Below are positions 1 to 64,000 of a stretch of DNA of 64,000 bases, piece by piece (position 1 is the stretch's first letter; every line of letters starts with the position of its first letter). The DNA lies in assembly GCF_006381105.1 (NCBI RefSeq), contig NZ_VDET01000002.1, positions 496,001-560,000 of the forward strand, in the 5' to 3' direction. The stretch comes from Flavicella sediminum (lineage in GTDB: Bacteria > Bacteroidota > Bacteroidia > Flavobacteriales > Flavobacteriaceae). The translations under genes and the position numbers were made by a program. Below the pieces are notes generated by a model. It did no database searches. It was not told where the DNA came from and saw only the letters and a list, made by a program, of their open reading frames with translations.

Positions 1-7
1 TTTGGGG

Positions 8-1471
8 TTATTTTTCTAATTCTTTTAATACTTCTTCCAACACTTCTTTATCATCAAAGTGTGTTTTTACTCCTTTTGTGTCTTGATAGGTTTCATGCCC
101 TTTTCCAGCAACTAATAAAATATCTCCTGACTCTGCCATTCGACAAGCCGTTTTTATCGCCTGTTTTCTATCAAGAATTGACAAGGTTTTTTTTAAATGC
201 TCTTTTGAAACACCTGATTCTATTTGGTCTATTATAGATTGAGGATCTTCAAATCGTGGATTGTCAGACGTAAAAATCACCTGATCACTCAACGTAGAAG
301 CCACTTGCCCCATTTTAGAACGCTTTACCTTATCTCGATCTCCACCACAACCCATAACAGTAATTACTTTTTCTTTCCCAGTACGAACTCCTTCAATCGT
401 TTCCAAAACATTTTTTATAGCGTCTGGTGTATGCGCATAATCAACTATGGTAACAATTCCTTCGCTAGAGATTTTATATTCAAAACGACCATTTACACTC
501 TCTAACTGACTCATTAGCAACAAAGCCTCATTAGACTCCATTCCTAACAATTCCGCTACTCCAAAAATGGCCAACAAATTATAGGCATTAAAATCACCAA
601 TCAATCGACACCAAACTTCTTGAGAATTGATATTTAACAACATTCCCGACAAGCCTTTTTCCAAAATACGCGCTTTATAGTCGGCCATGGTTTTTAAGGC
701 ATAGGTCACTTTTTTTGCTTTTGTATTCTGAAGCATAATGCGTCCATTTTTATCATCGCTATTTACCAGGGCAAAAGCCTCTTTTGAAAGCGAATCGAAA
801 AACAGTTTTTTCACATCTCTATACTCTGCAAATGTCTTGTGATAATCTAAATGATCATGTGTTAAATTGGTAAACACACCCCCATCAAAATCTAAGCCTT
901 CTGTCCTTTTTTGATGAATTCCATGCGAACTCACTTCCATAAAACAGTGTGTTACATCTTCTGCTAGCATTTTAGCTAAATAACTATTTATCGTAACTGA
1001 ATCTGGGGTGGTATGCGTAGCAGGAAAATCATTAGTTCCTACTTTTATTTTAACTGTCGACAACAAGCCCGATTTTAACCCAGATTTCTGAAACAAATCG
1101 TATAACAAAGTAGCAACCGTAGTTTTTCCATTGGTTCCGGTTACTCCAACTAATTTTAATTTTGAAGAAGGATTGTCGTAATAATTAGAAGCCATTAAAG
1201 CCAAAGCCAAATCGCTATCTACCACTTGCACATAAGCAATTTCTTCCTTTAGTACAGAAGGTAATTCTTGGCAAACAATAACAACAGCACCTAATTCAAT
1301 TGCTTTTTCAATAAAAGCATGCCCATCAAAAGACACTCCTTTTTGAGCCACAAAAAGACTTCCTTCAGAAATTTTCCTAGAGTCAAAAATAATATCTTTC
1401 ACCCATTCAGAAGTCCCGTCGCTTAAACTAAGGATGGCTACATTTTTTAGTATGTCTTTTAATTTCTTCAT
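8..1471 (-). CDS. murE: UDP-N-acetylmuramyl-tripeptide synthetase MurE
   Basis: Cytoplasmic Mur ligase that adds the third peptide residue to UDP-MurNAc-L-Ala-D-Glu during peptidoglycan precursor synthesis. The 487-residue protein has the usual three-domain length. The ATP-binding loop GTNGKTT lies near residue 112, and the motif DNPR in TSDNPRFEDP marks the subfamily that uses meso-diaminopimelate rather than lysine. The ATG shares its A with the stop codon of the upstream ftsI gene (TAATG), so the two are translationally coupled. It is the last complete gene of the division and cell wall cluster in this window; mraY and murD would be expected beyond the left edge. Identification is secure from the motifs and the gene order. 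Confidence 0.97.
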   Translation of the reverse strand: MKKLKDILKNVAILSLSDGTSEWVKDIIFDSRKISEGSLFVAQKGVSFDGHAFIEKAIELGAVVIVCQELPSVLKEEIAYVQVVDSDLALALMASNYYDNPSSKLKLVGVTGTNGKTTVATLLYDLFQKSGLKSGLLSTVKIKVGTNDFPATHTTPDSVTINSYLAKMLAEDVTHCFMEVSSHGIHQKRTEGLDFDGGVFTNLTHDHLDYHKTFAEYRDVKKLFFDSLSKEAFALVNSDDKNGRIMLQNTKAKKVTYALKTMADYKARILEKGLSGMLLNINSQEVWCRLIGDFNAYNLLAIFGVAELLGMESNEALLLMSQLESVNGRFEYKISSEGIVTIVDYAHTPDAIKNVLETIEGVRTGKEKVITVMGCGGDRDKVKRSKMGQVASTLSDQVIFTSDNPRFEDPQSIIDQIESGVSKEHLKKTLSILDRKQAIKTACRMAESGDILLVAGKGHETYQDTKGVKTHFDDKEVLEEVLKELEK

Positions 1472-3444
1472 TAGCTCAGCTTCAAAATAATGGTAGCACC
1501 TTTTGTAATTCTTTCTCCTTTCCGGATTGATTGTGACTTTACAGTTCCAATTCCTTCATACTGCACTTTCAATCCTAAATTTTCCAAAACAGAAATGGCA
1601 TCCATACCGGCCATACCTCTAACATTCGGCATAGTTTTAATTTCTGAATTCACTACTTTATAATACTCCTCAACATCTTCGTTTAACAATTTTATTTGCG
1701 GTAAGGAATTTGTCACTTGTCTTTTTATCGCCGCCGAAGCATACATTTTTTCCGCAATGGTTTTAAACACCGGTGCCGCCACTGTAGCCCCATAATAGCC
1801 TTTCTTTTTATCAGGATTATGCACAACAACTAAACAAGAATATTTCGGTTCATCTGCCGGAAAAAAACCTGCAAAAGAAGCCACATAAGCCTGATTCGAA
1901 TACACACCATTCACCACCTTTTTAGCCGTTCCTGTTTTTCCTGCCATAGAAAAATTAGGAGTATAAATATTATCTGCAGTTCCTTTGATTACTACATTTT
2001 CCAACACTCTTCTTAATTTCTTTATTGTTTCTTGAGAAGCAATTCTTTCTTTTAAAACAACCGGCTCAAAAACTTGATCAATTTTCCCTTCTGTTCGCAA
2101 AGCTTTTACAAACTGAGGTTTTACCATTTTCCCATCGTTCGCAATGGCGTTGTAAAAAGTAATAATCTGTAAGGGCGTTAAAGACACTCCATAACCCCAG
2201 GCCATCCATTCTAATGAAATACCGTTCCAACGTTTTTTATCTTTTGGGCTAGGTATATAAGGCAAACCTTCTCCTTTTATTCTCAAGCCCAATTTAGAAC
2301 CTAGTCCCAAATTATTAATTGCATCCACAAACTTTTGCGGATTCTTATCGTAGTGCTCTTGAATTATTTTCACAATTCCAACGTTTGAAGAAACCTCAAT
2401 TACACGAGCTGCAGAAATTTTCCCATAGCCACCATGATGAGAATCTTCTACTTTTTTTCTATGAATAAAAATTCGACCTTTTTCAGTATCTACAATAGTT
2501 CCTGTATCAATCACTTTATCTTCTAAAGCCACTAATAAGCTAGCCACTTTAAAGGTAGAACCAGGCTCATGCGATTCTCCAACCGCATAATTCAACCTTT
2601 CGTAATATTTACCGCTTGAAGTGCGACCCAAATTTGAAATCGCTTTTACAGCACCCGTTTTTGTTTCCATAACAATAACACAACCATGATCAGCATCAAA
2701 ATCTTCTAATTGTTTTAAAAGTGCATGATGTGCAATATCCTGAACATTTATATCCAATGTTGTAATTACATCACTTCCATCCCTTGGCTCAACTTCATTA
2801 TTATCATTAATAGGTTTCCATTGATTGTTGGCTATTTTCTGCTTCATTCGCCAACCCAAACTCCCTTTCAAATAATCAGCATACGCACCTTCAATCCCAA
2901 CATTTCCATGCCCTATAGTTCGCTCCGCAATTTTACCTATCGGATGCGCTCTTACAGTTCTTTGCTCCGTAATAAACCCACCTCTATTTGCTCCTAATCT
3001 AAAAATTGGAAAACTTTTCACTTTCAAATAATCCATATACCCTAGATTTCTAGCAATAAGAAGGTACCTGTTTTTATTTCGTCGAGCTTTTCTAAAGTAA
3101 GCTTGGTATTCAGAGACAGGCTTGCCAAACATTTTTGACATCTCTTCGGAAAGTGCTCGGATATTTTTTTCGAACACCGCATTCTTCACAGTAACAACAT
3201 CCATACGAATGGTGTATTTTGACATAGAAGTGGCTAATAAATTTCCATCTTCAGAAACCACATTTCCTCGATTAGAAAAAATAGTATCGTTTCTAACGGT
3301 TCGGTTTTCAGAAAGACTTCGATATTTCTCTCCTTCTATATATTGAATACGGGTAATTTTAATAAAAATAACTAGCAGAAAAAGCGTCATCAAACCGACA
3401 ACTACTGACAGTCTGTTTAATATGCTTTTTTGTTCTGTTTTCAA
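1471..3444 (-). CDS. ftsI: Division-specific penicillin-binding protein (FtsI/PBP3 type) with PASTA domain
   Basis: Monofunctional class B transpeptidase that cross-links septal peptidoglycan. An N-terminal membrane anchor (residues about 10-30) is followed by the dimerisation domain and the transpeptidase domain, with the catalytic SxxK in EPGSTFK, SxN in EVSSNVG and KTG in AGKTGTA. A C-terminal PASTA domain (about 595-657) binds peptidoglycan or peptide stems in related proteins. The length of 657 residues fits Bacteroidota FtsI. It lies one base downstream of the FtsL-like gene and overlaps murE by one base. That position in the division cluster is what separates it from the elongation protein PBP2. 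Confidence 0.95.
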   Translation of the reverse strand: MKTEQKSILNRLSVVVGLMTLFLLVIFIKITRIQYIEGEKYRSLSENRTVRNDTIFSNRGNVVSEDGNLLATSMSKYTIRMDVVTVKNAVFEKNIRALSEEMSKMFGKPVSEYQAYFRKARRNKNRYLLIARNLGYMDYLKVKSFPIFRLGANRGGFITEQRTVRAHPIGKIAERTIGHGNVGIEGAYADYLKGSLGWRMKQKIANNQWKPINDNNEVEPRDGSDVITTLDINVQDIAHHALLKQLEDFDADHGCVIVMETKTGAVKAISNLGRTSSGKYYERLNYAVGESHEPGSTFKVASLLVALEDKVIDTGTIVDTEKGRIFIHRKKVEDSHHGGYGKISAARVIEVSSNVGIVKIIQEHYDKNPQKFVDAINNLGLGSKLGLRIKGEGLPYIPSPKDKKRWNGISLEWMAWGYGVSLTPLQIITFYNAIANDGKMVKPQFVKALRTEGKIDQVFEPVVLKERIASQETIKKLRRVLENVVIKGTADNIYTPNFSMAGKTGTAKKVVNGVYSNQAYVASFAGFFPADEPKYSCLVVVHNPDKKKGYYGATVAAPVFKTIAEKMYASAAIKRQVTNSLPQIKLLNEDVEEYYKVVNSEIKTMPNVRGMAGMDAISVLENLGLKVQYEGIGTVKSQSIRKGERITKGATIILKLS

Positions 3445-3445
3445 T

Positions 3446-3760
3446 TTAGTTATATTTTGAAGTTACTTTTATTTTTGTTGGTGGTGTTTTTGACGAACCT
3501 AAACCCTCACCTTTTACTTTTTCTCTAACACTAGATTCCATTTTCATACGAGTTAAAATAGTACCAGAGTCTATATACAATGCCTTGAGCATCTTCATTT
3601 CTTTATTCATTTTTGCTATTTGCATGACTTTCTGATCGGCATTATGCGAACTCGTTATCATACACAACAACAGAAAAACAACGAACAAAATAATCCGCCA
3701 GTTTTTAAACGCCCCTTCATCGGTTAAAAAACCACCTTTTAAAAGTTTGTAAAACTTCAT
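3446..3760 (-). CDS. FtsL-like cell division protein
   Basis: Small bitopic protein of 104 residues, with a short cytoplasmic N terminus, one membrane helix (about 24-41, IILFVVFLLLCMI) and a charged periplasmic stretch that is likely coiled coil, ending in a basic Ser/Pro-rich tail. Size, topology and position between rsmH and ftsI match the FtsL-like proteins of Bacteroidota, which belong to the divisome complex that activates FtsI and FtsW. FtsL sequences diverge strongly, so the call rests mainly on gene order and topology. It lies 4 nt downstream of rsmH and one base upstream of ftsI, clearly in the same operon. Confidence 0.8.
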   Translation of the reverse strand: MKFYKLLKGGFLTDEGAFKNWRIILFVVFLLLCMITSSHNADQKVMQIAKMNKEMKMLKALYIDSGTILTRMKMESSVREKVKGEGLGSSKTPPTKIKVTSKYN

Positions 3761-3764
3761 TTTT

Positions 3765-4673
3765 CTATTTTTTCACTTTTAATGTCGCAATTCGAAGCTT
3801 TGCACTTCTTGCTCGGTTATTTAATTTTATTTCCTCTCTTGTTGGAATAATCATTTTACCAACACTTTTAAGAGGAACATCTATATTTCCATAAAAATCT
3901 TTCTCTGGCTCCCCTTCAAACAATCCATTTTTAATAAATCGCTTCACCAATCTGTCTTCAAGCGAATGGTAAGAAATGACACTTAACCTACCATCCACAT
4001 CCAACAACTCAGGGGTTTGTAGCAAAAATTCTTTCAAAACCTCGAGCTCTTGATTCACCTCGATTCTTACTGCTTGAAAAATCTGCGCTAATATTTTATG
4101 TTCTTTCGCTTTCGGCAAAAACTGCTGCAACACTTCTTTCAACCTAAAACTAGTCACTATCTTTTCTATTTTTCTTTCTTCCCCTATTTTAGCAGCAAGT
4201 GCACGAGCATTTCTTAATTCACCATAATGAAACAAAATATCACTCAAACGCTCTTCACTGTAGGTATTTATAACTTGGTAGGCAGACAACTCATCCTTCT
4301 TATTCATTCTCATATCCAAGTCTGCATCAAAACGAGTAGAAAAACCACGTTCAGCTTCATTGAATTGATGAGAAGACACCCCTAGATCTCCAAGAATACC
4401 ATTCACTTTTTTCACACCATAAAAACGTAAAAAACGTGAGATATATCTAAAATTTTCTTGAATCAAAGTAAATCTAGAATCATCAATAATATTTCTTTGC
4501 GCATCAGGGTCTTGATCGAAAGCAAACAACCTTCCATTTTCTCCAAGTCGACTCAAAATCTCTTTTGAATGACCTCCACCTCCGAAAGTCACATCTACAT
4601 ACACTCCATCAGGAATGATATTTAATGCATCCACACTTTCTTTTAATAACACCGGATTATGATACTCCTCCAT
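3765..4673 (-). CDS. rsmH: 16S rRNA (cytosine-1402-N4)-methyltransferase RsmH
   Basis: SAM-dependent methyltransferase that modifies C1402 in the decoding centre of 16S rRNA. The SAM-binding stretch DVTFGGGGHS lies near residues 25-35, and the family signatures GILGDLGVSSHQ and ISYHSLEDRLVK are both present; the C terminus NNRARSAKLR is typical. I chose the ATG at 4673 (MEEYHNPVL) because homologues begin at this point; an in-frame ATG three codons upstream at 4682 is the alternative. Both starts overlap the 3' end of mraZ, which implies coupled translation in the division cluster. Confidence 0.95.
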   Translation of the reverse strand: MEEYHNPVLLKESVDALNIIPDGVYVDVTFGGGGHSKEILSRLGENGRLFAFDQDPDAQRNIIDDSRFTLIQENFRYISRFLRFYGVKKVNGILGDLGVSSHQFNEAERGFSTRFDADLDMRMNKKDELSAYQVINTYSEERLSDILFHYGELRNARALAAKIGEERKIEKIVTSFRLKEVLQQFLPKAKEHKILAQIFQAVRIEVNQELEVLKEFLLQTPELLDVDGRLSVISYHSLEDRLVKRFIKNGLFEGEPEKDFYGNIDVPLKSVGKMIIPTREEIKLNNRARSAKLRIATLKVKK

Positions 4674-5133
4674 CGCCTTCAATATTTATTGTTCCCATTA
4701 CCTCTTCAGCCAAATCAGCAAAATCAACTGTAGCTTCATCAATCGCCGCTTCATACTTCTCTTTATCCCAAATTTCCAAAATATTTACCGAAGAAGACAA
4801 AACAACCTCCTTGGTAATTCCTGAAAATGCTAGCAAATCTTTAGGAATTAACAAGCGACCGGACGCATCCAACTCGACTAATTTAACTCCAGCAGTAAAT
4901 CTCCTTATAAAATCATTGTTCTTTTTTACAAATCGATTTAAGCTATTTACTTGCTTCATCATTGCATTCCACTCTTTCATGGGATACAGCTCTAAACACG
5001 GTTGAAAAACAGCACGTTTTAAAACGAAACCTTCATGCAGAACAGGATCCAACTGCTTTTTTAAAGCAGATGAAAGCATCATTCTACCTTTAGAATCTGC
5101 TTTGCACTCATATGTTCCAATTAATCCTTCCAA
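4657..5133 (-). CDS. mraZ: Transcriptional regulator MraZ, TTG start
   Basis: AbrB-like DNA-binding protein that in Escherichia coli represses its own division cluster by binding TGGG direct repeats spaced 10 bp apart. Both halves of the duplicated fold are visible, each with its turn motif (DSKGRMML near residue 13 and DASGRLLIP near residue 90), and the length of 158 residues is normal. The start must be the TTG at 5133: an in-frame TAG lies one codon away from it upstream, and family members begin only a few residues before the first motif. Three GTGG repeats upstream (5176-5199) fit autoregulation. First gene of the operon mraZ-rsmH-ftsL-ftsI-murE. Confidence 0.94.
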   Translation of the reverse strand: MEGLIGTYECKADSKGRMMLSSALKKQLDPVLHEGFVLKRAVFQPCLELYPMKEWNAMMKQVNSLNRFVKKNNDFIRRFTAGVKLVELDASGRLLIPKDLLAFSGITKEVVLSSSVNILEIWDKEKYEAAIDEATVDFADLAEEVMGTINIEGDGGVS

Positions 5134-5156
5134 CTTCTAAACCTGTATTTAAGGGT

Positions 5157-5199
5157 CAAAAATACTATTTTTTAGCCACTTTTTACCACTTTACCCCAC
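5157..5199 (-). promoter_or_regulatory. mraZ promoter with triple GTGG operator (putative MraZ box)
   Basis: Read on the minus strand, TATTTTTG (5157-5164) matches the Bacteroidota -7 element TAnnTTTG. Upstream of it are three direct copies of GTGG (complement CCAC at 5176, 5186 and 5196) spaced exactly 10 nt apart and each followed by an A-rich run. This is the spacing known for MraZ boxes. The repeats lie where the -33 element would be, and no good TTG is seen there, so MraZ bound here would be expected to block RNA polymerase. The function is inferred from position and family knowledge. Confidence 0.72.
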
Positions 5200-5322
5200 A
5201 TTGTTGATAAGTTTCACACAATCCCACATAAAACCTAGAGAACTCAAAATCCGACAATTAAAAAAGCTCCTTAACATTATTTTATCTAAATCCTTAGAAA
5301 TGGTTTTTTACAAAAAAAAGAT

Positions 5323-5330
5323 TACATTTG
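5323..5330 (+). promoter_or_regulatory. -7 promoter element of the alpha/beta hydrolase gene
   Basis: TACATTTG matches TAnnTTTG. A TTG codon at 5328 that could be read as an upstream start is the last three bases of this box, so translation there is unlikely. Transcription would begin near 5335, leaving about 20 nt before the ATG at 5358. No convincing -33 TTG is visible. The promoter is back to back with that of mraZ. Confidence 0.55.
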
Positions 5331-5357
5331 TCAATTGTTAAAAAACTGATTTTTAAA

Positions 5358-6122
5358 ATGGTCGAAAACCTAATTACTAAAGGAGAATTCACATACAAAG
5401 AGGGCGGAGAAGGAAAACCAATGATCTTATTGCATGGATTAATGGGGACTGCTAGTATGTTTGATGACGTCTTTACCTATTTCTCAAGTAACGGATACAA
5501 AGTATTTGTACCTGAGTTACCTATATATAGCTTACCATTACTTAAAACTAATGTGAAGCACTTTTCGTTATTTATAAAAAAATTCATAGCGCATAATAAC
5601 TTAGACAGTGTTGTTTTGATTGGAAATTCACTAGGCGGTCACATCGCTTTGTATTTAGCCAAACACCATCCTGAACTAATAGACTCTTTAGTACTTACCG
5701 GAAGTTCTGGTTTGTATGAAAACGCAATGGGTGACAGTTATCCAAAACGTGGCGATAGAGAATATTTACGTCAAAAAACAGAATCTGTGTTTTACGACCC
5801 TAAGCACGCAACTCCAGAAATGCTTGACAACTTATACGATATTGTTAACGACAGAGGAAGCGTACTAAGAATTTTATCTCTTGCCAAAAGTGCGATTAGA
5901 CATAATATGGCGAAGGACCTTCCTGAAATTAACATACCTACTTGTTTGGTATGGGGAAGACAAGACAGTGTTACACCACCCGAGGTTGCTGTTGATTTTG
6001 ATCGACTAATGCCTAATTCAGAATTATTTTGGATTGAAAAATGCGGTCACTCTCCAATGAAAGAACATCCGGAAACCTTCAACGAAATTGTTCATACTTG
6101 GTTTAAAAAGAACAATATTTAA
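5358..6122 (+). CDS. Alpha/beta-fold hydrolase
   Basis: Cytoplasmic hydrolase of the alpha/beta fold (254 residues from the chosen start). The nucleophile elbow GNSLGG carries the catalytic Ser, the stretch VWGRQDSVTP supplies the likely acid, and ECGHSP (here KCGHSP) near the C terminus supplies the His. HGLMGT near residue 25 is the usual oxyanion region. The substrate cannot be told from sequence; relatives include esterases and C-C hydrolases. The start at ATG 5358 (MVENL) is preferred to a TTG at 5328 because that TTG falls inside a -7 box. It is followed 68 nt later by engB, and homologues often sit beside engB and mraZ in Flavobacteriaceae (from memory). Confidence 0.88.
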   Translation: MVENLITKGEFTYKEGGEGKPMILLHGLMGTASMFDDVFTYFSSNGYKVFVPELPIYSLPLLKTNVKHFSLFIKKFIAHNNLDSVVLIGNSLGGHIALYLAKHHPELIDSLVLTGSSGLYENAMGDSYPKRGDREYLRQKTESVFYDPKHATPEMLDNLYDIVNDRGSVLRILSLAKSAIRHNMAKDLPEINIPTCLVWGRQDSVTPPEVAVDFDRLMPNSELFWIEKCGHSPMKEHPETFNEIVHTWFKKNNI

Positions 6123-6190
6123 AAACATACCTAACAGGATTTAGATTTTCTAAATCCTGTTGTTTTATAACCTTATTTACACTCAAAATC

Positions 6191-6808
6191 ATGCAAATAA
6201 AAAGAGCAGTTTTTGAAATCAGCAATTCAGACGTAAGCAAATGTCCTAAAGAACGTATTCCAGAATATGCCTTTATCGGAAGATCTAACGTCGGAAAATC
6301 GTCATTGATTAACATGCTGACCAATCAAAAAAAATTGGCAAAAACCTCGGGAACCCCAGGAAAAACCCAATTAATAAATCATTTTAGAATCAATGACAAT
6401 TGGTTTTTAGTAGATTTACCTGGTTATGGTTATGCACGAGTTTCGAAAAAAGTAAAACGAACTTTCCAATCGTTTATAAAAAATTATTTCTCACAACGCG
6501 AACAACTAATTTGCTCCTTTGTTTTGATTGATTCTCGCCATGAGCCACAAAGAATAGATATGGATTTCATGCAATTTCTAGGAGAGAATCAAATTCCGTT
6601 TTGCATTATTTTCACAAAAGCAGACAAACTCTCACCTACTGTTTTAAAAAGAAACATAGCCACTTATAAAGAAAAGTTATTGGCAGATTCATGGGATATT
6701 TTCCCTGATTATTTTGTGACTTCTTCTACATCACATGAAGGAAGAGACCAACTACTAGCTTTTATTGGAAAGATAAACGAAGATTTGAGAAAATCAAGTA
6801 ATGAGTAA
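6191..6808 (+). CDS. engB: Ribosome biogenesis GTP-binding protein EngB (YsxC/YihA)
   Basis: Small essential GTPase that acts in assembly of the large ribosomal subunit. The G1 loop GRSNVGKSS, the switch/G2 region around TSGTPGKTQ, G3 DLPGYGYA and G4 TKADK are all visible. The length of 205 residues is that of the family. It begins 68 nt after the hydrolase on the same strand and may share its transcript. It is followed by a run of 7-bp tandem repeats. Confidence 0.96.
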   Translation: MQIKRAVFEISNSDVSKCPKERIPEYAFIGRSNVGKSSLINMLTNQKKLAKTSGTPGKTQLINHFRINDNWFLVDLPGYGYARVSKKVKRTFQSFIKNYFSQREQLICSFVLIDSRHEPQRIDMDFMQFLGENQIPFCIIFTKADKLSPTVLKRNIATYKEKLLADSWDIFPDYFVTSSTSHEGRDQLLAFIGKINEDLRKSSNE

Positions 6809-6856
6809 TTAAATATACTGTTGGAAAAGTGAAAAATGAAAACTGAAAAGTGTAAA

Positions 6857-6889
6857 GTGAAAAGTGAAAAGTGAAAAGTGAAAAGTGAA
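6857..6889. repeat. 7-bp tandem repeat (GTGAAAA)n
   Basis: Four perfect GTGAAAA units at 6857, 6864, 6871 and 6878 are followed by a partial fifth, with degenerate related units upstream from about 6824. The run begins shortly after the engB stop codon. Copy number in such runs tends to vary between strains. No coding frame or hairpin explains it. Confidence 0.85.
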
Positions 6890-6977
6890 TATTAAAGAAA
6901 ATAACAAATAATCTACACCAACACAATTCACGACAAAATACTAGCTACCAAATTATGAAATTCACTGCTAACAAACT

Positions 6978-7025
6978 GTTCTCGATACATTTTTGTTTCA
7001 TTGCATTTCACAAAAACACTCGAAC
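6978..7025. repeat. REP-like imperfect palindrome
   Basis: An inverted repeat with arms GTTCTCGATACATTTTTGT and ACAAAAACACTCGAAC encloses a loop of about 14 nt. The arms pair with a few mismatches. A further half copy (CTCGATACCCGAC) follows at about 7037. Elements of this look recur between genes in Flavobacteriaceae (from memory), so it may be a dispersed repeat; I find no second full copy in this window. Confidence 0.5.
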
Positions 7026-7064
7026 TGATATAAATACTCGATACCCGACACCAACTACCATACT

Positions 7065-7748
7065 ATGAGATCCACAGCTAAAAACCTAGACATTCTTTTT
7101 GAAGACAATCACCTGATTATCGTCAACAAAAGAACTGGAGATTTGGTTCAAGGAGACAAGACAGGGGATGCGCCTTTAAGCGATTTATTAAAAGCATACA
7201 TCAAAGAAAAATACAACAAGCCCGGCAATGTTTATTTAGGCGTAGTTCATCGTTTAGACAGACCTACTACCGGCATTGTAATTTTTGCCAAGACATCAAA
7301 AGCTCTTGAAAGATTGAACAAAATGCTTCGAGAGAAAACCATTGACAAAACCTACTGGGCTGTGGTTAAAAACAAACCTTCACAAACCGAAGGAACGCTT
7401 ATTAATTATCTTAGAAAAAACCCTAAAAACAACAAGGCGACCGTTTTTAATAAGGAAACAAACGATACTAAAAAAGCCATATTACATTACAAAACCCTTA
7501 AAACTCTAGACAATTATTACTTACTTGAAATAGATTTAGAAACAGGTAGACATCATCAAATTAGAGCACAACTCTCCAACATAAACTGCCCAATTAAAGG
7601 CGATTTAAAATACGGATTCAATCGCAGCAACAAAGATGCAGGAATTCATTTACACGCACGTAAAATTAGCTTTATTCATCCTGTTTTAAAAGAAAAATTG
7701 ACCATTGAAGCTCCTACACCAAAAGATCCTATTTGGGACGCGTGCTAG
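7065..7748 (+). CDS. RluA-family pseudouridine synthase (short form)
   Basis: Pseudouridine synthase of the RluA family, modifying uridines in rRNA or tRNA. The catalytic Asp lies in HRLDRPTTG near residue 66, and the family segments HHQIRAQL and KYGFN are present. At 227 residues it lacks the N-terminal S4 RNA-binding domain of RluC/RluD and resembles the short forms annotated as RNA pseudouridine synthases in Bacteroidota, so the target base is unknown. It is convergent with the DUF2490 gene, overlapping it by 4 nt. A decayed copy of its last 50 or so codons lies at 8590-8765. Confidence 0.9.
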   Translation: MRSTAKNLDILFEDNHLIIVNKRTGDLVQGDKTGDAPLSDLLKAYIKEKYNKPGNVYLGVVHRLDRPTTGIVIFAKTSKALERLNKMLREKTIDKTYWAVVKNKPSQTEGTLINYLRKNPKNNKATVFNKETNDTKKAILHYKTLKTLDNYYLLEIDLETGRHHQIRAQLSNINCPIKGDLKYGFNRSNKDAGIHLHARKISFIHPVLKEKLTIEAPTPKDPIWDAC

Positions 7749-8443
7749 AAGTTTTGATGTAGACTCACTTGCCATTGACTCTTCGTCCAAGTATTGGTTC
7801 TCTGCTTCATAACTCCCAATTGAATTTTCATCCCTTCTCTTAACACATAACCCACTGCGGAATATAGACGATTTCTATCAAAAAATTCTACTGTATATCC
7901 ATTACCCGTATTTCGTTGCGCATTGATAAATAGCTCATTATAAAAAGATAAATACAGCGTCTTCTCCTCTATTTTAGTTGTATTCAACGGAATATTTAAA
8001 AACAAATTGTAGCGATAACGGCTTCTAAAATCCTGTCCTTCTACAAATCTTTGTTCGTATCGAAAACGATGATTCGTATACATGCGATTTCCGAATTTCA
8101 CTGGAAACAATACTTCCTGATAGATTCTACTTTCTGAACTCTTCGCATTGGAATCTCCATAAGTACCCGATGTTATATTACCATAGCCCAATGTCAACTT
8201 CACATTTGCATTTTTAGGTCTGTATGTTACTCCACTTCGAATCAATAATTGTTCTAAATCTCCTCCAAGATCCCAATTACGATATTGAACATCTCCTTGC
8301 ACCCCCCAGCGACTATCTTCAAACTTAGCATCAAAAAAATACATATACCATGCTCCTAACTTATCCTGATTGACTTGAGCACTTGTTAGCTTTGACCCTA
8401 CTAAAAAAAACGTACATACTAGTAAAAAAAGACTTCTTTTCAT
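7745..8443 (-). CDS. DUF2490 outer membrane protein
   Basis: Protein of 232 residues with a cleavable signal peptide (about 1-22, ending LTSAQ), then alternating hydrophobic and polar strands rich in Tyr, Arg and Phe, as in a beta barrel, and a C-terminal Phe (SLHQNF) typical of outer membrane barrels. The segments GDVQYRNWDLGGDLEQLLIR and RFRYEQRF are characteristic of DUF2490, a family of unknown function. It is convergent with the upstream rluA-like gene, and the region upstream of it contains the remnant of a second rluA-like gene. Confidence 0.85.
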   Translation of the reverse strand: MKRSLFLLVCTFFLVGSKLTSAQVNQDKLGAWYMYFFDAKFEDSRWGVQGDVQYRNWDLGGDLEQLLIRSGVTYRPKNANVKLTLGYGNITSGTYGDSNAKSSESRIYQEVLFPVKFGNRMYTNHRFRYEQRFVEGQDFRSRYRYNLFLNIPLNTTKIEEKTLYLSFYNELFINAQRNTGNGYTVEFFDRNRLYSAVGYVLREGMKIQLGVMKQRTNTWTKSQWQVSLHQNF

Positions 8444-8589
8444 TTATTATTATTTTTGATTGGCTTACAAATTAACGGTTTATGATTCAATTTTCCAACA
8501 CAAAAAAAAGAAGTTCTGAGTAATACGAGCATCAAATCTTTAGACAACTACCATTTGCCAGAAAAAAATTTAAAAACTGTCAACCTTCA

Positions 8590-8765
8590 CTAAATTAGAG
8601 CATAAATAACTCAATAAATGGAAAATTAAAATACGGTTTTAACAGTTGTAATAAAGAAAATGGAATACATTTACACACACGTAATATTAGCTATTCATCC
8701 TGTTTTAAAAGAAAACTTGACGATTCAAGCCCCTACAACTAAAGACCTTATTTAGAATACTTGCC
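8590..8765 (+). pseudogene. Decayed 3' fragment of an RluA-family pseudouridine synthase gene
   Basis: The stretch matches the last 50-plus codons of the intact gene at 7065-7748. AAATTAGAGCA (codons for the QIRAQ region), AAATACGG, ATTCATTTACAC-like and TATTCATCCTGTTTTAAAAG blocks are shared in order. A deletion of about 8-10 nt near 8603 and a 2-nt deletion in the block agctattcatcc near 8693 break the frame. The readable parts give LKYGFN, GIHLH and HPVLKENLTI. No N-terminal half, start codon or catalytic motif remains. It arose by duplication or by loss of a paralogue, with the DUF2490 gene now between the two copies. Confidence 0.82.
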
Positions 8766-8766
8766 A

Positions 8767-10008
8767 CTAAACCAAAAACTGAAACAATTCAGGTTTGTCA
8801 TTCAAATACTCTCCCAAAAACCCCTTTTCTTTCATTCGCGTAAGCAAAGGCTGAAAATCATTTTTATCTTTTAACTCCACACCAACTACGGCTGGACCTT
8901 TATCTCTATTGTTTTTCTTCGTGTATTCGAAATAAGCAATATCATCGTTTGGACCTAAAACATCTACTACAAATTCTTTTAACGCTCCTGCTCTTTGAGG
9001 AAAACGGATGATAAAATAATGCTTCAATCCTTCATACAATAAAGAACGCTCCTTCATTTCTTCCATTCGGGTAATATCATTATTACCACCACTAATCACA
9101 CAAACAACATTTTTCCCTTTAACCTCTTCCTTATACAAATCTAAAGCTGCAACAGACAAGGCACCGGCAGGCTCCACCACCAAAGCATTCTCATTGTACA
9201 CTTTTAAAATAGTAGAACAAACAGCCCCCTCAGACACCGTATTCGCCGCATAGAGCAACTCTTTGCAAATTTTAAAGGAAGTCTCACCCATTTTCTTAAC
9301 AGCAGCCCCGTCTACAAATTTTTCAATATGGTCTAAAGCCGTATTAACACCATTTTTTAAAGAAGTATTTAAAGAAGGCGCACCTTCAGGCTCAATTCCT
9401 ATGATTTTTGTATTGGGACTCAAAACTTGAAAAACACTGGTAACACCTGCTGCCAAACCACCACCACCTACAGGAATAAACAAATAATCTATCGCTTCTT
9501 TTGACTGATCGATAATTTCCAAACCAACCGTCCCTTGCCCTGCCATCACATCTAAATCATCAAAAGGATGCACAAAGGTTGCTTTTTTTTCTTGACAGTA
9601 CAAAGCCGCAGCCTCATAACTAGCATCATACGTATCACCAACCAATACAATTTCAATATATTCTTGACCAAACATACGAACCTGTCCGATTTTTTGTTGC
9701 GGTGTTGTTGTTGGCATATAAACCACACCTTTCACCTTTAATTTCTGACAAGCCAAAGCTACTCCTTGAGCGTGATTTCCTGCACTAGCACAAACCACAC
9801 CATTCTCAAGTTCTTTTTTATTCAGATTTTTAATTCTGTTATAAGCACCTCTTATTTTATAAGAACGAACTACTTGTAGATCTTCACGCTTAAAAGAAAT
9901 TGTCGCTTGGTATTCCTTCGAATAATTCTCCATAAAATCCAAAGGTGTATTTAAAACCACTCCCTGGATATTCTTTTGTGCTTTTAACACATTTTCTATT
10001 TTTATCAT
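8767..10008 (-). CDS. ilvA: Threonine ammonia-lyase IlvA
   Basis: PLP enzyme that deaminates threonine to 2-oxobutanoate, the first step toward isoleucine. The PLP lysine is in VRSYKIRGAY near residue 50, and the glycine loop GGGGLA and ASAGNHAQG are present. A C-terminal ACT-like regulatory domain (about 325-413) starts at the FIIRFPQRAGALKEFV region, as in the roughly 410-residue forms that bind isoleucine or valine. The ATG overlaps the stop of the small upstream gene by 4 nt. It is the last gene of the ilv group on this strand, separated from ilvC by a terminator. Confidence 0.96.
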   Translation of the reverse strand: MIKIENVLKAQKNIQGVVLNTPLDFMENYSKEYQATISFKREDLQVVRSYKIRGAYNRIKNLNKKELENGVVCASAGNHAQGVALACQKLKVKGVVYMPTTTPQQKIGQVRMFGQEYIEIVLVGDTYDASYEAAALYCQEKKATFVHPFDDLDVMAGQGTVGLEIIDQSKEAIDYLFIPVGGGGLAAGVTSVFQVLSPNTKIIGIEPEGAPSLNTSLKNGVNTALDHIEKFVDGAAVKKMGETSFKICKELLYAANTVSEGAVCSTILKVYNENALVVEPAGALSVAALDLYKEEVKGKNVVCVISGGNNDITRMEEMKERSLLYEGLKHYFIIRFPQRAGALKEFVVDVLGPNDDIAYFEYTKKNNRDKGPAVVGVELKDKNDFQPLLTRMKEKGFLGEYLNDKPELFQFLV

Positions 10009-10307
10009 AACTGCGTTTCTTTTACCAAAAAGCTTGTTTTTATAGCTTGTATTTTTAACTGCTCGAATGATTTTCTTTCCTCATCATTTACATAGTTTTT
10101 AAAATCTATATCTGACGGAAAAGTTAACAAATGAATTTCATAGGGTTTTTCATCGTTACTAAAAATATAGGCTTCCGATTTTGGTCTAACTCTATAAATC
10201 AACTCCCCGTTATACTTTTTCAACAATGGCAATACAAGGTTTTCATATTCTTGAAATATATGTTCTTTCCCTTCTTTTACAAATAAAAATGCGGTTATAT
10301 AAAGCAT
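10005..10307 (-). CDS. Small protein, dimeric alpha/beta-barrel type (DUF1330-like)
   Basis: Protein of 100 residues without signal peptide or membrane segment. The pattern LYITAFLFVKEGKEHIFQEYE, a central strand with PYEIHLLTFPS, and a final amphipathic helix resemble dimeric alpha/beta-barrel proteins such as DUF1330 or antibiotic-monooxygenase-like families. The role is unknown. Its stop overlaps the ilvA start by 4 nt, so it is co-translated with ilvA, and it begins just after the ilvC terminator. Linkage to ilvA may reflect a shared promoter rather than function. Confidence 0.7.
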   Translation of the reverse strand: MLYITAFLFVKEGKEHIFQEYENLVLPLLKKYNGELIYRVRPKSEAYIFSNDEKPYEIHLLTFPSDIDFKNYVNDEERKSFEQLKIQAIKTSFLVKETQL

Positions 10308-10332
10308 AGCATACTATTTAATGAATCTAAAA

Positions 10333-10372
10333 CAAAAAAAAGCCTGACAAACGAAAGAGTCTGTCAGGCTTT
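10333..10372 (-). terminator. Rho-independent terminator after ilvC
   Basis: The arms AAAGCCTGACA (10339-10349) and TGTCAGGCTTT (10362-10372) form a GC-rich hairpin. Read on the minus strand it is followed by a run of T. It lies 22 nt downstream of the ilvC stop and separates ilvC from the small gene and ilvA. Confidence 0.88.
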
Positions 10373-10393
10373 ACTATGTAAAATGTATAAAAC

Positions 10394-11866
10394 TTAAACG
10401 ATTTTTTTCATTGCAGTCATTGACTCTCTTAAGAATTCACCAATTTCTTCAACTGGATGATTTCTAATTTCAGCATTGATTTCAATCAATTCTTTGTTGT
10501 CAACACCATTGTCACCATCGTTAAATGGACGACCTACTAAATTACTTGGTGCGTTTTTCACGTACTCAGCAATTAAAGGTTTTGCAGCATGGTCAAACAA
10601 ATAACATCCGTACTCAGCAGTATCAGAAATTACTCTGTTCATTTCAAATAATTTCTTTCTTGCAATTGTATTTGCAATAAGTGGAGTTTCGTGTAAAGAC
10701 TCGTAGTAAGCAGACTCATCAATAATTCCAGAATCAGTCATTGCTTCGAAAGCTAACTCAACACCAGCTTTTACCATAGCAACCATTAACACTCCATTAT
10801 CAAAGTATTCTTGCTCAGAAATCTCAACATCTCCAGCAGGAGTTTTCTCGAAATTAGTTTCTCCAGTTGCAGCTCTCCAAGTCAATAAGTTTACATCATC
10901 ATTTGCCCAGTCAGCCATCATTGTAGAAGAAAACTCTCCAGAAATGATATCATCCATATGCTTTTGAAACAAAGGACGCATGATATCTTTTAAATCTTCA
11001 GATGCTTTGAATGCAGCAACTTTAGCAGGATTAGACAATCTGTCCATCATGTTTGTGATACCACCATGCTTTAAAGCTTCAGTGATTGTTTCCCATCCGT
11101 ATTGGATTAATTTAGAAGCATATCCAGCATCAACACCTTCAGCAACCATTTTATCGAAACATAAGATAGAACCTGTTTGTAACAATCCACAAAGAATTGT
11201 TTGCTCTCCCATTAAATCAGACTTTACTTCAGCAACAAAAGAAGAACGTAAAACACCAGCAGTATGACCACCAGTACCTACAGCATAAGCCTTTGCGTAA
11301 TCCCATCCTTTTCCTTCTGGATCATTCTCAGGGTGAACAGCGATTAATGTAGGAACTCCAAATCCTCTTTTGAATTCTTCTCTAACCTCAGAACCCGGAG
11401 ATTTAGGAGCCACCATAATTACAGTGATATCTTTTCTTACTTGCATTCCTTCTTCAACAATGTTGAATCCATGAGAATAAGACAAAGTAGCACCTTGTTT
11501 CATTAATGGCATAACTGCAGTTACAACAGCGGTGTGTTGTTTATCTGGAGTTAAGTTGATTAACAAATCAGCTGCAGGAATCATTTCTTCGTAAGTTCCA
11601 ACTGCAAATCCATTTTCAACAGCATTTAAATAAGATTGTCTTTTTTCAGTAATTGCAGCTGGTCTTAATGTATAAGACACATCCAATCCTGAATCTTTCA
11701 TGTTTAACCCTTGGTTTAACCCTTGAGCTCCACATCCAATAATAACTATTTTTTTACCTTTCAATGCTTCTACACCTCCATTGAATTCTGAACTATCCAT
11801 GAATTCACATTGTCCCAATTGCTCTAATTGCTCACGTAAAGAAAGTGTGTTAAAATAATTTGCCAT
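10394..11866 (-). CDS. ilvC: Ketol-acid reductoisomerase IlvC (class II, long form)
   Basis: NADPH-dependent enzyme that isomerises and reduces acetolactate and acetohydroxybutyrate in valine, leucine and isoleucine synthesis. The Rossmann loop is in [17 protein letters not shown] near residue 40, and the phosphate-binding TLRPAA follows. The length of 490 residues shows the long class II type with a duplicated C-terminal knotted domain, as in Escherichia coli, not the 330-residue class I. It is separated from ilvN by about 200 nt that hold a terminator and a likely promoter, so it probably has its own transcript in addition to any read-through. Confidence 0.97.
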
Positions 11867-11969
11867 TTTTCTATTGTTTGTTAATTTATTTTTAAACTGA
11901 TTTATTTAGTTAACAAGCCTTTAGCTAGACCAAACGCATCAATTCTCTTATTATTTTTTATTGCGTCTG

Positions 11970-12014
11970 CAAAAATATAAAATCCTTAGCTTATATCTTA
12001 ATAATCTAAGGATT
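11970..12014 (-). promoter_or_regulatory. ilvC promoter with adjacent 9-bp inverted repeat
   Basis: On the minus strand TATTTTTG followed by C (11970-11977) matches the -7 element. Directly upstream, AATCCTTAG (11981-11989) and CTAAGGATT (12006-12014) form a perfect 9-bp inverted repeat with a 16-nt spacer, covering the place of the -33 element, for which no TTG is seen. It could be an operator for a dimeric regulator, or a second hairpin behind the ilvN terminator. The expected 5' untranslated region is about 95 nt. Confidence 0.5.
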
Positions 12015-12021
12015 ATCTCAT

Positions 12022-12060
12022 AAAAAAAGCTAACAAGATGCAATATCTGTTAGCTTTTTT
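12022..12060 (-). terminator. Terminator after ilvN
   Basis: The arms AAAAAAAGCTAACA (12022-12035) and TGTTAGCTTTTTT (12048-12060) form a hairpin flanked by A and T runs, so it could work on both strands. It lies 9 nt past the ilvN stop and closes the ilvD-ilvB-ilvN unit. Confidence 0.85.
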
Positions 12061-12068
12061 AATTGTTT

Positions 12069-12584
12069 TTACAAATTCTTAAGCTGTTCAGAAATTCTCA
12101 TTTCTGTTTTAGAAACTGAAATTCTACCTGTTCTTACAAACTGCATAATTCCATAAGGCGCTAGCTCATCATACAATGCTTCTGTTTCTTTTCTAAAGCC
12201 TGTTTTTTCAATTACGAAAAACTTTGGGTTTACCGTAACAATTGTTGCATGACTCTTTTTGATAATATTTTGAATCTCTCTTTTCTCAAACAACAAACTT
12301 GATGCTATTTTATACAAAGCTGTTTCATGAAAAATAATCTCATCATCTCTATGATAATAGGCTTTAATAACTTCGATTTGTTTTTCAATTTGCCCTACCA
12401 ATTTCTTTACAGAAACTTCGGTCATTCTAGCTACGATTGTAAATCTATGGACATTTTCAATTTCAGATTTTGAAACATTCAAACTCTCAATATTGATATG
12501 TCTTTTTAAGAAAATAGTCGCAATTCTATTCAACAACCCTGGGTTGTTTTCTGTATATACTGATATTGTAAATAATTCTTCCAT
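12069..12584 (-). CDS. ilvN: Acetolactate synthase small (regulatory) subunit
   Basis: Regulatory subunit of acetohydroxyacid synthase. The N-terminal ACT domain (about 3-78) begins with FTISVYTENNPGLLNRIATI and in homologues binds valine for feedback control. The C-terminal domain (about 85-165) activates the large subunit. The length of 171 residues is that of the common single-ACT form. It follows ilvB by 87 nt on the same strand and is followed by a terminator. The gap contains AT-rich near-repeats of a GAATTGT type. Confidence 0.94.
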   Translation of the reverse strand: MEELFTISVYTENNPGLLNRIATIFLKRHINIESLNVSKSEIENVHRFTIVARMTEVSVKKLVGQIEKQIEVIKAYYHRDDEIIFHETALYKIASSLLFEKREIQNIIKKSHATIVTVNPKFFVIEKTGFRKETEALYDELAPYGIMQFVRTGRISVSKTEMRISEQLKNL

Positions 12585-12671
12585 TCTTTTCTGTTTAATC
12601 GTTGAATTGTGTAATTATTGAATTGTTTTATTTTAACTTAAAATTCAATATTAAAAAACTCAAAACCTATA

Positions 12672-14372
12672 CTAGCTTAATCTAACATCTGAAACACTTG
12701 CTCCAGTTGGCACCATTGGAAACACATTGTCTTCTTTTTCAATCATTACTTCTAAAAAGTAAGATTTATCTGAAGCTATCATTTCTTTTACAGCACCGGC
12801 CAAGTCTTCTCTTTTAGAAACTTTTGTTGCTTGAATATCATAGGCCTCTGCCAGTTTTATAAAATCTGGATTTGTCATAACTGTGGACGCATAACGTTTA
12901 TCGAAAAACAATTGCTGCCATTGACGTACCATTCCTAAAAACTCGTTATTCAATACCACGATTTTAACCGCAGCACCCGTCTGTAAAATTGTTCCTAGTT
13001 CTTGACAAGTCATTTGGTATCCACCATCTCCTATAAAAGCAACTACTTCACGTTTAGGCGCACCCATTTTTGCTCCAATAGCCGCTGGCAATGCAAACCC
13101 CATTGTTCCTAAACCACCAGAAGTTACATTACTTCTAGTTGTTGTAAAATCGGCGTAACGCACGGTAAACATTTGGTGTTGACCAACATCAGATACAATA
13201 ATAGCATCTCCTTTGGTTTCCTTGTTTACTTGATTGATAACTTCTCCCATAGTTAACCCTTCTTTGGTAGGTTTTAACTGTGGATTGATCACCGCTTCGT
13301 TTTCAATTTCTCTATATCTCTTAAATTCATTGTGCCATTCTTCATGTTTATTTTCATTAATGAATGGTAAAATTTTTCCAAGCGTATCTTTAGAATCTCC
13401 TAAAACAGCTACATCCGTTTTTACATTTTTATCAATCTCAGCTGGATCAATATCAAAATGAATCACTTTTGCTTGTTTTGCATAGGTTTCCAAAGTTCCC
13501 GTCACACGGTCGTCAAAACGCATTCCAATTGCAATTAACACATCACATTCGTTGGTTAATTTATTCGGACCGTAATGCCCGTGCATTCCAACCATACCAA
13601 CATTTAAATAATGATTTGTAGGCAATGCTGACAAACCTAAAACTGTCCAAGCAGAAGGAATTCCTGCTTTTTCAATCAATGCTTTTAATTCTGCTTCCGC
13701 TTCCCCTAAAATAACTCCTTGTCCAAAAACAATAAAAGGTTTTTTAGCTCCATTTATCAATTCAGCAGCAGCTTTTAATTGCTCCACATTCGTATCTGGA
13801 ATTGGCTTATAACTTCTTACAGAAGTACACTTCTCATAAGAATAATCCAATTCTCCTAATTGTGCATCTTTTGTAATATCAATTAAAACAGGTCCTGGTC
13901 TACCAGACTTAGCTATAAAAAATGCTTTTGCAATGGCAGCAGGAATATCTTGTGACTTTGTTACTTGCACATTCCATTTTGTTACAGGAGCAGAAATGCT
14001 AATTACATCTGTTTCTTGAAAGGCATCTGTACCTAATAAATGAGAAGCAACTTGACCAGTAATACACACTAATGGTGTAGAATCAATTTGTGCATCTGCA
14101 ATACCTGTAATTAAATTTGTAGCTCCAGGTCCAGAAGTTGCTAAACAAACCCCTACTTTACCTGTAACTCTTGCAAAACCTTGTGCAGCATGTATCGCGC
14201 CTTGTTCATGGCGAGTTAATACATGGTGTAATTTGTCTTGGTATTTATATAATTCATCATAGATTGGCATAATAGCACCACCTGGGTAACCATAAGCCAA
14301 ATCTGCACCTTCTGCCAATAGTGATCTTACTACTGCTTCCGATCCTGAGATTCTTTCTGTTTTTAAGCTCAT
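12672..14372 (-). CDS. ilvB: Acetolactate synthase large (catalytic) subunit
   Basis: Thiamine diphosphate enzyme that condenses pyruvate with pyruvate or 2-oxobutanoate. The catalytic Glu lies in the N-terminal stretch around RHEQGAIHAAQGFAR, followed by the FAD-type central domain and the ThDP signature GDGGYQMTCQEL near residue 440 with its distal Asn in VVLNNEFLGM. The length of 566 residues is normal. It lies between ilvD and ilvN. The 72-nt gap from ilvD is filled with short tandem repeats. Confidence 0.97.
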   Translation of the reverse strand: MSLKTERISGSEAVVRSLLAEGADLAYGYPGGAIMPIYDELYKYQDKLHHVLTRHEQGAIHAAQGFARVTGKVGVCLATSGPGATNLITGIADAQIDSTPLVCITGQVASHLLGTDAFQETDVISISAPVTKWNVQVTKSQDIPAAIAKAFFIAKSGRPGPVLIDITKDAQLGELDYSYEKCTSVRSYKPIPDTNVEQLKAAAELINGAKKPFIVFGQGVILGEAEAELKALIEKAGIPSAWTVLGLSALPTNHYLNVGMVGMHGHYGPNKLTNECDVLIAIGMRFDDRVTGTLETYAKQAKVIHFDIDPAEIDKNVKTDVAVLGDSKDTLGKILPFINENKHEEWHNEFKRYREIENEAVINPQLKPTKEGLTMGEVINQVNKETKGDAIIVSDVGQHQMFTVRYADFTTTRSNVTSGGLGTMGFALPAAIGAKMGAPKREVVAFIGDGGYQMTCQELGTILQTGAAVKIVVLNNEFLGMVRQWQQLFFDKRYASTVMTNPDFIKLAEAYDIQATKVSKREDLAGAVKEMIASDKSYFLEVMIEKEDNVFPMVPTGASVSDVRLS

Positions 14373-14385
14373 TTTATTCGCTTGC

Positions 14386-14442
14386 TTTTGGCTTTTAGCT
14401 TTTTGCCTTTAGCTAATGGCTAATGACTAATGGCTAAAAGTT
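14386..14442. repeat. Low-complexity tandem repeats between ilvD and ilvB
   Basis: On the minus strand, units of the type AGCCATT-AGTCATT-AGCCATT (7-bp period) are followed by AGCTAAAGGC and AAAAGCTAAAAGCC. They occupy almost the whole spacer between the ilvD stop and the ilvB start. This is the same unit length as the run after engB, with a different sequence. Confidence 0.75.
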
Positions 14443-14444
14443 AA

Positions 14445-16124
14445 TTAATATTTATCTGTTACACATCCTTCTGAAGCAGAAGCTACAGATCTTGCGTATT
14501 TAAATAAGATTCCTTTATTATGTTTCAATGCTGGTTGTACCCAATTTGATTTACGATTTGCGATTTCTTCTTCAGAAACTTTTAAGGTAATTGAGTTGTC
14601 TTCTGCACTAATAGCGATGGTATCTCCAGTTTCTACCAAACCAATTAAACCACCTTCTTGTGCTTCTGGCGTTATGTGACCAACAACAAAACCATGCGTT
14701 CCTCCAGAAAAACGTCCGTCAGTAATTAAAGCTACTGATTTCCCTAAACCAGCTCCCATAATTAACGAGGTTGGCTTTAACATTTCTGGCATTCCTGGTC
14801 CACCTTTTGGCCCAACATAACGAATGACGACGACATCTCCTCTTTCGACCTCTCCATTAGAAATTCCAGTATTTGCTGCTTGCTCTCCATCATAAACAAC
14901 TGCTTTTCCTTCAAAAACCAATCCTTCATTACCAGAAATTTTAGCTACCGCTCCTTGTTCTGCAAGGTTACCATATAAAATCTGAAGGTTACCTGATGAT
15001 TTTAATGCTTTATCCGTTGGGAAAATCACATCTTGATCTTCAAATTCCATTGCTTCTACATCTGCCAAATTCTCTGCCAATGTTTTCCCTGTAATTGTCA
15101 TACAATCTCCATGTAAATAACCATTCTCTAGCAAATATTTCATAATTGCAGGAGTTCCTCCTACACCATGAACATCTTCCATTAAATATTTACCAGAAGG
15201 TTTTAAATCTGCAATCAAAGGTGTTTTATCAGAAACTCTTTGAAAATCTTCTAAAGTAAATTCAATATCAGCAGCATAAGCAATAGCTAAATAATGCAAT
15301 ACTGCATTTGTAGAACCACCCAATGCATTGACCAAAGCAATTGCATTTTCAATCGATTTTTTAGTTACAATATCTTTTGGCTTTAAATCCAATTCTAATA
15401 AATTTTTCATGGCTGCAGCAGTACGCTCAGACTCAGATAATTTATTTGGATTTTCAGCAGGAATAGAAGAGTTATATGGCAAAGCCATTCCCATACACTC
15501 TATAGAAGAAGCCATTGTGTTTGCAGTATACATACCACCACATGCACCAGCTCCAGGAATAGAAGCTTTGATAATTTCTCTGTATTCTTTTTCATCAATT
15601 TCACCTGCTACTTTTTGCCCTAAAGCCTCAAATGCAGATACAATATTTAATTTTCTTCCTTTGTATTTTCCTGAGGCAATACTTCCACCATACACCATAA
15701 TAGATGGACGATTTAAACGCAACATAGCGATAATTGCTCCCGGCATATTTTTATCACATCCAACTACACCAATCAAACCGTCATAACTTTGAGCATTAAC
15801 TACAGTCTCCATAGAATCTGCAATAATATCTCTAGAAGCTAATGAATAGTTCATTCCTGATGTTCCCATAGAAATTCCATCACTGACACCAATAGTATTA
15901 AAGACTAACCCAACTTGACCTGCTTTGTTTGCTTCTTTCTTAATTTCAGCTGCTAAAGTATTCAAATGCATGTTACATGGATTTCCATCATAACCTGTAC
16001 TTGCAATACCGATTTGAGGCTTATTCATGTCATCATCAGAAAAACCAACGGCATATAACATTGCCTGTGATGCTGGTTGAGACTCATCTTGTGTTAATCT
16101 ACTACTGTGTTTATTTAATGCCAT
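14445..16124 (-). CDS. ilvD: Dihydroxy-acid dehydratase IlvD
   Basis: Iron-sulfur enzyme that dehydrates dihydroxyisovalerate and dihydroxymethylvalerate, the third common step of branched-chain synthesis. The cluster-binding cysteines lie in [11 protein letters not shown] and [12 protein letters not shown], and the C-terminal motif [17 protein letters not shown] is present. The length of 559 residues is typical. It is the first structural gene of the ilv unit. Its 460-nt upstream region holds a complete leader-peptide attenuator (16317-16490). Confidence 0.97.
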
Positions 16125-16316
16125 TTCTCTTATTTTTTTTATTTTCTAAAACTGCTTACAACTTTACGTCTTGCTATTTCACTAGCAAATGTATTATACT
16201 AAGTGGTTTTTTAATTATTAAACTCTATTTGTTCTACGCTATCCAATCACAAAAAAAGAACCTTTAACCACTGAAAAACAAGTTTTTAACTTTTATTTTC
16301 TACAATGATAAAGCTC

Positions 16317-16344
16317 AAAAAAAAACCTTCCAAAACTAGGAAGG
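16317..16344 (-). terminator. Attenuator terminator upstream of ilvD
   Basis: On the minus strand a hairpin with arms CCTTCC and GGAAGG (16326-16344, 7-nt loop) is followed directly by nine T residues (16317-16325). It lies between the leader peptide and ilvD, where no complete gene has just ended, so it acts on the leader transcript. Arm and loop bases 16334-16340 can instead pair with 16370-16376. Confidence 0.82.
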
Positions 16345-16415
16345 AACTTATTTTATTTTCTCAATAATACCTAGCTGACATTTAATTACCACTTGACGAA
16401 AATGACAAGGTATTT
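16334..16415 (-). promoter_or_regulatory. Alternative pairing segments of the ilvD attenuator
   Basis: In the RNA, segment 1 (AAUACCU, 16415-16409, inside the leader codons for Lys-Tyr-Leu) is perfectly complementary to segment 2 (AGGUAUU, 16372-16366). Segment 2 extended (AGCUAGG, 16376-16370) can pair over 7 positions, one of them G-U, with segment 3 (CCUAGUU, 16340-16334), which forms part of the terminator. A ribosome stalled on the Leu-Val-Ile codons would cover segment 1, free segment 2 to hold segment 3, and prevent termination. The complementarity is seen directly; the mechanism is inferred from classical attenuators. Confidence 0.7.
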
Positions 16416-16448
16416 GCAGAGGATACTATTTTGATTGTTGATTTTCAT
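16386..16448 (-). CDS. ilv operon leader peptide
   Basis: An open frame of 20 codons starts with ATG at 16448 and ends with TAA. It encodes a peptide with seven branched-chain residues, most of them in the cluster LVIFV before the C-terminal KW. The codons include CTC, CTT, GTC and ATC. The frame begins just downstream of a promoter and ends about 40 nt before a terminator hairpin, the arrangement of a transcription attenuator that senses charged Leu, Val and Ile tRNAs. It is expected to act in cis through ribosome position rather than as a product. Confidence 0.8.
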   Translation of the reverse strand: MKINNQNSILCKYLVIFVKW

Positions 16449-16460
16449 TTTTTACGCATG

Positions 16461-16490
16461 CAAAGATGAAATTTATTTTATCAAATTCAA
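16461..16490 (-). promoter_or_regulatory. Promoter of the ilv leader and ilvD operon
   Basis: On the minus strand TTG (16490-16488) is followed after 19 nt by CATCTTTG plus C (16468-16461), 7 of 8 matches to TAnnTTTG. The expected start of transcription near 16455 leaves only about 7 nt before the leader ATG at 16448. Confidence 0.65.
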
Positions 16491-16586
16491 ACATAAAAGT
16501 CTGTTTTTTAGTCAAAAACTTAATTTTACAACAGAATATTTCCTAATTTTAAAAGCTTAAATTAATTTCAACTACAATTCTATAAA

Positions 16587-17609
16587 ATGAAAAGATTGCG
16601 ATATTTCACCGTTTACCTCCTTCCTATAGTTGTACACTTGTCTTTTAACCAAAGTTCTTATCAAACTTTTTTAGCACTTTTTATATTCTTTGGAGCTCTA
16701 CCTTTTATTGAATTATTCCTAAAACCCAATTCTAAAAACTTCAATAGAACTAAAAGCCTACAAGAGAAGAAGAAAGTTATTTACAGCTGGCCTTTATATT
16801 TGGCAGTGCCTATTCAATACCTATTATTGTTTTATTTTTTAACAATTATGAAAACTACCGAATTTTTAAGCCTGGCCTATTTTGGAAAAATAACAGCTAT
16901 GGGACTTTCATGCGGAATAATAGGTTTGAATATAGGTCATGAATTAGGCCACAAAAACAACCGCTTTTACCAACTACTTGGAGAGTTATTATTATTAAGT
17001 TCTTTAAACTCACATTTTCTTCCTTACCATAATGCAGGGCATCATTATTTAGTTGCCACACCCGAAGATCCTGCTACCGCAAGAAAAAACGAATCTGTAT
17101 ATCAATTTTGGGTTCGTTCACATTTTTCTAGCTACCTGTTAGCTTGGCAACTTGAAATAAAACGTGTAAGACGTCTTGGCAAAAAAAGCTTATGCCCAGG
17201 AAATAGAATGATTTTTTACAGCATAAGCAATATCATTCTTTTGAATGCCATTTACCTCTATTTTGGATTTGAATCTTTTATCGCTTTTTTAGGAGCTGCG
17301 CTGTTTGGTATATTGCTTTTGGAAACGGTAAACTACATAGAGCATTACGGCTTACTTCGAAAAAAAATAGGTGAAAATTACGAAAGACCCAACGTGATGC
17401 ATTCCTGGAATTCAGATCATCCAAGTGGTCAATTATTATTATTTAATTTATCTCGCCATTCCGACCATCATAAAAATGGGAGTAAAAAATACCAAATTTT
17501 AAATTCTCATCCTGAAAGTCCACAATTACCTACAGGATACCCTGGCATGATGCTACTGGCCTTAATTCCTCCTTTATGGTTTCGTTACATGAACAAAAAA
17601 CTTTCTTAA
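16587..17609 (+). CDS. alkB: AlkB-type membrane alkane 1-monooxygenase/hydroxylase
   Basis: Integral membrane di-iron hydroxylase that oxidises the terminal carbon of alkanes or similar chains with oxygen and electrons from rubredoxin. The His clusters are complete: HELGHKN, HNAGHHYL and HSDHH, together with the AlkB hallmark NYIEHYGL, which separates it from fatty acid desaturases. Several hydrophobic helices precede and separate these motifs. At 340 residues it is somewhat shorter than the 400-residue Pseudomonas enzyme. No rubredoxin gene is adjacent, so electron supply must come from elsewhere. It is convergent with the TruA-like gene, overlapping by 4 nt. The true substrate is uncertain. 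Confidence 0.85.
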   Translation: MKRLRYFTVYLLPIVVHLSFNQSSYQTFLALFIFFGALPFIELFLKPNSKNFNRTKSLQEKKKVIYSWPLYLAVPIQYLLLFYFLTIMKTTEFLSLAYFGKITAMGLSCGIIGLNIGHELGHKNNRFYQLLGELLLLSSLNSHFLPYHNAGHHYLVATPEDPATARKNESVYQFWVRSHFSSYLLAWQLEIKRVRRLGKKSLCPGNRMIFYSISNIILLNAIYLYFGFESFIAFLGAALFGILLLETVNYIEHYGLLRKKIGENYERPNVMHSWNSDHPSGQLLLFNLSRHSDHHKNGSKKYQILNSHPESPQLPTGYPGMMLLALIPPLWFRYMNKKLS

Positions 17610-18385
17610 AATTGCAATTTATACAACTGCAAGCCTGAAGATGGTGCTAGTTCTTTTAAAGTCGCTGAAGATGGATTGTTTAAGGTATGTTTTACAAAAT
17701 CTAAATCTACCTCGCCTTTTCCTAATTGCAATAAAACCCCCATCATTAATCGGACTTGGTAGCGCATAAAACCGTTGCCGTTCACTTTAAATAAATATGT
17801 TTTTTTTGGAAAAAAATTCGCCGATAAAATATCATTTTCAACAATTTGACTTGAAAATATTTCTCGTTCGAAAATAGTTTTTTCTGAAGGTCGGTAAGCA
17901 TATCTCTGAAAATTATGGACTCCTTCAAATAATCTCGCCCCTTCCTTCATCAATGAAATATCTAATTCTTCATGAACACCTAACATAAAAGGAGCGCAAA
18001 AAGGATGTGGTTTTTCACCTGAAGAAAACAAATAATGATACTCTTTCTCTTTAGAATCATGGATGATATTAAAATTTGCATCCACTATTTCACAACTTAA
18101 AACCCGGATATCATTTGGTAGACTTTTATTCAATTTAAAAAACAACTCCTGAGGATCCACTTCTTCTTTTAAAAACAACTCAAATGCCGATTCGTTTGCA
18201 GACACCATCATATCTGTACGACTTGCCCCCAAGACTTTGAAATAGGTCTCTTGCCCCAAAACAAAGGCCACTGTTTTCTCTACCATTTTTTGGACTGTCT
18301 TTACCTGTGGTTGTACTTGCCAACCATGGTATCGAAATCCTAAATATTGGATTTTAATAAGGTAATAGTATTTTTTAGGCTTCAT
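17606..18385 (-). CDS. TruA-family tRNA pseudouridine synthase, divergent active-site loop
   Basis: Homologue of TruA, which makes pseudouridine at positions 38-40 of tRNA anticodon arms. Family segments seen are IQYLGFRYHGWQ near the N terminus, FLYLFSSGEKP-like strand KEYHYLFSSG, and FRYQVRLMMG (here FMRYQVRLMMG) near the C terminus. The catalytic Asp is kept, but in the loop GASRTDMMVSAN rather than the usual GRTDAGVHA, so the His that follows in TruA is absent. Length 259 is normal. It could be a paralogue with another target, with a canonical truA elsewhere in the genome. Confidence 0.78.
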   Translation of the reverse strand: MKPKKYYYLIKIQYLGFRYHGWQVQPQVKTVQKMVEKTVAFVLGQETYFKVLGASRTDMMVSANESAFELFLKEEVDPQELFFKLNKSLPNDIRVLSCEIVDANFNIIHDSKEKEYHYLFSSGEKPHPFCAPFMLGVHEELDISLMKEGARLFEGVHNFQRYAYRPSEKTIFEREIFSSQIVENDILSANFFPKKTYLFKVNGNGFMRYQVRLMMGVLLQLGKGEVDLDFVKHTLNNPSSATLKELAPSSGLQLYKLQF

Positions 18386-18458
18386 TTGAACGGCTAATTT
18401 GCATGCTTCTTAATAGAATTCCATTTGGCAATCGGAGCCAAGTAGAAATTTATAAAAT

Positions 18459-20000
18459 TTACATTTTCAATCTCATTTTTCTCTTGACCACCTCTTCCAC
18501 AGGAACCCCGTCAATATTAGATTCTAGCCAAGAAATAATATCTAAATACAAGAAAGCTCTTTTTTCGTAAGGATGGTGTTCAAATTCTTTTAAATCTGCA
18601 TACAATTTTTTAAAGGCATCTTTCAATTCATGAGGATATAAGGAGGTCAGGTTTCTTAAAAATTTGATCATTTTTCGCTGTACATCGTACAGGTTATCCA
18701 TTTTCAATAAAAACTTATAGGTCGATTTGATCAACTCGTCAATATCTTCATCTAAACCAGATTCATAATGCGCCACCAAGTTTAAAACTCGGGTATAACA
18801 TAGTAAATCTTCTCTTGTTTTTAAATCTTTGTTTTCAATAATTTTATTCAAATAAAGAATGCAATTTTTATAATCTCCAGCCCCAAAATACATACAGCCA
18901 ATTTTATAATAAAATAGCATGACATGGTGTTGGTCAATTTTTTTCCCAAAGGCTTTGATTTGACCCAATACTTCAGAAACAAACTCCGTTCCCTTGGTAA
19001 ATTCTCCTTCTAAATAATACAGGTTTATTTTATGTTGGTACAAATAAAGATTTGAAAGCAACTGCGTATTCTCATTTACAAAAAAACGTTGGTACTCAAT
19101 AGAGTCTTCCAAAGAGATTAAAGTCTCATTGAATTTATAGGTCTGTTGTAAATAAAATAAAGATTCCAATGAATAATTTACAGCCTTTAAATAAAATACC
19201 GGATGCAATTGCTTCATGTCTGAATACTCGTCAAACAAGGCTACCAATTTTTGAGAATAACGATAGCAAGACAAAAAATCTTGGGTAATAAAACCATACC
19301 AAAGTTTTGCTTGGTACAAAAACATTTTCCCTGTAAACCCTAAAGTAGCATATTCATATTTTGGCAACCGTGCCTCATAATAATCGTTTACGGTATTAAA
19401 ATCACTATCATTACGAACATAACCATATTTTAAAAACCAACTATACAACTGCAAAGAAAGGTTTGACAATTTACTAACGGTTACGTTTTTCAAACTGATA
19501 TTTTTAGCTTCCACCGCCAAAACATCAGCCCGATCACTCATACTCCTTGTTATATACTGAGACTCAATCACCTTTTCTAACTCCACCAATTCGTGCGCCA
19601 AGGTAAATTCTTCTTTACTAACAGCCAGATTTTTAGCTTTTTCTAAAATTTTTAAACTTTGTTTATAGAGCCCTTTATTATAGAGAATAGTAGCAAAATC
19701 AAATTGCTCTCTAATTTGAGTTCGTGTATTTTGATGAATAGGACTTAAGCGCAAACTCACCAAAATTTGTTTATACAAATGTGCTTTTGTATTTGATATT
19801 TGCTGCTTCTTTATATGCGTTTTTTTCAAAACAAGCTCATCATTATAAGACGTCGCTTTATCTAATAAATTGAAAAGTGACATAAAATTAGCGTCTGCAT
19901 TCCCCCCTAATCTTCCCACATATAATTTAAATTGTCTCTTTTCAGATTTTGAAAGAGATTTGATCAAAGTAAATAGAGAATCTTTTTGTTCTATTGCCAT
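18459..20000 (-). CDS. Conserved helical-repeat protein of unknown function
   Basis: Protein of about 513 residues from the preferred start at MAIEQKDS (20000); an in-frame ATG 19 codons upstream gives a poorer N terminus. It is almost entirely helical, with repeated pairs of amphipathic helices (for example LYNKGLYKQSLKILEKAKNL near residue 110) that resemble TPR motifs. There is no signal peptide or membrane segment, so it is probably a cytoplasmic scaffold. The N-terminal SLSKSEKRQFKLY looks like a conserved flavobacterial family. I recognise no catalytic motif. It stands alone, divergent from leuA. Confidence 0.75.
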   Translation of the reverse strand: MAIEQKDSLFTLIKSLSKSEKRQFKLYVGRLGGNADANFMSLFNLLDKATSYNDELVLKKTHIKKQQISNTKAHLYKQILVSLRLSPIHQNTRTQIREQFDFATILYNKGLYKQSLKILEKAKNLAVSKEEFTLAHELVELEKVIESQYITRSMSDRADVLAVEAKNISLKNVTVSKLSNLSLQLYSWFLKYGYVRNDSDFNTVNDYYEARLPKYEYATLGFTGKMFLYQAKLWYGFITQDFLSCYRYSQKLVALFDEYSDMKQLHPVFYLKAVNYSLESLFYLQQTYKFNETLISLEDSIEYQRFFVNENTQLLSNLYLYQHKINLYYLEGEFTKGTEFVSEVLGQIKAFGKKIDQHHVMLFYYKIGCMYFGAGDYKNCILYLNKIIENKDLKTREDLLCYTRVLNLVAHYESGLDEDIDELIKSTYKFLLKMDNLYDVQRKMIKFLRNLTSLYPHELKDAFKKLYADLKEFEHHPYEKRAFLYLDIISWLESNIDGVPVEEVVKRKMRLKM

Positions 20001-20290
20001 TTTATAGTTTCTTAAAAAAAGTACAATTAGCAATTGTACACGTTTTGCCAATCTCAATACAATATTAAACTAATTGATTTAAATAGGCTATTTCCCAATA
20101 GAAGAATCTGCAATAAAAAATTAAAAAAACCAAATAGCCATCGTAACCAAGAACTCTATAAAAACCTAAACCACAACAAATTACAACACGCATCCAATAG
20201 TTTGGTATAGTAAACGAATCATTTTATTCATGCATTTATTCTAGTCAATAGTATATTTTTGATTTCCTAATACAATAAATACCACCGAAA
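20001..20290. other. Intergenic region between the helical-repeat gene and leuA
   Basis: About 290 nt that separate divergent genes. It contains TATTTTTG (20254-20261), an 8/8 match to the -7 consensus on the plus strand 30 nt before the leuA start, but no TTG at the proper -33 distance. I see no leader peptide, terminator or clear palindrome here, unlike the ilvD and cysE upstream regions. Confidence 0.45.
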
Positions 20291-21451
20291 ATGAGTGATA
20301 ATAAAGTTCAAATTTTTGATACAACCTTAAGAGACGGAGAACAAGTCCCTGGTTGTAAACTAAATACAGGTCAAAAATTAATCATTGCTGAAAGGCTTGA
20401 TCTTTTAGGTGTTGATATTATTGAAGCTGGTTTTCCGGTTTCAAGCCCAGGAGATTTCAAATCTGTTGAAGAAATTTCTAAATTGGTAAAAAACGCAACC
20501 GTTTGTGGATTGACAAGAGCTCATGAAAATGATATTAAGGTTGCTGCCGAGGCATTAAAATTCGCTAAAAGACCAAGAATCCATACAGGTATTGGAACTT
20601 CTGATTCTCATATTAAATTTAAATTCAATTCTACACCAGAAAAAATTATTGAACGTGCGCAAGCAGCTGTTAAATATGCCAAAGGTTTTGTAGAAGATAT
20701 TGAATTTTACGCAGAAGATGCTGGAAGAACTGACAATGAGTACTTAGCACGTGTGTGTGAAGCCGTTATCAAATCTGGAGCTACTGTTTTAAACATTCCT
20801 GATACAACGGGCTATTGTTTACCTGAAGAATACGGAGCAAAAATTAAATACCTTAAAGAAAATGTAAAAGGTATTGAAAATGTAATTTTATCTTGTCACT
20901 GTCACAATGATTTAGGTTTAGCAACTGCCAATGCCGTTTCTGGAGCTATTAATGGGGCTAGACAAATTGAATGTACAATTAACGGAATTGGAGAACGTGC
21001 TGGAAATACTGCTTTGGAAGAAGTGGTGATGATTTTCAAACAACATCCTGATTTAAACTTGTACACGAACGTAAATAGCAAATTGTTATTTAGTACAAGT
21101 CAGTTGGTACAAGAACATATGGGTATGGTAGTTCAACCAAACAAAGCTGTCGTTGGAGACAATGCATTTGCACATAGTTCTGGAATACACCAAGATGGAG
21201 TTATTAAAAACAGAGAAACTTATGAGATTATGGATCCAGCAGACGTTGGAGTTACAGAATCTTCAATTGTTTTAACAGCAAGAAGTGGACGTGCGGCATT
21301 AGCTTATAGATTAAAAAATAACGGATACGAATTGACCAAAATAGAATTGGACGCAACATACCCTGAGTTTTTAAAATTTGCAGACACGAAAAAAGAAATT
21401 AACGACGAAGACTTACACATCTTAATGGAGAGATGTAATATCAAAGCTTAA
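20291..21451 (+). CDS. leuA: 2-isopropylmalate synthase, short form without regulatory domain
   Basis: Acetyl-CoA-dependent Claisen enzyme for the first step of leucine synthesis. The metal and substrate motif [12 protein letters not shown] is at the N terminus, with [23 protein letters not shown] and [10 protein letters not shown] following. At 386 residues it stops after the TIM barrel and a short linker, and lacks the roughly 110-residue C-terminal leucine-binding domain of classical LeuA. Feedback inhibition through that domain is therefore not expected. The short relatives homocitrate and citramalate synthase cannot be fully excluded. leuB, leuC and leuD are not adjacent. A terminator follows. 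Confidence 0.85.
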
Positions 21452-21472
21452 TTTTTCGCAATAAAATCACAC

Positions 21473-21503
21473 AAAGCCTCATTATTTTAATGAGGCTTTT
21501 TTT
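21473..21503 (+). terminator. Terminator after leuA
   Basis: The arms AAAGCCTCATTA and TAATGAGGCTTT close a small loop and are followed by a T run, 22 nt after the leuA stop. It separates leuA from the cysteine unit. Confidence 0.88.
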
Positions 21504-21528
21504 GTAAGAAAAACCAAAGCCTTGCGAC

Positions 21529-21558
21529 TTGAATAGTAGTTTTACTTTAGTACCTTTG
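21529..21558 (+). promoter_or_regulatory. Promoter of the cysteine leader and cysE-cysM
   Basis: TTG (21529-21531), 19 nt, then TACCTTTG plus C (21551-21558): a complete match to the Bacteroidota consensus. The expected start near 21564 is about 18 nt before the leader ATG at 21582. Confidence 0.8.
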
Positions 21559-21581
21559 CTTCAATATTTTAGACGAATTTT

Positions 21582-21659
21582 ATGTTTTCTAACAAACAAC
21601 AAAATACTTTTCACGCCTTATTGCAATATTCTTTATTGCGTTGTTGTTGCTGTTTCTAA
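21582..21659 (+). CDS. Polycysteine leader peptide upstream of cysE-cysM
   Basis: An open frame of 25 codons from ATG to TAA whose C terminus reads LLRCCCCF: four consecutive Cys codons (TGT TGT TGC TGT), then Phe and stop. It lies between a perfect promoter and the genes for the two steps of cysteine synthesis, 52 nt before cysE. Cys is normally rare, so a run of four just before the stop points to a sensor of cysteinyl-tRNA. Polycysteine leaders of cysteine-responsive operons are known in mycobacteria; this one would be an independent case. I see no clear terminator between it and cysE, so control may be translational. Confidence 0.78.
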   Translation: MFSNKQQNTFHALLQYSLLRCCCCF

Positions 21660-21711
21660 AAATAACTTACATTTAAACTTTTCATTTTAACAATACAATC
21701 TCAGCGTAATC

Positions 21712-22503
21712 ATGACAAAAGATCTGATTATTAAAAATATTGGTTTATTAAAAAACCACACTTCCATTAATTACGGAATTAAGACAAAAACAGAAAAATT
21801 TACAGAAAAATTATTCTACACACTTTTTGATACCAATGCACCTTTGAGTGAAAGTATTGATGAGTTAGAAATATTATTCAAGGAAATTTCTGTAATTGCT
21901 TGTAAAAAACCAGAGGAGTTATGCACTTCAATCTGGGATAAATTTTTAGCAAAATTACCAGAAGTCTTGTTAAAGCTTAATCAAGATGCCTCGTTTATAT
22001 TAGATAACGACCCTGCTTCTAATGATATTGAAGAAGTTTATTTGGCTTACCCAGGCTTTTACGCTATTGCCATTTATCGCTTAAGTCATGAATTATACGA
22101 ATTAGACATGCTCTTATTTTCTCGTTTAATGAGTGAATACGCGCATAGAATTACGGGTACGGATATTCATGCCGGTGCAAAAATAGATTCTCCTTTTTTT
22201 ATCGATCACGCTACTGGAATTGTGATTGGAGAAACGGCAGAAATTGCCAAGTATGTAAAAATATACCAAGGAGTTACTTTAGGTGCCCTTAGTGTAAGTA
22301 AAGACATGAAAGATGCCAAACGTCATCCTACTGTAGAAGAACATGTTTGCATTTATGCCAACGCTACTATTTTAGGAGGAGAAACCGTGATTGGAAAAAA
22401 TAGTATTGTAGGAGGAAACGCGTGGGTAACTCGTACTATTCCCGAAGAGTCGGTCGTATTAAACACAACCACAACCGATGTAAAAATTAAAGAAAAGAAG
22501 TAA
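21712..22503 (+). CDS. cysE: Serine O-acetyltransferase
   Basis: Transfers acetyl from acetyl-CoA to serine, giving the substrate of cysteine synthase. An N-terminal helical domain (about 1-140) is followed by a left-handed beta-helix of hexapeptide repeats, seen in HAGAKIDSPFFIDHATG and GVTLGALS, with the catalytic His in IDHATG. The length of 263 residues matches the EpsC/CysE type of Bacteroidota. It lies downstream of the polycysteine leader and 81 nt before cysM, in one apparent operon. Confidence 0.94.
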   Translation: MTKDLIIKNIGLLKNHTSINYGIKTKTEKFTEKLFYTLFDTNAPLSESIDELEILFKEISVIACKKPEELCTSIWDKFLAKLPEVLLKLNQDASFILDNDPASNDIEEVYLAYPGFYAIAIYRLSHELYELDMLLFSRLMSEYAHRITGTDIHAGAKIDSPFFIDHATGIVIGETAEIAKYVKIYQGVTLGALSVSKDMKDAKRHPTVEEHVCIYANATILGGETVIGKNSIVGGNAWVTRTIPEESVVLNTTTTDVKIKEKK

Positions 22504-22505
22504 AA

Positions 22506-22578
22506 TTAGTTGTGAGTCTTAAATCTTTAGTTGTGAGTTATATTAACTAAAAATTTAAAACCAAAAACTAAAAACTAA
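22506..22578. repeat. Short direct repeats between cysE and cysM
   Basis: TTAGTTGTGAGT occurs at 22506-22517 and again at 22527-22538. Further on, AAAAACT is repeated with a 7-bp period (about 22564-22577). Together they fill the spacer before cysM. Confidence 0.65.
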
Positions 22579-22584
22579 AAAAAC

Positions 22585-23472
22585 ATGAAACCTAAAAAAT
22601 TAGTTGACTTAATAGGAAATACGCCTCTAGTTATCAGTCAAAATTTAGTAGAAAATAAAAACGTGCAACTTCTATTAAAATTAGAAGGAAACAACCCTGG
22701 AGGAAGTGTAAAAGACAGAGCAGCCTATAATATGATTGCTACAGCACTTGAAAAAGGCGTTATCAAAAAAGGAGATGTTTTAATTGAAGCTACGAGTGGA
22801 AACACAGGAATTGCTCTGGCTATGATTGCACAAATACTAGGAATAGAAATTGAACTTGTATTACCTGAAAATTCTACCAAAGAAAGAACGCAAACCATGC
22901 GTGCTTATGGTGCTAAAGTTACTTTGACACCTGCTGCTGAAGGAATTATTGGCTCAAGAGATTATGCAGACAAAAAAGTAGCTGAAGGTGGTTATATTAT
23001 GCTAAATCAATTTGCTAATAAAGACAATTGGAAAGCACATTACAAAACTACAGGACCTGAAATTTGGAGAGACACCAAAGGAAGTGTGACGCATTTTGTA
23101 TCGGCTATGGGAACTACAGGCACCATTATGGGAACCTCTACCTATTTAAAAGAACAAAACCCAGACATTCAAATTATTGGGGCAGAACCGAGTGAAGGTT
23201 CTAAAATTCCTGGAATTAGAAAATGGCCAAAAGAATACTTGCCTAAAATATTTAACGCCAAAAAAGTAGACCGAATTATTGAGGTTAGCGAAGCAGAAGC
23301 AAGAGCTATGACAAAACGTTTGGCGCAAGAAGAAGGAATTTTTGCTGGAATGAGCAGTGGAGGATCTGTGGCCACCGCTATTAAAGTGGCCAACGAATTA
23401 GAATCTGGCGTAGTCGTTGCCATTATTTGCGACCGAGGAGATCGTTATTTATCTTCTGATTTATTTGATTAA
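22585..23472 (+). CDS. cysM: Cysteine synthase, CysM type
   Basis: PLP enzyme that makes cysteine from O-acetylserine and sulfide or thiosulfate. The PLP lysine is in GSVKDRAAYNM near residue 42, the phosphate loop is in TSGNTGIALA, and the C-terminal GMSSGGSVA is present. At 295 residues and with this N terminus it resembles CysM (cysteine synthase B) more than the longer CysK. It forms a unit with cysE and the leader peptide and is followed by a strong terminator. Confidence 0.93.
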   Translation: MKPKKLVDLIGNTPLVISQNLVENKNVQLLLKLEGNNPGGSVKDRAAYNMIATALEKGVIKKGDVLIEATSGNTGIALAMIAQILGIEIELVLPENSTKERTQTMRAYGAKVTLTPAAEGIIGSRDYADKKVAEGGYIMLNQFANKDNWKAHYKTTGPEIWRDTKGSVTHFVSAMGTTGTIMGTSTYLKEQNPDIQIIGAEPSEGSKIPGIRKWPKEYLPKIFNAKKVDRIIEVSEAEARAMTKRLAQEEGIFAGMSSGGSVATAIKVANELESGVVVAIICDRGDRYLSSDLFD

Positions 23473-23491
23473 AGAAAATCACTTTTAAATT

Positions 23492-23710
23492 TCAAACCGA
23501 ACAGATTTTAAAAATCTGTTCGGTTTTTTTATACTTATACAAGAAGCTTTTCATTGCTTCCAGAAGTCTTTTTAGTTTGATTTTAAAATTAATAAATCTA
23601 CAGATTTTTGCTAAATCCTCAGCTTTCAGATACTCTTTTATAAGTTCTACGGTTTCAAAAGACCTATTTATATCAAGATTATTAACTACCGAAAACGCAA
23701 TGTATTTTGT
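23492..23710 (-). pseudogene. Possible gene remnant, unidentified
   Basis: In the 359-nt gap between cysM and the esterase gene, one minus-strand frame stays open for 72 codons from just after a TAA at 23713 to a TGA at 23492. It reads like protein (for example NRSFETVELIKEYLKAEDLA), with alternating charged and hydrophobic residues. There is no start codon near its 5' end, and its 3' part runs through the cysM terminator. It may be the tail of a decayed gene at the edge of the polysaccharide locus, or chance. I recognise no family. Confidence 0.22.
23494..23530 (+). terminator. Terminator after cysM
   Basis: The arms AAACCGAACAGATTTT and AAAATCTGTTCGGTTT form a long hairpin followed by a T run, 22 nt after the cysM stop. 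Confidence 0.9.
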
Positions 23711-23831
23711 TTACAAGAACGCAAAACAAATAACACAACGAAAAATGAAACATACTTATTTTTAAATTGTAGCAGTTAAATGCAAAAAATAATTTTGCAT
23801 AAAATCAGCAATACTGCTTTATAGTTTTTAC

Positions 23832-25268
23832 TTATTCGGTTTTACTTTTTTTAATCATGAAAACGTGATTAACAGGTTTAGCTAAATCAAAACTTTTCGC
23901 TCTTAACTTATTAAGGCTTGCTTTAATTTCTAATTCGTTTGGCTTATACTCTAAATAATCCTGAAGCTTTCTATGATGATAAGAACTTGTATACTTTTTT
24001 GAAAACACCGATTCCAAATAAGGCTTTAATTTAGTAAGGTTTTCTTTATTTGGACAATCTTTATAATACTTATTATATTCGATAAACTTTATGTCTCGCA
24101 ATTTAGCCTCCTGCTTCCATAACTCTTCGAGTACTTCACGTACTTTCAATGCTTGTTTGTATTGTGGTGTTAATGGGTAATTAGCAAGGTTAATTCCTTT
24201 ATTCAACTGAACTTCCGAAAATATATCAATCAAAACACCATCAATTGTTAATTCATATGATCCGGATGATAAATTAACAACTTGTAACAATTCAATATTC
24301 AATTCCTCATTAAAAGGAACTAAGTCTAGTCCTTCTTTCTGAGATGGTACTGATGGAAAAGGCAGAGCATTTTCCTTAACCGAAAACACAATATCATTTT
24401 TGCTTTTCTTTACATAGTTAATCTCACAATTGGTACTTTTAGTTTTACTAATTTGCTTATTATCTTCAATAACAACTTTTGATACATATTTTGGAGCATT
24501 TTCAGCCTTTAAAAACTGGTATGCCATAACAAGGTGCCCTGTAGAACGAGGATGAACACGATCTTTACTTGTAATAGTAGCAGATGGATTTTTTGCTTGC
24601 ATCTCATTATTTAATTTATTCATAATAGTCCAATAATCTACCACCGAAAGCTCGTATTCCTTTGCAACCTCATCAATAAAGTTAGCACAAGTTTTAAGTG
24701 CATCATTTACTCCAAAATGATTAAGTGTTTCCAAATTTGCTGTTTGATCATAAATTGTAGGTCTTTCCAATATCACTTTAATGTTTTTCGATAAAAATAA
24801 ATTTACAATTTCAATAAAATTATTTTTATACAAGGTAATAGCCGCTTCCATACGCTTTTTTCTGTTTTCACTTGCTTCCTCTAAGCCATACAAAGAGCGA
24901 TTAACATCGTTCATACCCAACATGATTACTACTACTGTTGGATTATTTATTAAAATATCATCCTCCATTCGTGCTAGAACTCCACCAGTTTTGTCTCCAG
25001 ATATCCCACAATTAAAAAAGGCTAACTCTTGCTCAGGGTATCGCGTAAGGTGGTATAAGAATATATTATGATGGAACTCACCATTATTAGTTATACTATT
25101 TCCTACAAAGCATACTCGATCCCCTGTTTTAAAGTAAGATATATCGTTTTGGTGTATTTTTTGTGAACTACTAAGTTCTGACTGGGCAATTACATCAATA
25201 GATGTAAAAAAGCAAATTACAATCCCTAGTAAAAAGTAATAGAATCTATTTATTATTTTATCTGTCAT
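23832..25268 (-). CDS. Secreted SGNH/GDSL-family hydrolase (carbohydrate esterase candidate)
   Basis: Exported protein of 478 residues with an N-terminal signal peptide (about 1-29, ending VIAQ). The SGNH blocks are in order: nucleophile Ser in FVGNSITNNG, Gly in GISGDKTGG, Asn in GMNDVNRS, and the Asp-His pair in DRVHPRSTGH. Such enzymes remove acetyl or other acyl groups from glycans, which would suit its place as the last gene of the polysaccharide locus, 10 nt after the GH92 gene. The C-terminal 200 residues are helical and lack a recognised domain. The substrate is inferred only from context. Confidence 0.85.
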   Translation of the reverse strand: MTDKIINRFYYFLLGIVICFFTSIDVIAQSELSSSQKIHQNDISYFKTGDRVCFVGNSITNNGEFHHNIFLYHLTRYPEQELAFFNCGISGDKTGGVLARMEDDILINNPTVVVIMLGMNDVNRSLYGLEEASENRKKRMEAAITLYKNNFIEIVNLFLSKNIKVILERPTIYDQTANLETLNHFGVNDALKTCANFIDEVAKEYELSVVDYWTIMNKLNNEMQAKNPSATITSKDRVHPRSTGHLVMAYQFLKAENAPKYVSKVVIEDNKQISKTKSTNCEINYVKKSKNDIVFSVKENALPFPSVPSQKEGLDLVPFNEELNIELLQVVNLSSGSYELTIDGVLIDIFSEVQLNKGINLANYPLTPQYKQALKVREVLEELWKQEAKLRDIKFIEYNKYYKDCPNKENLTKLKPYLESVFSKKYTSSYHHRKLQDYLEYKPNELEIKASLNKLRAKSFDLAKPVNHVFMIKKSKTE

Positions 25269-25278
25269 AGTTATTTTA

Positions 25279-27549
25279 TTAATTAGTCATTACAAAAAGA
25301 AGTTCTCCACCTTCCAAAACTTCAGAAAAAGTAATTTGGTTTCTATTCAGTTTTATATTATTTAAATATACCTCTTTAACATATTTATTATCCTCTGATA
25401 GATTCATAGCTTTAATTACAAACTTTTTCCCAGAAGGTAATTTTATAGTTGTTTCATCAAATAAAGGAGCTCCTAGCTCATACTTTCCAGATACAGGGTC
25501 CATTGGATAAAAACCCATGGAACTAAAAATGTACCAAGCACTCATTTGTCCTGTGTCTTCATTGCCACAAATCCCGTCCGGTGTATTGTCATAAAGGGTG
25601 GTAAGAATCTCATTAACATACTGCTGTGTCTTCCTTGGTTTTCCTAAATGATTGTATATATAAGCAATATGATGACTAGGCTCATTACCATGTGCGTATT
25701 GCCCAATTAATCCTGTAATATCACCTGATATATCTTTACCATGTATATTGGAATCTATAGTAAAAAGTGAATCTAAACGTGATAATAGCACATCTTTTCC
25801 TCCAAATACTCCCCCAAGACCTTTAAAATCATGAGGAACAAAAAACGTCCATTGCCATGCATTACCCTCACAATAATCATCTCTTCTATGCTCAGATTGT
25901 AAGGGATTAAATGGTGTTTTCCAATCTCCACTTGCGGTCTTACCTCTAGCAAACTTAGATTCAGGATCTATAATATTTTTATAACTTAAAGATCTATTTT
26001 TAAAGTAAACATAATCCTGTTTATTCCCTGTTTGTTTAGCAAACTCAGCAATTGCCTTATCAGCAAATGAATATTCTAATGTTCTTGCAACAGATTCCAT
26101 TTCTAAATCACAGGGAACATATCCTAATTTCTTGTAATTTTCCAAACCAACAAAATATCCCATAGAATAACCAATTGTGTCTTTCATTGCCGATGCTCTC
26201 ATAGCTTCCATAGCGTAATTTATATCGAAACCTCTTACTTCATTTAAATACGCATTTGTAATTACTGGCATTGCAGGTAATCCTATCATTTGATATGTTT
26301 CCGTTCCTGCCAAAGTCCAAATAGGCAATTGTCCCGAAACTTTGTAGTGATCAAGACTCGTTTTTATATAATCTTCCATTATTTCTGGATGCAAAACACT
26401 TTGAAGAGGGCAAGCAGCTCGAAAAGTATCCCATAACCCCATAACTCCACTATAATTTGAATATCCATTAGTATTCCTAATGACTCTATCTGGTCCTCTG
26501 TATCGATTATCGGTATCAGAATATAGCATAGGATAGAGCATTGTATTAAATAGGGCGGTATAAAATAATTCTTTCTTTTTAGTGTCTTTGGTTTTGATAT
26601 TTATCATATTCAAAATCTTACTCCATGCATCAGATGAATTAGATTTAACTTTATCAAAGCTTAAATTAGATATTTCTTTGTTTAAGTTTCTTTTTGCTCC
26701 CGTTATATCTACAGGTGAAATGCCTGTTTTTATTTCTAAGTCGCCGATATTATCATCAAAAGTTATAATTGCTTTTATGTTGTTTCCAGATACTTTCGAT
26801 GTGTCTTTAATTTTTGTGTCATTGTTATAAATTTTAACACTTTTAATTGGATGAGAAAAAGTAGTATAAAAATAAACGTGTTGTTCCGGAGACCATCCAC
26901 TCGAAATTCGACTTCCCGCAACAGTAAACTTATCTATAATTTTAATTGAAGAAATTTGAACGGTATCTACATCCTGTTCTTTCACAATTGAACATCCATT
27001 ATCTGAACCATGCTCCAAATCAATTAGAACTGACTTATTTCCTTTGCTTTTATATTTATATTTTTGATAGCCACATCTCAATGAAGCTGTTAACTTAACT
27101 TTTACCTGATTCTCATAAAGATTTATTTCATAATACCCAGGCTTAGCAAATTCATCTTCGTGTCTCATTGGAGCTATTAATTGCCCCCTCTTTAAAGTAA
27201 GCAAGTCATCAGTTTTAACCGATAAATCAATTGGTAGAAAGAGAATATCTTGAAAATCATTACATCCACCACCACTTTTATGTACGTGACTAAATCCTAA
27301 TATAGTTTTATCATTATAGTGATAACCAGAACCATTTGTTCTTGTATCTGGGCCAAGTTGTACCATACCAAAAGGCATCGAGGCAACTGGTGTAACTCCA
27401 CCATTACCACCAGACCCTATAAATCTATTTACATAAGATGAAGAATTCTCTTTATTTACAATATTACTATTGACTTCTGAATTACATGATGTTACAATAA
27501 ATACGATTGTACCTAAAATTATTATATTTCTAAAAAATGTTTTTATCAT
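25279..27549 (-). CDS. GH92 family glycosidase, probable exo-alpha-mannosidase lipoprotein
   Basis: Glycoside hydrolase family 92 contains calcium-dependent inverting exo-alpha-mannosidases. Family signatures are GSGGNGGVTPVASMPFGMVQ at the N terminus, GFSHVHKSGGGC, LWDTFRA, EGNAWQWTFFVPHD and GNEDTGQMSAWYIFSSMGFYP. The length of 756 residues is usual. The signal peptide ends in a lipobox (VTSC), so it is a periplasmic or surface lipoprotein. It lies 10 nt before the esterase gene in the polysaccharide locus and would trim mannose from the oligosaccharide. The linkage preference cannot be read from sequence. Confidence 0.92.
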   Translation of the reverse strand: MIKTFFRNIIILGTIVFIVTSCNSEVNSNIVNKENSSSYVNRFIGSGGNGGVTPVASMPFGMVQLGPDTRTNGSGYHYNDKTILGFSHVHKSGGGCNDFQDILFLPIDLSVKTDDLLTLKRGQLIAPMRHEDEFAKPGYYEINLYENQVKVKLTASLRCGYQKYKYKSKGNKSVLIDLEHGSDNGCSIVKEQDVDTVQISSIKIIDKFTVAGSRISSGWSPEQHVYFYTTFSHPIKSVKIYNNDTKIKDTSKVSGNNIKAIITFDDNIGDLEIKTGISPVDITGAKRNLNKEISNLSFDKVKSNSSDAWSKILNMINIKTKDTKKKELFYTALFNTMLYPMLYSDTDNRYRGPDRVIRNTNGYSNYSGVMGLWDTFRAACPLQSVLHPEIMEDYIKTSLDHYKVSGQLPIWTLAGTETYQMIGLPAMPVITNAYLNEVRGFDINYAMEAMRASAMKDTIGYSMGYFVGLENYKKLGYVPCDLEMESVARTLEYSFADKAIAEFAKQTGNKQDYVYFKNRSLSYKNIIDPESKFARGKTASGDWKTPFNPLQSEHRRDDYCEGNAWQWTFFVPHDFKGLGGVFGGKDVLLSRLDSLFTIDSNIHGKDISGDITGLIGQYAHGNEPSHHIAYIYNHLGKPRKTQQYVNEILTTLYDNTPDGICGNEDTGQMSAWYIFSSMGFYPMDPVSGKYELGAPLFDETTIKLPSGKKFVIKAMNLSEDNKYVKEVYLNNIKLNRNQITFSEVLEGGELLFVMTN

Positions 27550-27784
27550 ATTAATAATATGTTTTTTTATTGTTTTACACTTAGCACCTTTAATTTGGCT
27601 TCAGTGATGTTTCAGGGTTTTATTTACATATAAAATAGATGTATTTTTATATAAACTATCTCTATAAGATTTGGATAGCCATTCATAAGAGTTCCAAATT
27701 CATATAATAACATAAGACATTACCATTTTTATTTATTAAAAATCTATAACAAACGTATCAATCCAACTTTTGTATTGTATCCGG

Positions 27785-29572
27785 TTAACGGTGATTTAAA
27801 AGTAATTCCCAATGCCCACCAAAATATGCTTTATCTATTTTTTCAATCGCTAAACTGCTGTTTTCCCCCATAGCTTTATGGATTAAATCCTTATAGATAT
27901 AAAACTGCAACCAGTATCCATATTGATATTTCTGATTTTCTGATTTTGGTTTTTTCATAAAAGCGTACCATGAGGTATTCAATCCATAATTTTCTGCTAC
28001 ATCAATGGCTTTTTGTGCTTGTTTCCATATGTTGCTAGACATTTTAGTGTGTAATTTTCTATAATCATCATAAGTCATTTTTGAGGAGTTTATAATGTCA
28101 CATTTATCATCAATTCCTAAATCTTTAAGCAAAACAGTTTTTTCGAATACTGTGTCTCCATCAATATCCATTTCAATTTTATCTAAAAAACCATTATTGT
28201 CTGTATCTTCATATCTGATAGTACTAAAAGGAGAAAATTCCTTTTGTAAGCGATCCATGTGGGGTGTATACCCATCATAAAGCCCACCCCAACTTTGGTA
28301 CGAATAAGCCAATTGATCAATACGCCAGCAACCCCATTCTGCACCATACAAATGAAGTCTACCGTCAAATTTTGAGAGATACAAATTAGCTTTTCCGCTG
28401 TTATCTATATCCCATTCGCCTCGATCACCAATGGCATCTGCTTGTGGATTATTATCTAATCCTCCATTTCTACTACCTATTTTAAAAGGGTCTAAAGGAT
28501 CATAAAGTTCTACCCGTTCCCAGCGTTCACAATCATCATCTTCATCAAACACAAAGTGTATCTGATCCCATTTACCTCTATTATAGATTAAATCCATTAC
28601 CGAATCATGGTCTGGGTAAATCAATTCAGTAACCTTTCTCCAACGAGAATCTATAAAAAAGGAATCAGCTTCACTAACTCTCTTATTTGTAAATTTATGA
28701 ACCTGATCCATATAGTTAAATCCTTTACCTAAAAAACGAAAAGACATATCGAAATCAAATTCATTTCCTGGTGAATTATCATTGTCCATATCATAAGTTA
28801 AAGTAATTAGGCTAGCACTCCCGGATAAATTTAAACCCTCAGCTCTTGGTTTTCCTTCGTCAATAAATTCATCAACAACTCGCACAGCCATATCAGATAA
28901 GCCATCGGCATCTTTATCAAAAAATAAAAATGGGGTTTCCCAATTTAAACGTACATCGTTAACGTAATAAGCTGGCGCGTGTATTTTTAAAAAAGCACTT
29001 TGACCATTGTAATCTTCTAAAAAATTTGAATTTCCTTCATGAAGCCAACCACGAATTTTAAAGGTATTCCAATCTATATAATTAAAAACATTATCCTTAT
29101 CTGTATCTAAAGACCACATATAATGTCCTGGTCCAAACATCTTTTCTTGGTCAAGATTCGAATTCTCTACTAATACCTGCATATCTGCTTTTCCATCATC
29201 ATTGGTATCTATCCAATCCACTGCCATGTCTTCGCGATCGCCGTATTTACCATCTTTATTTACATCAATCATCACGCAATCACTATCTGTATCACCTTCT
29301 AAATCTCCTACTTTCATATCATCATCATCATCAATCCATTGAACAGGTGTATTACGAAGAGTAATGGTTCGTAAAATATCTGGATCTCCATCCTTATCTA
29401 AATCGATATAAGTTGGTTTATAACCTATTGGAGCAGGCGGTAAACGATAAGATACCAAAGGCGTATTATTGTTCCAGTAATCTTTTTTTTGTTTTAAAGT
29501 ATTTTTATGTTGTGCCCAAGAGATATTGAACACTAATACCGAAATGACTGTTGCTATGAATAGCTTTTTCAT
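27785..29572 (-). CDS. Secreted acidic protein with many DxDxDG calcium-type loops
   Basis: Protein of 595 residues with a signal peptide (about 1-20, ending SWAQ). It is very rich in Asp and carries at least six loops of the EF-hand/dockerin type: DLDKDGDPD, DVNKDGKYGD, DTNDDGKAD, DTDKDN, DKDADGLSD and DTDNNGFLD. The segments between them are rich in Trp and aromatic residues. There is no T9SS tail, lipobox or known catalytic motif. The position between GH29 and GH92 genes suggests a glycan-binding or degrading role. I do not recognise the family; calcium binding is inferred from the loops. Confidence 0.75.
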   Translation of the reverse strand: MKKLFIATVISVLVFNISWAQHKNTLKQKKDYWNNNTPLVSYRLPPAPIGYKPTYIDLDKDGDPDILRTITLRNTPVQWIDDDDDMKVGDLEGDTDSDCVMIDVNKDGKYGDREDMAVDWIDTNDDGKADMQVLVENSNLDQEKMFGPGHYMWSLDTDKDNVFNYIDWNTFKIRGWLHEGNSNFLEDYNGQSAFLKIHAPAYYVNDVRLNWETPFLFFDKDADGLSDMAVRVVDEFIDEGKPRAEGLNLSGSASLITLTYDMDNDNSPGNEFDFDMSFRFLGKGFNYMDQVHKFTNKRVSEADSFFIDSRWRKVTELIYPDHDSVMDLIYNRGKWDQIHFVFDEDDDCERWERVELYDPLDPFKIGSRNGGLDNNPQADAIGDRGEWDIDNSGKANLYLSKFDGRLHLYGAEWGCWRIDQLAYSYQSWGGLYDGYTPHMDRLQKEFSPFSTIRYEDTDNNGFLDKIEMDIDGDTVFEKTVLLKDLGIDDKCDIINSSKMTYDDYRKLHTKMSSNIWKQAQKAIDVAENYGLNTSWYAFMKKPKSENQKYQYGYWLQFYIYKDLIHKAMGENSSLAIEKIDKAYFGGHWELLLNHR

Positions 29573-29665
29573 GTGTCTTTATTTAAATTAAGTGTGTCGT
29601 TAAATGACAAGGCTCTGTGCTATTTATCATTTTAAAGCACTGATATATTGAAATTCATTTTTTTT

Positions 29666-31114
29666 TTAAAAACCAGATCTTTCTTCTCCTTTTATTTTAA
29701 GAGTATATGCATAGGTTTCTCCAACGGCTTTAAAAACTTCTTTATCGATCTTTATATTAAGTCCGTTTTTTTCAGTAAAACTGTATGTTAGTGGCTCATC
29801 AAAACCTAACAAATAAATCTTACTACCTTGTATTGGTTTTACGTATTTTAAGTTGATTAAATTATGCTTAGGCTTCTCTAATGAAACAGCATAAATTGTA
29901 GCGCTATTCTTTTTCTTGATATAACGAATTGATTCGCCTTGTTTAAAATGATGCTTTAGTTTTTCTGTATGATAAATAGCTTCTCCATTAACATGTATCC
30001 ATTTTCCTATTTCAGAAAGTCTTTCAATACTTGCTTTTGGAATTTCGCCATTTGCATTAGGCCCTACATTTAAAAGATAATTACCACCTTTAGCAACAAC
30101 ATCTATTAGGTTATGCACTAATGTTTTAGTTGATTTCCAATTATGATCGTTAATTTTAAATCCCCAAGTATCATTCATAGTCATACAAGACTCCCAGTCT
30201 ACATCTGGTGAACTTTCTAATATTTCTTGTTCTGGCGTACCAAAATCCCCTATATACTTGCCTTCTGAACTGTTCATTCCTTGCATACCTTGTCTTCCTT
30301 TATCTACTCTATTATTTATAATAATACTAGGTTTTAGTTCTCTTAAATATTGATAGAGTTCTAAGCCCATTTCATGTGTGTAACTAGGAATCCACTCACC
30401 ATCAAACCAAATAATTTCTGGATCATAGTTTTCTATAAGTTCTTTAAGTTGAGCTTTAAGATAATTTTCATAGTATTTTGGAAACTCTGGATTTATTCTT
30501 AGGCTATCTCTTTCATCATAATTAGGATAATTTTTACCCTGTGCCATAGGATGATGCCAATCCATTATAGAATGATACAAACCAAATTTAATACCTTCTT
30601 CTTTACAAGCTTTGGAAAGCGCTTTTAATAAATCCTTTCCGTAAACTGAATGATCTACGATATCATAATTAGAAATTTTCGAATCCCAAAGCGCAAAACC
30701 ATCATGATGTTTTGATGTAATGACAACGTACTTCATACCTGCATCCTTCATTATTTTAGCCCATTTTTTTGCATCAAATTCTTTAGGATTGAATTGCTTA
30801 GCATACGCTTCATATTCTGAAATCGGAATTTGTAAATCGTTCATTATCCATTCTCCAATATGATCGGTTTCTTTTCCATTATGTATCCCAGCAGGAACTG
30901 CATAAGGCCCCCAATGAATAAACATGCCAAAACTCGCGTCTCTCCACCACGCCATCCTATCGTCAAATATTTTCTCAGATTCAGCTAAATAATCAACCTT
31001 TATTTCATCAGCTATTTGCTGTACATTTTTTGGTTGTTCTTTACAAGATATAGTGGCTACTAAAAAAAGTAGTCCTAATAATTTTTTAATTTTACAAAAT
31101 TTAAAAATTTCCAT
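29666..31114 (-). CDS. GH29 alpha-L-fucosidase, lipoprotein
   Basis: Retaining exo-alpha-L-fucosidase by family. Signatures are FGMFIHWGPYAVPAG, YVVITSKHHDGFALWDS, and the nucleophile Asp in IIWFDGEW near residue 240; the acid/base residue is variable in the family and I do not assign it. The length of 482 residues includes a C-terminal beta domain. A lipobox (ATISC) predicts lipid anchoring. It lies 8 nt after the CstA-type gene, so the two are translationally linked. With the GH92 it indicates a glycan containing fucose and mannose-like residues. Confidence 0.93.
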   Translation of the reverse strand: MEIFKFCKIKKLLGLLFLVATISCKEQPKNVQQIADEIKVDYLAESEKIFDDRMAWWRDASFGMFIHWGPYAVPAGIHNGKETDHIGEWIMNDLQIPISEYEAYAKQFNPKEFDAKKWAKIMKDAGMKYVVITSKHHDGFALWDSKISNYDIVDHSVYGKDLLKALSKACKEEGIKFGLYHSIMDWHHPMAQGKNYPNYDERDSLRINPEFPKYYENYLKAQLKELIENYDPEIIWFDGEWIPSYTHEMGLELYQYLRELKPSIIINNRVDKGRQGMQGMNSSEGKYIGDFGTPEQEILESSPDVDWESCMTMNDTWGFKINDHNWKSTKTLVHNLIDVVAKGGNYLLNVGPNANGEIPKASIERLSEIGKWIHVNGEAIYHTEKLKHHFKQGESIRYIKKKNSATIYAVSLEKPKHNLINLKYVKPIQGSKIYLLGFDEPLTYSFTEKNGLNIKIDKEVFKAVGETYAYTLKIKGEERSGF

Positions 31115-31122
31115 TTTTTTAT

Positions 31123-32571
31123 TTAAATATTTATATTAATACGATTCCTTCTAGAACGAAGTAACTTTTTGTAGTAAAAAAAGCAGCAAACAACTATAGA
31201 GACTGTGACTCCTATTTCGATAGACAATGTTAATGGTAAACTAAATCCTTCTGGAGCAAAAAGTAAATAAGAAGTCGTAACAGCAGTCATAAATAATGCT
31301 GGAATGAGTGTTATCCAATAAAACTTTCTTTCATTTGACAAATAAACCGTAATAGCCCAAAGTACAATCATTGCAAGTGTTTGGTTTGACCAAGCGAAAT
31401 ACCTCCAAACAATAGCAAAATCAATAGTTGTCAAGAAGTAACCTATTACAAATAATGGCACACTAATTAATAATCTATTTTGGATTGGTTCTTGCTTAAA
31501 ATTAAGAAAGTCAGCTACAATTAACCTAGCACTACGAAAGGCTGTATCACCAGAGGTAATTGGAGCAGCAACTACACCTAGCAACGCTAAAAAACCTCCA
31601 AAAGTTCCGAGCAAAGAGTTTGATACTTCATTCACAACCCATGCTGCATTGCCTCCATGTACATTCATTATATCATTTAATTCTCTTGCACCTCCAAAAA
31701 TACTCATACTAATTGCTGCCCAAATTAAGGCTACAACCCCTTCGGTTATCATAGCTCCATAAAATACGCCTCTACCTTGCTTTTCATTAGTTAAACAACG
31801 AGCCATAATTGGTGATTGCGTAGCATGAAAACCAGAAATTGCTCCACAGGCAATGGTAATAAACATCATTGGAAAGATGGGAAATTTTTTGGGCTGTGCG
31901 TGGTAGTTGGTTAAGTTATTAAAAGTGAGTTCTGGAACATGATAACCTTTAACAAAAAGAGCTATGATTAAGCCTGCTGCCATAAATAAAAGAGCGAAAC
32001 CAAATAGTGGGTAAATTTTTCCAATAATTTGATCTACAGGTAACATCGTCGCAAAAACGTAATAAACAAACACCACAAATATCCAAAAAGACATTGATAA
32101 GCTTTCTGGAGTTAGACTTTCCAGTATTTTAGCAGGTCCCATAATAAATACGGCTCCTACAATAATCATAAGCAAGACTGTAAACAAGCTCATAAATTGT
32201 TTAATATTAAAACCTAAATAAATACCCACAATTTCAGCAATACTTAAGCCTTTATGTTTAACAGATAGCATTCCGGAAAAATAATCGTGTACAGCTCCCG
32301 CAAATATAGACCCAAAAACAATCCATAAAAAAGCTACAGGTCCCCACATAGCTCCTGCAACTGCTCCAAAAATAGGACCCAATCCTGCAATGTTTAAGAA
32401 TTGAATCAAGAATGTTTTCCATTTAGGTAACGGCATATAATCTACACCGTCATTCATATATAGAGCTGGAGTTTCCTTTTCTTTGTCAATTACAAAAATT
32501 CGTTCCACTAGCTTGCCGTAGAATATATACCCCAATATGAGTGCTACTACTGAAATAAAAAAAGTAATCAT
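31123..32571 (-). CDS. CstA-family permease (carbon starvation protein type)
   Basis: Membrane protein of 482 residues with about 12-13 hydrophobic helices. It matches CstA-like proteins (N-terminal GYIFYGKLVERIF, conserved GPIFGAVAGAMWGPVAFLW, GAVHDYFSG and GFHATQSPIMARC). Known members import peptides or pyruvate during carbon limitation. This form is short compared with the 700-residue Escherichia coli CstA and lacks its C-terminal extension. Finding it inside a polysaccharide locus, 8 nt before a fucosidase, is unusual and suggests uptake of a product of the same pathway, but the substrate is unknown. Confidence 0.85.
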   Translation of the reverse strand: MITFFISVVALILGYIFYGKLVERIFVIDKEKETPALYMNDGVDYMPLPKWKTFLIQFLNIAGLGPIFGAVAGAMWGPVAFLWIVFGSIFAGAVHDYFSGMLSVKHKGLSIAEIVGIYLGFNIKQFMSLFTVLLMIIVGAVFIMGPAKILESLTPESLSMSFWIFVVFVYYVFATMLPVDQIIGKIYPLFGFALLFMAAGLIIALFVKGYHVPELTFNNLTNYHAQPKKFPIFPMMFITIACGAISGFHATQSPIMARCLTNEKQGRGVFYGAMITEGVVALIWAAISMSIFGGARELNDIMNVHGGNAAWVVNEVSNSLLGTFGGFLALLGVVAAPITSGDTAFRSARLIVADFLNFKQEPIQNRLLISVPLFVIGYFLTTIDFAIVWRYFAWSNQTLAMIVLWAITVYLSNERKFYWITLIPALFMTAVTTSYLLFAPEGFSLPLTLSIEIGVTVSIVVCCFFYYKKLLRSRRNRININI

Positions 32572-32731
32572 AATTTATCTATTTTAATTTATTATTCTCT
32601 TTAATACCAGTGATTTCAAATAGTATGTGGTATAAATAATTTTCTGATAATACTTTTGTGTTCAATTAATGTTTTTCTGCAATAATTATAATTTCTTCTA
32701 GCTAAAAACTTCCTTAAATTATTTCCTATTA

Positions 32732-32777
32732 AAAAGTCTAGTTATTTCGATAACCAAATCAAAGCAACTAGACTTTT
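32732..32777 (-). terminator. Hairpin after the beta-propeller/F5-8C gene
   Basis: The arms AAAAGTCTAGTT (32732-32743) and AACTAGACTTTT (32766-32777) are perfectly complementary around a 22-nt loop, flanked by A and T runs. It lies 9 nt past the stop of the gene ending at 32786 and would separate it from the permease gene. Confidence 0.78.
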
Positions 32778-32785
32778 TTTAAAAC

Positions 32786-35260
32786 TTATTTCTTTATAAA
32801 CTTAGCTACATTCTTTCCGTCTCCAATTATAGTTCCACTAATAAAGTATACTCCAGAGTTAAGTTTACTAATATCAATACCTCTTAAAAGCTCACTAGAA
32901 GAAATGGTTTTAAGCACACGGCCATTCATATTTGATATTGTTAAATTACCAATATAAAAGGTTGGTTTTTTTAAGTAAAGAATACTATCACAAGGGTTAG
33001 GATAAATGTTCATTTGCATTTTATTCGCTATATCTTTAATTGATGCAGTTGGCACTGACTCTCCATATACCTCAAGTTCATATAATCTAGTCGGTTGATT
33101 GGTTCCTTGTGTTGCAAGAATAGATAAACGAACCTTTGACACTCTAACATCGTCAAATGCACTTTTATAATTTGGTTCTGTATTTTCTGAAGCCGAAGTT
33201 ATAACTATCCAATCTCCATTTTCATCCTCGTATTCAAAACGATAACTTTCAATTGGATTAGCATAATTTCCACCTGTTCCAGTTCTCATTCCAAACCCGT
33301 TTATAAGGTGATCTTCGCCTAAATCAACCACAATCCATTGCTCATTAGATTCTGTAACCGGATCTGATATCCAACGACTTGCATTAGTATCTTCGCCATC
33401 TACTGCTTTTTCTCCATTATAATTTGCATATGGAGTTGCACTAACCTCTACAGGTTTATTTAAGGCTACGTTTGGTTTTAAAACGGGTTTAACAGGAGCT
33501 ATTTCTCCATATAACTCAAGTTCATACAACCTAACGGGTTGGTCAGAGCCATTTTCTGCTGTTCGTGCATTTGTAACAGTTAAACGAACCATTGATGTTG
33601 TAAATTCAGAAAATGAATGTTTAAAATTTGAATTTGTATTTTCTGTTTCACTATAGAAACTTTCCCAAGTGCCATCGTCTTTTAAGTATTCTATAGTATA
33701 ATCTCTAATAGGATTACTATAATTACCAGAATTACCTGTTCTAACTCCAAACGCACCTATAATATAATCAGCTTCTAAATCAACTGTAATTGTTTGAGGT
33801 GTGGTAGCCGTAACAGTCTGTGAAACCCATCTACTTGCACTACTGTCAGGCAAACCATCTACTGCTTTATCTCCTGTGTATACCTCATTAAAATTAGAAG
33901 AAGTTGTAACCGACTTTCCTACTGCTATATTTGGTCTTAAAAAATCTTTATAAATTGTAAAAATGCTACTTCTTTTATAGTCATCAAATTTCCCATGGTA
34001 CCGAAAGTTACCTGTTTGCTTAAAATATTCTCTATCTATTCCTCCTTGTTGTCCAAAAACACCACCTGGTAATGGTCCAGCTAGTTGTTCCCATTCAACA
34101 CCATCAGATGAGTAATCAATAGTTTTACCATTATACCAGGCTGTATAACCTTCTTTACCACTCATAAATACTTTAGCTTTATTTGGTGGAGTAATTTCGA
34201 CCCATTCTGTACCGTCCCACTTTCTAGTGTAACTATTACCTCCTCTTAATTGGTAACTAACAATTGGAGTGCTAGGACCAAAGGCTCCAACTTCTCCATC
34301 TCCTCCATTTATATCTGTCTGTGATGTTCTGTCTACCACTATTGAAGCATTATCTACAGTTAATGGTAAACTTGTAATTGGCTCACCACCTGCTTTATGC
34401 CAAGTTGTACCTAAATCGTCTGAATACGCATATATAACATGAGTATTTACAGCATATGGCACATTTGGTTCACCCGGGCCTGGTTTAGCAACACAGACAT
34501 CTATTAAACTAGCAGTTAAGTGCATCCTATTAGTATCATCAAAATGGATTTTAATACCTGTTTTATTATACCAACAATCATCTGCACCATTTCCATTACT
34601 CCAAACCAATGTGTTTGGAGTATTTGTACCGCCATCGTCATAAGAATTTGAACCTAAACTTGTATATGTCTTAGCATCTGCATCATAACGAATTACACCA
34701 CCCCTATGGTTCCCAGGTGTTTCAACTGAGCCTCTTTGCCTAAATGCTATAAACATCTCTCGGTTGCTACCGTAAAATATGGTAGGATAAGTAATACTAT
34801 TACCTTCCAAAACCCCTGTATCTGTAACCACACCTTGGTCATTTTTAACAGCTCCTTTATAATCCCATGATGTAATACTTTCTGGTTCTGTACTAACAAA
34901 GTATTTCCAACCTTGATTATGCATGTCTCCTATAATGTGTACATAACCATTTTTATCTACTCCAATGGTTGGGCAGATATGCCATCTCTCAATTGGCGGA
35001 TTCTCTAAAGTGTACGCAGCACTCCTCTCAACAACATCTCCTGTCTTTTTTGCTACAACCATTTCTCTATCCTTATTTACGTAAATAAAGTATATAGAAG
35101 AAATACCGTCTTTATTAACGTAAGTTGTTACACTTGTAGGATCTTGAGAAGTACCAGGATCGGTTACCTGGTCTGATTCTGAAACCCATCTGGCAATGGA
35201 TTGCCCAGATACAGATATTGTAATTAAAAAAACGGTTATAAATAAATGTAATTTTTTCAT
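32786..35260 (-). CDS. T9SS-secreted BNR-type beta-propeller protein with two F5/8 type C (CBM32-like) domains
   Basis: Protein of 824 residues with a signal peptide (1-19). Residues about 25-440 resemble the BNR_4 beta-propeller, with segments such as HICPTIGVDKNGYVHIIGDMH and Asp-box-like turns. This fold occurs in ulvan lyases and several glycan-cleaving enzymes. Two homologous F5/8 type C domains follow (about 455-590 and 600-735), each with the repeat GEKAVDG or GDKAVDG, RW(V/I)S and VRL/YELE(L/V)YG. The C-terminal 75 residues form a T9SS type A sorting domain (NIYPNPC...SGVYF). Likely surface polysaccharide lyase or hydrolase; activity not assignable. Confidence 0.82.
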   Translation of the reverse strand: MKKLHLFITVFLITISVSGQSIARWVSESDQVTDPGTSQDPTSVTTYVNKDGISSIYFIYVNKDREMVVAKKTGDVVERSAAYTLENPPIERWHICPTIGVDKNGYVHIIGDMHNQGWKYFVSTEPESITSWDYKGAVKNDQGVVTDTGVLEGNSITYPTIFYGSNREMFIAFRQRGSVETPGNHRGGVIRYDADAKTYTSLGSNSYDDGGTNTPNTLVWSNGNGADDCWYNKTGIKIHFDDTNRMHLTASLIDVCVAKPGPGEPNVPYAVNTHVIYAYSDDLGTTWHKAGGEPITSLPLTVDNASIVVDRTSQTDINGGDGEVGAFGPSTPIVSYQLRGGNSYTRKWDGTEWVEITPPNKAKVFMSGKEGYTAWYNGKTIDYSSDGVEWEQLAGPLPGGVFGQQGGIDREYFKQTGNFRYHGKFDDYKRSSIFTIYKDFLRPNIAVGKSVTTSSNFNEVYTGDKAVDGLPDSSASRWVSQTVTATTPQTITVDLEADYIIGAFGVRTGNSGNYSNPIRDYTIEYLKDDGTWESFYSETENTNSNFKHSFSEFTTSMVRLTVTNARTAENGSDQPVRLYELELYGEIAPVKPVLKPNVALNKPVEVSATPYANYNGEKAVDGEDTNASRWISDPVTESNEQWIVVDLGEDHLINGFGMRTGTGGNYANPIESYRFEYEDENGDWIVITSASENTEPNYKSAFDDVRVSKVRLSILATQGTNQPTRLYELEVYGESVPTASIKDIANKMQMNIYPNPCDSILYLKKPTFYIGNLTISNMNGRVLKTISSSELLRGIDISKLNSGVYFISGTIIGDGKNVAKFIKK

Positions 35261-35323
35261 TTTTTATTTTTAATGGTTAATTATTCTTGTTTTTCTATTT
35301 TAGTTTAACAACAACAACTATGT

Positions 35324-36580
35324 TTATTTATTGATGACATTCTTTAGTATTTCCATAGTTTCAGCTTGCCTTTTTTCAACAAACTCTTTGGCTTTTTGTG
35401 TCTTCTTATGAGCTAATTCCTTCTCTTGTATTAATGATAAAACTGTTGGAGTTAAACCATCCATAAGTTCTTTATTATCACTATCGAAAAACCATTCTTT
35501 CAGACCAATATTATGCCACATATAACCTTTACTTGATTGTTCTTTGAAACGACCAACCAGTGCAGGAATCCCGTTTCCAATACACATAATTGGTGAATGT
35601 TGTTCAAGCCCAAACAAACCTGCCGATCTAGTGTAAACACTCAAGGCTTCGTCTGTAAGCCAAAAACGGTTGCGCCAAACCACTTTTTCTTTGACATCTT
35701 CCGGAAGTGGATCATATAACATTTCTTTACCCAATGCTACCTGAGTCATATCTTCAGGGCAAATAAGTATTTTCATGGATGTTTCTCTTGCAACGGCTAT
35801 AATAGCATCTCGATAGGGTTTTAAATCATGTTCTTTCATTTCCTGATTTCTTCTATCAATTATTGCGTTAAAAGGAGCATCTCTACCTGGTATTTTCCAA
35901 TAAGGTGTACGACGATATTTTGGAATAACGCATAAAAATTTTCCTTCTTCCAAGTTGTTTTCCGCCATAAACTTTAGTGCCGCAGAATCGTTTCTTAAGT
36001 CGCAAGCAAAAGCTCCATCAGGTCCAAATTCCATAATTGGAGATTTAACACCTTTTCTTTTTGCCAATTGTAATGAAACAGTATCCCTGAAAAACACAAA
36101 CTCTGCCTGATTTAGGATTTTTTCAATATTTGTTGGTACTTTAGATAGTGTTATTCCATAAACTCCAAATGGTTTCCCGGTTTCTTGAATCCATTGTTCA
36201 ACATCTTTATCTTCTACTAAATATGGCCCTGAACCATGCAATAGAAAATCACATTCTTTAAAAGCTTTTTGTAATGCTACAGTATCGGAACTAAGAAAAA
36301 TTTCTAGATTAGGAAATCGTTTTTCCAACATTTGCTTTACACCATTGTCGACATCGCTAGCCCAAAGACGAATTTCAACATCTGGCATGTACTGTTCACA
36401 TAATGCCAAAACACCAGGAGTGTGAGCTATATCTCCAATATTGACTGTTTGCCAACTTGAACGTAATAATATTTTCTTTACTTCTAAATTTTGTTTCTTA
36501 TTTTCAACATTTTTGCAACCAACAAGTTGTACCAATAGAAAAAGAAATAAACTTTTGTATAATATTTTATTAAAAATCAT
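35324..36580 (-). CDS. Polysaccharide pyruvyl transferase-like lipoprotein
   Basis: Protein of 418 residues with a signal peptide and lipobox (LVGC). The rest resembles the polysaccharide pyruvyl transferase superfamily: the N-terminal NIGDIAHTPGVLALCEQY, DFLLHGSGPYLVED, then a C-terminal part with FLCVIPKYRRTPYW and LFGLEQHSPIMCIGNGIPA. True pyruvyl transferases act in the cytoplasm with phosphoenolpyruvate, so an exported, lipid-anchored member in a catabolic locus is odd. It may bind or cleave a glycan using the same GT-B-like fold. It follows susD and precedes the beta-propeller gene. Confidence 0.75.
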   Translation of the reverse strand: MIFNKILYKSLFLFLLVQLVGCKNVENKKQNLEVKKILLRSSWQTVNIGDIAHTPGVLALCEQYMPDVEIRLWASDVDNGVKQMLEKRFPNLEIFLSSDTVALQKAFKECDFLLHGSGPYLVEDKDVEQWIQETGKPFGVYGITLSKVPTNIEKILNQAEFVFFRDTVSLQLAKRKGVKSPIMEFGPDGAFACDLRNDSAALKFMAENNLEEGKFLCVIPKYRRTPYWKIPGRDAPFNAIIDRRNQEMKEHDLKPYRDAIIAVARETSMKILICPEDMTQVALGKEMLYDPLPEDVKEKVVWRNRFWLTDEALSVYTRSAGLFGLEQHSPIMCIGNGIPALVGRFKEQSSKGYMWHNIGLKEWFFDSDNKELMDGLTPTVLSLIQEKELAHKKTQKAKEFVEKRQAETMEILKNVINK

Positions 36581-36722
36581 ATTTTTATAATCTGCCTTTA
36601 AATTTTACAATCCGTATTGAGTTATTGAAACATAAAAAAAACCATAAAGCATTAAGCTTTAGTTAAATAAACGTTACTTACCCAGTTTTTAAAACTTTAG
36701 AAGCTAGATTAAAAAAAGCACA

Positions 36723-36764
36723 AAGGAGTTCTTATTTAAATAAGATATCTTATAAAAACTCCTT
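36723..36764 (-). terminator. Hairpin downstream of susD
   Basis: The arms AAGGAGTTCTTAT (36723-36735) and ATAAAAACTCCTT (36752-36764) pair with one mismatch. On the minus strand a T run follows after about 4 nt. It lies 49 nt past the susD stop. A terminator here would keep susC-susD expression above that of the enzyme genes. Confidence 0.65.
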
Positions 36765-36812
36765 ATACTTTTAAAAAAAACTAAACTACTAAAACAATTA
36801 AATGTATTTATT

Positions 36813-38507
36813 TTACTGTGGATACCCGGGGTTCTGAGTAAATTCTGCCCCTGTGTTTGCATCAATCACCTTTTGTGGTATTGGCCAAAACTGATTAAAA
36901 TCCTGTATGGTATTACCTGCCGAAATACCTCCAATAGCTGATGGTGCAGAATTATAAGTTCTAACTCTATCTACCAATCGGCCCATTCTAATAAGTGTTC
37001 TTAATCTAGGCTCTTCGACAAGTAATTCTCTAGCTCTTTCATCTAAGATAAAATCCTCGGTAACATCTGTAGCCGATATTGTAATTGCATTTGCTCTATT
37101 ACGTACTATATTAATGTCTATTGCAGCTTGAGCGTTATTGCCTTTTCTAAAATAAGCTTCGGCTCTTAATAAATATGTTTCTGCAACTCTTATTCTAGAT
37201 AAATCTTTAGACGTTCTTCCACTTGTTACATCATCATTAAAAGGAGTTCCATCAATTTTACGAATCCATGGATAGTATCTTGATAATGTATCTAATTTTA
37301 GATCGGTAAAAGTACCATCTAACCTTTTTGTATATAATTCGCCATCTGATTTTCGGTCTACTATAATTGGTTTACCATAATATTCGGGATCAGCGCCATT
37401 ATAATAAAATTGACGTCTAATATTATATTTAGAATTACGCATGTCATTCCAGTCTAATTTCCAAATATCATACTTAACATAGTTTGTTGGTGAATTCACA
37501 CCAATACCCCTATTTAAACTATCTGCTGGTACATTAGTAACGTTATTAGGGCTGGTTACTCTATCAATAAAAGGAGCCCAATAACGTGGACCGTTATTTC
37601 CTAGATTACGAACAGTAGCACCACCCAAAGTAAATGATTCATATTGATGCGCCCAAATAACTTCTTTATTACCAGATGATTTATTGATTTGACCATGTGC
37701 AAACACATCTGAAAAAACATCTCCAGGCATGGAACTCGCTGGACCAAATCGACTAGTCATTATCTCATAATCCCCACCTTCTTTATTAATTACAGAACTG
37801 GCTGCTGCAATAGATTTATCGTAAAACGAGTCATCATTTGTAACCATACCTAACGAAATATATACCTCGCTAAGTACATGAAAAGCGGCAGCTCTTGGCA
37901 CTCTACCATCTGCAACTTCTAGTGCCAATAACTTAGAAGCTTCATCCAAATCATTTGCGGCGAACATTAAAACTTCTTCTCTTGAATTTCTTGTAAAATC
38001 AAACTTTGGTACTTTTAAACGTTCTCCAACAATTGGCACACCTCCATAAATATTAGCTAAAAAATTATAGGTATATCCTCTAAAAAATAATGCTTGACCT
38101 TTTATATTTGCTCTTGAAGCATCAGAAATATCTATATTTGGGTCATCTATAGTCTCTAAAACTAAATTGGCTCTAGCTATCATTAGTTTATATGCCCAAT
38201 CCCAATAAACTATTGATGCATTTAAGTTACCATCTAACAGTCTATAGTCTTTATTACCTCTAGGATCATTTCTTCCCCACTCTGCCAAATCAGTACTAAC
38301 CGTCATATATTCAAAAATATTAGAAGCGACTACATACTCTTCTCTTGCTCCTTGATATAGACCAATTATTGCTGCATCAAAACCAGCTTCATTTGTTAAT
38401 AAATTCTCAGGGCTAAGCCTATCTAAAGGCACTTCATTAAGATAATTATCATTACAAGAAATTAGTAATATTGATAATAAACTTAATATAATTATATTAT
38501 TCTTCAT
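36813..38507 (-). CDS. SusD/RagB family outer membrane glycan-binding lipoprotein
   Basis: Surface lipoprotein of 564 residues that binds the glycan over the SusC channel. A signal peptide with lipobox (LLISC) is followed by the typical N terminus NDNYLNEVPLDRLSPENLLTNEAGFDAAI and the helical TPR core; the C terminus contains the family motif QNPGY (TQNPGYPQ), and RVAETYLLRAEAYFRKGN is the conserved TPR helix. It follows susC by 23 nt. Specificity cannot be read from sequence. Confidence 0.95.
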   Translation of the reverse strand: MKNNIIILSLLSILLISCNDNYLNEVPLDRLSPENLLTNEAGFDAAIIGLYQGAREEYVVASNIFEYMTVSTDLAEWGRNDPRGNKDYRLLDGNLNASIVYWDWAYKLMIARANLVLETIDDPNIDISDASRANIKGQALFFRGYTYNFLANIYGGVPIVGERLKVPKFDFTRNSREEVLMFAANDLDEASKLLALEVADGRVPRAAAFHVLSEVYISLGMVTNDDSFYDKSIAAASSVINKEGGDYEIMTSRFGPASSMPGDVFSDVFAHGQINKSSGNKEVIWAHQYESFTLGGATVRNLGNNGPRYWAPFIDRVTSPNNVTNVPADSLNRGIGVNSPTNYVKYDIWKLDWNDMRNSKYNIRRQFYYNGADPEYYGKPIIVDRKSDGELYTKRLDGTFTDLKLDTLSRYYPWIRKIDGTPFNDDVTSGRTSKDLSRIRVAETYLLRAEAYFRKGNNAQAAIDINIVRNRANAITISATDVTEDFILDERARELLVEEPRLRTLIRMGRLVDRVRTYNSAPSAIGGISAGNTIQDFNQFWPIPQKVIDANTGAEFTQNPGYPQ

Positions 38508-38530
38508 AATCTTAAATTTTTATCTGTTTG

Positions 38531-41500
38531 TTATAATGAAACGTTTATACCGAAAGTGTAAGTTTTAAGTAATGGCCCATTACTTCCTGGGTTTCTTAAA
38601 CCTGAGCCAAACTCTGGATCCCAACCTTTCCAATCTGTCCATGTTACTAAGTTCTTACCACTTGCATAAATTTGCAACCTTGAAAAACCTATTTTTTCAA
38701 GAATTTCAGATGAAAAATCGTATGAAAGAGATACATCTTGTAGTCTAACAAAACTTCTATCTTGATAAAAACCATATCCTAAAGGGTTTTTATAATTAAT
38801 CCTAGCAGCTGTATTTATTGGATTATCAGGAGTCCAATATGGTACGTTTAAAAAATTTGCTTGGTCGTAAAAATTAGTTCCTGGATTAAGCGTTGCGTTA
38901 GGACTCTTTCCTCCTTGTGATGTATAAAATGTTGAAGACAAACTAAAACCTTTATATCTAAAAACGTTAGTAAGACCCATTATAAAATCTGGCTGACTAC
39001 TACCTAATACTTTTCTATCATTAGAATCTATAACACCGTCTGGTTCTCCATTAGCACCTCCACCAATATCTTTAAATCTAATATCTCCAGGTTGTCCAGA
39101 AGGATTTAATGTAAAATCATCACCTTCTTGATATATACCATCAAATACATAATCGAAATTAGAACCTAATGGTTCTCCAATAAACCAACCACTTGCAATA
39201 TCATCATCTTCAATACCATCTTCATTTAAATCTCTACCAGAAAGCTTAACAATTTTATTTCTGTTGAATGAAAATGCTATGCCTGTATCCCAAGAGAAAT
39301 TATCTGTTTTAATGTTTGTAGTTTGTAAATCTAACTCAAATCCTTTGTTTTCCGTTTCACCAATATTTGTTAAGAATATTTCAAACCCATTTGTGTTAGG
39401 AATTGTTTGATTTAATAATAAATCTGTAGTTTTACTCACATAATAGTTTAAACTAGCGGAGATACGATTGTTAAAAAACTTAGCATCTACACCTAAATTT
39501 AAACTCTCTGTAGTCTCCCACCCTAAACTAGGGTTAGCAAAAGATGTTGCATAAGATCCGACATATGAAGAACTACCGTCTCCAAAAACATAATTAGTGG
39601 TTGCAATACTACTTAAAGACGAGTATTCTCTAACACCTCGATTACCATTTTTACCCCAAGATGTACGAAGCTTAAGAAAATCTATAAAATCGGAATTGCT
39701 TAAAAATTCTTCATCAGAAATATTCCAACTAAAACCTAAAGCAGGAAAATTACCAAATTTATTTCCTTCTCCAAACGCTGAATAACCATCTCTTCTTATA
39801 CTAAGATCTATAAAATATTTACTACTATAGTTATAACTTAATCTAGCCATGCTAGAATTTTGTTTGTTCTCCGCAGCATCTGAATTAATTTGATAATTCT
39901 CTCCTAATTCAAGAGCATTATAACTTAACACATCGTTAAAAATATTGCTACTAGAAAATGAAGAACCTTGATCTCTTATTTCGTAAATACCATAAAGTAA
40001 TGTTAAACCTAGATTATGAACATCTTTGAAAGTTTTCTTATAATTTATGATATTCTCTAAGGTTATATTTTGTCTTTCTGTATGTCTTTTATAACCTGAA
40101 CCAAGTCTTCCTACTGGTTCATATGAAGGACTGTAAGTAAAGAGTTTAGAATCGCTTCTAGTATAACCTACGTTTAATTTATAAGACAGTCCCTTAAGAA
40201 TATTAGCTTCAACAAAAGTATTAGCAAATAATGTATTATTTATAGACAATCTATCATCTAAGTCATGATCAAATATTGGATTTGCCACAAGCCCAATATC
40301 CATTGGCTGTTGTTTTGGAGAAACCCCATCTTCTAAATATAAACTACCATAAGGCGATAAATAAGTTGCTGCTTGTAAATCTGCTCGAACACCAGAATCA
40401 TCTCTAGATGTATAACCAGAGTTTATACCAAACTTAAGCCAATCGGTTGCATTAACTGTCAAATTTAATCTACTAGAAATTCTTTTGAAATTATCTCCTT
40501 TTACAGGTGATTTCACATTAGAATAAGCTCCAGAAAAGAAGTAACTTACTTTATCTTCCCTACCGGAAACACTTACTTCATAATTTGAAATAGGTGCACT
40601 TTGTTTAATCTCATCAAAAGGATTAATAGTTCTTCCTGCTGCAATATTAGCTTCTTCTACAGGCTGAAAAGGCAACGTACTACCGTCTGCTATCTCTCCA
40701 TCAAGTCTCGCAGCTAAATATTGTTTAGCATTTAAATAGGTTGGAATGTTTGCAAAATCAGAAAAACCAGCATAAGTATTAAATGTTACTTTTGGTTTTT
40801 GTGTTTTACCCTTTTTTGTAGTAACTTCTATAACTCCATTTGCAGCTAAAGAACCATAAATTGCGGTTGAACTGGCATCTTTTAAAATACTTATAGATTC
40901 AATATCGCCAGGGTTTATATCTGAAAGCCCTCCAGAATAAATAATCCCATCTAAAACAATAAGAGGATAATTACTTGCCGAAATTGAATTAGTTCCACGT
41001 ATTACTATATTTCCTGATTGACCAGGTCTACCATTATCTCGAACTTGAACTCCAGCTTTAGTTCCTCTTAACATTTGAGATGCATTAGCATTAGGTTGTA
41101 AACTAGCACCTTCAACATCAACACTAGCAATAGCTCCAGTTAAATCTGATTTCTTAGCGGTTCCATAACCTATTACAACAATTTCATCTAAACTAGCAGC
41201 ATTTTCAACTAAAGCAACATTAATATTTGTTTGACTTCCTACTTCAATTTCTTTAGTAACAAAACCTAGATAAGAAATAACTAGTACGGCATTCTTATTA
41301 GAAATAGTTAGCGAAAATTTTCCATCAAAATCGGATTGCACTCCATTTGTGGTGTTCTTTTCTAAAACACTAGCTCCTGGTAAAGGTTCTCCATTAGCAT
41401 CTGTTATTAAGCCTGATACCTGTTGCTGTTGATTGGATTCCTTAATATTTTCTAATGCTTTCTCTTTTATTAAAACCCCATTGTTATTAGTAACTGTGAT

Positions 41501-41824
41501 AATGAAATTTCCTTGAGATAAGCTTTTATTAAGTAAATCATTCGTATTAATGAGTCCTTTTTTTACTTTTACTTTGGAAAAATCCTTAAATAAATTCTTT
41601 TCATAAAAGAAGTTATAATCAGTTTGCTTTTTAATAATTTGAAAGACTTCATCTACTGTTAATGATTTGTCTTTATTTATTAAAACTTTAGAATTTTGGG
41701 ATACAATGTTATGAGAATTGAATGCAAAAAATGTTGCGCAAAATAAAAATATAAATGCTCTCATAATATCTCGTAATATACTCTTTCCCCATAAAAAATA
41801 GGAGTTTATTAATTTATTTTTCAT
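38531..41824 (-). CDS. SusC/RagA TonB-linked outer membrane transporter with STN signalling domain
   Basis: TonB-dependent importer of 1097 residues for oligosaccharides. After a signal peptide lies a secretin/TonB short N-terminal (STN) domain (about 50-120), then a carboxypeptidase-regulatory-like domain (about 135-215, GLITDANGEPLPGASVLEKN), the plug (SLDEIVVIGYGTAKKSDLTG) and the 22-strand barrel ending in GINVSL. The STN domain is the mark of transducers that signal to a FecR anti-sigma factor, matching the fecR and fecI genes just upstream. Import and induction of the locus are thus probably coupled. Confidence 0.95.
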   Translation of the reverse strand: MKNKLINSYFLWGKSILRDIMRAFIFLFCATFFAFNSHNIVSQNSKVLINKDKSLTVDEVFQIIKKQTDYNFFYEKNLFKDFSKVKVKKGLINTNDLLNKSLSQGNFIITVTNNNGVLIKEKALENIKESNQQQQVSGLITDANGEPLPGASVLEKNTTNGVQSDFDGKFSLTISNKNAVLVISYLGFVTKEIEVGSQTNINVALVENAASLDEIVVIGYGTAKKSDLTGAIASVDVEGASLQPNANASQMLRGTKAGVQVRDNGRPGQSGNIVIRGTNSISASNYPLIVLDGIIYSGGLSDINPGDIESISILKDASSTAIYGSLAANGVIEVTTKKGKTQKPKVTFNTYAGFSDFANIPTYLNAKQYLAARLDGEIADGSTLPFQPVEEANIAAGRTINPFDEIKQSAPISNYEVSVSGREDKVSYFFSGAYSNVKSPVKGDNFKRISSRLNLTVNATDWLKFGINSGYTSRDDSGVRADLQAATYLSPYGSLYLEDGVSPKQQPMDIGLVANPIFDHDLDDRLSINNTLFANTFVEANILKGLSYKLNVGYTRSDSKLFTYSPSYEPVGRLGSGYKRHTERQNITLENIINYKKTFKDVHNLGLTLLYGIYEIRDQGSSFSSSNIFNDVLSYNALELGENYQINSDAAENKQNSSMARLSYNYSSKYFIDLSIRRDGYSAFGEGNKFGNFPALGFSWNISDEEFLSNSDFIDFLKLRTSWGKNGNRGVREYSSLSSIATTNYVFGDGSSSYVGSYATSFANPSLGWETTESLNLGVDAKFFNNRISASLNYYVSKTTDLLLNQTIPNTNGFEIFLTNIGETENKGFELDLQTTNIKTDNFSWDTGIAFSFNRNKIVKLSGRDLNEDGIEDDDIASGWFIGEPLGSNFDYVFDGIYQEGDDFTLNPSGQPGDIRFKDIGGGANGEPDGVIDSNDRKVLGSSQPDFIMGLTNVFRYKGFSLSSTFYTSQGGKSPNATLNPGTNFYDQANFLNVPYWTPDNPINTAARINYKNPLGYGFYQDRSFVRLQDVSLSYDFSSEILEKIGFSRLQIYASGKNLVTWTDWKGWDPEFGSGLRNPGSNGPLLKTYTFGINVSL

Positions 41825-41878
41825 AAATTTGTGTATTATTTAATTGGTTAAAAAATTTAATTGATTGGTAATGGTCTT

Positions 41879-41918
41879 GGGATAAAGGTTTGTACTTTAG
41901 CGGGTTAAACTTTATCCC
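41879..41918. repeat. Inverted repeat between fecR-like and susC genes
   Basis: GGGATAAAG (41879-41887) and CTTTATCCC (41910-41918) are perfect arms, extended by TTT/AAA past one unpaired base. The T run that follows lies on the plus strand, so as a terminator it would stop transcription running antisense to susC. On the minus strand it would be a hairpin in the susC 5' region, without a following T run. Confidence 0.6.
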
Positions 41919-41979
41919 TTTTTTATTTCATAGGCTTTCAGTTGTTTAATTAGTTTTTTTTATAAGACCTAACAGTCAT

Positions 41980-43155
41980 TTATTCAAGTATTATTGTATC
42001 GTTAGTTATTTCGTAATTTTCTATAGTAGTCGATTTTAAAATAGACAAAACTTCTTCAATACTTTGCTGCTTATCTAAAACGCCAATAAATTCTGCAGTC
42101 TCAAGTTCTTTTGTTTTAAAAACTACATCTACATCATACCATCTTGATATTATTTTCATAATATCTTTTAAAGATTCATTGTTAAAGCTTAATTTCCCAT
42201 CTCTCCAAGAAATTTCATCTTTGACATCAACCTCAGAAACTACAAAATTATTATCTTGAGTATTTAATTTTAGTTGTTGATTTGGCTCTAGATTTTGTTT
42301 TAAAACACCATTATCAATAACGACTTTCCCCTCTACTAATGTCGTATAGATATTCGTTTCATCTCTATATGCTTTGATATTAAATTCTGTTCCTAAAACT
42401 TCCACTTCTTGAGAATTGTTTAACACTTTAAAACTTGAACCATTATGCTCGGTACTTGGTGATACATCAAAATAAGCTTCTCCATAGACTAAATCAACTT
42501 GACGAGTTTCTCCATCATTAAATGCAACTGGGTATTTTAGTTGAGATTCAGAATTCAACCAAACTTTTGTTCCGTCTGATAGTATGATGTAAAATTGACC
42601 TCCTCTAGGAATTGTTAGATAATTATATACAACCTTTTCTGATTTTGTTTTGCCTGGATTATAGACAATATGTTCTCCATTACTATTAGCATTAGATGTT
42701 TGAAATGTAATATTTTTTTCTAAAATTATAACCGAACCATCTTCTAGAGTTAATGTTGCTTTATTAGTACCAGGTAAAATAACATTACTATTCTCCTTAA
42801 CAATTATTGAGTCTTTTTCAAAACTAGAATTAACAACATCATTATTAAAAAAATAAACTGTAGCTAAAAGCCCAACAAATATTGCTGCCGCACTAACGTT
42901 CCTCCAAGGTCTTTTAAACAGTTCAAAAACAGGTCTGTTTTTTCTCTTCTGAACCTTTACCTCTATTAATTTCCAAGCTTTTTCCTTATCAACTAAAGGG
43001 TATGACTCTATAGTATCTATTAATTCTTTAATTGTAATTTCTTTTAAAAAAAGATGTTTTTTTAAATAAACCTCCAATTCAAGGCTTTCGGAATCATTCA
43101 AAGTTTTTAATCTTTTTTTAATTATCAACTTTGATATATGAAAAATTTCGTTCAT
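41980..43155 (-). CDS. FecR-family anti-sigma factor
   Basis: Membrane-spanning regulator of 391 residues that holds the ECF sigma factor until the SusC transducer signals. A cytoplasmic helical N terminus (about 1-80) is followed by one membrane helix (about 86-106), then the periplasmic FecR domain (GKTKSEKVVYNYLTIPRGGQ, SQLKYPVAF, GEAYFDV) and a C-terminal DUF4974 domain with FNNESLKDIMKIISRWYDVDV. It lies about 200 nt after the sigma gene, which has its own terminator, and 155 nt before susC. Confidence 0.93.
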   Translation of the reverse strand: MNEIFHISKLIIKKRLKTLNDSESLELEVYLKKHLFLKEITIKELIDTIESYPLVDKEKAWKLIEVKVQKRKNRPVFELFKRPWRNVSAAAIFVGLLATVYFFNNDVVNSSFEKDSIIVKENSNVILPGTNKATLTLEDGSVIILEKNITFQTSNANSNGEHIVYNPGKTKSEKVVYNYLTIPRGGQFYIILSDGTKVWLNSESQLKYPVAFNDGETRQVDLVYGEAYFDVSPSTEHNGSSFKVLNNSQEVEVLGTEFNIKAYRDETNIYTTLVEGKVVIDNGVLKQNLEPNQQLKLNTQDNNFVVSEVDVKDEISWRDGKLSFNNESLKDIMKIISRWYDVDVVFKTKELETAEFIGVLDKQQSIEEVLSILKSTTIENYEITNDTIILE

Positions 43156-43332
43156 CGATTTACATTTCTTATATATAAAACAACTAAACTTTCATAAAGT
43201 ACTACTGAAAAGTTCCTTTTTTTTAAAAAAAATAAAAAAAAGCTCAAAATTTAAAAACAACACTACAACAAGATTGACTTAACAAACAGCATAACAAGCT
43301 TATATTCAATTAATTAAACGTCGTTTTAAAAC

Positions 43333-43385
43333 AAAAACACTTATTTAATTTTAATTATGCTAATAAAAAATAAATAAGTGTTTTT
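43333..43385 (-). terminator. Terminator overlapping the 3' end of the sigma factor gene
   Basis: AAAAACACTTATTTA (43333-43347) and TAAATAAGTGTTTTT (43371-43385) are perfectly complementary over 15 bp with a 23-nt loop. The upstream arm lies inside the last codons of the sigma gene and its stop codon is in the loop. On the minus strand a T-rich tail follows. It would uncouple sigma factor transcription from that of the anti-sigma gene. Confidence 0.78.
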
Positions 43386-43879
43386 AATTCGCTGAATTGC
43401 TCCCTTAAAATCTTATAAGACTGAGATTTTAATGTTTTAACAGTTTGAATTTTTATATCTAATTCTTCAGCTATCTCCAAATTCTTATAGCCCCTAAGAC
43501 TCAATTTAATGATTTCCTTTTTCCTTTTGGGAAGTATTTCAATAGCATTATATAATTGATAAACAATTTCTTGTTCAACCATTTGCTTTAAAAACAAATT
43601 GTCATCTTCTATTAAATGAATAGCATTTTCAGCATATTTAGTCTTTACTTTATTGTGCTTAATAACATTTAAGCACTTATTGCGTACAATTTTATATAGG
43701 TATACCTTTAATGATATGTCGTTAGGAAAGGTTTTTTCCATTTCCAACAGATTAACAAAAACATCTTGAACCAAATCCTCACATTCGTCTTTTAAAAACA
43801 AAAATCGGTTGGCATACAATACTAGTGATTGGTAGTGCTTATTAAATACTTGTTTTAAATTATTATCTTTAATTACCAT
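43355..43879 (-). CDS. ECF sigma factor, FecI type
   Basis: RNA polymerase sigma-70 factor of 174 residues. Region 2 is seen in ANRFLFLKDECEDLVQDVFVNLLE and the promoter-melting part that follows. Region 4 is the C-terminal helix-turn-helix in LPKRKKEIIKLSLRGYKNLEIAEEL with IQTVKTLKSQSYKILR. With the adjacent FecR and the STN-bearing SusC it forms the trans-envelope signalling chain that should switch on this polysaccharide locus in response to its glycan. Confidence 0.93.
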   Translation of the reverse strand: MVIKDNNLKQVFNKHYQSLVLYANRFLFLKDECEDLVQDVFVNLLEMEKTFPNDISLKVYLYKIVRNKCLNVIKHNKVKTKYAENAIHLIEDDNLFLKQMVEQEIVYQLYNAIEILPKRKKEIIKLSLRGYKNLEIAEELDIKIQTVKTLKSQSYKILREQFSELKTLIYFLLA

Positions 43880-44235
43880 TATCTAGTTATACTTTCTTTT
43901 ACTAAAACCAAAATCTTCAAAAAAAAATTACAATAGGAGGTTATTACAATTCATGCATTAATCTCCACTCTTTATACCGTTTTAGTTTATTATGTATTGA
44001 AGATAGTTATTCATTTAGTATATAGAAAATACTTTACTTATATATAAAAATAAAAGCGCAACAACTAAACCCTCAAAATTAATTTCTTGGGATAAATTTA
44101 GTTTTTTTTTTTTAGTATTAAAAATATACCATGATGGCTACTTTATTATAGACATCATAAATATATGTACTTATTACAAATGATACTGTTTTTCAATACT
44201 TTTAAACTAAATTTTGTCATCTATAATTATTTTTT
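43880..44235. other. Gene-free region upstream of the sigma factor
   Basis: About 356 nt of very AT-rich sequence between the sigma gene and the altronate dehydratase remnant. It contains AACTAAA with a matching TTTAGTT before a run of more than ten T (about 44061-44113), an imperfect hairpin that could end plus-strand transcription. The string CTTGGGATAAA within it also occurs at 41876-41886. I see no open frame, promoter match or RNA gene. Confidence 0.5.
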
Positions 44236-44412
44236 TTATAATGACATTCCTCGTTTCCATGGAATAAAATCATCTTGATTTAATTTCCTTGCTTTTGCAT
44301 GTATCCCTCCACTAGCTACTTTATTTACCAGATCTAGTAAGTCTCCACCTGTTTTTTCAATGCTAGAAGCCCCCTCTATTAAAGCTCCTGTATTAAAATC
44401 AATAAATCTTCC
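44236..44412 (-). pseudogene. 3' remnant of an altronate/galactarate dehydratase (UxaA family) gene
   Basis: About 58 codons ending in TAA at 44236 encode a clear UxaA-family C terminus: IDFNTGALIEGASSIEKTGG, then LLDLVNKVASGG and FIPWKRGMSL. Full-length enzymes of this family have about 400-550 residues, so almost all of the gene is missing, and no start or catalytic part remains. Its 5' end overlaps, in another frame, the last codons of the penicillin acylase gene. The family acts in hexuronate breakdown, which suggests that a larger glycan island once extended here or that the locus was joined by deletion. Confidence 0.82.
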
Positions 44413-46781
44413 GATTTTTTTATTTCCTTTTCATTCAGCAACATTTTTACAAAATCTCCATTGACAAATTTTTCCGCTTGATCTTTGTAATGTTTGCTAA
44501 ACGGATTTCCAGACTGACCTGTGGGTAAAATCTCCCAGCTATTCTCTAGGTCCGAAAAATCAATTACCCTTCTTGTAGAAGGTCCTGCTTTTACTTTATA
44601 AACTCCAGTAGAATCAATATTGTACTGCAAGTTATTTAACACTTCATTTCCACCATCAGCATCAAAAGGCCCAACATTAAAAAAACTTCTCAATAAGGCC
44701 ACTTCTCCAATTGGGTGCTTATGCTCTAATGTATGTACACGCCTCCATTTCCAATCAGTAATATCATCTCCCAATTGATGCTCCAAATCCAAAATTGTTT
44801 GTACCAAAGTCTCCATCAAAATATCCTCTCTAGTTTCAATAATTGAAGTTGTCAGTACATTGTCCCACCAAACAGAATATTCATTTGCAATTAAATAATT
44901 ACTTGTTCTTTTTTGAATATGCGTATTTAAAAATTGTTTGAACAAATGACCACCCATTTCATCTTCCATTGTTTTCTTTAAAAAAGTATAATACAATTTC
45001 ATATAAATTGTTGCACCAACCGACTCCTTGGTAAACTTTCCGTCCCAAGCCACTAAAATTGCAATGGCCTCTGAAAGATTTGAACTTAAACGCTCCTTTC
45101 TAAGATTTTCTAAATTAAAATAACTTAAAAATTCTAGCGCAGCAGTTGACCTAACATCTAAGGTCATTTCCTTTACATCCTCCATAGAAAATTTCTCTTT
45201 TTCATCCAATAAATCAACAATTCTCTTAGCCCGATCTTCAGGCAAATAATAGCCCTGATACCCATTTTTTTTCAGAACTCCCTCGTCATAAAAAGTCGCA
45301 AAAGATTGGTTATTGGCAGAATACACGTAGTTGGACTCAGGATTTTTTGATTGTGGATTTTTTGTAAAATCTACAAAACTCAATTGGTCGTCTTCACCTT
45401 CGGCTCCGTTTAAAACAAACTTCGGGTTGGCATTGTTTTTTCTTTTATACAATTTTGCAGAAGCCCACCAACCAATATTTCCTTTTGCATCTCCATACAT
45501 TAAATTTAAACCCGGAGCATGAATCATACTTGCGGCCTTTTCAAAATCTGACATCGAATGGGCATGAGACATTTGATAAGAAGCTTCTAATAATTTGTTT
45601 TCTTGCTGTGTATAAATCCAACTCATAGCAATTGGTGTTTCGAAAGTTATTCCTTCTAACAAACTATTTATTACAGGCCCATGAATTGTGTTTTTTACTA
45701 AAATTTTAACAGGCGCTACCTCCTTTACTTTTATAGTTTTTTCAACAACTGAATAAGGCAAATATGTTTCTTTATATCGATACAAGCTGCTATCTGTAGG
45801 ATGAACTTCTTCTTGATAAAAATCAATATCATCATTTTCAAACATCGTCATTCCAAAAGCATACTCCCTATTATGACCTAACATAGGAAAAGGAATTAAG
45901 CCCAAATGAAAACCATAACATTCATAATTTGGCGTTTTTATATGCGCCTGATACCAAACACTAGGTTGGGAAAAACCAATATGCGGGTCATTTTCAAAAA
46001 TCACTTTTCCATTCACTGTTTTTTCTGGACCTAGCACCCATGAATTGCTTCCTACAAAACTTGAGACAGGCAATTTTTCTAAAACGGAATTCAATGAATT
46101 CGAAATGGAGGCTACATTTTTGAAATTAGGTGTTCCTATTATAGCCGTTTTTGAACTATCGATTTCGATAGGTAATTCGTTCAAATAAACGGCACCCAAT
46201 TTATGTTTCAACTCAGAAAGTAAAGGATCCGTTTTATGCGCCATTGCAAAACTAAAAGCCATATAGCCATACACATTGTACACATCCTTCAATTCAAAAA
46301 ATTCTTTTTCAACACCCACCAAATGATATTCTATGGGAGTTACGCCTTCTTTTATAAACTGATTAAGTCCTTCTAAATAAGCTTCCGTTAACTGATATGT
46401 TTCTGAATCTTTTTTTAAGTTTTCTATCGTTTCTTTGGAAGCTTCTTCTATTCCTAAACCCGTAAAAAACTGATCTACTTTTAGTGTTTTTTCACCAAAC
46501 ATTTCCGAAAGTCTACCCGCAGCTATTCTTCTTAACAGCTCCATTTGCCACAACCTATCTTGTGCATGTACATAGCCCAAAGCCTTGTAGGCATCCAAAT
46601 TATTTTCGGCATAAATATGCGGAACACCGGTTTCGTCAAAATAAACTTCTACCTTATTTTGAAGTCCTGAAACCGCAATTTCTCCTTTATAAGTAGGCTT
46701 TTGATAGTTTAGAAACGAGAATGCAAGAATAATAAGTGTAATTATTACACTTAATAAGATTTTTATTTTTATCTTTGCCAT
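44379..46781 (-). CDS. Penicillin acylase family protein (Ntn hydrolase)
   Basis: Amidohydrolase of the N-terminal nucleophile superfamily, made as one chain and cut to expose a Ser; relatives hydrolyse acyl amides such as penicillin G or acyl-homoserine lactones. An N-terminal membrane or signal segment (about 5-24) is followed by the small-subunit region (VYFDETGVPHIYAENNLDAYKALGYVHAQDRLWQMELLRR region, shown here in part as GVPHIYAEN) and the nucleophile in GSNSWVLGP near residue 245. The length of 800 residues is normal. The final codons (about LLILIQEL) come from sequence that in another frame encodes the UxaA remnant, so the native C terminus has been replaced. Confidence 0.9.
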   Translation of the reverse strand: MAKIKIKILLSVIITLIILAFSFLNYQKPTYKGEIAVSGLQNKVEVYFDETGVPHIYAENNLDAYKALGYVHAQDRLWQMELLRRIAAGRLSEMFGEKTLKVDQFFTGLGIEEASKETIENLKKDSETYQLTEAYLEGLNQFIKEGVTPIEYHLVGVEKEFFELKDVYNVYGYMAFSFAMAHKTDPLLSELKHKLGAVYLNELPIEIDSSKTAIIGTPNFKNVASISNSLNSVLEKLPVSSFVGSNSWVLGPEKTVNGKVIFENDPHIGFSQPSVWYQAHIKTPNYECYGFHLGLIPFPMLGHNREYAFGMTMFENDDIDFYQEEVHPTDSSLYRYKETYLPYSVVEKTIKVKEVAPVKILVKNTIHGPVINSLLEGITFETPIAMSWIYTQQENKLLEASYQMSHAHSMSDFEKAASMIHAPGLNLMYGDAKGNIGWWASAKLYKRKNNANPKFVLNGAEGEDDQLSFVDFTKNPQSKNPESNYVYSANNQSFATFYDEGVLKKNGYQGYYLPEDRAKRIVDLLDEKEKFSMEDVKEMTLDVRSTAALEFLSYFNLENLRKERLSSNLSEAIAILVAWDGKFTKESVGATIYMKLYYTFLKKTMEDEMGGHLFKQFLNTHIQKRTSNYLIANEYSVWWDNVLTTSIIETREDILMETLVQTILDLEHQLGDDITDWKWRRVHTLEHKHPIGEVALLRSFFNVGPFDADGGNEVLNNLQYNIDSTGVYKVKAGPSTRRVIDFSDLENSWEILPTGQSGNPFSKHYKDQAEKFVNGDFVKMLLNEKEIKKSEDLLILIQEL

Positions 46782-46900
46782 AGATATCAGAATTTTAGTT
46801 CTTTAAAGATACTCGAATATTCTCTTAAATTGTTCTCATACTTCTGATTTCCGGCATAATTAATTTGTATTTTTGTTCTCCTAAGAAAAACAATGACAAT

Positions 46901-48028
46901 ATGAAAAAACTTCAAATGGTTGACTTAAAAAGTCAATATGAAAAAATTCAAACTCAAGTTAATGAAGCCGTAATCAATGTTATTCAATCTACTGCTTTTA
47001 TTAACGGTCCAGAAGTTAAGGGATTGCAAGAAGACATGGAATCCTATTTAGATGTAAAACATGTAATTCCTTGTGCCAATGGTACAGATGCTTTGCAAAT
47101 TGCCATGATGGGTCTTGGACTTGAGCAAGGGGATGAAGTAATTACCGTTGATTTTACCTTTGCAGCAACCGTTGAAGTCATTGCTTTATTAAAACTAACA
47201 CCTGTTTTAGTAGATGTAGATGCTGATACATTCAACATCAATATTGAGGCTTTAAAAAAGGCAATTACTCCTAAAACAAAAGCCATTGTACCTGTGCATT
47301 TATTTGGACAATGTGCCAATATGGAGGCTGTTTTAGAAGTAGCCAAAGAACACAATTTATTTGTTATCGAAGATACTGCACAAGCAATTGGAGCAGATTA
47401 TACCTTTAAAGACGGAAGCACTAAAAAAGCAGGTACTATTGGAAACATAGGAACCACTTCTTTTTTCCCTTCAAAAAATTTAGGCTGTTACGGAGACGGT
47501 GGTGCCATCTTTACCAATGACGACGACTTAGCACATATTATTAGAGGAATTGTAAACCACGGAATGTACAAAAGATACTATCATGATGTGGTAGGTGTTA
47601 ACTCTAGATTAGACAGTGTTCAAGCTGCCATTTTAAGAATTAAATTGCCATTATTAGATGGATACTGTGATGCTCGTAGAAAAGCTGCGGCTTATTATTC
47701 TGCAGGTTTTTCAGCTTCTGATAAAATTATTACACCAATAACAGCTGATTATACAACCCATGTTTTTCATCAATATACCTTACAAATTGTAGGAGCTGAT
47801 AGAGATGCCTTACACGCGCATTTGAATGAGAACAACATTCCAAATGCTATCTACTACCCAGTACCCTTGCACAGTCAAAAAGCCTATGCAGATGAGCGTT
47901 ACAACGAAGGAGACTTTGCCGTAACCAACCAATTAATTAAAACAGTTATTTCTTTACCAATGCATACCGAATTGGAAGAGGAGCAACAAGATTATATAAT
48001 AAATACAATACTTAACTTTATAAAATAA
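46901..48028 (+). CDS. DegT/DnrJ/EryC1/StrS-family sugar aminotransferase
   Basis: PLP enzyme that aminates keto-sugar nucleotides for surface glycans. The PLP lysine is in SFFPSKNLGCYGDGGA, and VDLKSQYEKI at the N terminus and CANGTDALQIA are family motifs. The protein has 375 residues from the ATG at 46901. A TTG at 46865 in frame is rejected because the residues it adds are not family-like and TATTTTTG (46868-46875), which looks like a -7 box, lies inside. galE follows after 4 nt, so the pair probably makes a sugar nucleotide for polysaccharide or O-antigen. The exact sugar is unknown. Confidence 0.9.
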   Translation: MKKLQMVDLKSQYEKIQTQVNEAVINVIQSTAFINGPEVKGLQEDMESYLDVKHVIPCANGTDALQIAMMGLGLEQGDEVITVDFTFAATVEVIALLKLTPVLVDVDADTFNINIEALKKAITPKTKAIVPVHLFGQCANMEAVLEVAKEHNLFVIEDTAQAIGADYTFKDGSTKKAGTIGNIGTTSFFPSKNLGCYGDGGAIFTNDDDLAHIIRGIVNHGMYKRYYHDVVGVNSRLDSVQAAILRIKLPLLDGYCDARRKAAAYYSAGFSASDKIITPITADYTTHVFHQYTLQIVGADRDALHAHLNENNIPNAIYYPVPLHSQKAYADERYNEGDFAVTNQLIKTVISLPMHTELEEEQQDYIINTILNFIK

Positions 48029-48032
48029 AACA

Positions 48033-49043
48033 ATGGCAAAAATACTTGTAACAGGAGGATTAGGATTTATCGGATCACACACAGTTGTGGAATTACAAAA
48101 CAAAGGTTTTGATGTAGTTATCATTGATGACTTGTCAAATACAACCATTGATGTTTTAGATAATATCACTGCTATTACGGGTATCAAACCTGAGTTTGCT
48201 CAAGTGGACTTAAGAATTAAAAATGACGTAAAAGCATTTTTTGACGAGTACTCTGTAGATGGAATTATTCATTTTGCTGCTTTTAAAGCTGTGGGTGAAA
48301 GCATGCACAAACCTTTAGATTATTACGAAAACAACCTAGGTTCTCTTGTATATATCTTACAAGAAATGAGAGATAGAAATTTAGATAATTTTATTTTCTC
48401 TTCTTCATGTACGGTTTATGGCCAAGCAGATGAATTGCCTATTACAGAAAAAGCACCTGTAAAAGCTGCTGAATCTGTTTACGGGAACACCAAGCAAATT
48501 GGTGAAGAAATTATCAAAGATGCAAGTACGGCCCATGGCTTGAATACTATTGCTTTACGATATTTCAATCCAGTAGGAGCACATCCATCAATTAAAATTG
48601 GTGAATTACCCTTAGGAGTTCCTCAAAATTTAATTCCTTTTATTACACAAACGGCTGCTGGTATGCGTGCGGAATTATCTGTTTTTGGAGATGATTACGA
48701 TACGGTAGATGGAACTGCTGTAAGAGATTATATTCACGTTGTAGATTTAGCGAAAGCACATATTGCAGCATTACAAAGATTGATCAACGGAAATAACAAA
48801 GAAAAATTTGAATACTTTAATGTAGGAACTGGAAAAGGTAGCTCTGTTTTAGAAATCATAAAAGCTTTTGAAAAAGTAAATGAATTAAAACTAAACTATA
48901 AAATTGTAGAAAGAAGAGCGGGAGATATTACTGCTGCTTTTGCTGACACAACCATTGCGAACAAAGAATTGAATTGGAAAACTGAATTGTCTTTAGAAGA
49001 TGCTTTAAGCTCTGCTTGGAAATGGCAACAAGCTCAAAAGTAA
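48033..49043 (+). CDS. galE: UDP-glucose 4-epimerase
   Basis: NAD-dependent short-chain dehydrogenase-type enzyme that interconverts UDP-glucose and UDP-galactose or the N-acetyl forms. The Rossmann motif GGLGFIGSHT is at the N terminus, the catalytic YxxxK is in SVYGNTKQIGEE, and SSSCTVYGQ provides the Ser. The length of 336 residues is standard. It lies 4 nt after the aminotransferase gene and is followed by a terminator shared with fabD. Confidence 0.94.
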   Translation: MAKILVTGGLGFIGSHTVVELQNKGFDVVIIDDLSNTTIDVLDNITAITGIKPEFAQVDLRIKNDVKAFFDEYSVDGIIHFAAFKAVGESMHKPLDYYENNLGSLVYILQEMRDRNLDNFIFSSSCTVYGQADELPITEKAPVKAAESVYGNTKQIGEEIIKDASTAHGLNTIALRYFNPVGAHPSIKIGELPLGVPQNLIPFITQTAAGMRAELSVFGDDYDTVDGTAVRDYIHVVDLAKAHIAALQRLINGNNKEKFEYFNVGTGKGSSVLEIIKAFEKVNELKLNYKIVERRAGDITAAFADTTIANKELNWKTELSLEDALSSAWKWQQAQK

Positions 49044-49070
49044 TTTTGAGTTCTTAGTAAAAACTTTATA

Positions 49071-49106
49071 AAAAAAGGGATACATTTAAAAATGCATCCC
49101 TTTTTT
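49071..49106 (+). terminator. Bidirectional terminator between galE and fabD
   Basis: AAAAAAGGGAT and ATCCCTTTTTT arms enclose a partly paired loop (ACATTT...AAATGC). A and T runs on both sides suit termination of both convergent genes. Confidence 0.85.
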
Positions 49107-49142
49107 ATTGCGTTTAACTTTTCAATAAAGTTAGAAAAGAAT

Positions 49143-50024
49143 TTAAATAGCAGCACTACTCCTTGCTACAGATCTATCTATTTTTGCAAATAACCCTTGT
49201 AAAACTTTTCCTGGGCCTACTTCAATAACTTCCGTAGCTCCATCAGCAATCATGGCTTGTGCACATTGCGTCCATTTAACCGCTCCTGTTAATTGAGCTA
49301 TTAAATTTTCTTTAATCTCATCCGCATTTGTCACTGCTTTTGCAACTACATTTTGATATACCGGACAAGAAGGCTCATTGAATTGCGTTGCTTCAATAGC
49401 TGCTGCCAACTCCTCTCTGGCAGGTGCCATTAACGGAGAATGAAATGCTCCTCCAACTGGTAACAACAAAGCTCTTCTCGCTCCTTTTTCAGTAGCCAAT
49501 TCACAAGCTGCTTTTACAGCTTCTAATTCTCCTGAAATGACCAACTGACCTGGACAGTTATAATTTGCGGCAACAACATCTCCTTCAATAGCTGCACAAA
49601 TTTCTTCCACTACAGCATCTTCTAATCCTAAAATAGCTGCCATGGTTCCCGCTTGTAACTCACAAGCTTTCTGCATTGCATCTGCACGTTTAGCTACTAA
49701 TTTTAAACCATCTTCAAAAGATAAAGTTCCGTTAGCAACCAAAGCTGACAATTCTCCTAATGAATGTCCTGCTACCATGTCTGGTTTAAATTCTTCACCC
49801 AACACTTTTGCCAAGATCACAGAATGTAAAAACACAGCTGGCTGAGTTACATTGGTTTGTTTTAAATCTTCCGCCGTTCCTTCAAACATAATTTTAGTGA
49901 TTTCAAATCCTAAAATTTCATTGGCTTGTTGAAATAATTCTTTTGCTAATTCAGAATTTTCATACAAATCAAGACCCATTCCTGAGAACTGTGCACCTTG
50001 ACCTGGAAAAACATATGCTTTCAT
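49143..50024 (-). CDS. fabD: Malonyl-CoA:ACP transacylase FabD
   Basis: Loads malonyl groups onto acyl carrier protein for fatty acid synthesis. The active-site Ser is in GHSLGE near residue 90, the His is in GGAFHSPLM near residue 200, and FPGQGAQFSGMG is at the N terminus. The start is the ATG at 50024 (MKAYVFPGQG), giving 293 residues; an upstream in-frame start at 50078 would put the -7 box inside the gene. It stands alone with a full promoter (50049-50078) and no other fab genes beside it. Confidence 0.95.
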   Translation of the reverse strand: MKAYVFPGQGAQFSGMGLDLYENSELAKELFQQANEILGFEITKIMFEGTAEDLKQTNVTQPAVFLHSVILAKVLGEEFKPDMVAGHSLGELSALVANGTLSFEDGLKLVAKRADAMQKACELQAGTMAAILGLEDAVVEEICAAIEGDVVAANYNCPGQLVISGELEAVKAACELATEKGARRALLLPVGGAFHSPLMAPAREELAAAIEATQFNEPSCPVYQNVVAKAVTNADEIKENLIAQLTGAVKWTQCAQAMIADGATEVIEVGPGKVLQGLFAKIDRSVARSSAAI

Positions 50025-50048
50025 ATTTATTGTTTTCAAATTTGACTG

Positions 50049-50078
50049 CAAAAGTAAGCATTGTTTAAAGAGTAGCAA
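50049..50078 (-). promoter_or_regulatory. fabD promoter
   Basis: On the minus strand TTG (50078-50076), 19 nt, then TACTTTTG plus C (50056-50049) match the Bacteroidota consensus fully. This also supports the start codon at 50024. Confidence 0.78.
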
Positions 50079-50176
50079 AGTTTAAGAAGCGCAGAGGGAT
50101 AGAGATTGGCTTTTGTTTTAAAATATTTACCCCTAAAAATTCGTCAAAGTTCACCTCAACTTTCCCCCTCTTTGCC

Positions 50177-50353
50177 TTACAAACCTAACTGCCTTTGTTT
50201 TCTTATTCTTATAACTTTTTTAAAAACGGTGTAAATATATTTCTCATGACAATTTTCACATTGATACAGTTTTGTACCTATAAGAACTTTAAGAAAACTA
50301 GATCTTTTCATTCTTCGTCTGTACTTAGATTGACAATATGGGCAAATTTTCAT
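50177..50353 (-). CDS. Small zinc-ribbon protein (58 residues)
   Basis: An open frame from ATG at 50353 to TAA encodes a basic protein of 58 residues with two CxxC pairs, CPYC at residues 4-7 and CENC at 32-35, the pattern of a treble-clef or zinc-ribbon metal site. The segment between them (KYRRRMKRSSF) and the tail (KKVIRIRKQRQ) are strongly basic, suggesting contact with nucleic acid or ribosome. It starts 55 nt after the stop of the T9SS cargo gene on the same strand and may be the last gene of the lnt operon. Function unknown. Confidence 0.72.
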   Translation of the reverse strand: MKICPYCQSKYRRRMKRSSFLKVLIGTKLYQCENCHEKYIYTVFKKVIRIRKQRQLGL

Positions 50354-50408
50354 AAGATTTTACTTACTGTTTTTATTTTGAATAGTTTATTATTTGTGAT
50401 TAACACTT

Positions 50409-51671
50409 TTACAAAACTTGGATTTTCCCTGTCTTCACCCTACTCCCTTTTTCGTTATGAACCTGGTAGAAATAGATTCCACCTGCCAACGTTTCTGGTA
50501 CTTTTATTTTATATTGCTGACTAGAATTTCCGTCTAACAAAGAAAATGTTTGTATTTTTTGACCTTGAATTGTATACAACTCGACAACATAAGAACTCAA
50601 TGCTATATTTGATTGAATCGTTAAAATTTCTCCTGAAACAATTGGGTTTGGAAATATTTTTACTTCATTTAAATCCACAGTTCCAATACTCGCCGTTTTT
50701 CCTTGAACTTTTTGATAATTGATATCGTTTAAAGTAACCAAACCTTCACTATTCCAAGGGTTATTTATACCAGCTCTAACGTAATGTCCTTCTTTACTAT
50801 AAATAATAATTTCATCTCTAGTTTCGAATAAAACAACTTCACCGTCTTTATATTCACGTGTTTCTTCTGTGTAGATTAACTTAATAGCCTCTGCATCTCC
50901 ATCATCAAAAGTTTTTAAAGTACCTTGCCCAACAACATAATATATATCTCTGTATTGTATAGAGTCTAGCTCTTCACCTTCAGGTTCCTCATTTATAAAT
51001 GTAACAATACCTTCATAACCTTCGCCTAATTTTAATGGGACTGGAGATTTGGTTCCATAATAATCCACCGAAATTCTTTCTGTTGTATCTCCATCATCAT
51101 CATAATCTTCCTCATCAATTTCACCATAACCATATAAAAACAAATCAAATTCATTAAGACTATAAATTTCATATAAATCTTCTGATTCACTATAAACTGC
51201 ATGTGTTGCATCATCAGGAAAATCTTCTAAAACGCCAGATTCCTCTGGGGCTACGTGATTAAAATTTATTGAAACTGCATTTAAGTTGGTTAAATTTGGC
51301 AACTCCCAAATTTCATTTTCGCCACTATCTATATAACCAATATCCATGGTAAAAGAATTATCATAAACCAAAGCGTTCCTTGTTTTAGCCAAAGAAAGAT
51401 GGTCTAAAAAATCGTTATATGTAATTTCAATAGTATTCTGTCGCTTTAAAGCTCGATTTCTATTCTTAAAGTTTTTCCGCGCCAAAGCAGAACTGTTTTT
51501 ATTCGAATCAGATTTTTTTGAACGACAAGCTCCAAAGGTTCTACTAAATCTTTGATTTATTTTAGCACTGGTCCTTGTGTCAAAACATTGTTGTGAGTGA
51601 CCTGCCGAAGCATTTTGAGAGCTTGAAAAAGCACAAATTAGTGCAAATATTAAAATGTAGTTATTTTTCAT
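50409..51671 (-). CDS. T9SS type A sorting domain protein, secreted, unknown function
   Basis: Protein of 420 residues with a signal peptide (about 1-23, ending NASAG). The middle is acidic with many Asp/Glu-rich turns (about 90-310) and has no recognised catalytic motif. The C-terminal 80 residues are a T9SS type A sorting domain (VKIFPNPIVSGEILTIQS, then LAGGIYFYQV), so it is exported across the outer membrane. It begins 10 nt after lnt, so it is in the same operon and under the same promoter-operator. Confidence 0.82.
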   Translation of the reverse strand: MKNNYILIFALICAFSSSQNASAGHSQQCFDTRTSAKINQRFSRTFGACRSKKSDSNKNSSALARKNFKNRNRALKRQNTIEITYNDFLDHLSLAKTRNALVYDNSFTMDIGYIDSGENEIWELPNLTNLNAVSINFNHVAPEESGVLEDFPDDATHAVYSESEDLYEIYSLNEFDLFLYGYGEIDEEDYDDDGDTTERISVDYYGTKSPVPLKLGEGYEGIVTFINEEPEGEELDSIQYRDIYYVVGQGTLKTFDDGDAEAIKLIYTEETREYKDGEVVLFETRDEIIIYSKEGHYVRAGINNPWNSEGLVTLNDINYQKVQGKTASIGTVDLNEVKIFPNPIVSGEILTIQSNIALSSYVVELYTIQGQKIQTFSLLDGNSSQQYKIKVPETLAGGIYFYQVHNEKGSRVKTGKIQVL

Positions 51672-51681
51672 AATAGTATGT

Positions 51682-53250
51682 TTATTTTAAAAGTTTATAG
51701 AATATGTTATTATAGAATTGAAAAAACAAAAGGAGTAAAAAGCTTGCTAGTATTAATAGCGGAAAATAATTGGGTTTGTCTGCATATATCGTTACCTCAT
51801 CAGAAGATTTTAAATTAGAAGTCTTAATTTGAATTGAACCATTATCAGCTACATCATGCAATCTGCCAAGTTGATCTATAAAACCAGACAAACCTACATT
51901 GGCTGCTCGCACAGTTTGTTTCCGATTTTCTATGCTTCGCATTCTCGTAACATTGGTCATAAAATTCATAAAACCAGTCTTACCATACCAACCTTCACCT
52001 GCTAAATGAGCATAGAAATTAGCTCCATTTCTAGACATGGCTGCCCAATGATTTGGATACCACTGTTCATAGCACAATGAAATTCCCAATAGAAAATCTT
52101 CGTTATTTTTAGTGGTTAATAATAAAGGTTCAGAATTTTCTCCTTTTTTAAAATACCTAGGGTCTGTTGTTTTTATTGGAAATTTCGGAATTTTAGCCAA
52201 TAATGAATGATAGGGTATTGCTTCTTGTCCGGGAGTTAATACTGTTTTATGATGGTATTTTGGTTGTGTATTTTTATGTGAAATTAAAACTCCAGAAACA
52301 TAAGTTCGTTGATCCTCTGTTTTTGTACGATCTAAAATTCCTTTTCCTCCGGTAAGTAAAGCCGCTTCCCAATCAGTTGCCGCTTCAAAAAGTAACGAAC
52401 TTAAATTGGTTTGCTGCATTGTAAATGGCAACCCTGTTTCTGGCCATACATATAGATCGCTAGTTTTCCCTTTTTCTTTTCTTATAAATGCTATTTCATC
52501 TGTTCTATGAAGCGTTTCTTCTACTAAGCGAAAATTATTTTCAGGATTGTTTAAAAACCTTGCAGAATACTGTGTTGGAACAATTGTTACTTCAATTGAC
52601 CTTCCTTTTAAAGTAGCATACTTTGAATAGGAAATAGCTGAATAAATTAATGGAATTCCTAACATAATTGTAGATAAGAATGCTACTTTTTTATAAAACA
52701 GAATATTATTTAAAGTAGAACCTGCAGCTTTATAAGCTTTAAAAATAAGTACGTTAAATAAGAGCAACCAAAAAGAAACACCCCACATACCTGTCATATC
52801 TATATATTGAATGAGCCAAATATTATTACTTTGCGAATAGGCTGATACATGTGTACCCATTGTAAATTCTAAATCAAGATAGATCCATTCCCAAAGCATC
52901 CAAATAAAAGGAAATAACCATAATGCTTTATCCGTTCCTAATTTTTTCTGTATAAAAAAGTAGATAAAAAAAGGAATAAAAAACCAAAGTTCTTCTAAGA
53001 AAAAGATAGTTGCTATTTGTAGTTTTGCTTCCGAAAAATTAAAAAGCCAACCCGCAGAAAAACAGCCAAAAACAACCATAGCCGCATAACTACCTACCAT
53101 GCTTTTTAAAAATTCATTTTTATTCTTCTCTAAAAAAACAAACAAAGGCACAAAAGCAAACCAAGCTAAAAAAGATAGATTGATGTCTTGAAAAATAGGC
53201 CATGACAACCCATATAACAAACCCGTAATTAACCAAAGTGGAAACTTCAT
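51682..53250 (-). CDS. lnt: Apolipoprotein N-acyltransferase Lnt
   Basis: Inner membrane enzyme that adds the third acyl chain to lipoproteins. About seven hydrophobic helices in residues 1-210 are followed by a nitrilase-like periplasmic domain with the triad Glu in VWPETGLPF, Lys in HHKTVLTPGQE and Cys in SLCYEQWYP, and a last membrane helix near the C terminus. The length of 522 residues is normal. It is first in an operon with a T9SS cargo gene. The promoter carries the same inverted repeat as the metallopeptidase gene, which is an unexpected regulation for a housekeeping enzyme. Confidence 0.93.
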   Translation of the reverse strand: MKFPLWLITGLLYGLSWPIFQDINLSFLAWFAFVPLFVFLEKNKNEFLKSMVGSYAAMVVFGCFSAGWLFNFSEAKLQIATIFFLEELWFFIPFFIYFFIQKKLGTDKALWLFPFIWMLWEWIYLDLEFTMGTHVSAYSQSNNIWLIQYIDMTGMWGVSFWLLLFNVLIFKAYKAAGSTLNNILFYKKVAFLSTIMLGIPLIYSAISYSKYATLKGRSIEVTIVPTQYSARFLNNPENNFRLVEETLHRTDEIAFIRKEKGKTSDLYVWPETGLPFTMQQTNLSSLLFEAATDWEAALLTGGKGILDRTKTEDQRTYVSGVLISHKNTQPKYHHKTVLTPGQEAIPYHSLLAKIPKFPIKTTDPRYFKKGENSEPLLLTTKNNEDFLLGISLCYEQWYPNHWAAMSRNGANFYAHLAGEGWYGKTGFMNFMTNVTRMRSIENRKQTVRAANVGLSGFIDQLGRLHDVADNGSIQIKTSNLKSSDEVTIYADKPNYFPLLILASFLLLLFFQFYNNIFYKLLK

Positions 53251-53268
53251 TTTTTAATTTATTTGAAG

Positions 53269-53321
53269 CAAAACTATTGAAATGCTTAGTGTATTAGCCC
53301 ACCCCAAAGAGGTGGTTTTTA
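53269..53321 (-). promoter_or_regulatory. lnt operon promoter with palindromic activator-type site
   Basis: On the minus strand TAGTTTTG plus C (53276-53269) is a full -7 match. Exactly 21 nt upstream of it lies a 24-bp site (53298-53321) containing the inverted repeat CCACC...GGTGG. The site shares 18 of 24 positions with the one at 56794-56817 and has the identical 21-nt distance to the -7 box. There is no TTG -33 element. Its place fits an activator that replaces -33 contacts. Confidence 0.66.
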
Positions 53322-53425
53322 ATAAAAGGGCCTTTTATTTCGAAAAGACGCCCCTTTACGCAATCATTTCCACTTCATTTAAAAACCTTTTTCATTTTTA
53401 GTAAAAAGCATAGGAATTGCGCTTC

Positions 53426-56400
53426 TTATTTAAAGATTAATTTTTTGTTGATTTGATATTCTCCATGCTGAACGCGCAACACATATAAACCCGGCGGAAC
53501 ATTAGCAAATAATAATTCTTTAGAAAAGATAGAAGTTGTATTGATAAAATTTTTCACTTCAATTTGTCTCCCCGCCATATCAAACAATTTTACAGAAATG
53601 GGATTTCCACTTTGGGTTTCAAAAGTTAAACTCACTTTTCCGTCTGTAGGATTAGGATACAAACTGAATTGATTCGGAACAACTATATCTTCCGTATTTA
53701 AAAGACTAGTAGGTTCAACAATAATTCTATAGTCTTCCGTTTCTCCCCATTCTGTTTTGTGAGTTGCATCACAAGCACTTTCTCCATAAGTATTCGTTGG
53801 ATCATCATATTCTATAACAACTCTCATTCTTGTATTTCCTACCAAGGCATCATCGGGTACTTTTATGTCAAACGTCGTTGTAGTATCACTTTTGTTACCA
53901 GAACCTAAATCAAATCTTTCGGTAGCTACATCAAACTCAAAATCTTGATTCCAGTCGACAAACACAAAACAATGATCCTGAAAACCGGCAGTATCATACG
54001 CAACACTTATAGGATAAGTAGCTCCCTTTTGGACTATTGTATTCAAGGTTGTAAAATCCTGATACCCGTCTACAATGTCATTTCCTGAATCATTATTTAT
54101 GGTGTTAAAAGTAACATTGGTAATATGTTCTGCACCCGTTGCTTCTTTTGTAAAAGTAGAAGTACAGTAAGAGGGATGAGAAGTGGTAAAGTTTTTAATA
54201 GATGAATAAGCACTTTCGCCGCAATTATTTATGGCTTTCACTCTCCAATAATAGGTTGTATTCTCCTTTAATATTGTTGAAAACACATATGAATTCGTGA
54301 AAGAATTAGTTTCTAAAACAAGAGAATTAAAAGCGCTATCTAAAGCAACTTGCACTTCATAAGCTGTGGCTTCTGAAATTATATCCCAAAATAAAATAGG
54401 CGCTAAATTAGTATTGATGCTATTATCTTCGGGTTTTGTTGTCGTCACTTCTGAAAGAAAAGTATCTAAAAAAGCTAGACTTACAAAGGAATTTTGGGTA
54501 AATGATGCGGAAGTGCTGACTACAGTAATTTCTTTATTTTGAGCCGCTACTTTAGCTAAATTATTAATAGTCATGAGTACGGTACCGTCTTTATTAGTAG
54601 TTGTGGGCACAAAAGAAACAGCTGCTCCGTTTGGTACATTTGTAGCATTGAAAGAAATAGTCTCATTAAAATCATCCATAAAATGAACGGATAATTCATA
54701 AGTCACGGAATCTTCTACAGTAACACAAACAGATTTACGATCTGTAATTGCAGTGACCATAAAACCACTTTCGTTAGCCTTAATCGTAAAGTTTGTATTG
54801 TTTACATTATAGAAAACATTGTCAACAGCCGCTACGAGTATTCTAGCTTTTGTGCTTGGATAATTAGGTATTGTAAAATTAAAAGAACCATTATTAGGAG
54901 TGCTTTCAGTTAATGTAATTGGAAATGTAACTCCGCCGTCTATTGATAATTTCACCTTTACATATTGACAGTTTATAGGAAATTCATTTGTAGTTGACAC
55001 CTCCCAAGTAATACTTTGTGAAGCACCTACAGTCCAGTCAATAGTATTAGGATTTGCTACCGTAAATGGCTCCGCTTCTGTTACTGTTATTTTAAGCTCA
55101 TCACTTGCTACTGCTCCTCCTTCAAAAAAATTATCTCTAACCGTTAAAGCAAAATTCAATTCTCTTGCTACCGAAGGCAACACCTCCCAGGTATTAAAAC
55201 TCCCGTTTACAACGCTTTCCAAAGTAGGAAAAAACCGTTCTGGAGATGTTGTTGAAGGTAAAGATCTAAATAACGGCCCACCAATATTTGTTGAAACTGG
55301 TGGCATTACGGCAATTTCATTATCTATTTGCTCCCAATTATAAGTCAACATTTTTTTACTATCAGCATCTATGGCAACTCCTTTTAAAATAAAAGGAGTT
55401 GCTTTAGGAATACTAACATCAAAACCGGCATTTACCTGAGGGACTTTGTTATTTGTTTCTAGAATCATTGCACAAGTAGCACTCTTTTCAAGCGTCGAAT
55501 TCATCTGTAAAATGCTAACTGCATGAAAGTAAGCATCGCTATTTTTTTGAATATCTATTTCAATAGTATCTTCCGAATCTGAATCACAAATACCTGCATA
55601 GCCCATAATGGTAGAAGCGCTTCCTGGCTCTACTGCCGTTGCATTGGTTCTATTACAACTACTATTTTGAGTATGCGTAGCACCAAACTGATGTCCCATT
55701 TCATGTGCAACATAATCTATAGTGTATGCATCTCCAATAGGATCTAACCTTCCTGTAACTCCCATAGCTTTTAAGCCATTAACACAAACACTTTCTAAAA
55801 CTGCAACGCCATCACCTTGTGTACTAAAAAGATGTCCTATATCGTAATTTTCATTTCCTATATACGTATCACAAATATCTTGTATTTCTTTAAGCATTTT
55901 AGCGGGTGTTCCTTCTGTAATTCCGTCGGTTTCACTATCTAAAAAAACTACGGAATCGTTATGCGCTACTAATAGCATCCTAACAGATACATCTCTTTCA
56001 AAAACCGCATTGATTCTTGTGACAGAAGTATTCATTGCCGACAAAACAACTTCTTTCTTGATTTTCTCTGCAGCAGACTCAGCAATGCCTTGCCTTTCTA
56101 AATGAAATTGAGCATATTCACCACTACAAGCCAAAGCCAATCTAAAAACTCTTAATTTTCCTTCTTTACCATTTGTTACCACACTTTTATTTACATACAA
56201 ACTTTCGCTATTTCCTTGTACTACTTTACATTCAAAATTATTTAGACCTTCAACCAAGTCTTCGCGTTTATAAGCTACATAAGTTGTGTTGTCTTTTGTG
56301 TTTGGATCTATATAAAATAATCCATTGCCTACCGAAAGAAGCATGATATGAATTCCATCGCTACCCATACTTATTTTTGCGGTTAACGTAGGATCGTCCA

Positions 56401-56728
56401 TACTTTTGGCCATATATGATTTAACATCGGCATACTTTTTTGCCAAACCTCCTTCAAAAACAACCGTTTCTTTTATCATAAATCTTGAAATTCCACCTGT
56501 AGTATTGGGTAGAGAGATAATAGCTTTCTTTTTTTTTGAAGCCCCTTTTAACTCTATTTTAAAACGCTCTAAATCGAGGGCATATAATTGTTCATTTTTA
56601 GATATCTTTTTTCTCTTATAATGCGCTGTTTTATTTTTAGGATCATTAACCTCTATTTTTTTCCAATGATTTTGCGCATAGGAAAAAGTGGTTAACAAGA
56701 AAAACAACAAAAGGAAATTCTTTTTCAT
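53426..56728 (-). CDS. T9SS-secreted reprolysin-like zinc metallopeptidase
   Basis: Secreted protease of 1100 residues. A signal peptide (1-18) and a propeptide are followed by a metallopeptidase domain with the zinc motif HEMGHQFGATH and a downstream Met-turn in STIMGYAGIC, placing it in the metzincin group. Further domains are a region with an Ig-like fold, a fibronectin type III-like segment (TSYEV-type strands before YYWRVKAINNCGESAYS), a GEVED-type domain (FVDWNQDFEFD) and a C-terminal T9SS type A sorting domain (FSLYPNPTDGKVSLTF). It is divergent from the 7TM-LuxR regulator gene, whose product may control it through the site at 56794-56817. Confidence 0.9.
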   Translation of the reverse strand: MKKNFLLLFFLLTTFSYAQNHWKKIEVNDPKNKTAHYKRKKISKNEQLYALDLERFKIELKGASKKKKAIISLPNTTGGISRFMIKETVVFEGGLAKKYADVKSYMAKSMDDPTLTAKISMGSDGIHIMLLSVGNGLFYIDPNTKDNTTYVAYKREDLVEGLNNFECKVVQGNSESLYVNKSVVTNGKEGKLRVFRLALACSGEYAQFHLERQGIAESAAEKIKKEVVLSAMNTSVTRINAVFERDVSVRMLLVAHNDSVVFLDSETDGITEGTPAKMLKEIQDICDTYIGNENYDIGHLFSTQGDGVAVLESVCVNGLKAMGVTGRLDPIGDAYTIDYVAHEMGHQFGATHTQNSSCNRTNATAVEPGSASTIMGYAGICDSDSEDTIEIDIQKNSDAYFHAVSILQMNSTLEKSATCAMILETNNKVPQVNAGFDVSIPKATPFILKGVAIDADSKKMLTYNWEQIDNEIAVMPPVSTNIGGPLFRSLPSTTSPERFFPTLESVVNGSFNTWEVLPSVARELNFALTVRDNFFEGGAVASDELKITVTEAEPFTVANPNTIDWTVGASQSITWEVSTTNEFPINCQYVKVKLSIDGGVTFPITLTESTPNNGSFNFTIPNYPSTKARILVAAVDNVFYNVNNTNFTIKANESGFMVTAITDRKSVCVTVEDSVTYELSVHFMDDFNETISFNATNVPNGAAVSFVPTTTNKDGTVLMTINNLAKVAAQNKEITVVSTSASFTQNSFVSLAFLDTFLSEVTTTKPEDNSINTNLAPILFWDIISEATAYEVQVALDSAFNSLVLETNSFTNSYVFSTILKENTTYYWRVKAINNCGESAYSSIKNFTTSHPSYCTSTFTKEATGAEHITNVTFNTINNDSGNDIVDGYQDFTTLNTIVQKGATYPISVAYDTAGFQDHCFVFVDWNQDFEFDVATERFDLGSGNKSDTTTTFDIKVPDDALVGNTRMRVVIEYDDPTNTYGESACDATHKTEWGETEDYRIIVEPTSLLNTEDIVVPNQFSLYPNPTDGKVSLTFETQSGNPISVKLFDMAGRQIEVKNFINTTSIFSKELLFANVPPGLYVLRVQHGEYQINKKLIFK

Positions 56729-56764
56729 TCTCTATTCTAAATAAATGTAATTGACAAACCTTTG

Positions 56765-56817
56765 CAAACATAGGCTCCTTCAATACTTTTCTTCCCACCC
56801 ACAAGGGGTAGTTTTAG
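56765..56817 (-). promoter_or_regulatory. Metallopeptidase promoter with palindromic activator-type site
   Basis: On the minus strand TATGTTTG plus C (56772-56765) is the -7 box. The 24-bp site 56794-56817 begins 21 nt upstream. The consensus with the lnt site, on the plus strand, is CCCACCCNNAAGNGGTNG followed by TTTT. The site lies in the gap shared with the divergent LuxR-type regulator gene. Confidence 0.66.
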
Positions 56818-56862
56818 TCAAAACCGTTAAACTAATACCTAAATCAAGTAAATTAAAAAGAG

Positions 56863-56870
56863 TAGCTTTG
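56863..56870 (+). promoter_or_regulatory. -7 element of the 7TM-LuxR regulator gene
   Basis: TAGCTTTG plus C matches TAnnTTTGC. Transcription would start near 56876, about 28 nt before the TTG start codon at 56905. No -33 TTG is seen at the usual distance. Confidence 0.55.
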
Positions 56871-56904
56871 CTCAATCTCAAAACAATAAAACTCATTCTT
56901 CATA

Positions 56905-58296
56905 TTGAAAAAGGCTATTCTATATTTTTCATCCATCTTTCTAATAATTTCTTTTTATTCTTGTGCGGATGCAAAAATGGAAGCAGATTTAGATTTTTCA
57001 ATTTCTTATTCGAAGGACTTTTCCAATACAGAAACAATTCATTCTATTTCAGAGAAAAAACTAAAACCATTAGAAAGTCCAAATATTGGATTTGAAAATG
57101 GGCTTTATTGGTTCAAAGTAATTTTAAATGAAGATGTTCTAAATAAACTTATTGTTTTCGATTTGTTAGGAAGTAATATTACTAAAATTACTGTCTTTCA
57201 AAATTCCAAAATCGTTCCGTATAAAGAATTAGACAAAACCCATTTCTCTTTGTTAGTAAATTCTAAATTTGAAAATCCAGTTTATTATTTAAGAGTGCAA
57301 TTTGACAATGAAGTTTATTTCCCATTGCAACTGAAAACCTATGAGCAAGGGCAACTAGAAGCTAAATATAGCTATTTTATAAATGGCGCCTATTATGGAT
57401 TTGTATTGATGGTCTTTATCGTAAACCTCTTCTTCTACATTTCCTTAAAAGACAAAACTTTTCTGTATTACTGTTTTTTTTTAATTGTAATTACAATCAT
57501 TATTTTAGATTATGATGGATTATTAAACACGATAATACCTAACTTTTTTTCGAGGTATGGCAGAGTTTTAACACACTTTTTCGTAAGCTTTTCTGGGGCT
57601 TTATTTGCAAATCAATTTTTGAATATCAATTATTATTTACCTAAAAGCAATAAAACAGGAGTCTTCTTACTTTTTATTACAATGTGTAGTTATCTGCTAT
57701 TTTTTCCCACAAATAAATTTTTATTTGTCGCCATAGGAGACACTTTCTCAATGCTAGTACTACTCCATTATTGGGGAATTGGTATCATCATCTCCAAGAA
57801 ATACAAATTCTCAAGATTCTTTGTCGTTGGATATTCTTTAATCTTATTTTCATCTGTCCTATTTATTGTACCACTTAATTGGGGCTTAAATACATTCACT
57901 GTTTCTTTAAAAACCGTAAAATTTGGTGCGCTGTTTGAAATGCTGATTTTAACCTATGCTATTACCTACAGAGTAAAAATATTACAAAAAGAAAATCACC
58001 AATTTAAAACAGCAATACAGGAATATTTACATAAAATAAATTTTTTAGAAAGTAACAGTAGTAACCCTAGTGAAACGAATATAGAAGTTTTAGTTTCTGA
58101 AAATAATTTATCTGAAAGAGAGGCAGATGTACTTCTCTTAATTTTTAAAGGGTATACCAATAAAAGAATAGGAGACGAACTGTTTATTTCATTAAATACC
58201 GTAAAATACCATATTCGTAATATTTACCAGAAGCTAAATATCAAAAGCAAAAATGAAGCAATTGATATTCTTTCTAAAATCAAAGAAGAGGTTTAA
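56905..58296 (+). CDS. 7TM membrane receptor with LuxR-type DNA-binding domain
   Basis: One-component regulator of 463 residues. A signal peptide with a Cys that could be a lipobox (SFYSC) precedes a periplasmic 7TMR-DISM extracellular sensor domain (about 25-150, a jelly-roll-like fold with YWFKVILNE). Seven membrane helices follow (about 155-365), then a short coiled coil and a LuxR/GerE helix-turn-helix at the C terminus (LSEREADVLLLIFKGYTNKRIGDEL with SLNTVKYHIRNIYQKL). The start is TTG, supported by the signal peptide directly after it. It probably senses an extracellular ligand and controls the adjacent secreted protease. Confidence 0.85.
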   Translation: MKKAILYFSSIFLIISFYSCADAKMEADLDFSISYSKDFSNTETIHSISEKKLKPLESPNIGFENGLYWFKVILNEDVLNKLIVFDLLGSNITKITVFQNSKIVPYKELDKTHFSLLVNSKFENPVYYLRVQFDNEVYFPLQLKTYEQGQLEAKYSYFINGAYYGFVLMVFIVNLFFYISLKDKTFLYYCFFLIVITIIILDYDGLLNTIIPNFFSRYGRVLTHFFVSFSGALFANQFLNINYYLPKSNKTGVFLLFITMCSYLLFFPTNKFLFVAIGDTFSMLVLLHYWGIGIIISKKYKFSRFFVVGYSLILFSSVLFIVPLNWGLNTFTVSLKTVKFGALFEMLILTYAITYRVKILQKENHQFKTAIQEYLHKINFLESNSSNPSETNIEVLVSENNLSEREADVLLLIFKGYTNKRIGDELFISLNTVKYHIRNIYQKLNIKSKNEAIDILSKIKEEV

Positions 58297-58351
58297 AAAA
58301 CAGCTATAATCGTCTTACCTTTTTATTTACCTTCGTAACAACAATAGAACC

Positions 58352-59041
58352 ATGAATTTAAAAGACCAATTACTAGCCTCTAAAATTTATTTAATTCTAG
58401 CGTCGCTGTTTATCACTTCCTTGGTTGTCTCTAATTTAATTTTTCAGAAATTTTTTCTTTGGAATCCTTTCGGGTGGTTTCCTTTTGAAATATCTGTAGG
58501 CTTACTTCCTTACCCAATTACCTTTTTAATTACCGATTTAATTTCAGAAATCTACGGAAAGAAAAAAGCCAACCAAGTGGTGATTACCGGAATATTTGCT
58601 TCCTTTTTCTCTATTCTCATTGTCCTCATAGGAAATTACACCAATGCTACTTCTTGGTCGCCTGTAAATAATGACCTTTACACCAAAGTATTTGGTTTCT
58701 CACCTGTTGCGGTTTTAGCCTCCATGCTCGCTTATTTATTTGCTCAATTTATTGACATAAAAATTTACCACTTTTGGAAACAAAAAACAGCTGGTAAACA
58801 CCTGTGGTTGCGAAATAATTTTTCAACCTTTACTTCTCAATTTATAGATACTTTAACCGTTGTAACTTTATTATGTGTTTTTGAAATTCTATCTTGGGAT
58901 GTATTTGGAAGTTTACTTTTAAGCGGATTTTTATTTAAAATATTGGTTGCTGCCCTAGACACTCCTTTCCTGTATTTAGGCGTTTTTATTTTAAGAAAAA
59001 GATTCCATTTACAAGCGCATGAAGAAATAACAATGAATTAA
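58352..59041 (+). CDS. Queuosine precursor transporter (YhhQ/VUT family)
   Basis: Integral membrane protein of 229 residues with about six helices. Family signatures are FPFEISVGLLPYPITFLITDLISEIYGKK-type (seen in part as ITDLISEIYGKKKA) and WLRNNFSTFTSQFIDT with LAYLFAQFIDIKIYHFWK. YhhQ proteins import 7-cyano-7-deazaguanine or 7-aminomethyl-7-deazaguanine for queuosine in tRNA. No queuosine genes are adjacent, so salvage is possible. Confidence 0.9.
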   Translation: MNLKDQLLASKIYLILASLFITSLVVSNLIFQKFFLWNPFGWFPFEISVGLLPYPITFLITDLISEIYGKKKANQVVITGIFASFFSILIVLIGNYTNATSWSPVNNDLYTKVFGFSPVAVLASMLAYLFAQFIDIKIYHFWKQKTAGKHLWLRNNFSTFTSQFIDTLTVVTLLCVFEILSWDVFGSLLLSGFLFKILVAALDTPFLYLGVFILRKRFHLQAHEEITMN

Positions 59042-59108
59042 TTTCGTTCTTCTGTAATCAATTTATCCCTTCTTCGTCCAACTAGTTATATTTTAAAAAC
59101 ACCTTACA

Positions 59109-59816
59109 ATGAAGCTTCACCTATACGCTATAATCCTCCTATTATTTACGAGTCAACTTTCTGCTCAAGTAGCACATTTTGATTCTTTGTTAAAAGAAAA
59201 CATTAGCAACGAAGGTGTTGTTAATTACCAAGGAATTATTAAAAACAAACATCACTTAGCGCATTATATTGATTACCTAAAAAAAACAACGCCTGCTAAA
59301 AGTTGGTCAGACAATGCAGTAAAAGCCTTTTGGATCAACGCCTACAATGCGTATACCATCAAATTAATTACGGATCATTACCCTGTAAAAAGTATCATGG
59401 ACATCCGTTTAAAAGGAAAAGATGCCTGGCATGCTCCTATTGCGACTGTTGGTGGAAAAACATTGACTTTAAATGAAATTGAACACGAAATTTTACGTAA
59501 AAACTATAAAGATCCAAGAATTCATGTGGGTGTAAATTGTGCTTCGTTTTCGTGTCCCCCAATTGCAAATTTTGCTTTTACAGAAAAAAACATTGAAGCC
59601 ACTTTAGAAAAATTAATGGTGTCTTTTGTAAACGATCCTCAGAGAAATAATATCACCGAAAAGAAAATTACCTTATCCAAAATATTTGAATGGTACCAAG
59701 CTGATTTTACTCAAAACGGAAACCTTGTTTCTTATATCAGTAAATATTCTAAAACTCCAATCAGTAAAAAAGCAAAAGTACGTTACCTAGACTACAATTG
59801 GAATTTAAATGAATAA
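59109..59816 (+). CDS. DUF547 domain protein, exported
   Basis: Protein of 235 residues with a signal peptide (about 1-20, ending LSAQ). The DUF547 core is seen in AFWINAYNAYTIKLI, the strictly conserved GVNCASFSCPPI and a C-terminal LSKIFEWYQADF. The conserved Cys and His residues have suggested a thiol hydrolase fold, but the family's function is unknown. In marine bacteria DUF547 genes often lie next to arsS-type clusters (from memory), and here arsS begins 65 nt downstream, so a shared role is possible. Confidence 0.87.
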   Translation: MKLHLYAIILLLFTSQLSAQVAHFDSLLKENISNEGVVNYQGIIKNKHHLAHYIDYLKKTTPAKSWSDNAVKAFWINAYNAYTIKLITDHYPVKSIMDIRLKGKDAWHAPIATVGGKTLTLNEIEHEILRKNYKDPRIHVGVNCASFSCPPIANFAFTEKNIEATLEKLMVSFVNDPQRNNITEKKITLSKIFEWYQADFTQNGNLVSYISKYSKTPISKKAKVRYLDYNWNLNE

Positions 59817-59881
59817 ATCGAAAATGTTTCCTTTTATAATTACATAATAAATTCCCCTAAAAAAACAAAAACTCATCCTTA

Positions 59882-60979
59882 ATGAGCACCTATACAGAAG
59901 AAGATCAAATTACACTTTACAATAAAGTACAAGCCACTTTAGCCAAAGCAAAAAGAAGTCCGGTGACGGAAGTGAAAAGAAAAAAAGCTTTAGAGGAAAT
60001 AAAATATTTAGAAAATGTAGCTATCGAAAGTTTTACCGACAAACTACAGAAATACAATTTCACCCCATTAAAACCTACAGGATTAGATATTTTACAAATT
60101 AATGTAGGTTATTTGTGCAATCAAATTTGCAACCACTGTCATGTAAATGCAGGTCCTGCTAGAAAAGAATTGATGACCTTAGAAACCATGAATGCTTGTT
60201 TGGCTGCTTTGGATGAAGGTAATTTTCATACGGTAGATTTAACAGGAGGTGCACCAGAAATCCATCCTGATTTTAAGTGGTTTGTCGAAGAAATCTCTAA
60301 GAGAAATGTAAAAATAATTGTTCGTAGCAACTTAACTATTTTAACTTTCCACGAAGACTATGCTTATCTTCCAGAATTTTTCAAAAAACATAAAATAGAA
60401 GTCATTGCTTCCATGCCTTGCTACACGATAGAAAATGTAGACAAACAACGTGGTGAAGGTGTTTTTGAAGCTTCTATTAAAGGACTACAAATTTTAAATA
60501 CCTTAGGATATGGTGTTGAAAGTGATTTAACATTACACTTGGTTTACAATCCTGGTGGTGCCTCTTTACCTGGCGACCAAATGGGCTTAGAAAGAGATTA
60601 CAAAGAAATGTTGAAAAAGAATTTCGATGTTGTTTTTAACAATTTGTACACCATTACCAACATGCCAATCAGTCGTTTTTTAACCGACTTAAAAAATCAG
60701 GACAAAGTAGAGCACTATATGCATTTGTTGGTTGACAATTTCAACCTAGCCGCTGTAGAAAATGTGATGTGTAGAAATACGATTTCTGTTCGTTTTGATG
60801 GGACTATCTTTGATTGTGATTTCAATCAAATGTTGCATTTACCAATTTCAGGAAAAGGTTCAAAAAACATCAAAGATTTTAATTTAGAAGAGTTGGCAAC
60901 AAGAACTATCGTTTTAAAAAATCACTGTTATGGCTGTACAGCCGGTGCCGGTTCAAGCTGCCAAGGAGTTGTTGCTTAA
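59882..60979 (+). CDS. arsS: Arsenosugar biosynthesis radical SAM protein ArsS
   Basis: Radical SAM enzyme of 365 residues, proposed to add the 5'-deoxyadenosyl group to dimethylated arsenic as the start of arsenosugar formation. The cluster-binding CxxxCxxC is in VGYLCNQICNHCH near residue 75, followed by DLTGGAPEIHPDF. The C-terminal domain has the characteristic CYGCTAGAGSSCQG, rich in Cys and typical of the ArsS family. The symporter gene starts 3 nt later. The arsenite methyltransferase gene arsM is not in the window. Confidence 0.93.
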   Translation: MSTYTEEDQITLYNKVQATLAKAKRSPVTEVKRKKALEEIKYLENVAIESFTDKLQKYNFTPLKPTGLDILQINVGYLCNQICNHCHVNAGPARKELMTLETMNACLAALDEGNFHTVDLTGGAPEIHPDFKWFVEEISKRNVKIIVRSNLTILTFHEDYAYLPEFFKKHKIEVIASMPCYTIENVDKQRGEGVFEASIKGLQILNTLGYGVESDLTLHLVYNPGGASLPGDQMGLERDYKEMLKKNFDVVFNNLYTITNMPISRFLTDLKNQDKVEHYMHLLVDNFNLAAVENVMCRNTISVRFDGTIFDCDFNQMLHLPISGKGSKNIKDFNLEELATRTIVLKNHCYGCTAGAGSSCQGVVA

Positions 60980-60982
60980 GGT

Positions 60983-62317
60983 ATGAAAATTGAAATTTGG
61001 CAATGGGGATTGGTATTGCTATCTAGTCTAGCTTTCTTTTTTTTAGCACCCCTTGTAAAAACAACCGATGCTTTTTACAAGGCTTCTAGTAAAAACAAAG
61101 CACCCAATATATTTGTCTTAACAGGTAGCTTGGTCATTTCTTGGATCTTTGCCAAAAGTATTACCAATGCCGCCAATTTAGGATTGGAATTCGGAATTGT
61201 GGGTGGAGTTGCCTATGCGGGTTATTACCTTTCTTTTACTGTGGCAGGAATTATCATTTATAAAATGAGAACCCAAGCAGGTATTAAAAGTATTCACCAA
61301 TTTATAAGTCAGAAATTCGGAAAATATGCCATGCTCTTATTTTCTGTTTTAATTGCCATTCGTCTGTTTAATGAAGTTTGGAGCAATACCATGGTTATTG
61401 GTTCGTATTTTGGAGCTCAAGGAAGTCCCACTTACTATTGGGCTATAGTTATTTTTACAAGCCTAACACTAGCTTACACCTTAAAAGGTGGTTTGAGCAG
61501 TTCTATTTTTACAGATGCCATTCAAATGATTTTGTTTTCTGTTTTGTTAACGGTTATTTTGTGGAATTTATTTTCTGCTGACAATTTTTCTACAAAAGAA
61601 GTGCTGTATTCAGGGACTTGGAGTTTTGATTTAGGGCTGAATTTATTTTTTGCTGCGATATTACAATCGTTTAGTTATCCTTTTCACGATCCCGTTTTAA
61701 CCGATAGAGCTTTTATCAGCTCTCCAAAAGTCACACTAAAAAGTTTTTTGTGGGCTAGTCTTTTAGGCGGCCTTTGCATTGTGCTATTTAGTATTGTAGG
61801 AATTTATGCACAACAAAACGGGTTGACAGGTCAGGCTGCCGTGGAAGTAGGAAAACTATTTGGACTCGTAATTTTATTGGTCATCAATTTTATCATGATT
61901 ACCTCAGCTGCTTCAACTTTAGATTCTACATTTTCTTCTTTTTCTAAATTAATTGCTATCGATTTAAAAATTCATAAAAGCATTTCTTTTGGAAGAATAT
62001 CCATGCTTATCATTGCTGTTTTAGGAACACTTCCCATTTTTTTTAATGCTGAAATTTTATCGGCAACCACTATTTCTGGAACCATGGTTATTGGATTGGC
62101 TCCTGTTTTTTTATTTTGGAACGACAAAACAACAAGCAGCAGTTTCTATTTAAGTGTGCTTACCGGAATCATCTTTGGCTTCTTACTCGTTTTCAATTAT
62201 TTTCCGGAATCCTTCATTTTCACCAAAGGAAAATACGCTTCTTTATTATGGATTAATATTTGGGGCAGCTTATGTTGCATCCTTATTTACAAATTACCGC
62301 TATGGATAAAAAGATAA
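60983..62317 (+). CDS. Sodium:solute symporter family protein
   Basis: Membrane protein of 444 residues with about 12-13 helices, resembling the sodium/solute symporter (SSS) family: GLEFGIVGGVAYAGYY near helix 2, YTLKGGLSSSIFTDAIQM (family motif YTxxGGxxAvxxTDxxQ) and ASTLDSTFSSFSKL (ASxLSS-like sodium site). It lies 3 nt after arsS and overlaps the metallophosphoesterase start by 16 nt, so it is part of the same operon. The solute is unknown; uptake or export of an arsenic or sugar compound would be guesswork. Confidence 0.87.
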   Translation: MKIEIWQWGLVLLSSLAFFFLAPLVKTTDAFYKASSKNKAPNIFVLTGSLVISWIFAKSITNAANLGLEFGIVGGVAYAGYYLSFTVAGIIIYKMRTQAGIKSIHQFISQKFGKYAMLLFSVLIAIRLFNEVWSNTMVIGSYFGAQGSPTYYWAIVIFTSLTLAYTLKGGLSSSIFTDAIQMILFSVLLTVILWNLFSADNFSTKEVLYSGTWSFDLGLNLFFAAILQSFSYPFHDPVLTDRAFISSPKVTLKSFLWASLLGGLCIVLFSIVGIYAQQNGLTGQAAVEVGKLFGLVILLVINFIMITSAASTLDSTFSSFSKLIAIDLKIHKSISFGRISMLIIAVLGTLPIFFNAEILSATTISGTMVIGLAPVFLFWNDKTTSSSFYLSVLTGIIFGFLLVFNYFPESFIFTKGKYASLLWINIWGSLCCILIYKLPLWIKR

Positions 62318-63129
62318 AAAACCTAGGCACCCAAAGCAACAAACTGCTCCTTTTTGGCGGAGTGTACAGCAACCTGCAAGCTTTAGAAGCATTGATTGAA
62401 ACGGCTCATATTTTAAACATTCCTGCAGAAAATTGTATTTGTACTGGAGATTTGATTGGCTATTGTGCACAGCCAGAAGAAACCGTTCAACTATTAAAAA
62501 AATGGGGAGCACATAGTATTTTAGGAAATGTTGAAATTCAATTAAATGAAGGTCAAGAAAATTGCGGCTGTAATTTTACAGAAGGCTCTCGTTGTGATGT
62601 TTTTTCTTCGCAGTGGTATCCTTACGCTCAAAAAAAACTGTCTACAAATTCTTTAGCATTTTTAAGAACACTGCCAAACAATCTTCAATTTAAATATGCA
62701 AATAAAAACATAAGCGTTGTACATGGAGCTTATGATCAGGTTTCGGAATTTATATTTAAATCGACTCCCTGGTCTGTTAAATCTAAAAATTTTAAGGCTA
62801 GTAAAAGTGATTTTATTATTGCTGGCCATTGCGGATTGCCTTTTTCAGAAACACACAAAGATAAAACTTGGCTCAACCCTGGCGCTATAGGTATGCCTGC
62901 CAATGATGGATCTCCAAAAGTTTGGTATGCAACTCTTGAAATTAAAGAAAAAAAGATCCAAATTTCACAGCATAATTTAGATTACAATTATAAATTAGCT
63001 ATTGCCTTAATGAAAGAAGCCCAATTACCTTTAACCTATGCAAACACTTTGCAAACCGGTATTTGGGACAATATGGAAATTTTACCAGCAGCAGAAAAAC
63101 TTCTGCAAGGAAAAACAATAAAATTCTAG
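62302..63129 (+). CDS. Metallophosphoesterase-like protein with altered metal motifs
   Basis: Protein of 275 residues with the layout of the YfcE/ApaH-type calcineurin fold, but two metal motifs differ. Motif I is GGVYSN (residues 19-24) where DxHxN is usual, and motif III is GNVE (75-78) where GNHD/E is usual. CTGDLIGY, VVHGAYD and IAGHCG keep the Asp and His of the other motifs. A Cys-rich insert NCGCNFTEGSRCD follows. I recall a related subfamily with GGPYSN in other arsenosugar-type clusters. The start at 62302 (MDKKIK) is preferred to an in-frame TTG upstream at 62260. It is 4 nt from the rhodanese gene. Confidence 0.82.
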   Translation: MDKKIKNLGTQSNKLLLFGGVYSNLQALEALIETAHILNIPAENCICTGDLIGYCAQPEETVQLLKKWGAHSILGNVEIQLNEGQENCGCNFTEGSRCDVFSSQWYPYAQKKLSTNSLAFLRTLPNNLQFKYANKNISVVHGAYDQVSEFIFKSTPWSVKSKNFKASKSDFIIAGHCGLPFSETHKDKTWLNPGAIGMPANDGSPKVWYATLEIKEKKIQISQHNLDYNYKLAIALMKEAQLPLTYANTLQTGIWDNMEILPAAEKLLQGKTIKF

Positions 63130-63133
63130 AATT

Positions 63134-63637
63134 ATGAACATAAAACTTATCTTTTTATTCCTTTTTTTATCCAGCCTATCCACTAAGGCTCAAAACGGAT
63201 TAAAGGAATTACTACAAAAACACAATAGTGAAAGTATTCCATATATAAGTGTTGAAGAATTGGCCAAAGAAGACAAAAATAATTTTCTTCTTTTAGATGC
63301 AAGAGAAAAAAAAGAATTTGACACAAGCCATATAGAACAAGCTATTTTTGTAGGCTATGATTATTTCAAGCTAAGAAAAACAAAGAAACTACTTAAAGAC
63401 AAGGATCAAAAAATTGTTGTGTATTGTTCTTTAGGCATACGTTCTGAAGACATTGCCGAAAAATTAAAAAAAGCAGGTTATACCAATGTTTACAATTTAT
63501 ACGGTGGTATTTTTGAATGGAAAAATCAATCCAAAAAAGTAATAGATTCAGAAAACCAAGCTACAAACAAAGTCCATACTTTTTCAAAAGAATGGAGTCA
63601 GTGGTTATTGAAAGGAGAAAAAATTTATGAGCACTAA
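63134..63637 (+). CDS. Exported rhodanese-domain protein
   Basis: Protein of 167 residues with a signal peptide (about 1-19, ending STKAQ) and one rhodanese domain (about 35-140). The domain has LLDAREKKEFDTSHIEQAIFVGY and the active Cys in VYCSLGIRSEDIA, with the closing YNLYGGIFEWKNQ. Rhodaneses transfer sulfane sulfur, but a role in arsenic or selenium thiol chemistry is conceivable here. It lies 4 nt after the metallophosphoesterase-like gene and overlaps the next gene by 11 nt. Confidence 0.9.
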   Translation: MNIKLIFLFLFLSSLSTKAQNGLKELLQKHNSESIPYISVEELAKEDKNNFLLLDAREKKEFDTSHIEQAIFVGYDYFKLRKTKKLLKDKDQKIVVYCSLGIRSEDIAEKLKKAGYTNVYNLYGGIFEWKNQSKKVIDSENQATNKVHTFSKEWSQWLLKGEKIYEH

Positions 63638-64000
63638 AAATTTACTAATTTTATTTACTCGAAATCCAGAACTCGGAAAAGTAAAAAGCAGACTGGCAAA
63701 AGATATTGGTGAAGAAAAAGCACTGAAAATTTACATTGAATTGCTGCTACACACTAAAAAAATATCAGAAAATATTCCCGTTAGCAAATGGGTTTTTTAT
63801 TCAGAAGAAATTCCGAAAAACGATATTTGGACTGCAGCTAATTTTCAAAAAAAAATACAACAAGGAACGGATTTAGGTTTCCGAATGAAAGCTGCTTTTC
63901 AGGAAGGTTTTGCTAATGGTTTTGAAAAAATCATTGTTATTGGAAGTGACATCTACGATTTGCAACAACAACATATTGAACAAGCATTTGAAAAACTTAA
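63627..64000 (+). CDS. TIGR04282-type glycosyltransferase, arsenosugar cluster (partial)
   Basis: The first 124 codons of a gene cut by the right edge. The N terminus LLILFTRNPELGKVKSRLAKDIGEEKALKIY (key residues RNPELGKVKSRL) is the nucleotide-binding loop of the TIGR04282 family, and TDLGFRMKAAFQEGF and VIGSDIYDL match its later motifs. The family is related to cofC/molybdenum nucleotidyltransferases but is annotated as a glycosyltransferase of arsenosugar-type clusters. The ATG lies inside the 3' end of the rhodanese gene (11-nt overlap). Confidence 0.87.
   Translation, partial: MSTKNLLILFTRNPELGKVKSRLAKDIGEEKALKIYIELLLHTKKISENIPVSKWVFYSEEIPKNDIWTAANFQKKIQQGTDLGFRMKAAFQEGFANGFEKIIVIGSDIYDLQQQHIEQAFEKL

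Follow-up and report, generated by a model that had tools for sequence, protein, structure and literature searches.

A conserved polycysteine leader frame before cysE-cysM of Flavicella sediminum, likely a form of amino-acid leader control with a Rho-dependent read-out

Introduction

Polycysteine leaderless short ORFs were reportedly described in mycobacteria by Canestrari et al. in 2020. The mycobacterial system is treated in PMC13236596 and PMC9031893 and, in the parts of these papers that concern it, short frames 5' of cysteine genes contain runs of Cys codons and go together with cysteine-dependent attenuation. The locus of Flavicella sediminum described here has such a run in the same place, although it differs from that account in phylum, in the genes concerned and in promoter type. 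Moreover, the mycobacterial frames, as portrayed in those parts, have a leaderless start and act by translation attenuation, whereas the present one likely has a 5' leader and likely a Rho read-out. A second related case is uORFC-8-2, a motif before cysS in Rhodobacterales with tandem Cys codons, for which the section of PMC8632094 devoted to it proposes ribosome-mediated attenuation. The window (the whole stretch of 64,000 nucleotides that was analysed) shares with this motif the tandem Cys codons in a short frame, but uORFC-8-2, as outlined in that section, has a terminator and a cysteinyl-tRNA synthetase gene, and stands nearest to eight leaders of a terminator-bearing class (class T, below), not to that of the window.

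In E. coli, the rut site of the tna operon adjoins the stop codon of the TnaC leader. According to the relevant passages of PMC9973294, Rho cannot terminate transcription in this operon while a ribosome is held at the TnaC end, and it is likewise proposed for the window that a ribosome held at the end of the short frame would block downstream Rho-dependent termination. Nevertheless, TnaC responds to tryptophan, stalling through its peptide, while the stalling proposed for the window would come from missing charged Cys-tRNA; unlike TnaC as characterized in those passages, the leaders of the window's genus have no conserved peptide beyond the Cys end. The toiL-topAI pair of E. coli, in the account given in part of PMC12121999, has a short upstream frame overlapped by a Rho loading site, comparable with the short frame and candidate Rho site of the window, but toiL-topAI, on that account, senses antibiotics and acts via pairing to the next Shine-Dalgarno (SD) site, a pairing not found at the window.

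Nearer to the present organism, leader peptide attenuation has been proposed before amino-acid operons of Flavobacterium psychrophilum, also a flavobacterium, in PMC9723704, where the main text, in the portion on these operons, names no cysteine leader (the supplement may list one); leaders of Bacteroides thetaiotaomicron contain short frames, in the corresponding part of PMC7366714, and further related literature is represented by sections of PMC2965389. In the literature searched, leader-peptide gene control is little described in Bacteroidota and a Cys leader not at all; searches of the open-licence articles of PubMed Central, supplements aside, brought up no paper on a leader before cysteine genes of Bacteroidota. 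The leader of the window is likely a new form of amino-acid leader control and part of a wider class, with a likely Rho-dependent read-out. Such a class would explain many unannotated short frames and would give a cysteine-responsive expression switch for the phylum.

The leader locus

An earlier note, made from the letters of the window, had pointed to a 25-codon frame ending in Arg-Cys-Cys-Cys-Cys-Phe-stop between a promoter and the cysteine synthesis genes, with a GCAATA/TATTGC hairpin just 5' of the Cys codons and a 52-nt spacer free of any obvious terminator behind them. Each of these elements was found again in the present analysis, and their positions are collected in Table 1.

Table 1. 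Features of the leader locus, with positions counted from the first letter of the window
Feature	Position	Strand	Basis or remark
leuA	ends 21451		upstream of leader; NCBIfam
Terminator-like hairpin	21473..21499	+	after leuA; boundary, outside leader
Bacteroidota-type promoter, TTG-N19-TACCTTTG	21529..21558	+	sequence; fit to consensus
Leader peptide frame, 25 codons, MFSNKQQNTFHALLQYSLLRCCCCF-stop	21582..21659	+	same length and Cys positions in 6/6 genus genomes
Hairpin H1, directly 5' of Cys codons	21623..21639	+	more stable than dinucleotide shuffles
Cys codons TGT TGT TGC TGT, then one Phe codon and stop	21642..21653	+	
Spacer and candidate Rho loading site, 52 nt, unstructured and G-poor (10 C, 2 G)	21660..21711	+	
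Weak hairpin H2, about -4 kcal/mol, around cysE start codon	21706..21731	+	folding
cysE, serine O-acetyltransferase	21712..22503	+	NCBIfam
cysM, cysteine synthase	22585..23472	+	NCBIfam

The leader frame starts with ATG, stops with TAA and encodes 25 aa with the C-terminus RCCCCF. The promoter consensus of Bacteroidota is TTG ... TAnnTTTG, which is fitted by the TTG at 21529-21531, followed after 19 nt by TACCTTTG at 21551-21558; TTG-N17-21-TAnnTTTG also precedes the leader frame in L004, L005 and L006, and TAnnTTTG was recognized by eye in L003 and L007. In the window this element ends 23 nt 5' of the leader ATG, which speaks against a leaderless start. As regards the downstream genes, the cysE product scores 159 bits with the NCBIfam cysE model, below the cut-off of 210.65, and 153.4 with the NCBIfam model of serine O-acetyltransferase EpsC, above the cut-off of 150, while the cysM product exceeds the cut-off of NCBIfam cysteine synthase CysM. 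No Rfam family reached its gathering score within the window, and a terminator search over 21300-22000 returned the hairpin after leuA as the sole terminator-like site, none lying in the spacer.

The poly-Cys leader frame before cysE-cysM is real and conserved. Since the motif (TGY)4-TTY-TRA has a single match in the whole genome, namely the leader site, and the genome's other four (TGY)4-TRA sites are all in frames that lack an ATG, the Cys run of the leader stands above chance.

Conservation within the genus

In each of the six genus genomes analysed, cysE is preceded by a leader of exactly 25 codons. The earlier note had made its proposal hang on conservation of the Cys run in orthologous upstream regions, and this run was kept in 6/6: codons 21 (TGT), 23 (TGC) and 24 (TGT) are identical throughout, giving the pattern CxCC, with TGT, CGT, TAC or CAT at codon 22 and Phe or Leu as the last residue. 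Pairwise base identity is 27-60% over codons 2-17 and 71-92% over codons 18-25. On base composition alone, the chance of codons 2-17 staying open is 0.31-0.60 per sequence, and 0.003 over the six sequences when these are treated as independent. The surroundings are also maintained, with a cysM-like motif, NTPL, downstream in 6/6 loci and a leuA-like frame upstream in five of them; in the sixth, L004, another frame takes that place and the leader is still found with cysE.

Two side observations concern the same loci. The synonymous choice at the Cys codons (21642-21653 in the window) is fixed in the genus, codon 23 being always TGC and codons 21 and 24 always TGT, so that the bases themselves may matter. 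In L003 (genome G002) the spacer measures 80 nt, the excess of about 30 nt including a self-contained hairpin; without this extra stretch the unfolded length would be near 54 nt.

Cysteine leaders beyond the genus

The frame had at first been taken for an isolated case in Bacteroidota, a view that was overturned by searches for Cys-rich short frames before cysE of this phylum. Of 237 cysE upstream regions (a set including repeats and some non-Bacteroidota records), 32 contained a frame of 4-50 codons that begins with ATG and has three Cys inside a stretch of five residues, the corresponding counts being 2 for the opposite strand and 2.2 for dinucleotide shuffles; among the 32 matches, L035 repeats L006 and L114 repeats L002. 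The scan covered regions of at least 400 bases, of which the last 450 bases were searched, and omitted three of 80 named loci with fewer than 400 bases upstream (L050, L063 and L107). Members of the window's family have such leaders, as do records labelled Runella and Chitinophagaceae and members of f31 and f49, two families outside the window's class. In f31, under a looser rule that also allowed start codons other than ATG, at least two Cys fall in the last six residues of the frame in 32 of 35 cysE loci (shuffles 2.55, opposite strand 7), and in f49 the rule of three Cys in six residues gave 4 of 28 (opposite strand 1). In other families the length and sequence of the leader vary, and it is mainly the stop-adjacent Cys that recur. 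The close Flavobacterium relatives of this cysE are mostly without a leader.

The pattern (TGY)4-TRA was also tried by itself as a phylum scan. It matched in 332 of 395 genomes, with a lower backwards control (not summed), and no inference was drawn from it because codon or base composition could explain the excess over the control.

Two builds of the leader

An automatic terminator rule divided 49 leaders into eight with an intrinsic terminator before cysE (class T) and 41 without (class S), including that of the window; in none of the six genus loci did the rule find a terminator. In class T the last Cys lies at most one codon from the stop in one leader out of eight, spacers run from 78 to 153 nt, and outside the hairpin C is about as frequent as G (70:60), with C over G in 4/8. 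In class S the last Cys is at most one codon from the stop in 40/41, the median spacer is 56 nt, and the spacers have a C:G of 445:198, with C over G in 41/41. Because f31 alone contributes 29 of the 41 class S leaders, these are not 41 independent events; furthermore, the f31 rule, which required two Cys among the six final residues, is biased towards terminal Cys. Among leaders of the 237-region scan, where this rule was not applied, by our own tally, the last Cys was at most one codon from the stop in 17 of 18 terminator-less leaders vs one of seven with a terminator. Within f31 the spacer length has a standard deviation of 7.4 nt (25 loci) vs 14.8 nt for the leader length. Three class T leaders belong to the window's family, L027, L190 and L192, the last two being near-identical and counted as two.

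The set of 49 leaders took 29 of the 35 f31 loci, L282, L284 and L287 having no leader, L300 and L304 no ATG that could be found, and L157 a 193-nt gap. Also left out were L093 (start overlaps terminator), L094, L104, L181 and L186 (5-residue frames), and L146, L149, L151, L152 and L155 entered as L286, L294, L326, L327 and L302.

A single Bacteroidota-wide Cys sensor with two off-switches is tentatively put forward, one switch being a terminator, with the Cys further inside the frame, and the other a Rho site, with the Cys at the stop and a spacer of near-fixed length; the window would represent the Rho version. The same sensor joined to a terminator or to a C-over-G spacer would be a clean natural comparison of the competition between Rho and ribosome.

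Spacer composition

All 31 leader spacers of the genus and f31 (6 genus leaders and 25 f31 leaders with ATG start) have C over G, compared with 47 of 116 ordinary 54-nt upstream regions (14/41 from three genus genomes and 33/75 from ten f31 genomes; Fisher p 1.3e-10). The C-over-G stretch extends from about -75 to +30 nt around the leader stop and is interrupted only by the Cys codons. Among 179 leaderless cysE upstream regions, which, unlike the intergenic 54-nt control, include non-intergenic DNA, C exceeded G in 84. Over their last 54 nt, the 31 leader spacers fold at -2.2 kcal/mol on average vs -3.9 and -5.9 in the two control sets. According to part of PMC12121999, rut sites are marked by a high C:G ratio and by being unstructured, and C-over-G, unstructured RNA of the sort expected of a Rho-controlled leader was found at the leader stop. 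Compared with shuffles of themselves, the f31 spacers show no deficit of structure, their low structure being due to their base composition. Nor do YC pairs, another mark of rut sites, exceed what base composition predicts (mean z 0.00, 31 spacers), their density per 100 nt being 8.23 vs 5.65 in the control for the genus and 8.85 vs 8.07 for f31. In f31 it is G that is depleted, 0.067 vs 0.163, with C not raised, 0.156 vs 0.160. G-poor RNA could simply have been selected to stay unfolded. A ribosome parked at the leader end would mask only about 10 nt of the spacer.

In the Flavobacterium lineage the bias is not strictly tied to the leader, because all 17 loci examined with a close cysE and no leader (some near-identical, the list leaving out L033) share it, having more C than G over the 54 nt 5' of cysE. 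In these loci the bias may have outlived the leader or may serve something else. Two of the leaderless loci, L038 and L126, resemble each other and have the appearance of a decayed leader, and the other ones have GTG or TTG starts of cysE. A spacer block CTAAAAA..CCTTACTTTTA, common to the leaderless Flavobacterium loci, was considered as a second promoter; the last base of CCTTACTTTTA is A where the consensus has G, and the upstream TTG is often missing, as judged by eye. It was also observed that leaderless L034, L036, L037, L039, L113, L115-L124 and L038/L126 mostly keep a block like CAAAAAACGCCTTACTTTTAACG before cysE, and that a similar block lies 3' of the leader stop in the window's genus.

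Proposed mechanism

A Cys run that is kept before cysE while the rest of the peptide drifts is, with high confidence, best explained by sensing of charged Cys-tRNA. Two features of amino-acid leader attenuators in general are found here, in that codons for the pathway's own amino acid lie in a short frame 5' of a biosynthetic gene and are conserved in 6/6 genomes. As to the read-out, we hold with middling confidence that the leader is a Cys-sensing attenuator read out through Rho. A Rho read-out is favoured because there is no terminator, no switch supported by folding and a rut-like spacer, because TnaC provides a precedent, and because Rho is encoded, its gene being present in the window's genome.

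When charged Cys-tRNA is low, the ribosome would stall on the leader Cys codons, and the stalled ribosome, or another queued at the last codons, would mask part of the Rho site, allowing cysE-cysM to be made. With enough cysteine, the ribosome would finish and leave; less certainly, Rho might then load on the exposed leader and might stop RNA polymerase in or near cysE. The direction of control would be such that cysE-cysM are on when cysteine is low. The weak hairpin at the cysE start may hold translation low, thus letting Rho act. The earlier note, finding no terminator in the spacer, had considered that the read-out may be translational or affect mRNA stability; the premise was borne out, but no consistent RNA switch was seen at the cysE start, and the C-over-G spacer points to Rho instead.

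Alternative explanations

Translational attenuation, in which the cysE start would be hidden by RNA structure and opened by a ribosome stalled at the Cys codons, without Rho, is the alternative that survives best and is nonetheless rather unlikely. It would accord with the term translation attenuation, used for the mycobacterial Cys leaders in the corresponding part of PMC13236596, and with H2, since about -4 kcal/mol are found around the cysE AUG in all six loci of the genus, in leader-bearing L125 and in the decayed-looking L038/L126, whereas the same stretch has -2.6 kcal/mol or weaker in 13 of 14 leaderless relatives with GTG or TTG starts; covariation of H2 is untestable because its sequence is nearly identical in all six genus loci. 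However, thermodynamic folding of the six sequences with a ribosome on the Cys codons gave no consistent change in accessibility of the cysE start (most were unchanged, L004 went up and L005 down), and the Cys codons pair neither with the early frame nor with the cysE start beyond chance level, so that both pairings were rejected (combined Z -0.2 and +0.42, respectively). Their pairing with the spacer, at a combined Z of -1.47, was not counted as support. Many Bacteroidota start translation without Shine-Dalgarno pairing. In f31, spacers hiding the Shine-Dalgarno site occurred at single loci only (e.g. L278). Across 30 f31 spacers, structure did not exceed that of shuffles (mean z +0.13), and with their first 12 nt masked the SD region was on average hardly more accessible (0.49 vs 0.47 unmasked), which also tells against translational attenuation.

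Improbable is an effect on mRNA stability, by which the leader-stalled ribosome would protect the transcript or prevent H1 from forming as a cleavage site. What can be said for it is that H1 (arms at 21623-21628 and 21634-21639) is so placed that it would be melted by a ribosome waiting at the Cys codons, and that it recurs in the genus, to which its examination was confined, with three of its six pairs changed on both sides in some genus sequence. The H1 region is more stable than dinucleotide shuffles, with a combined Z of -3.95 (single p 0.012 to 0.386, below 0.05 in three of six sequences), and 80.6% of its pairing cells are paired vs 64.5% in shuffles (2/500 reach 80.6%) and 39-53% with the partner slid; its covariation score was reached by 1/500 shuffles and its count of both-side pairs by 42/500, with a slightly unfavourable RNAalifold covariation term of +0.19. 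Nevertheless, the present analysis gives no pointer to a cleavage site, and H1 would leave the C-over-G spacer and its steady length unexplained.

A classic attenuator, with an intrinsic terminator separating the leader from cysE, is highly improbable here, for although eight relatives have that build, three of them in the window's family, no terminator-like site occurs in the spacer or, by the automatic rule, in any of the six genus loci, and five of the six genus spacers fold at 0 kcal/mol. Equally remote is a small Cys-rich protein with a role of its own (e.g. metal or thiol binding), its place before cysE being secondary, since the CxCC pattern kept in 6/6 is set against an otherwise unconserved peptide (codons 2-17, as given above) and against leaders of differing length and sequence elsewhere.

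Variant leaders

Several individual leaders depart from the layout of the window. L190 and L192 have the leader MMLFVCNMCCMMWKNPQSISIA (with one residue different in L192) and a strong terminator before cysE, the classic layout of a transcription attenuator. L027 carries two consecutive Cys-rich short frames within 360 bases 5' of cysE, with a terminator-like hairpin and T run between both frames and a second one before cysE. In L104, a record labelled Candidatus Dormiibacterota, a frame ending LICTCACS stops 57 nt 5' of the assumed cysE start and is possibly a Cys leader outside Bacteroidota. Finally, a second leader type was observed in f31 (L157, L159, L281, L288, L290, L293, L300, L301, L303 and L304) with two Cys codons only; these leaders end alike, e.g. 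in GYFSTCIC or GYLFTCIC, and in RYFSTCMC in the case of L303, a conserved peptide end which hints at peptide-specific ribosome arrest rather than codon counting.
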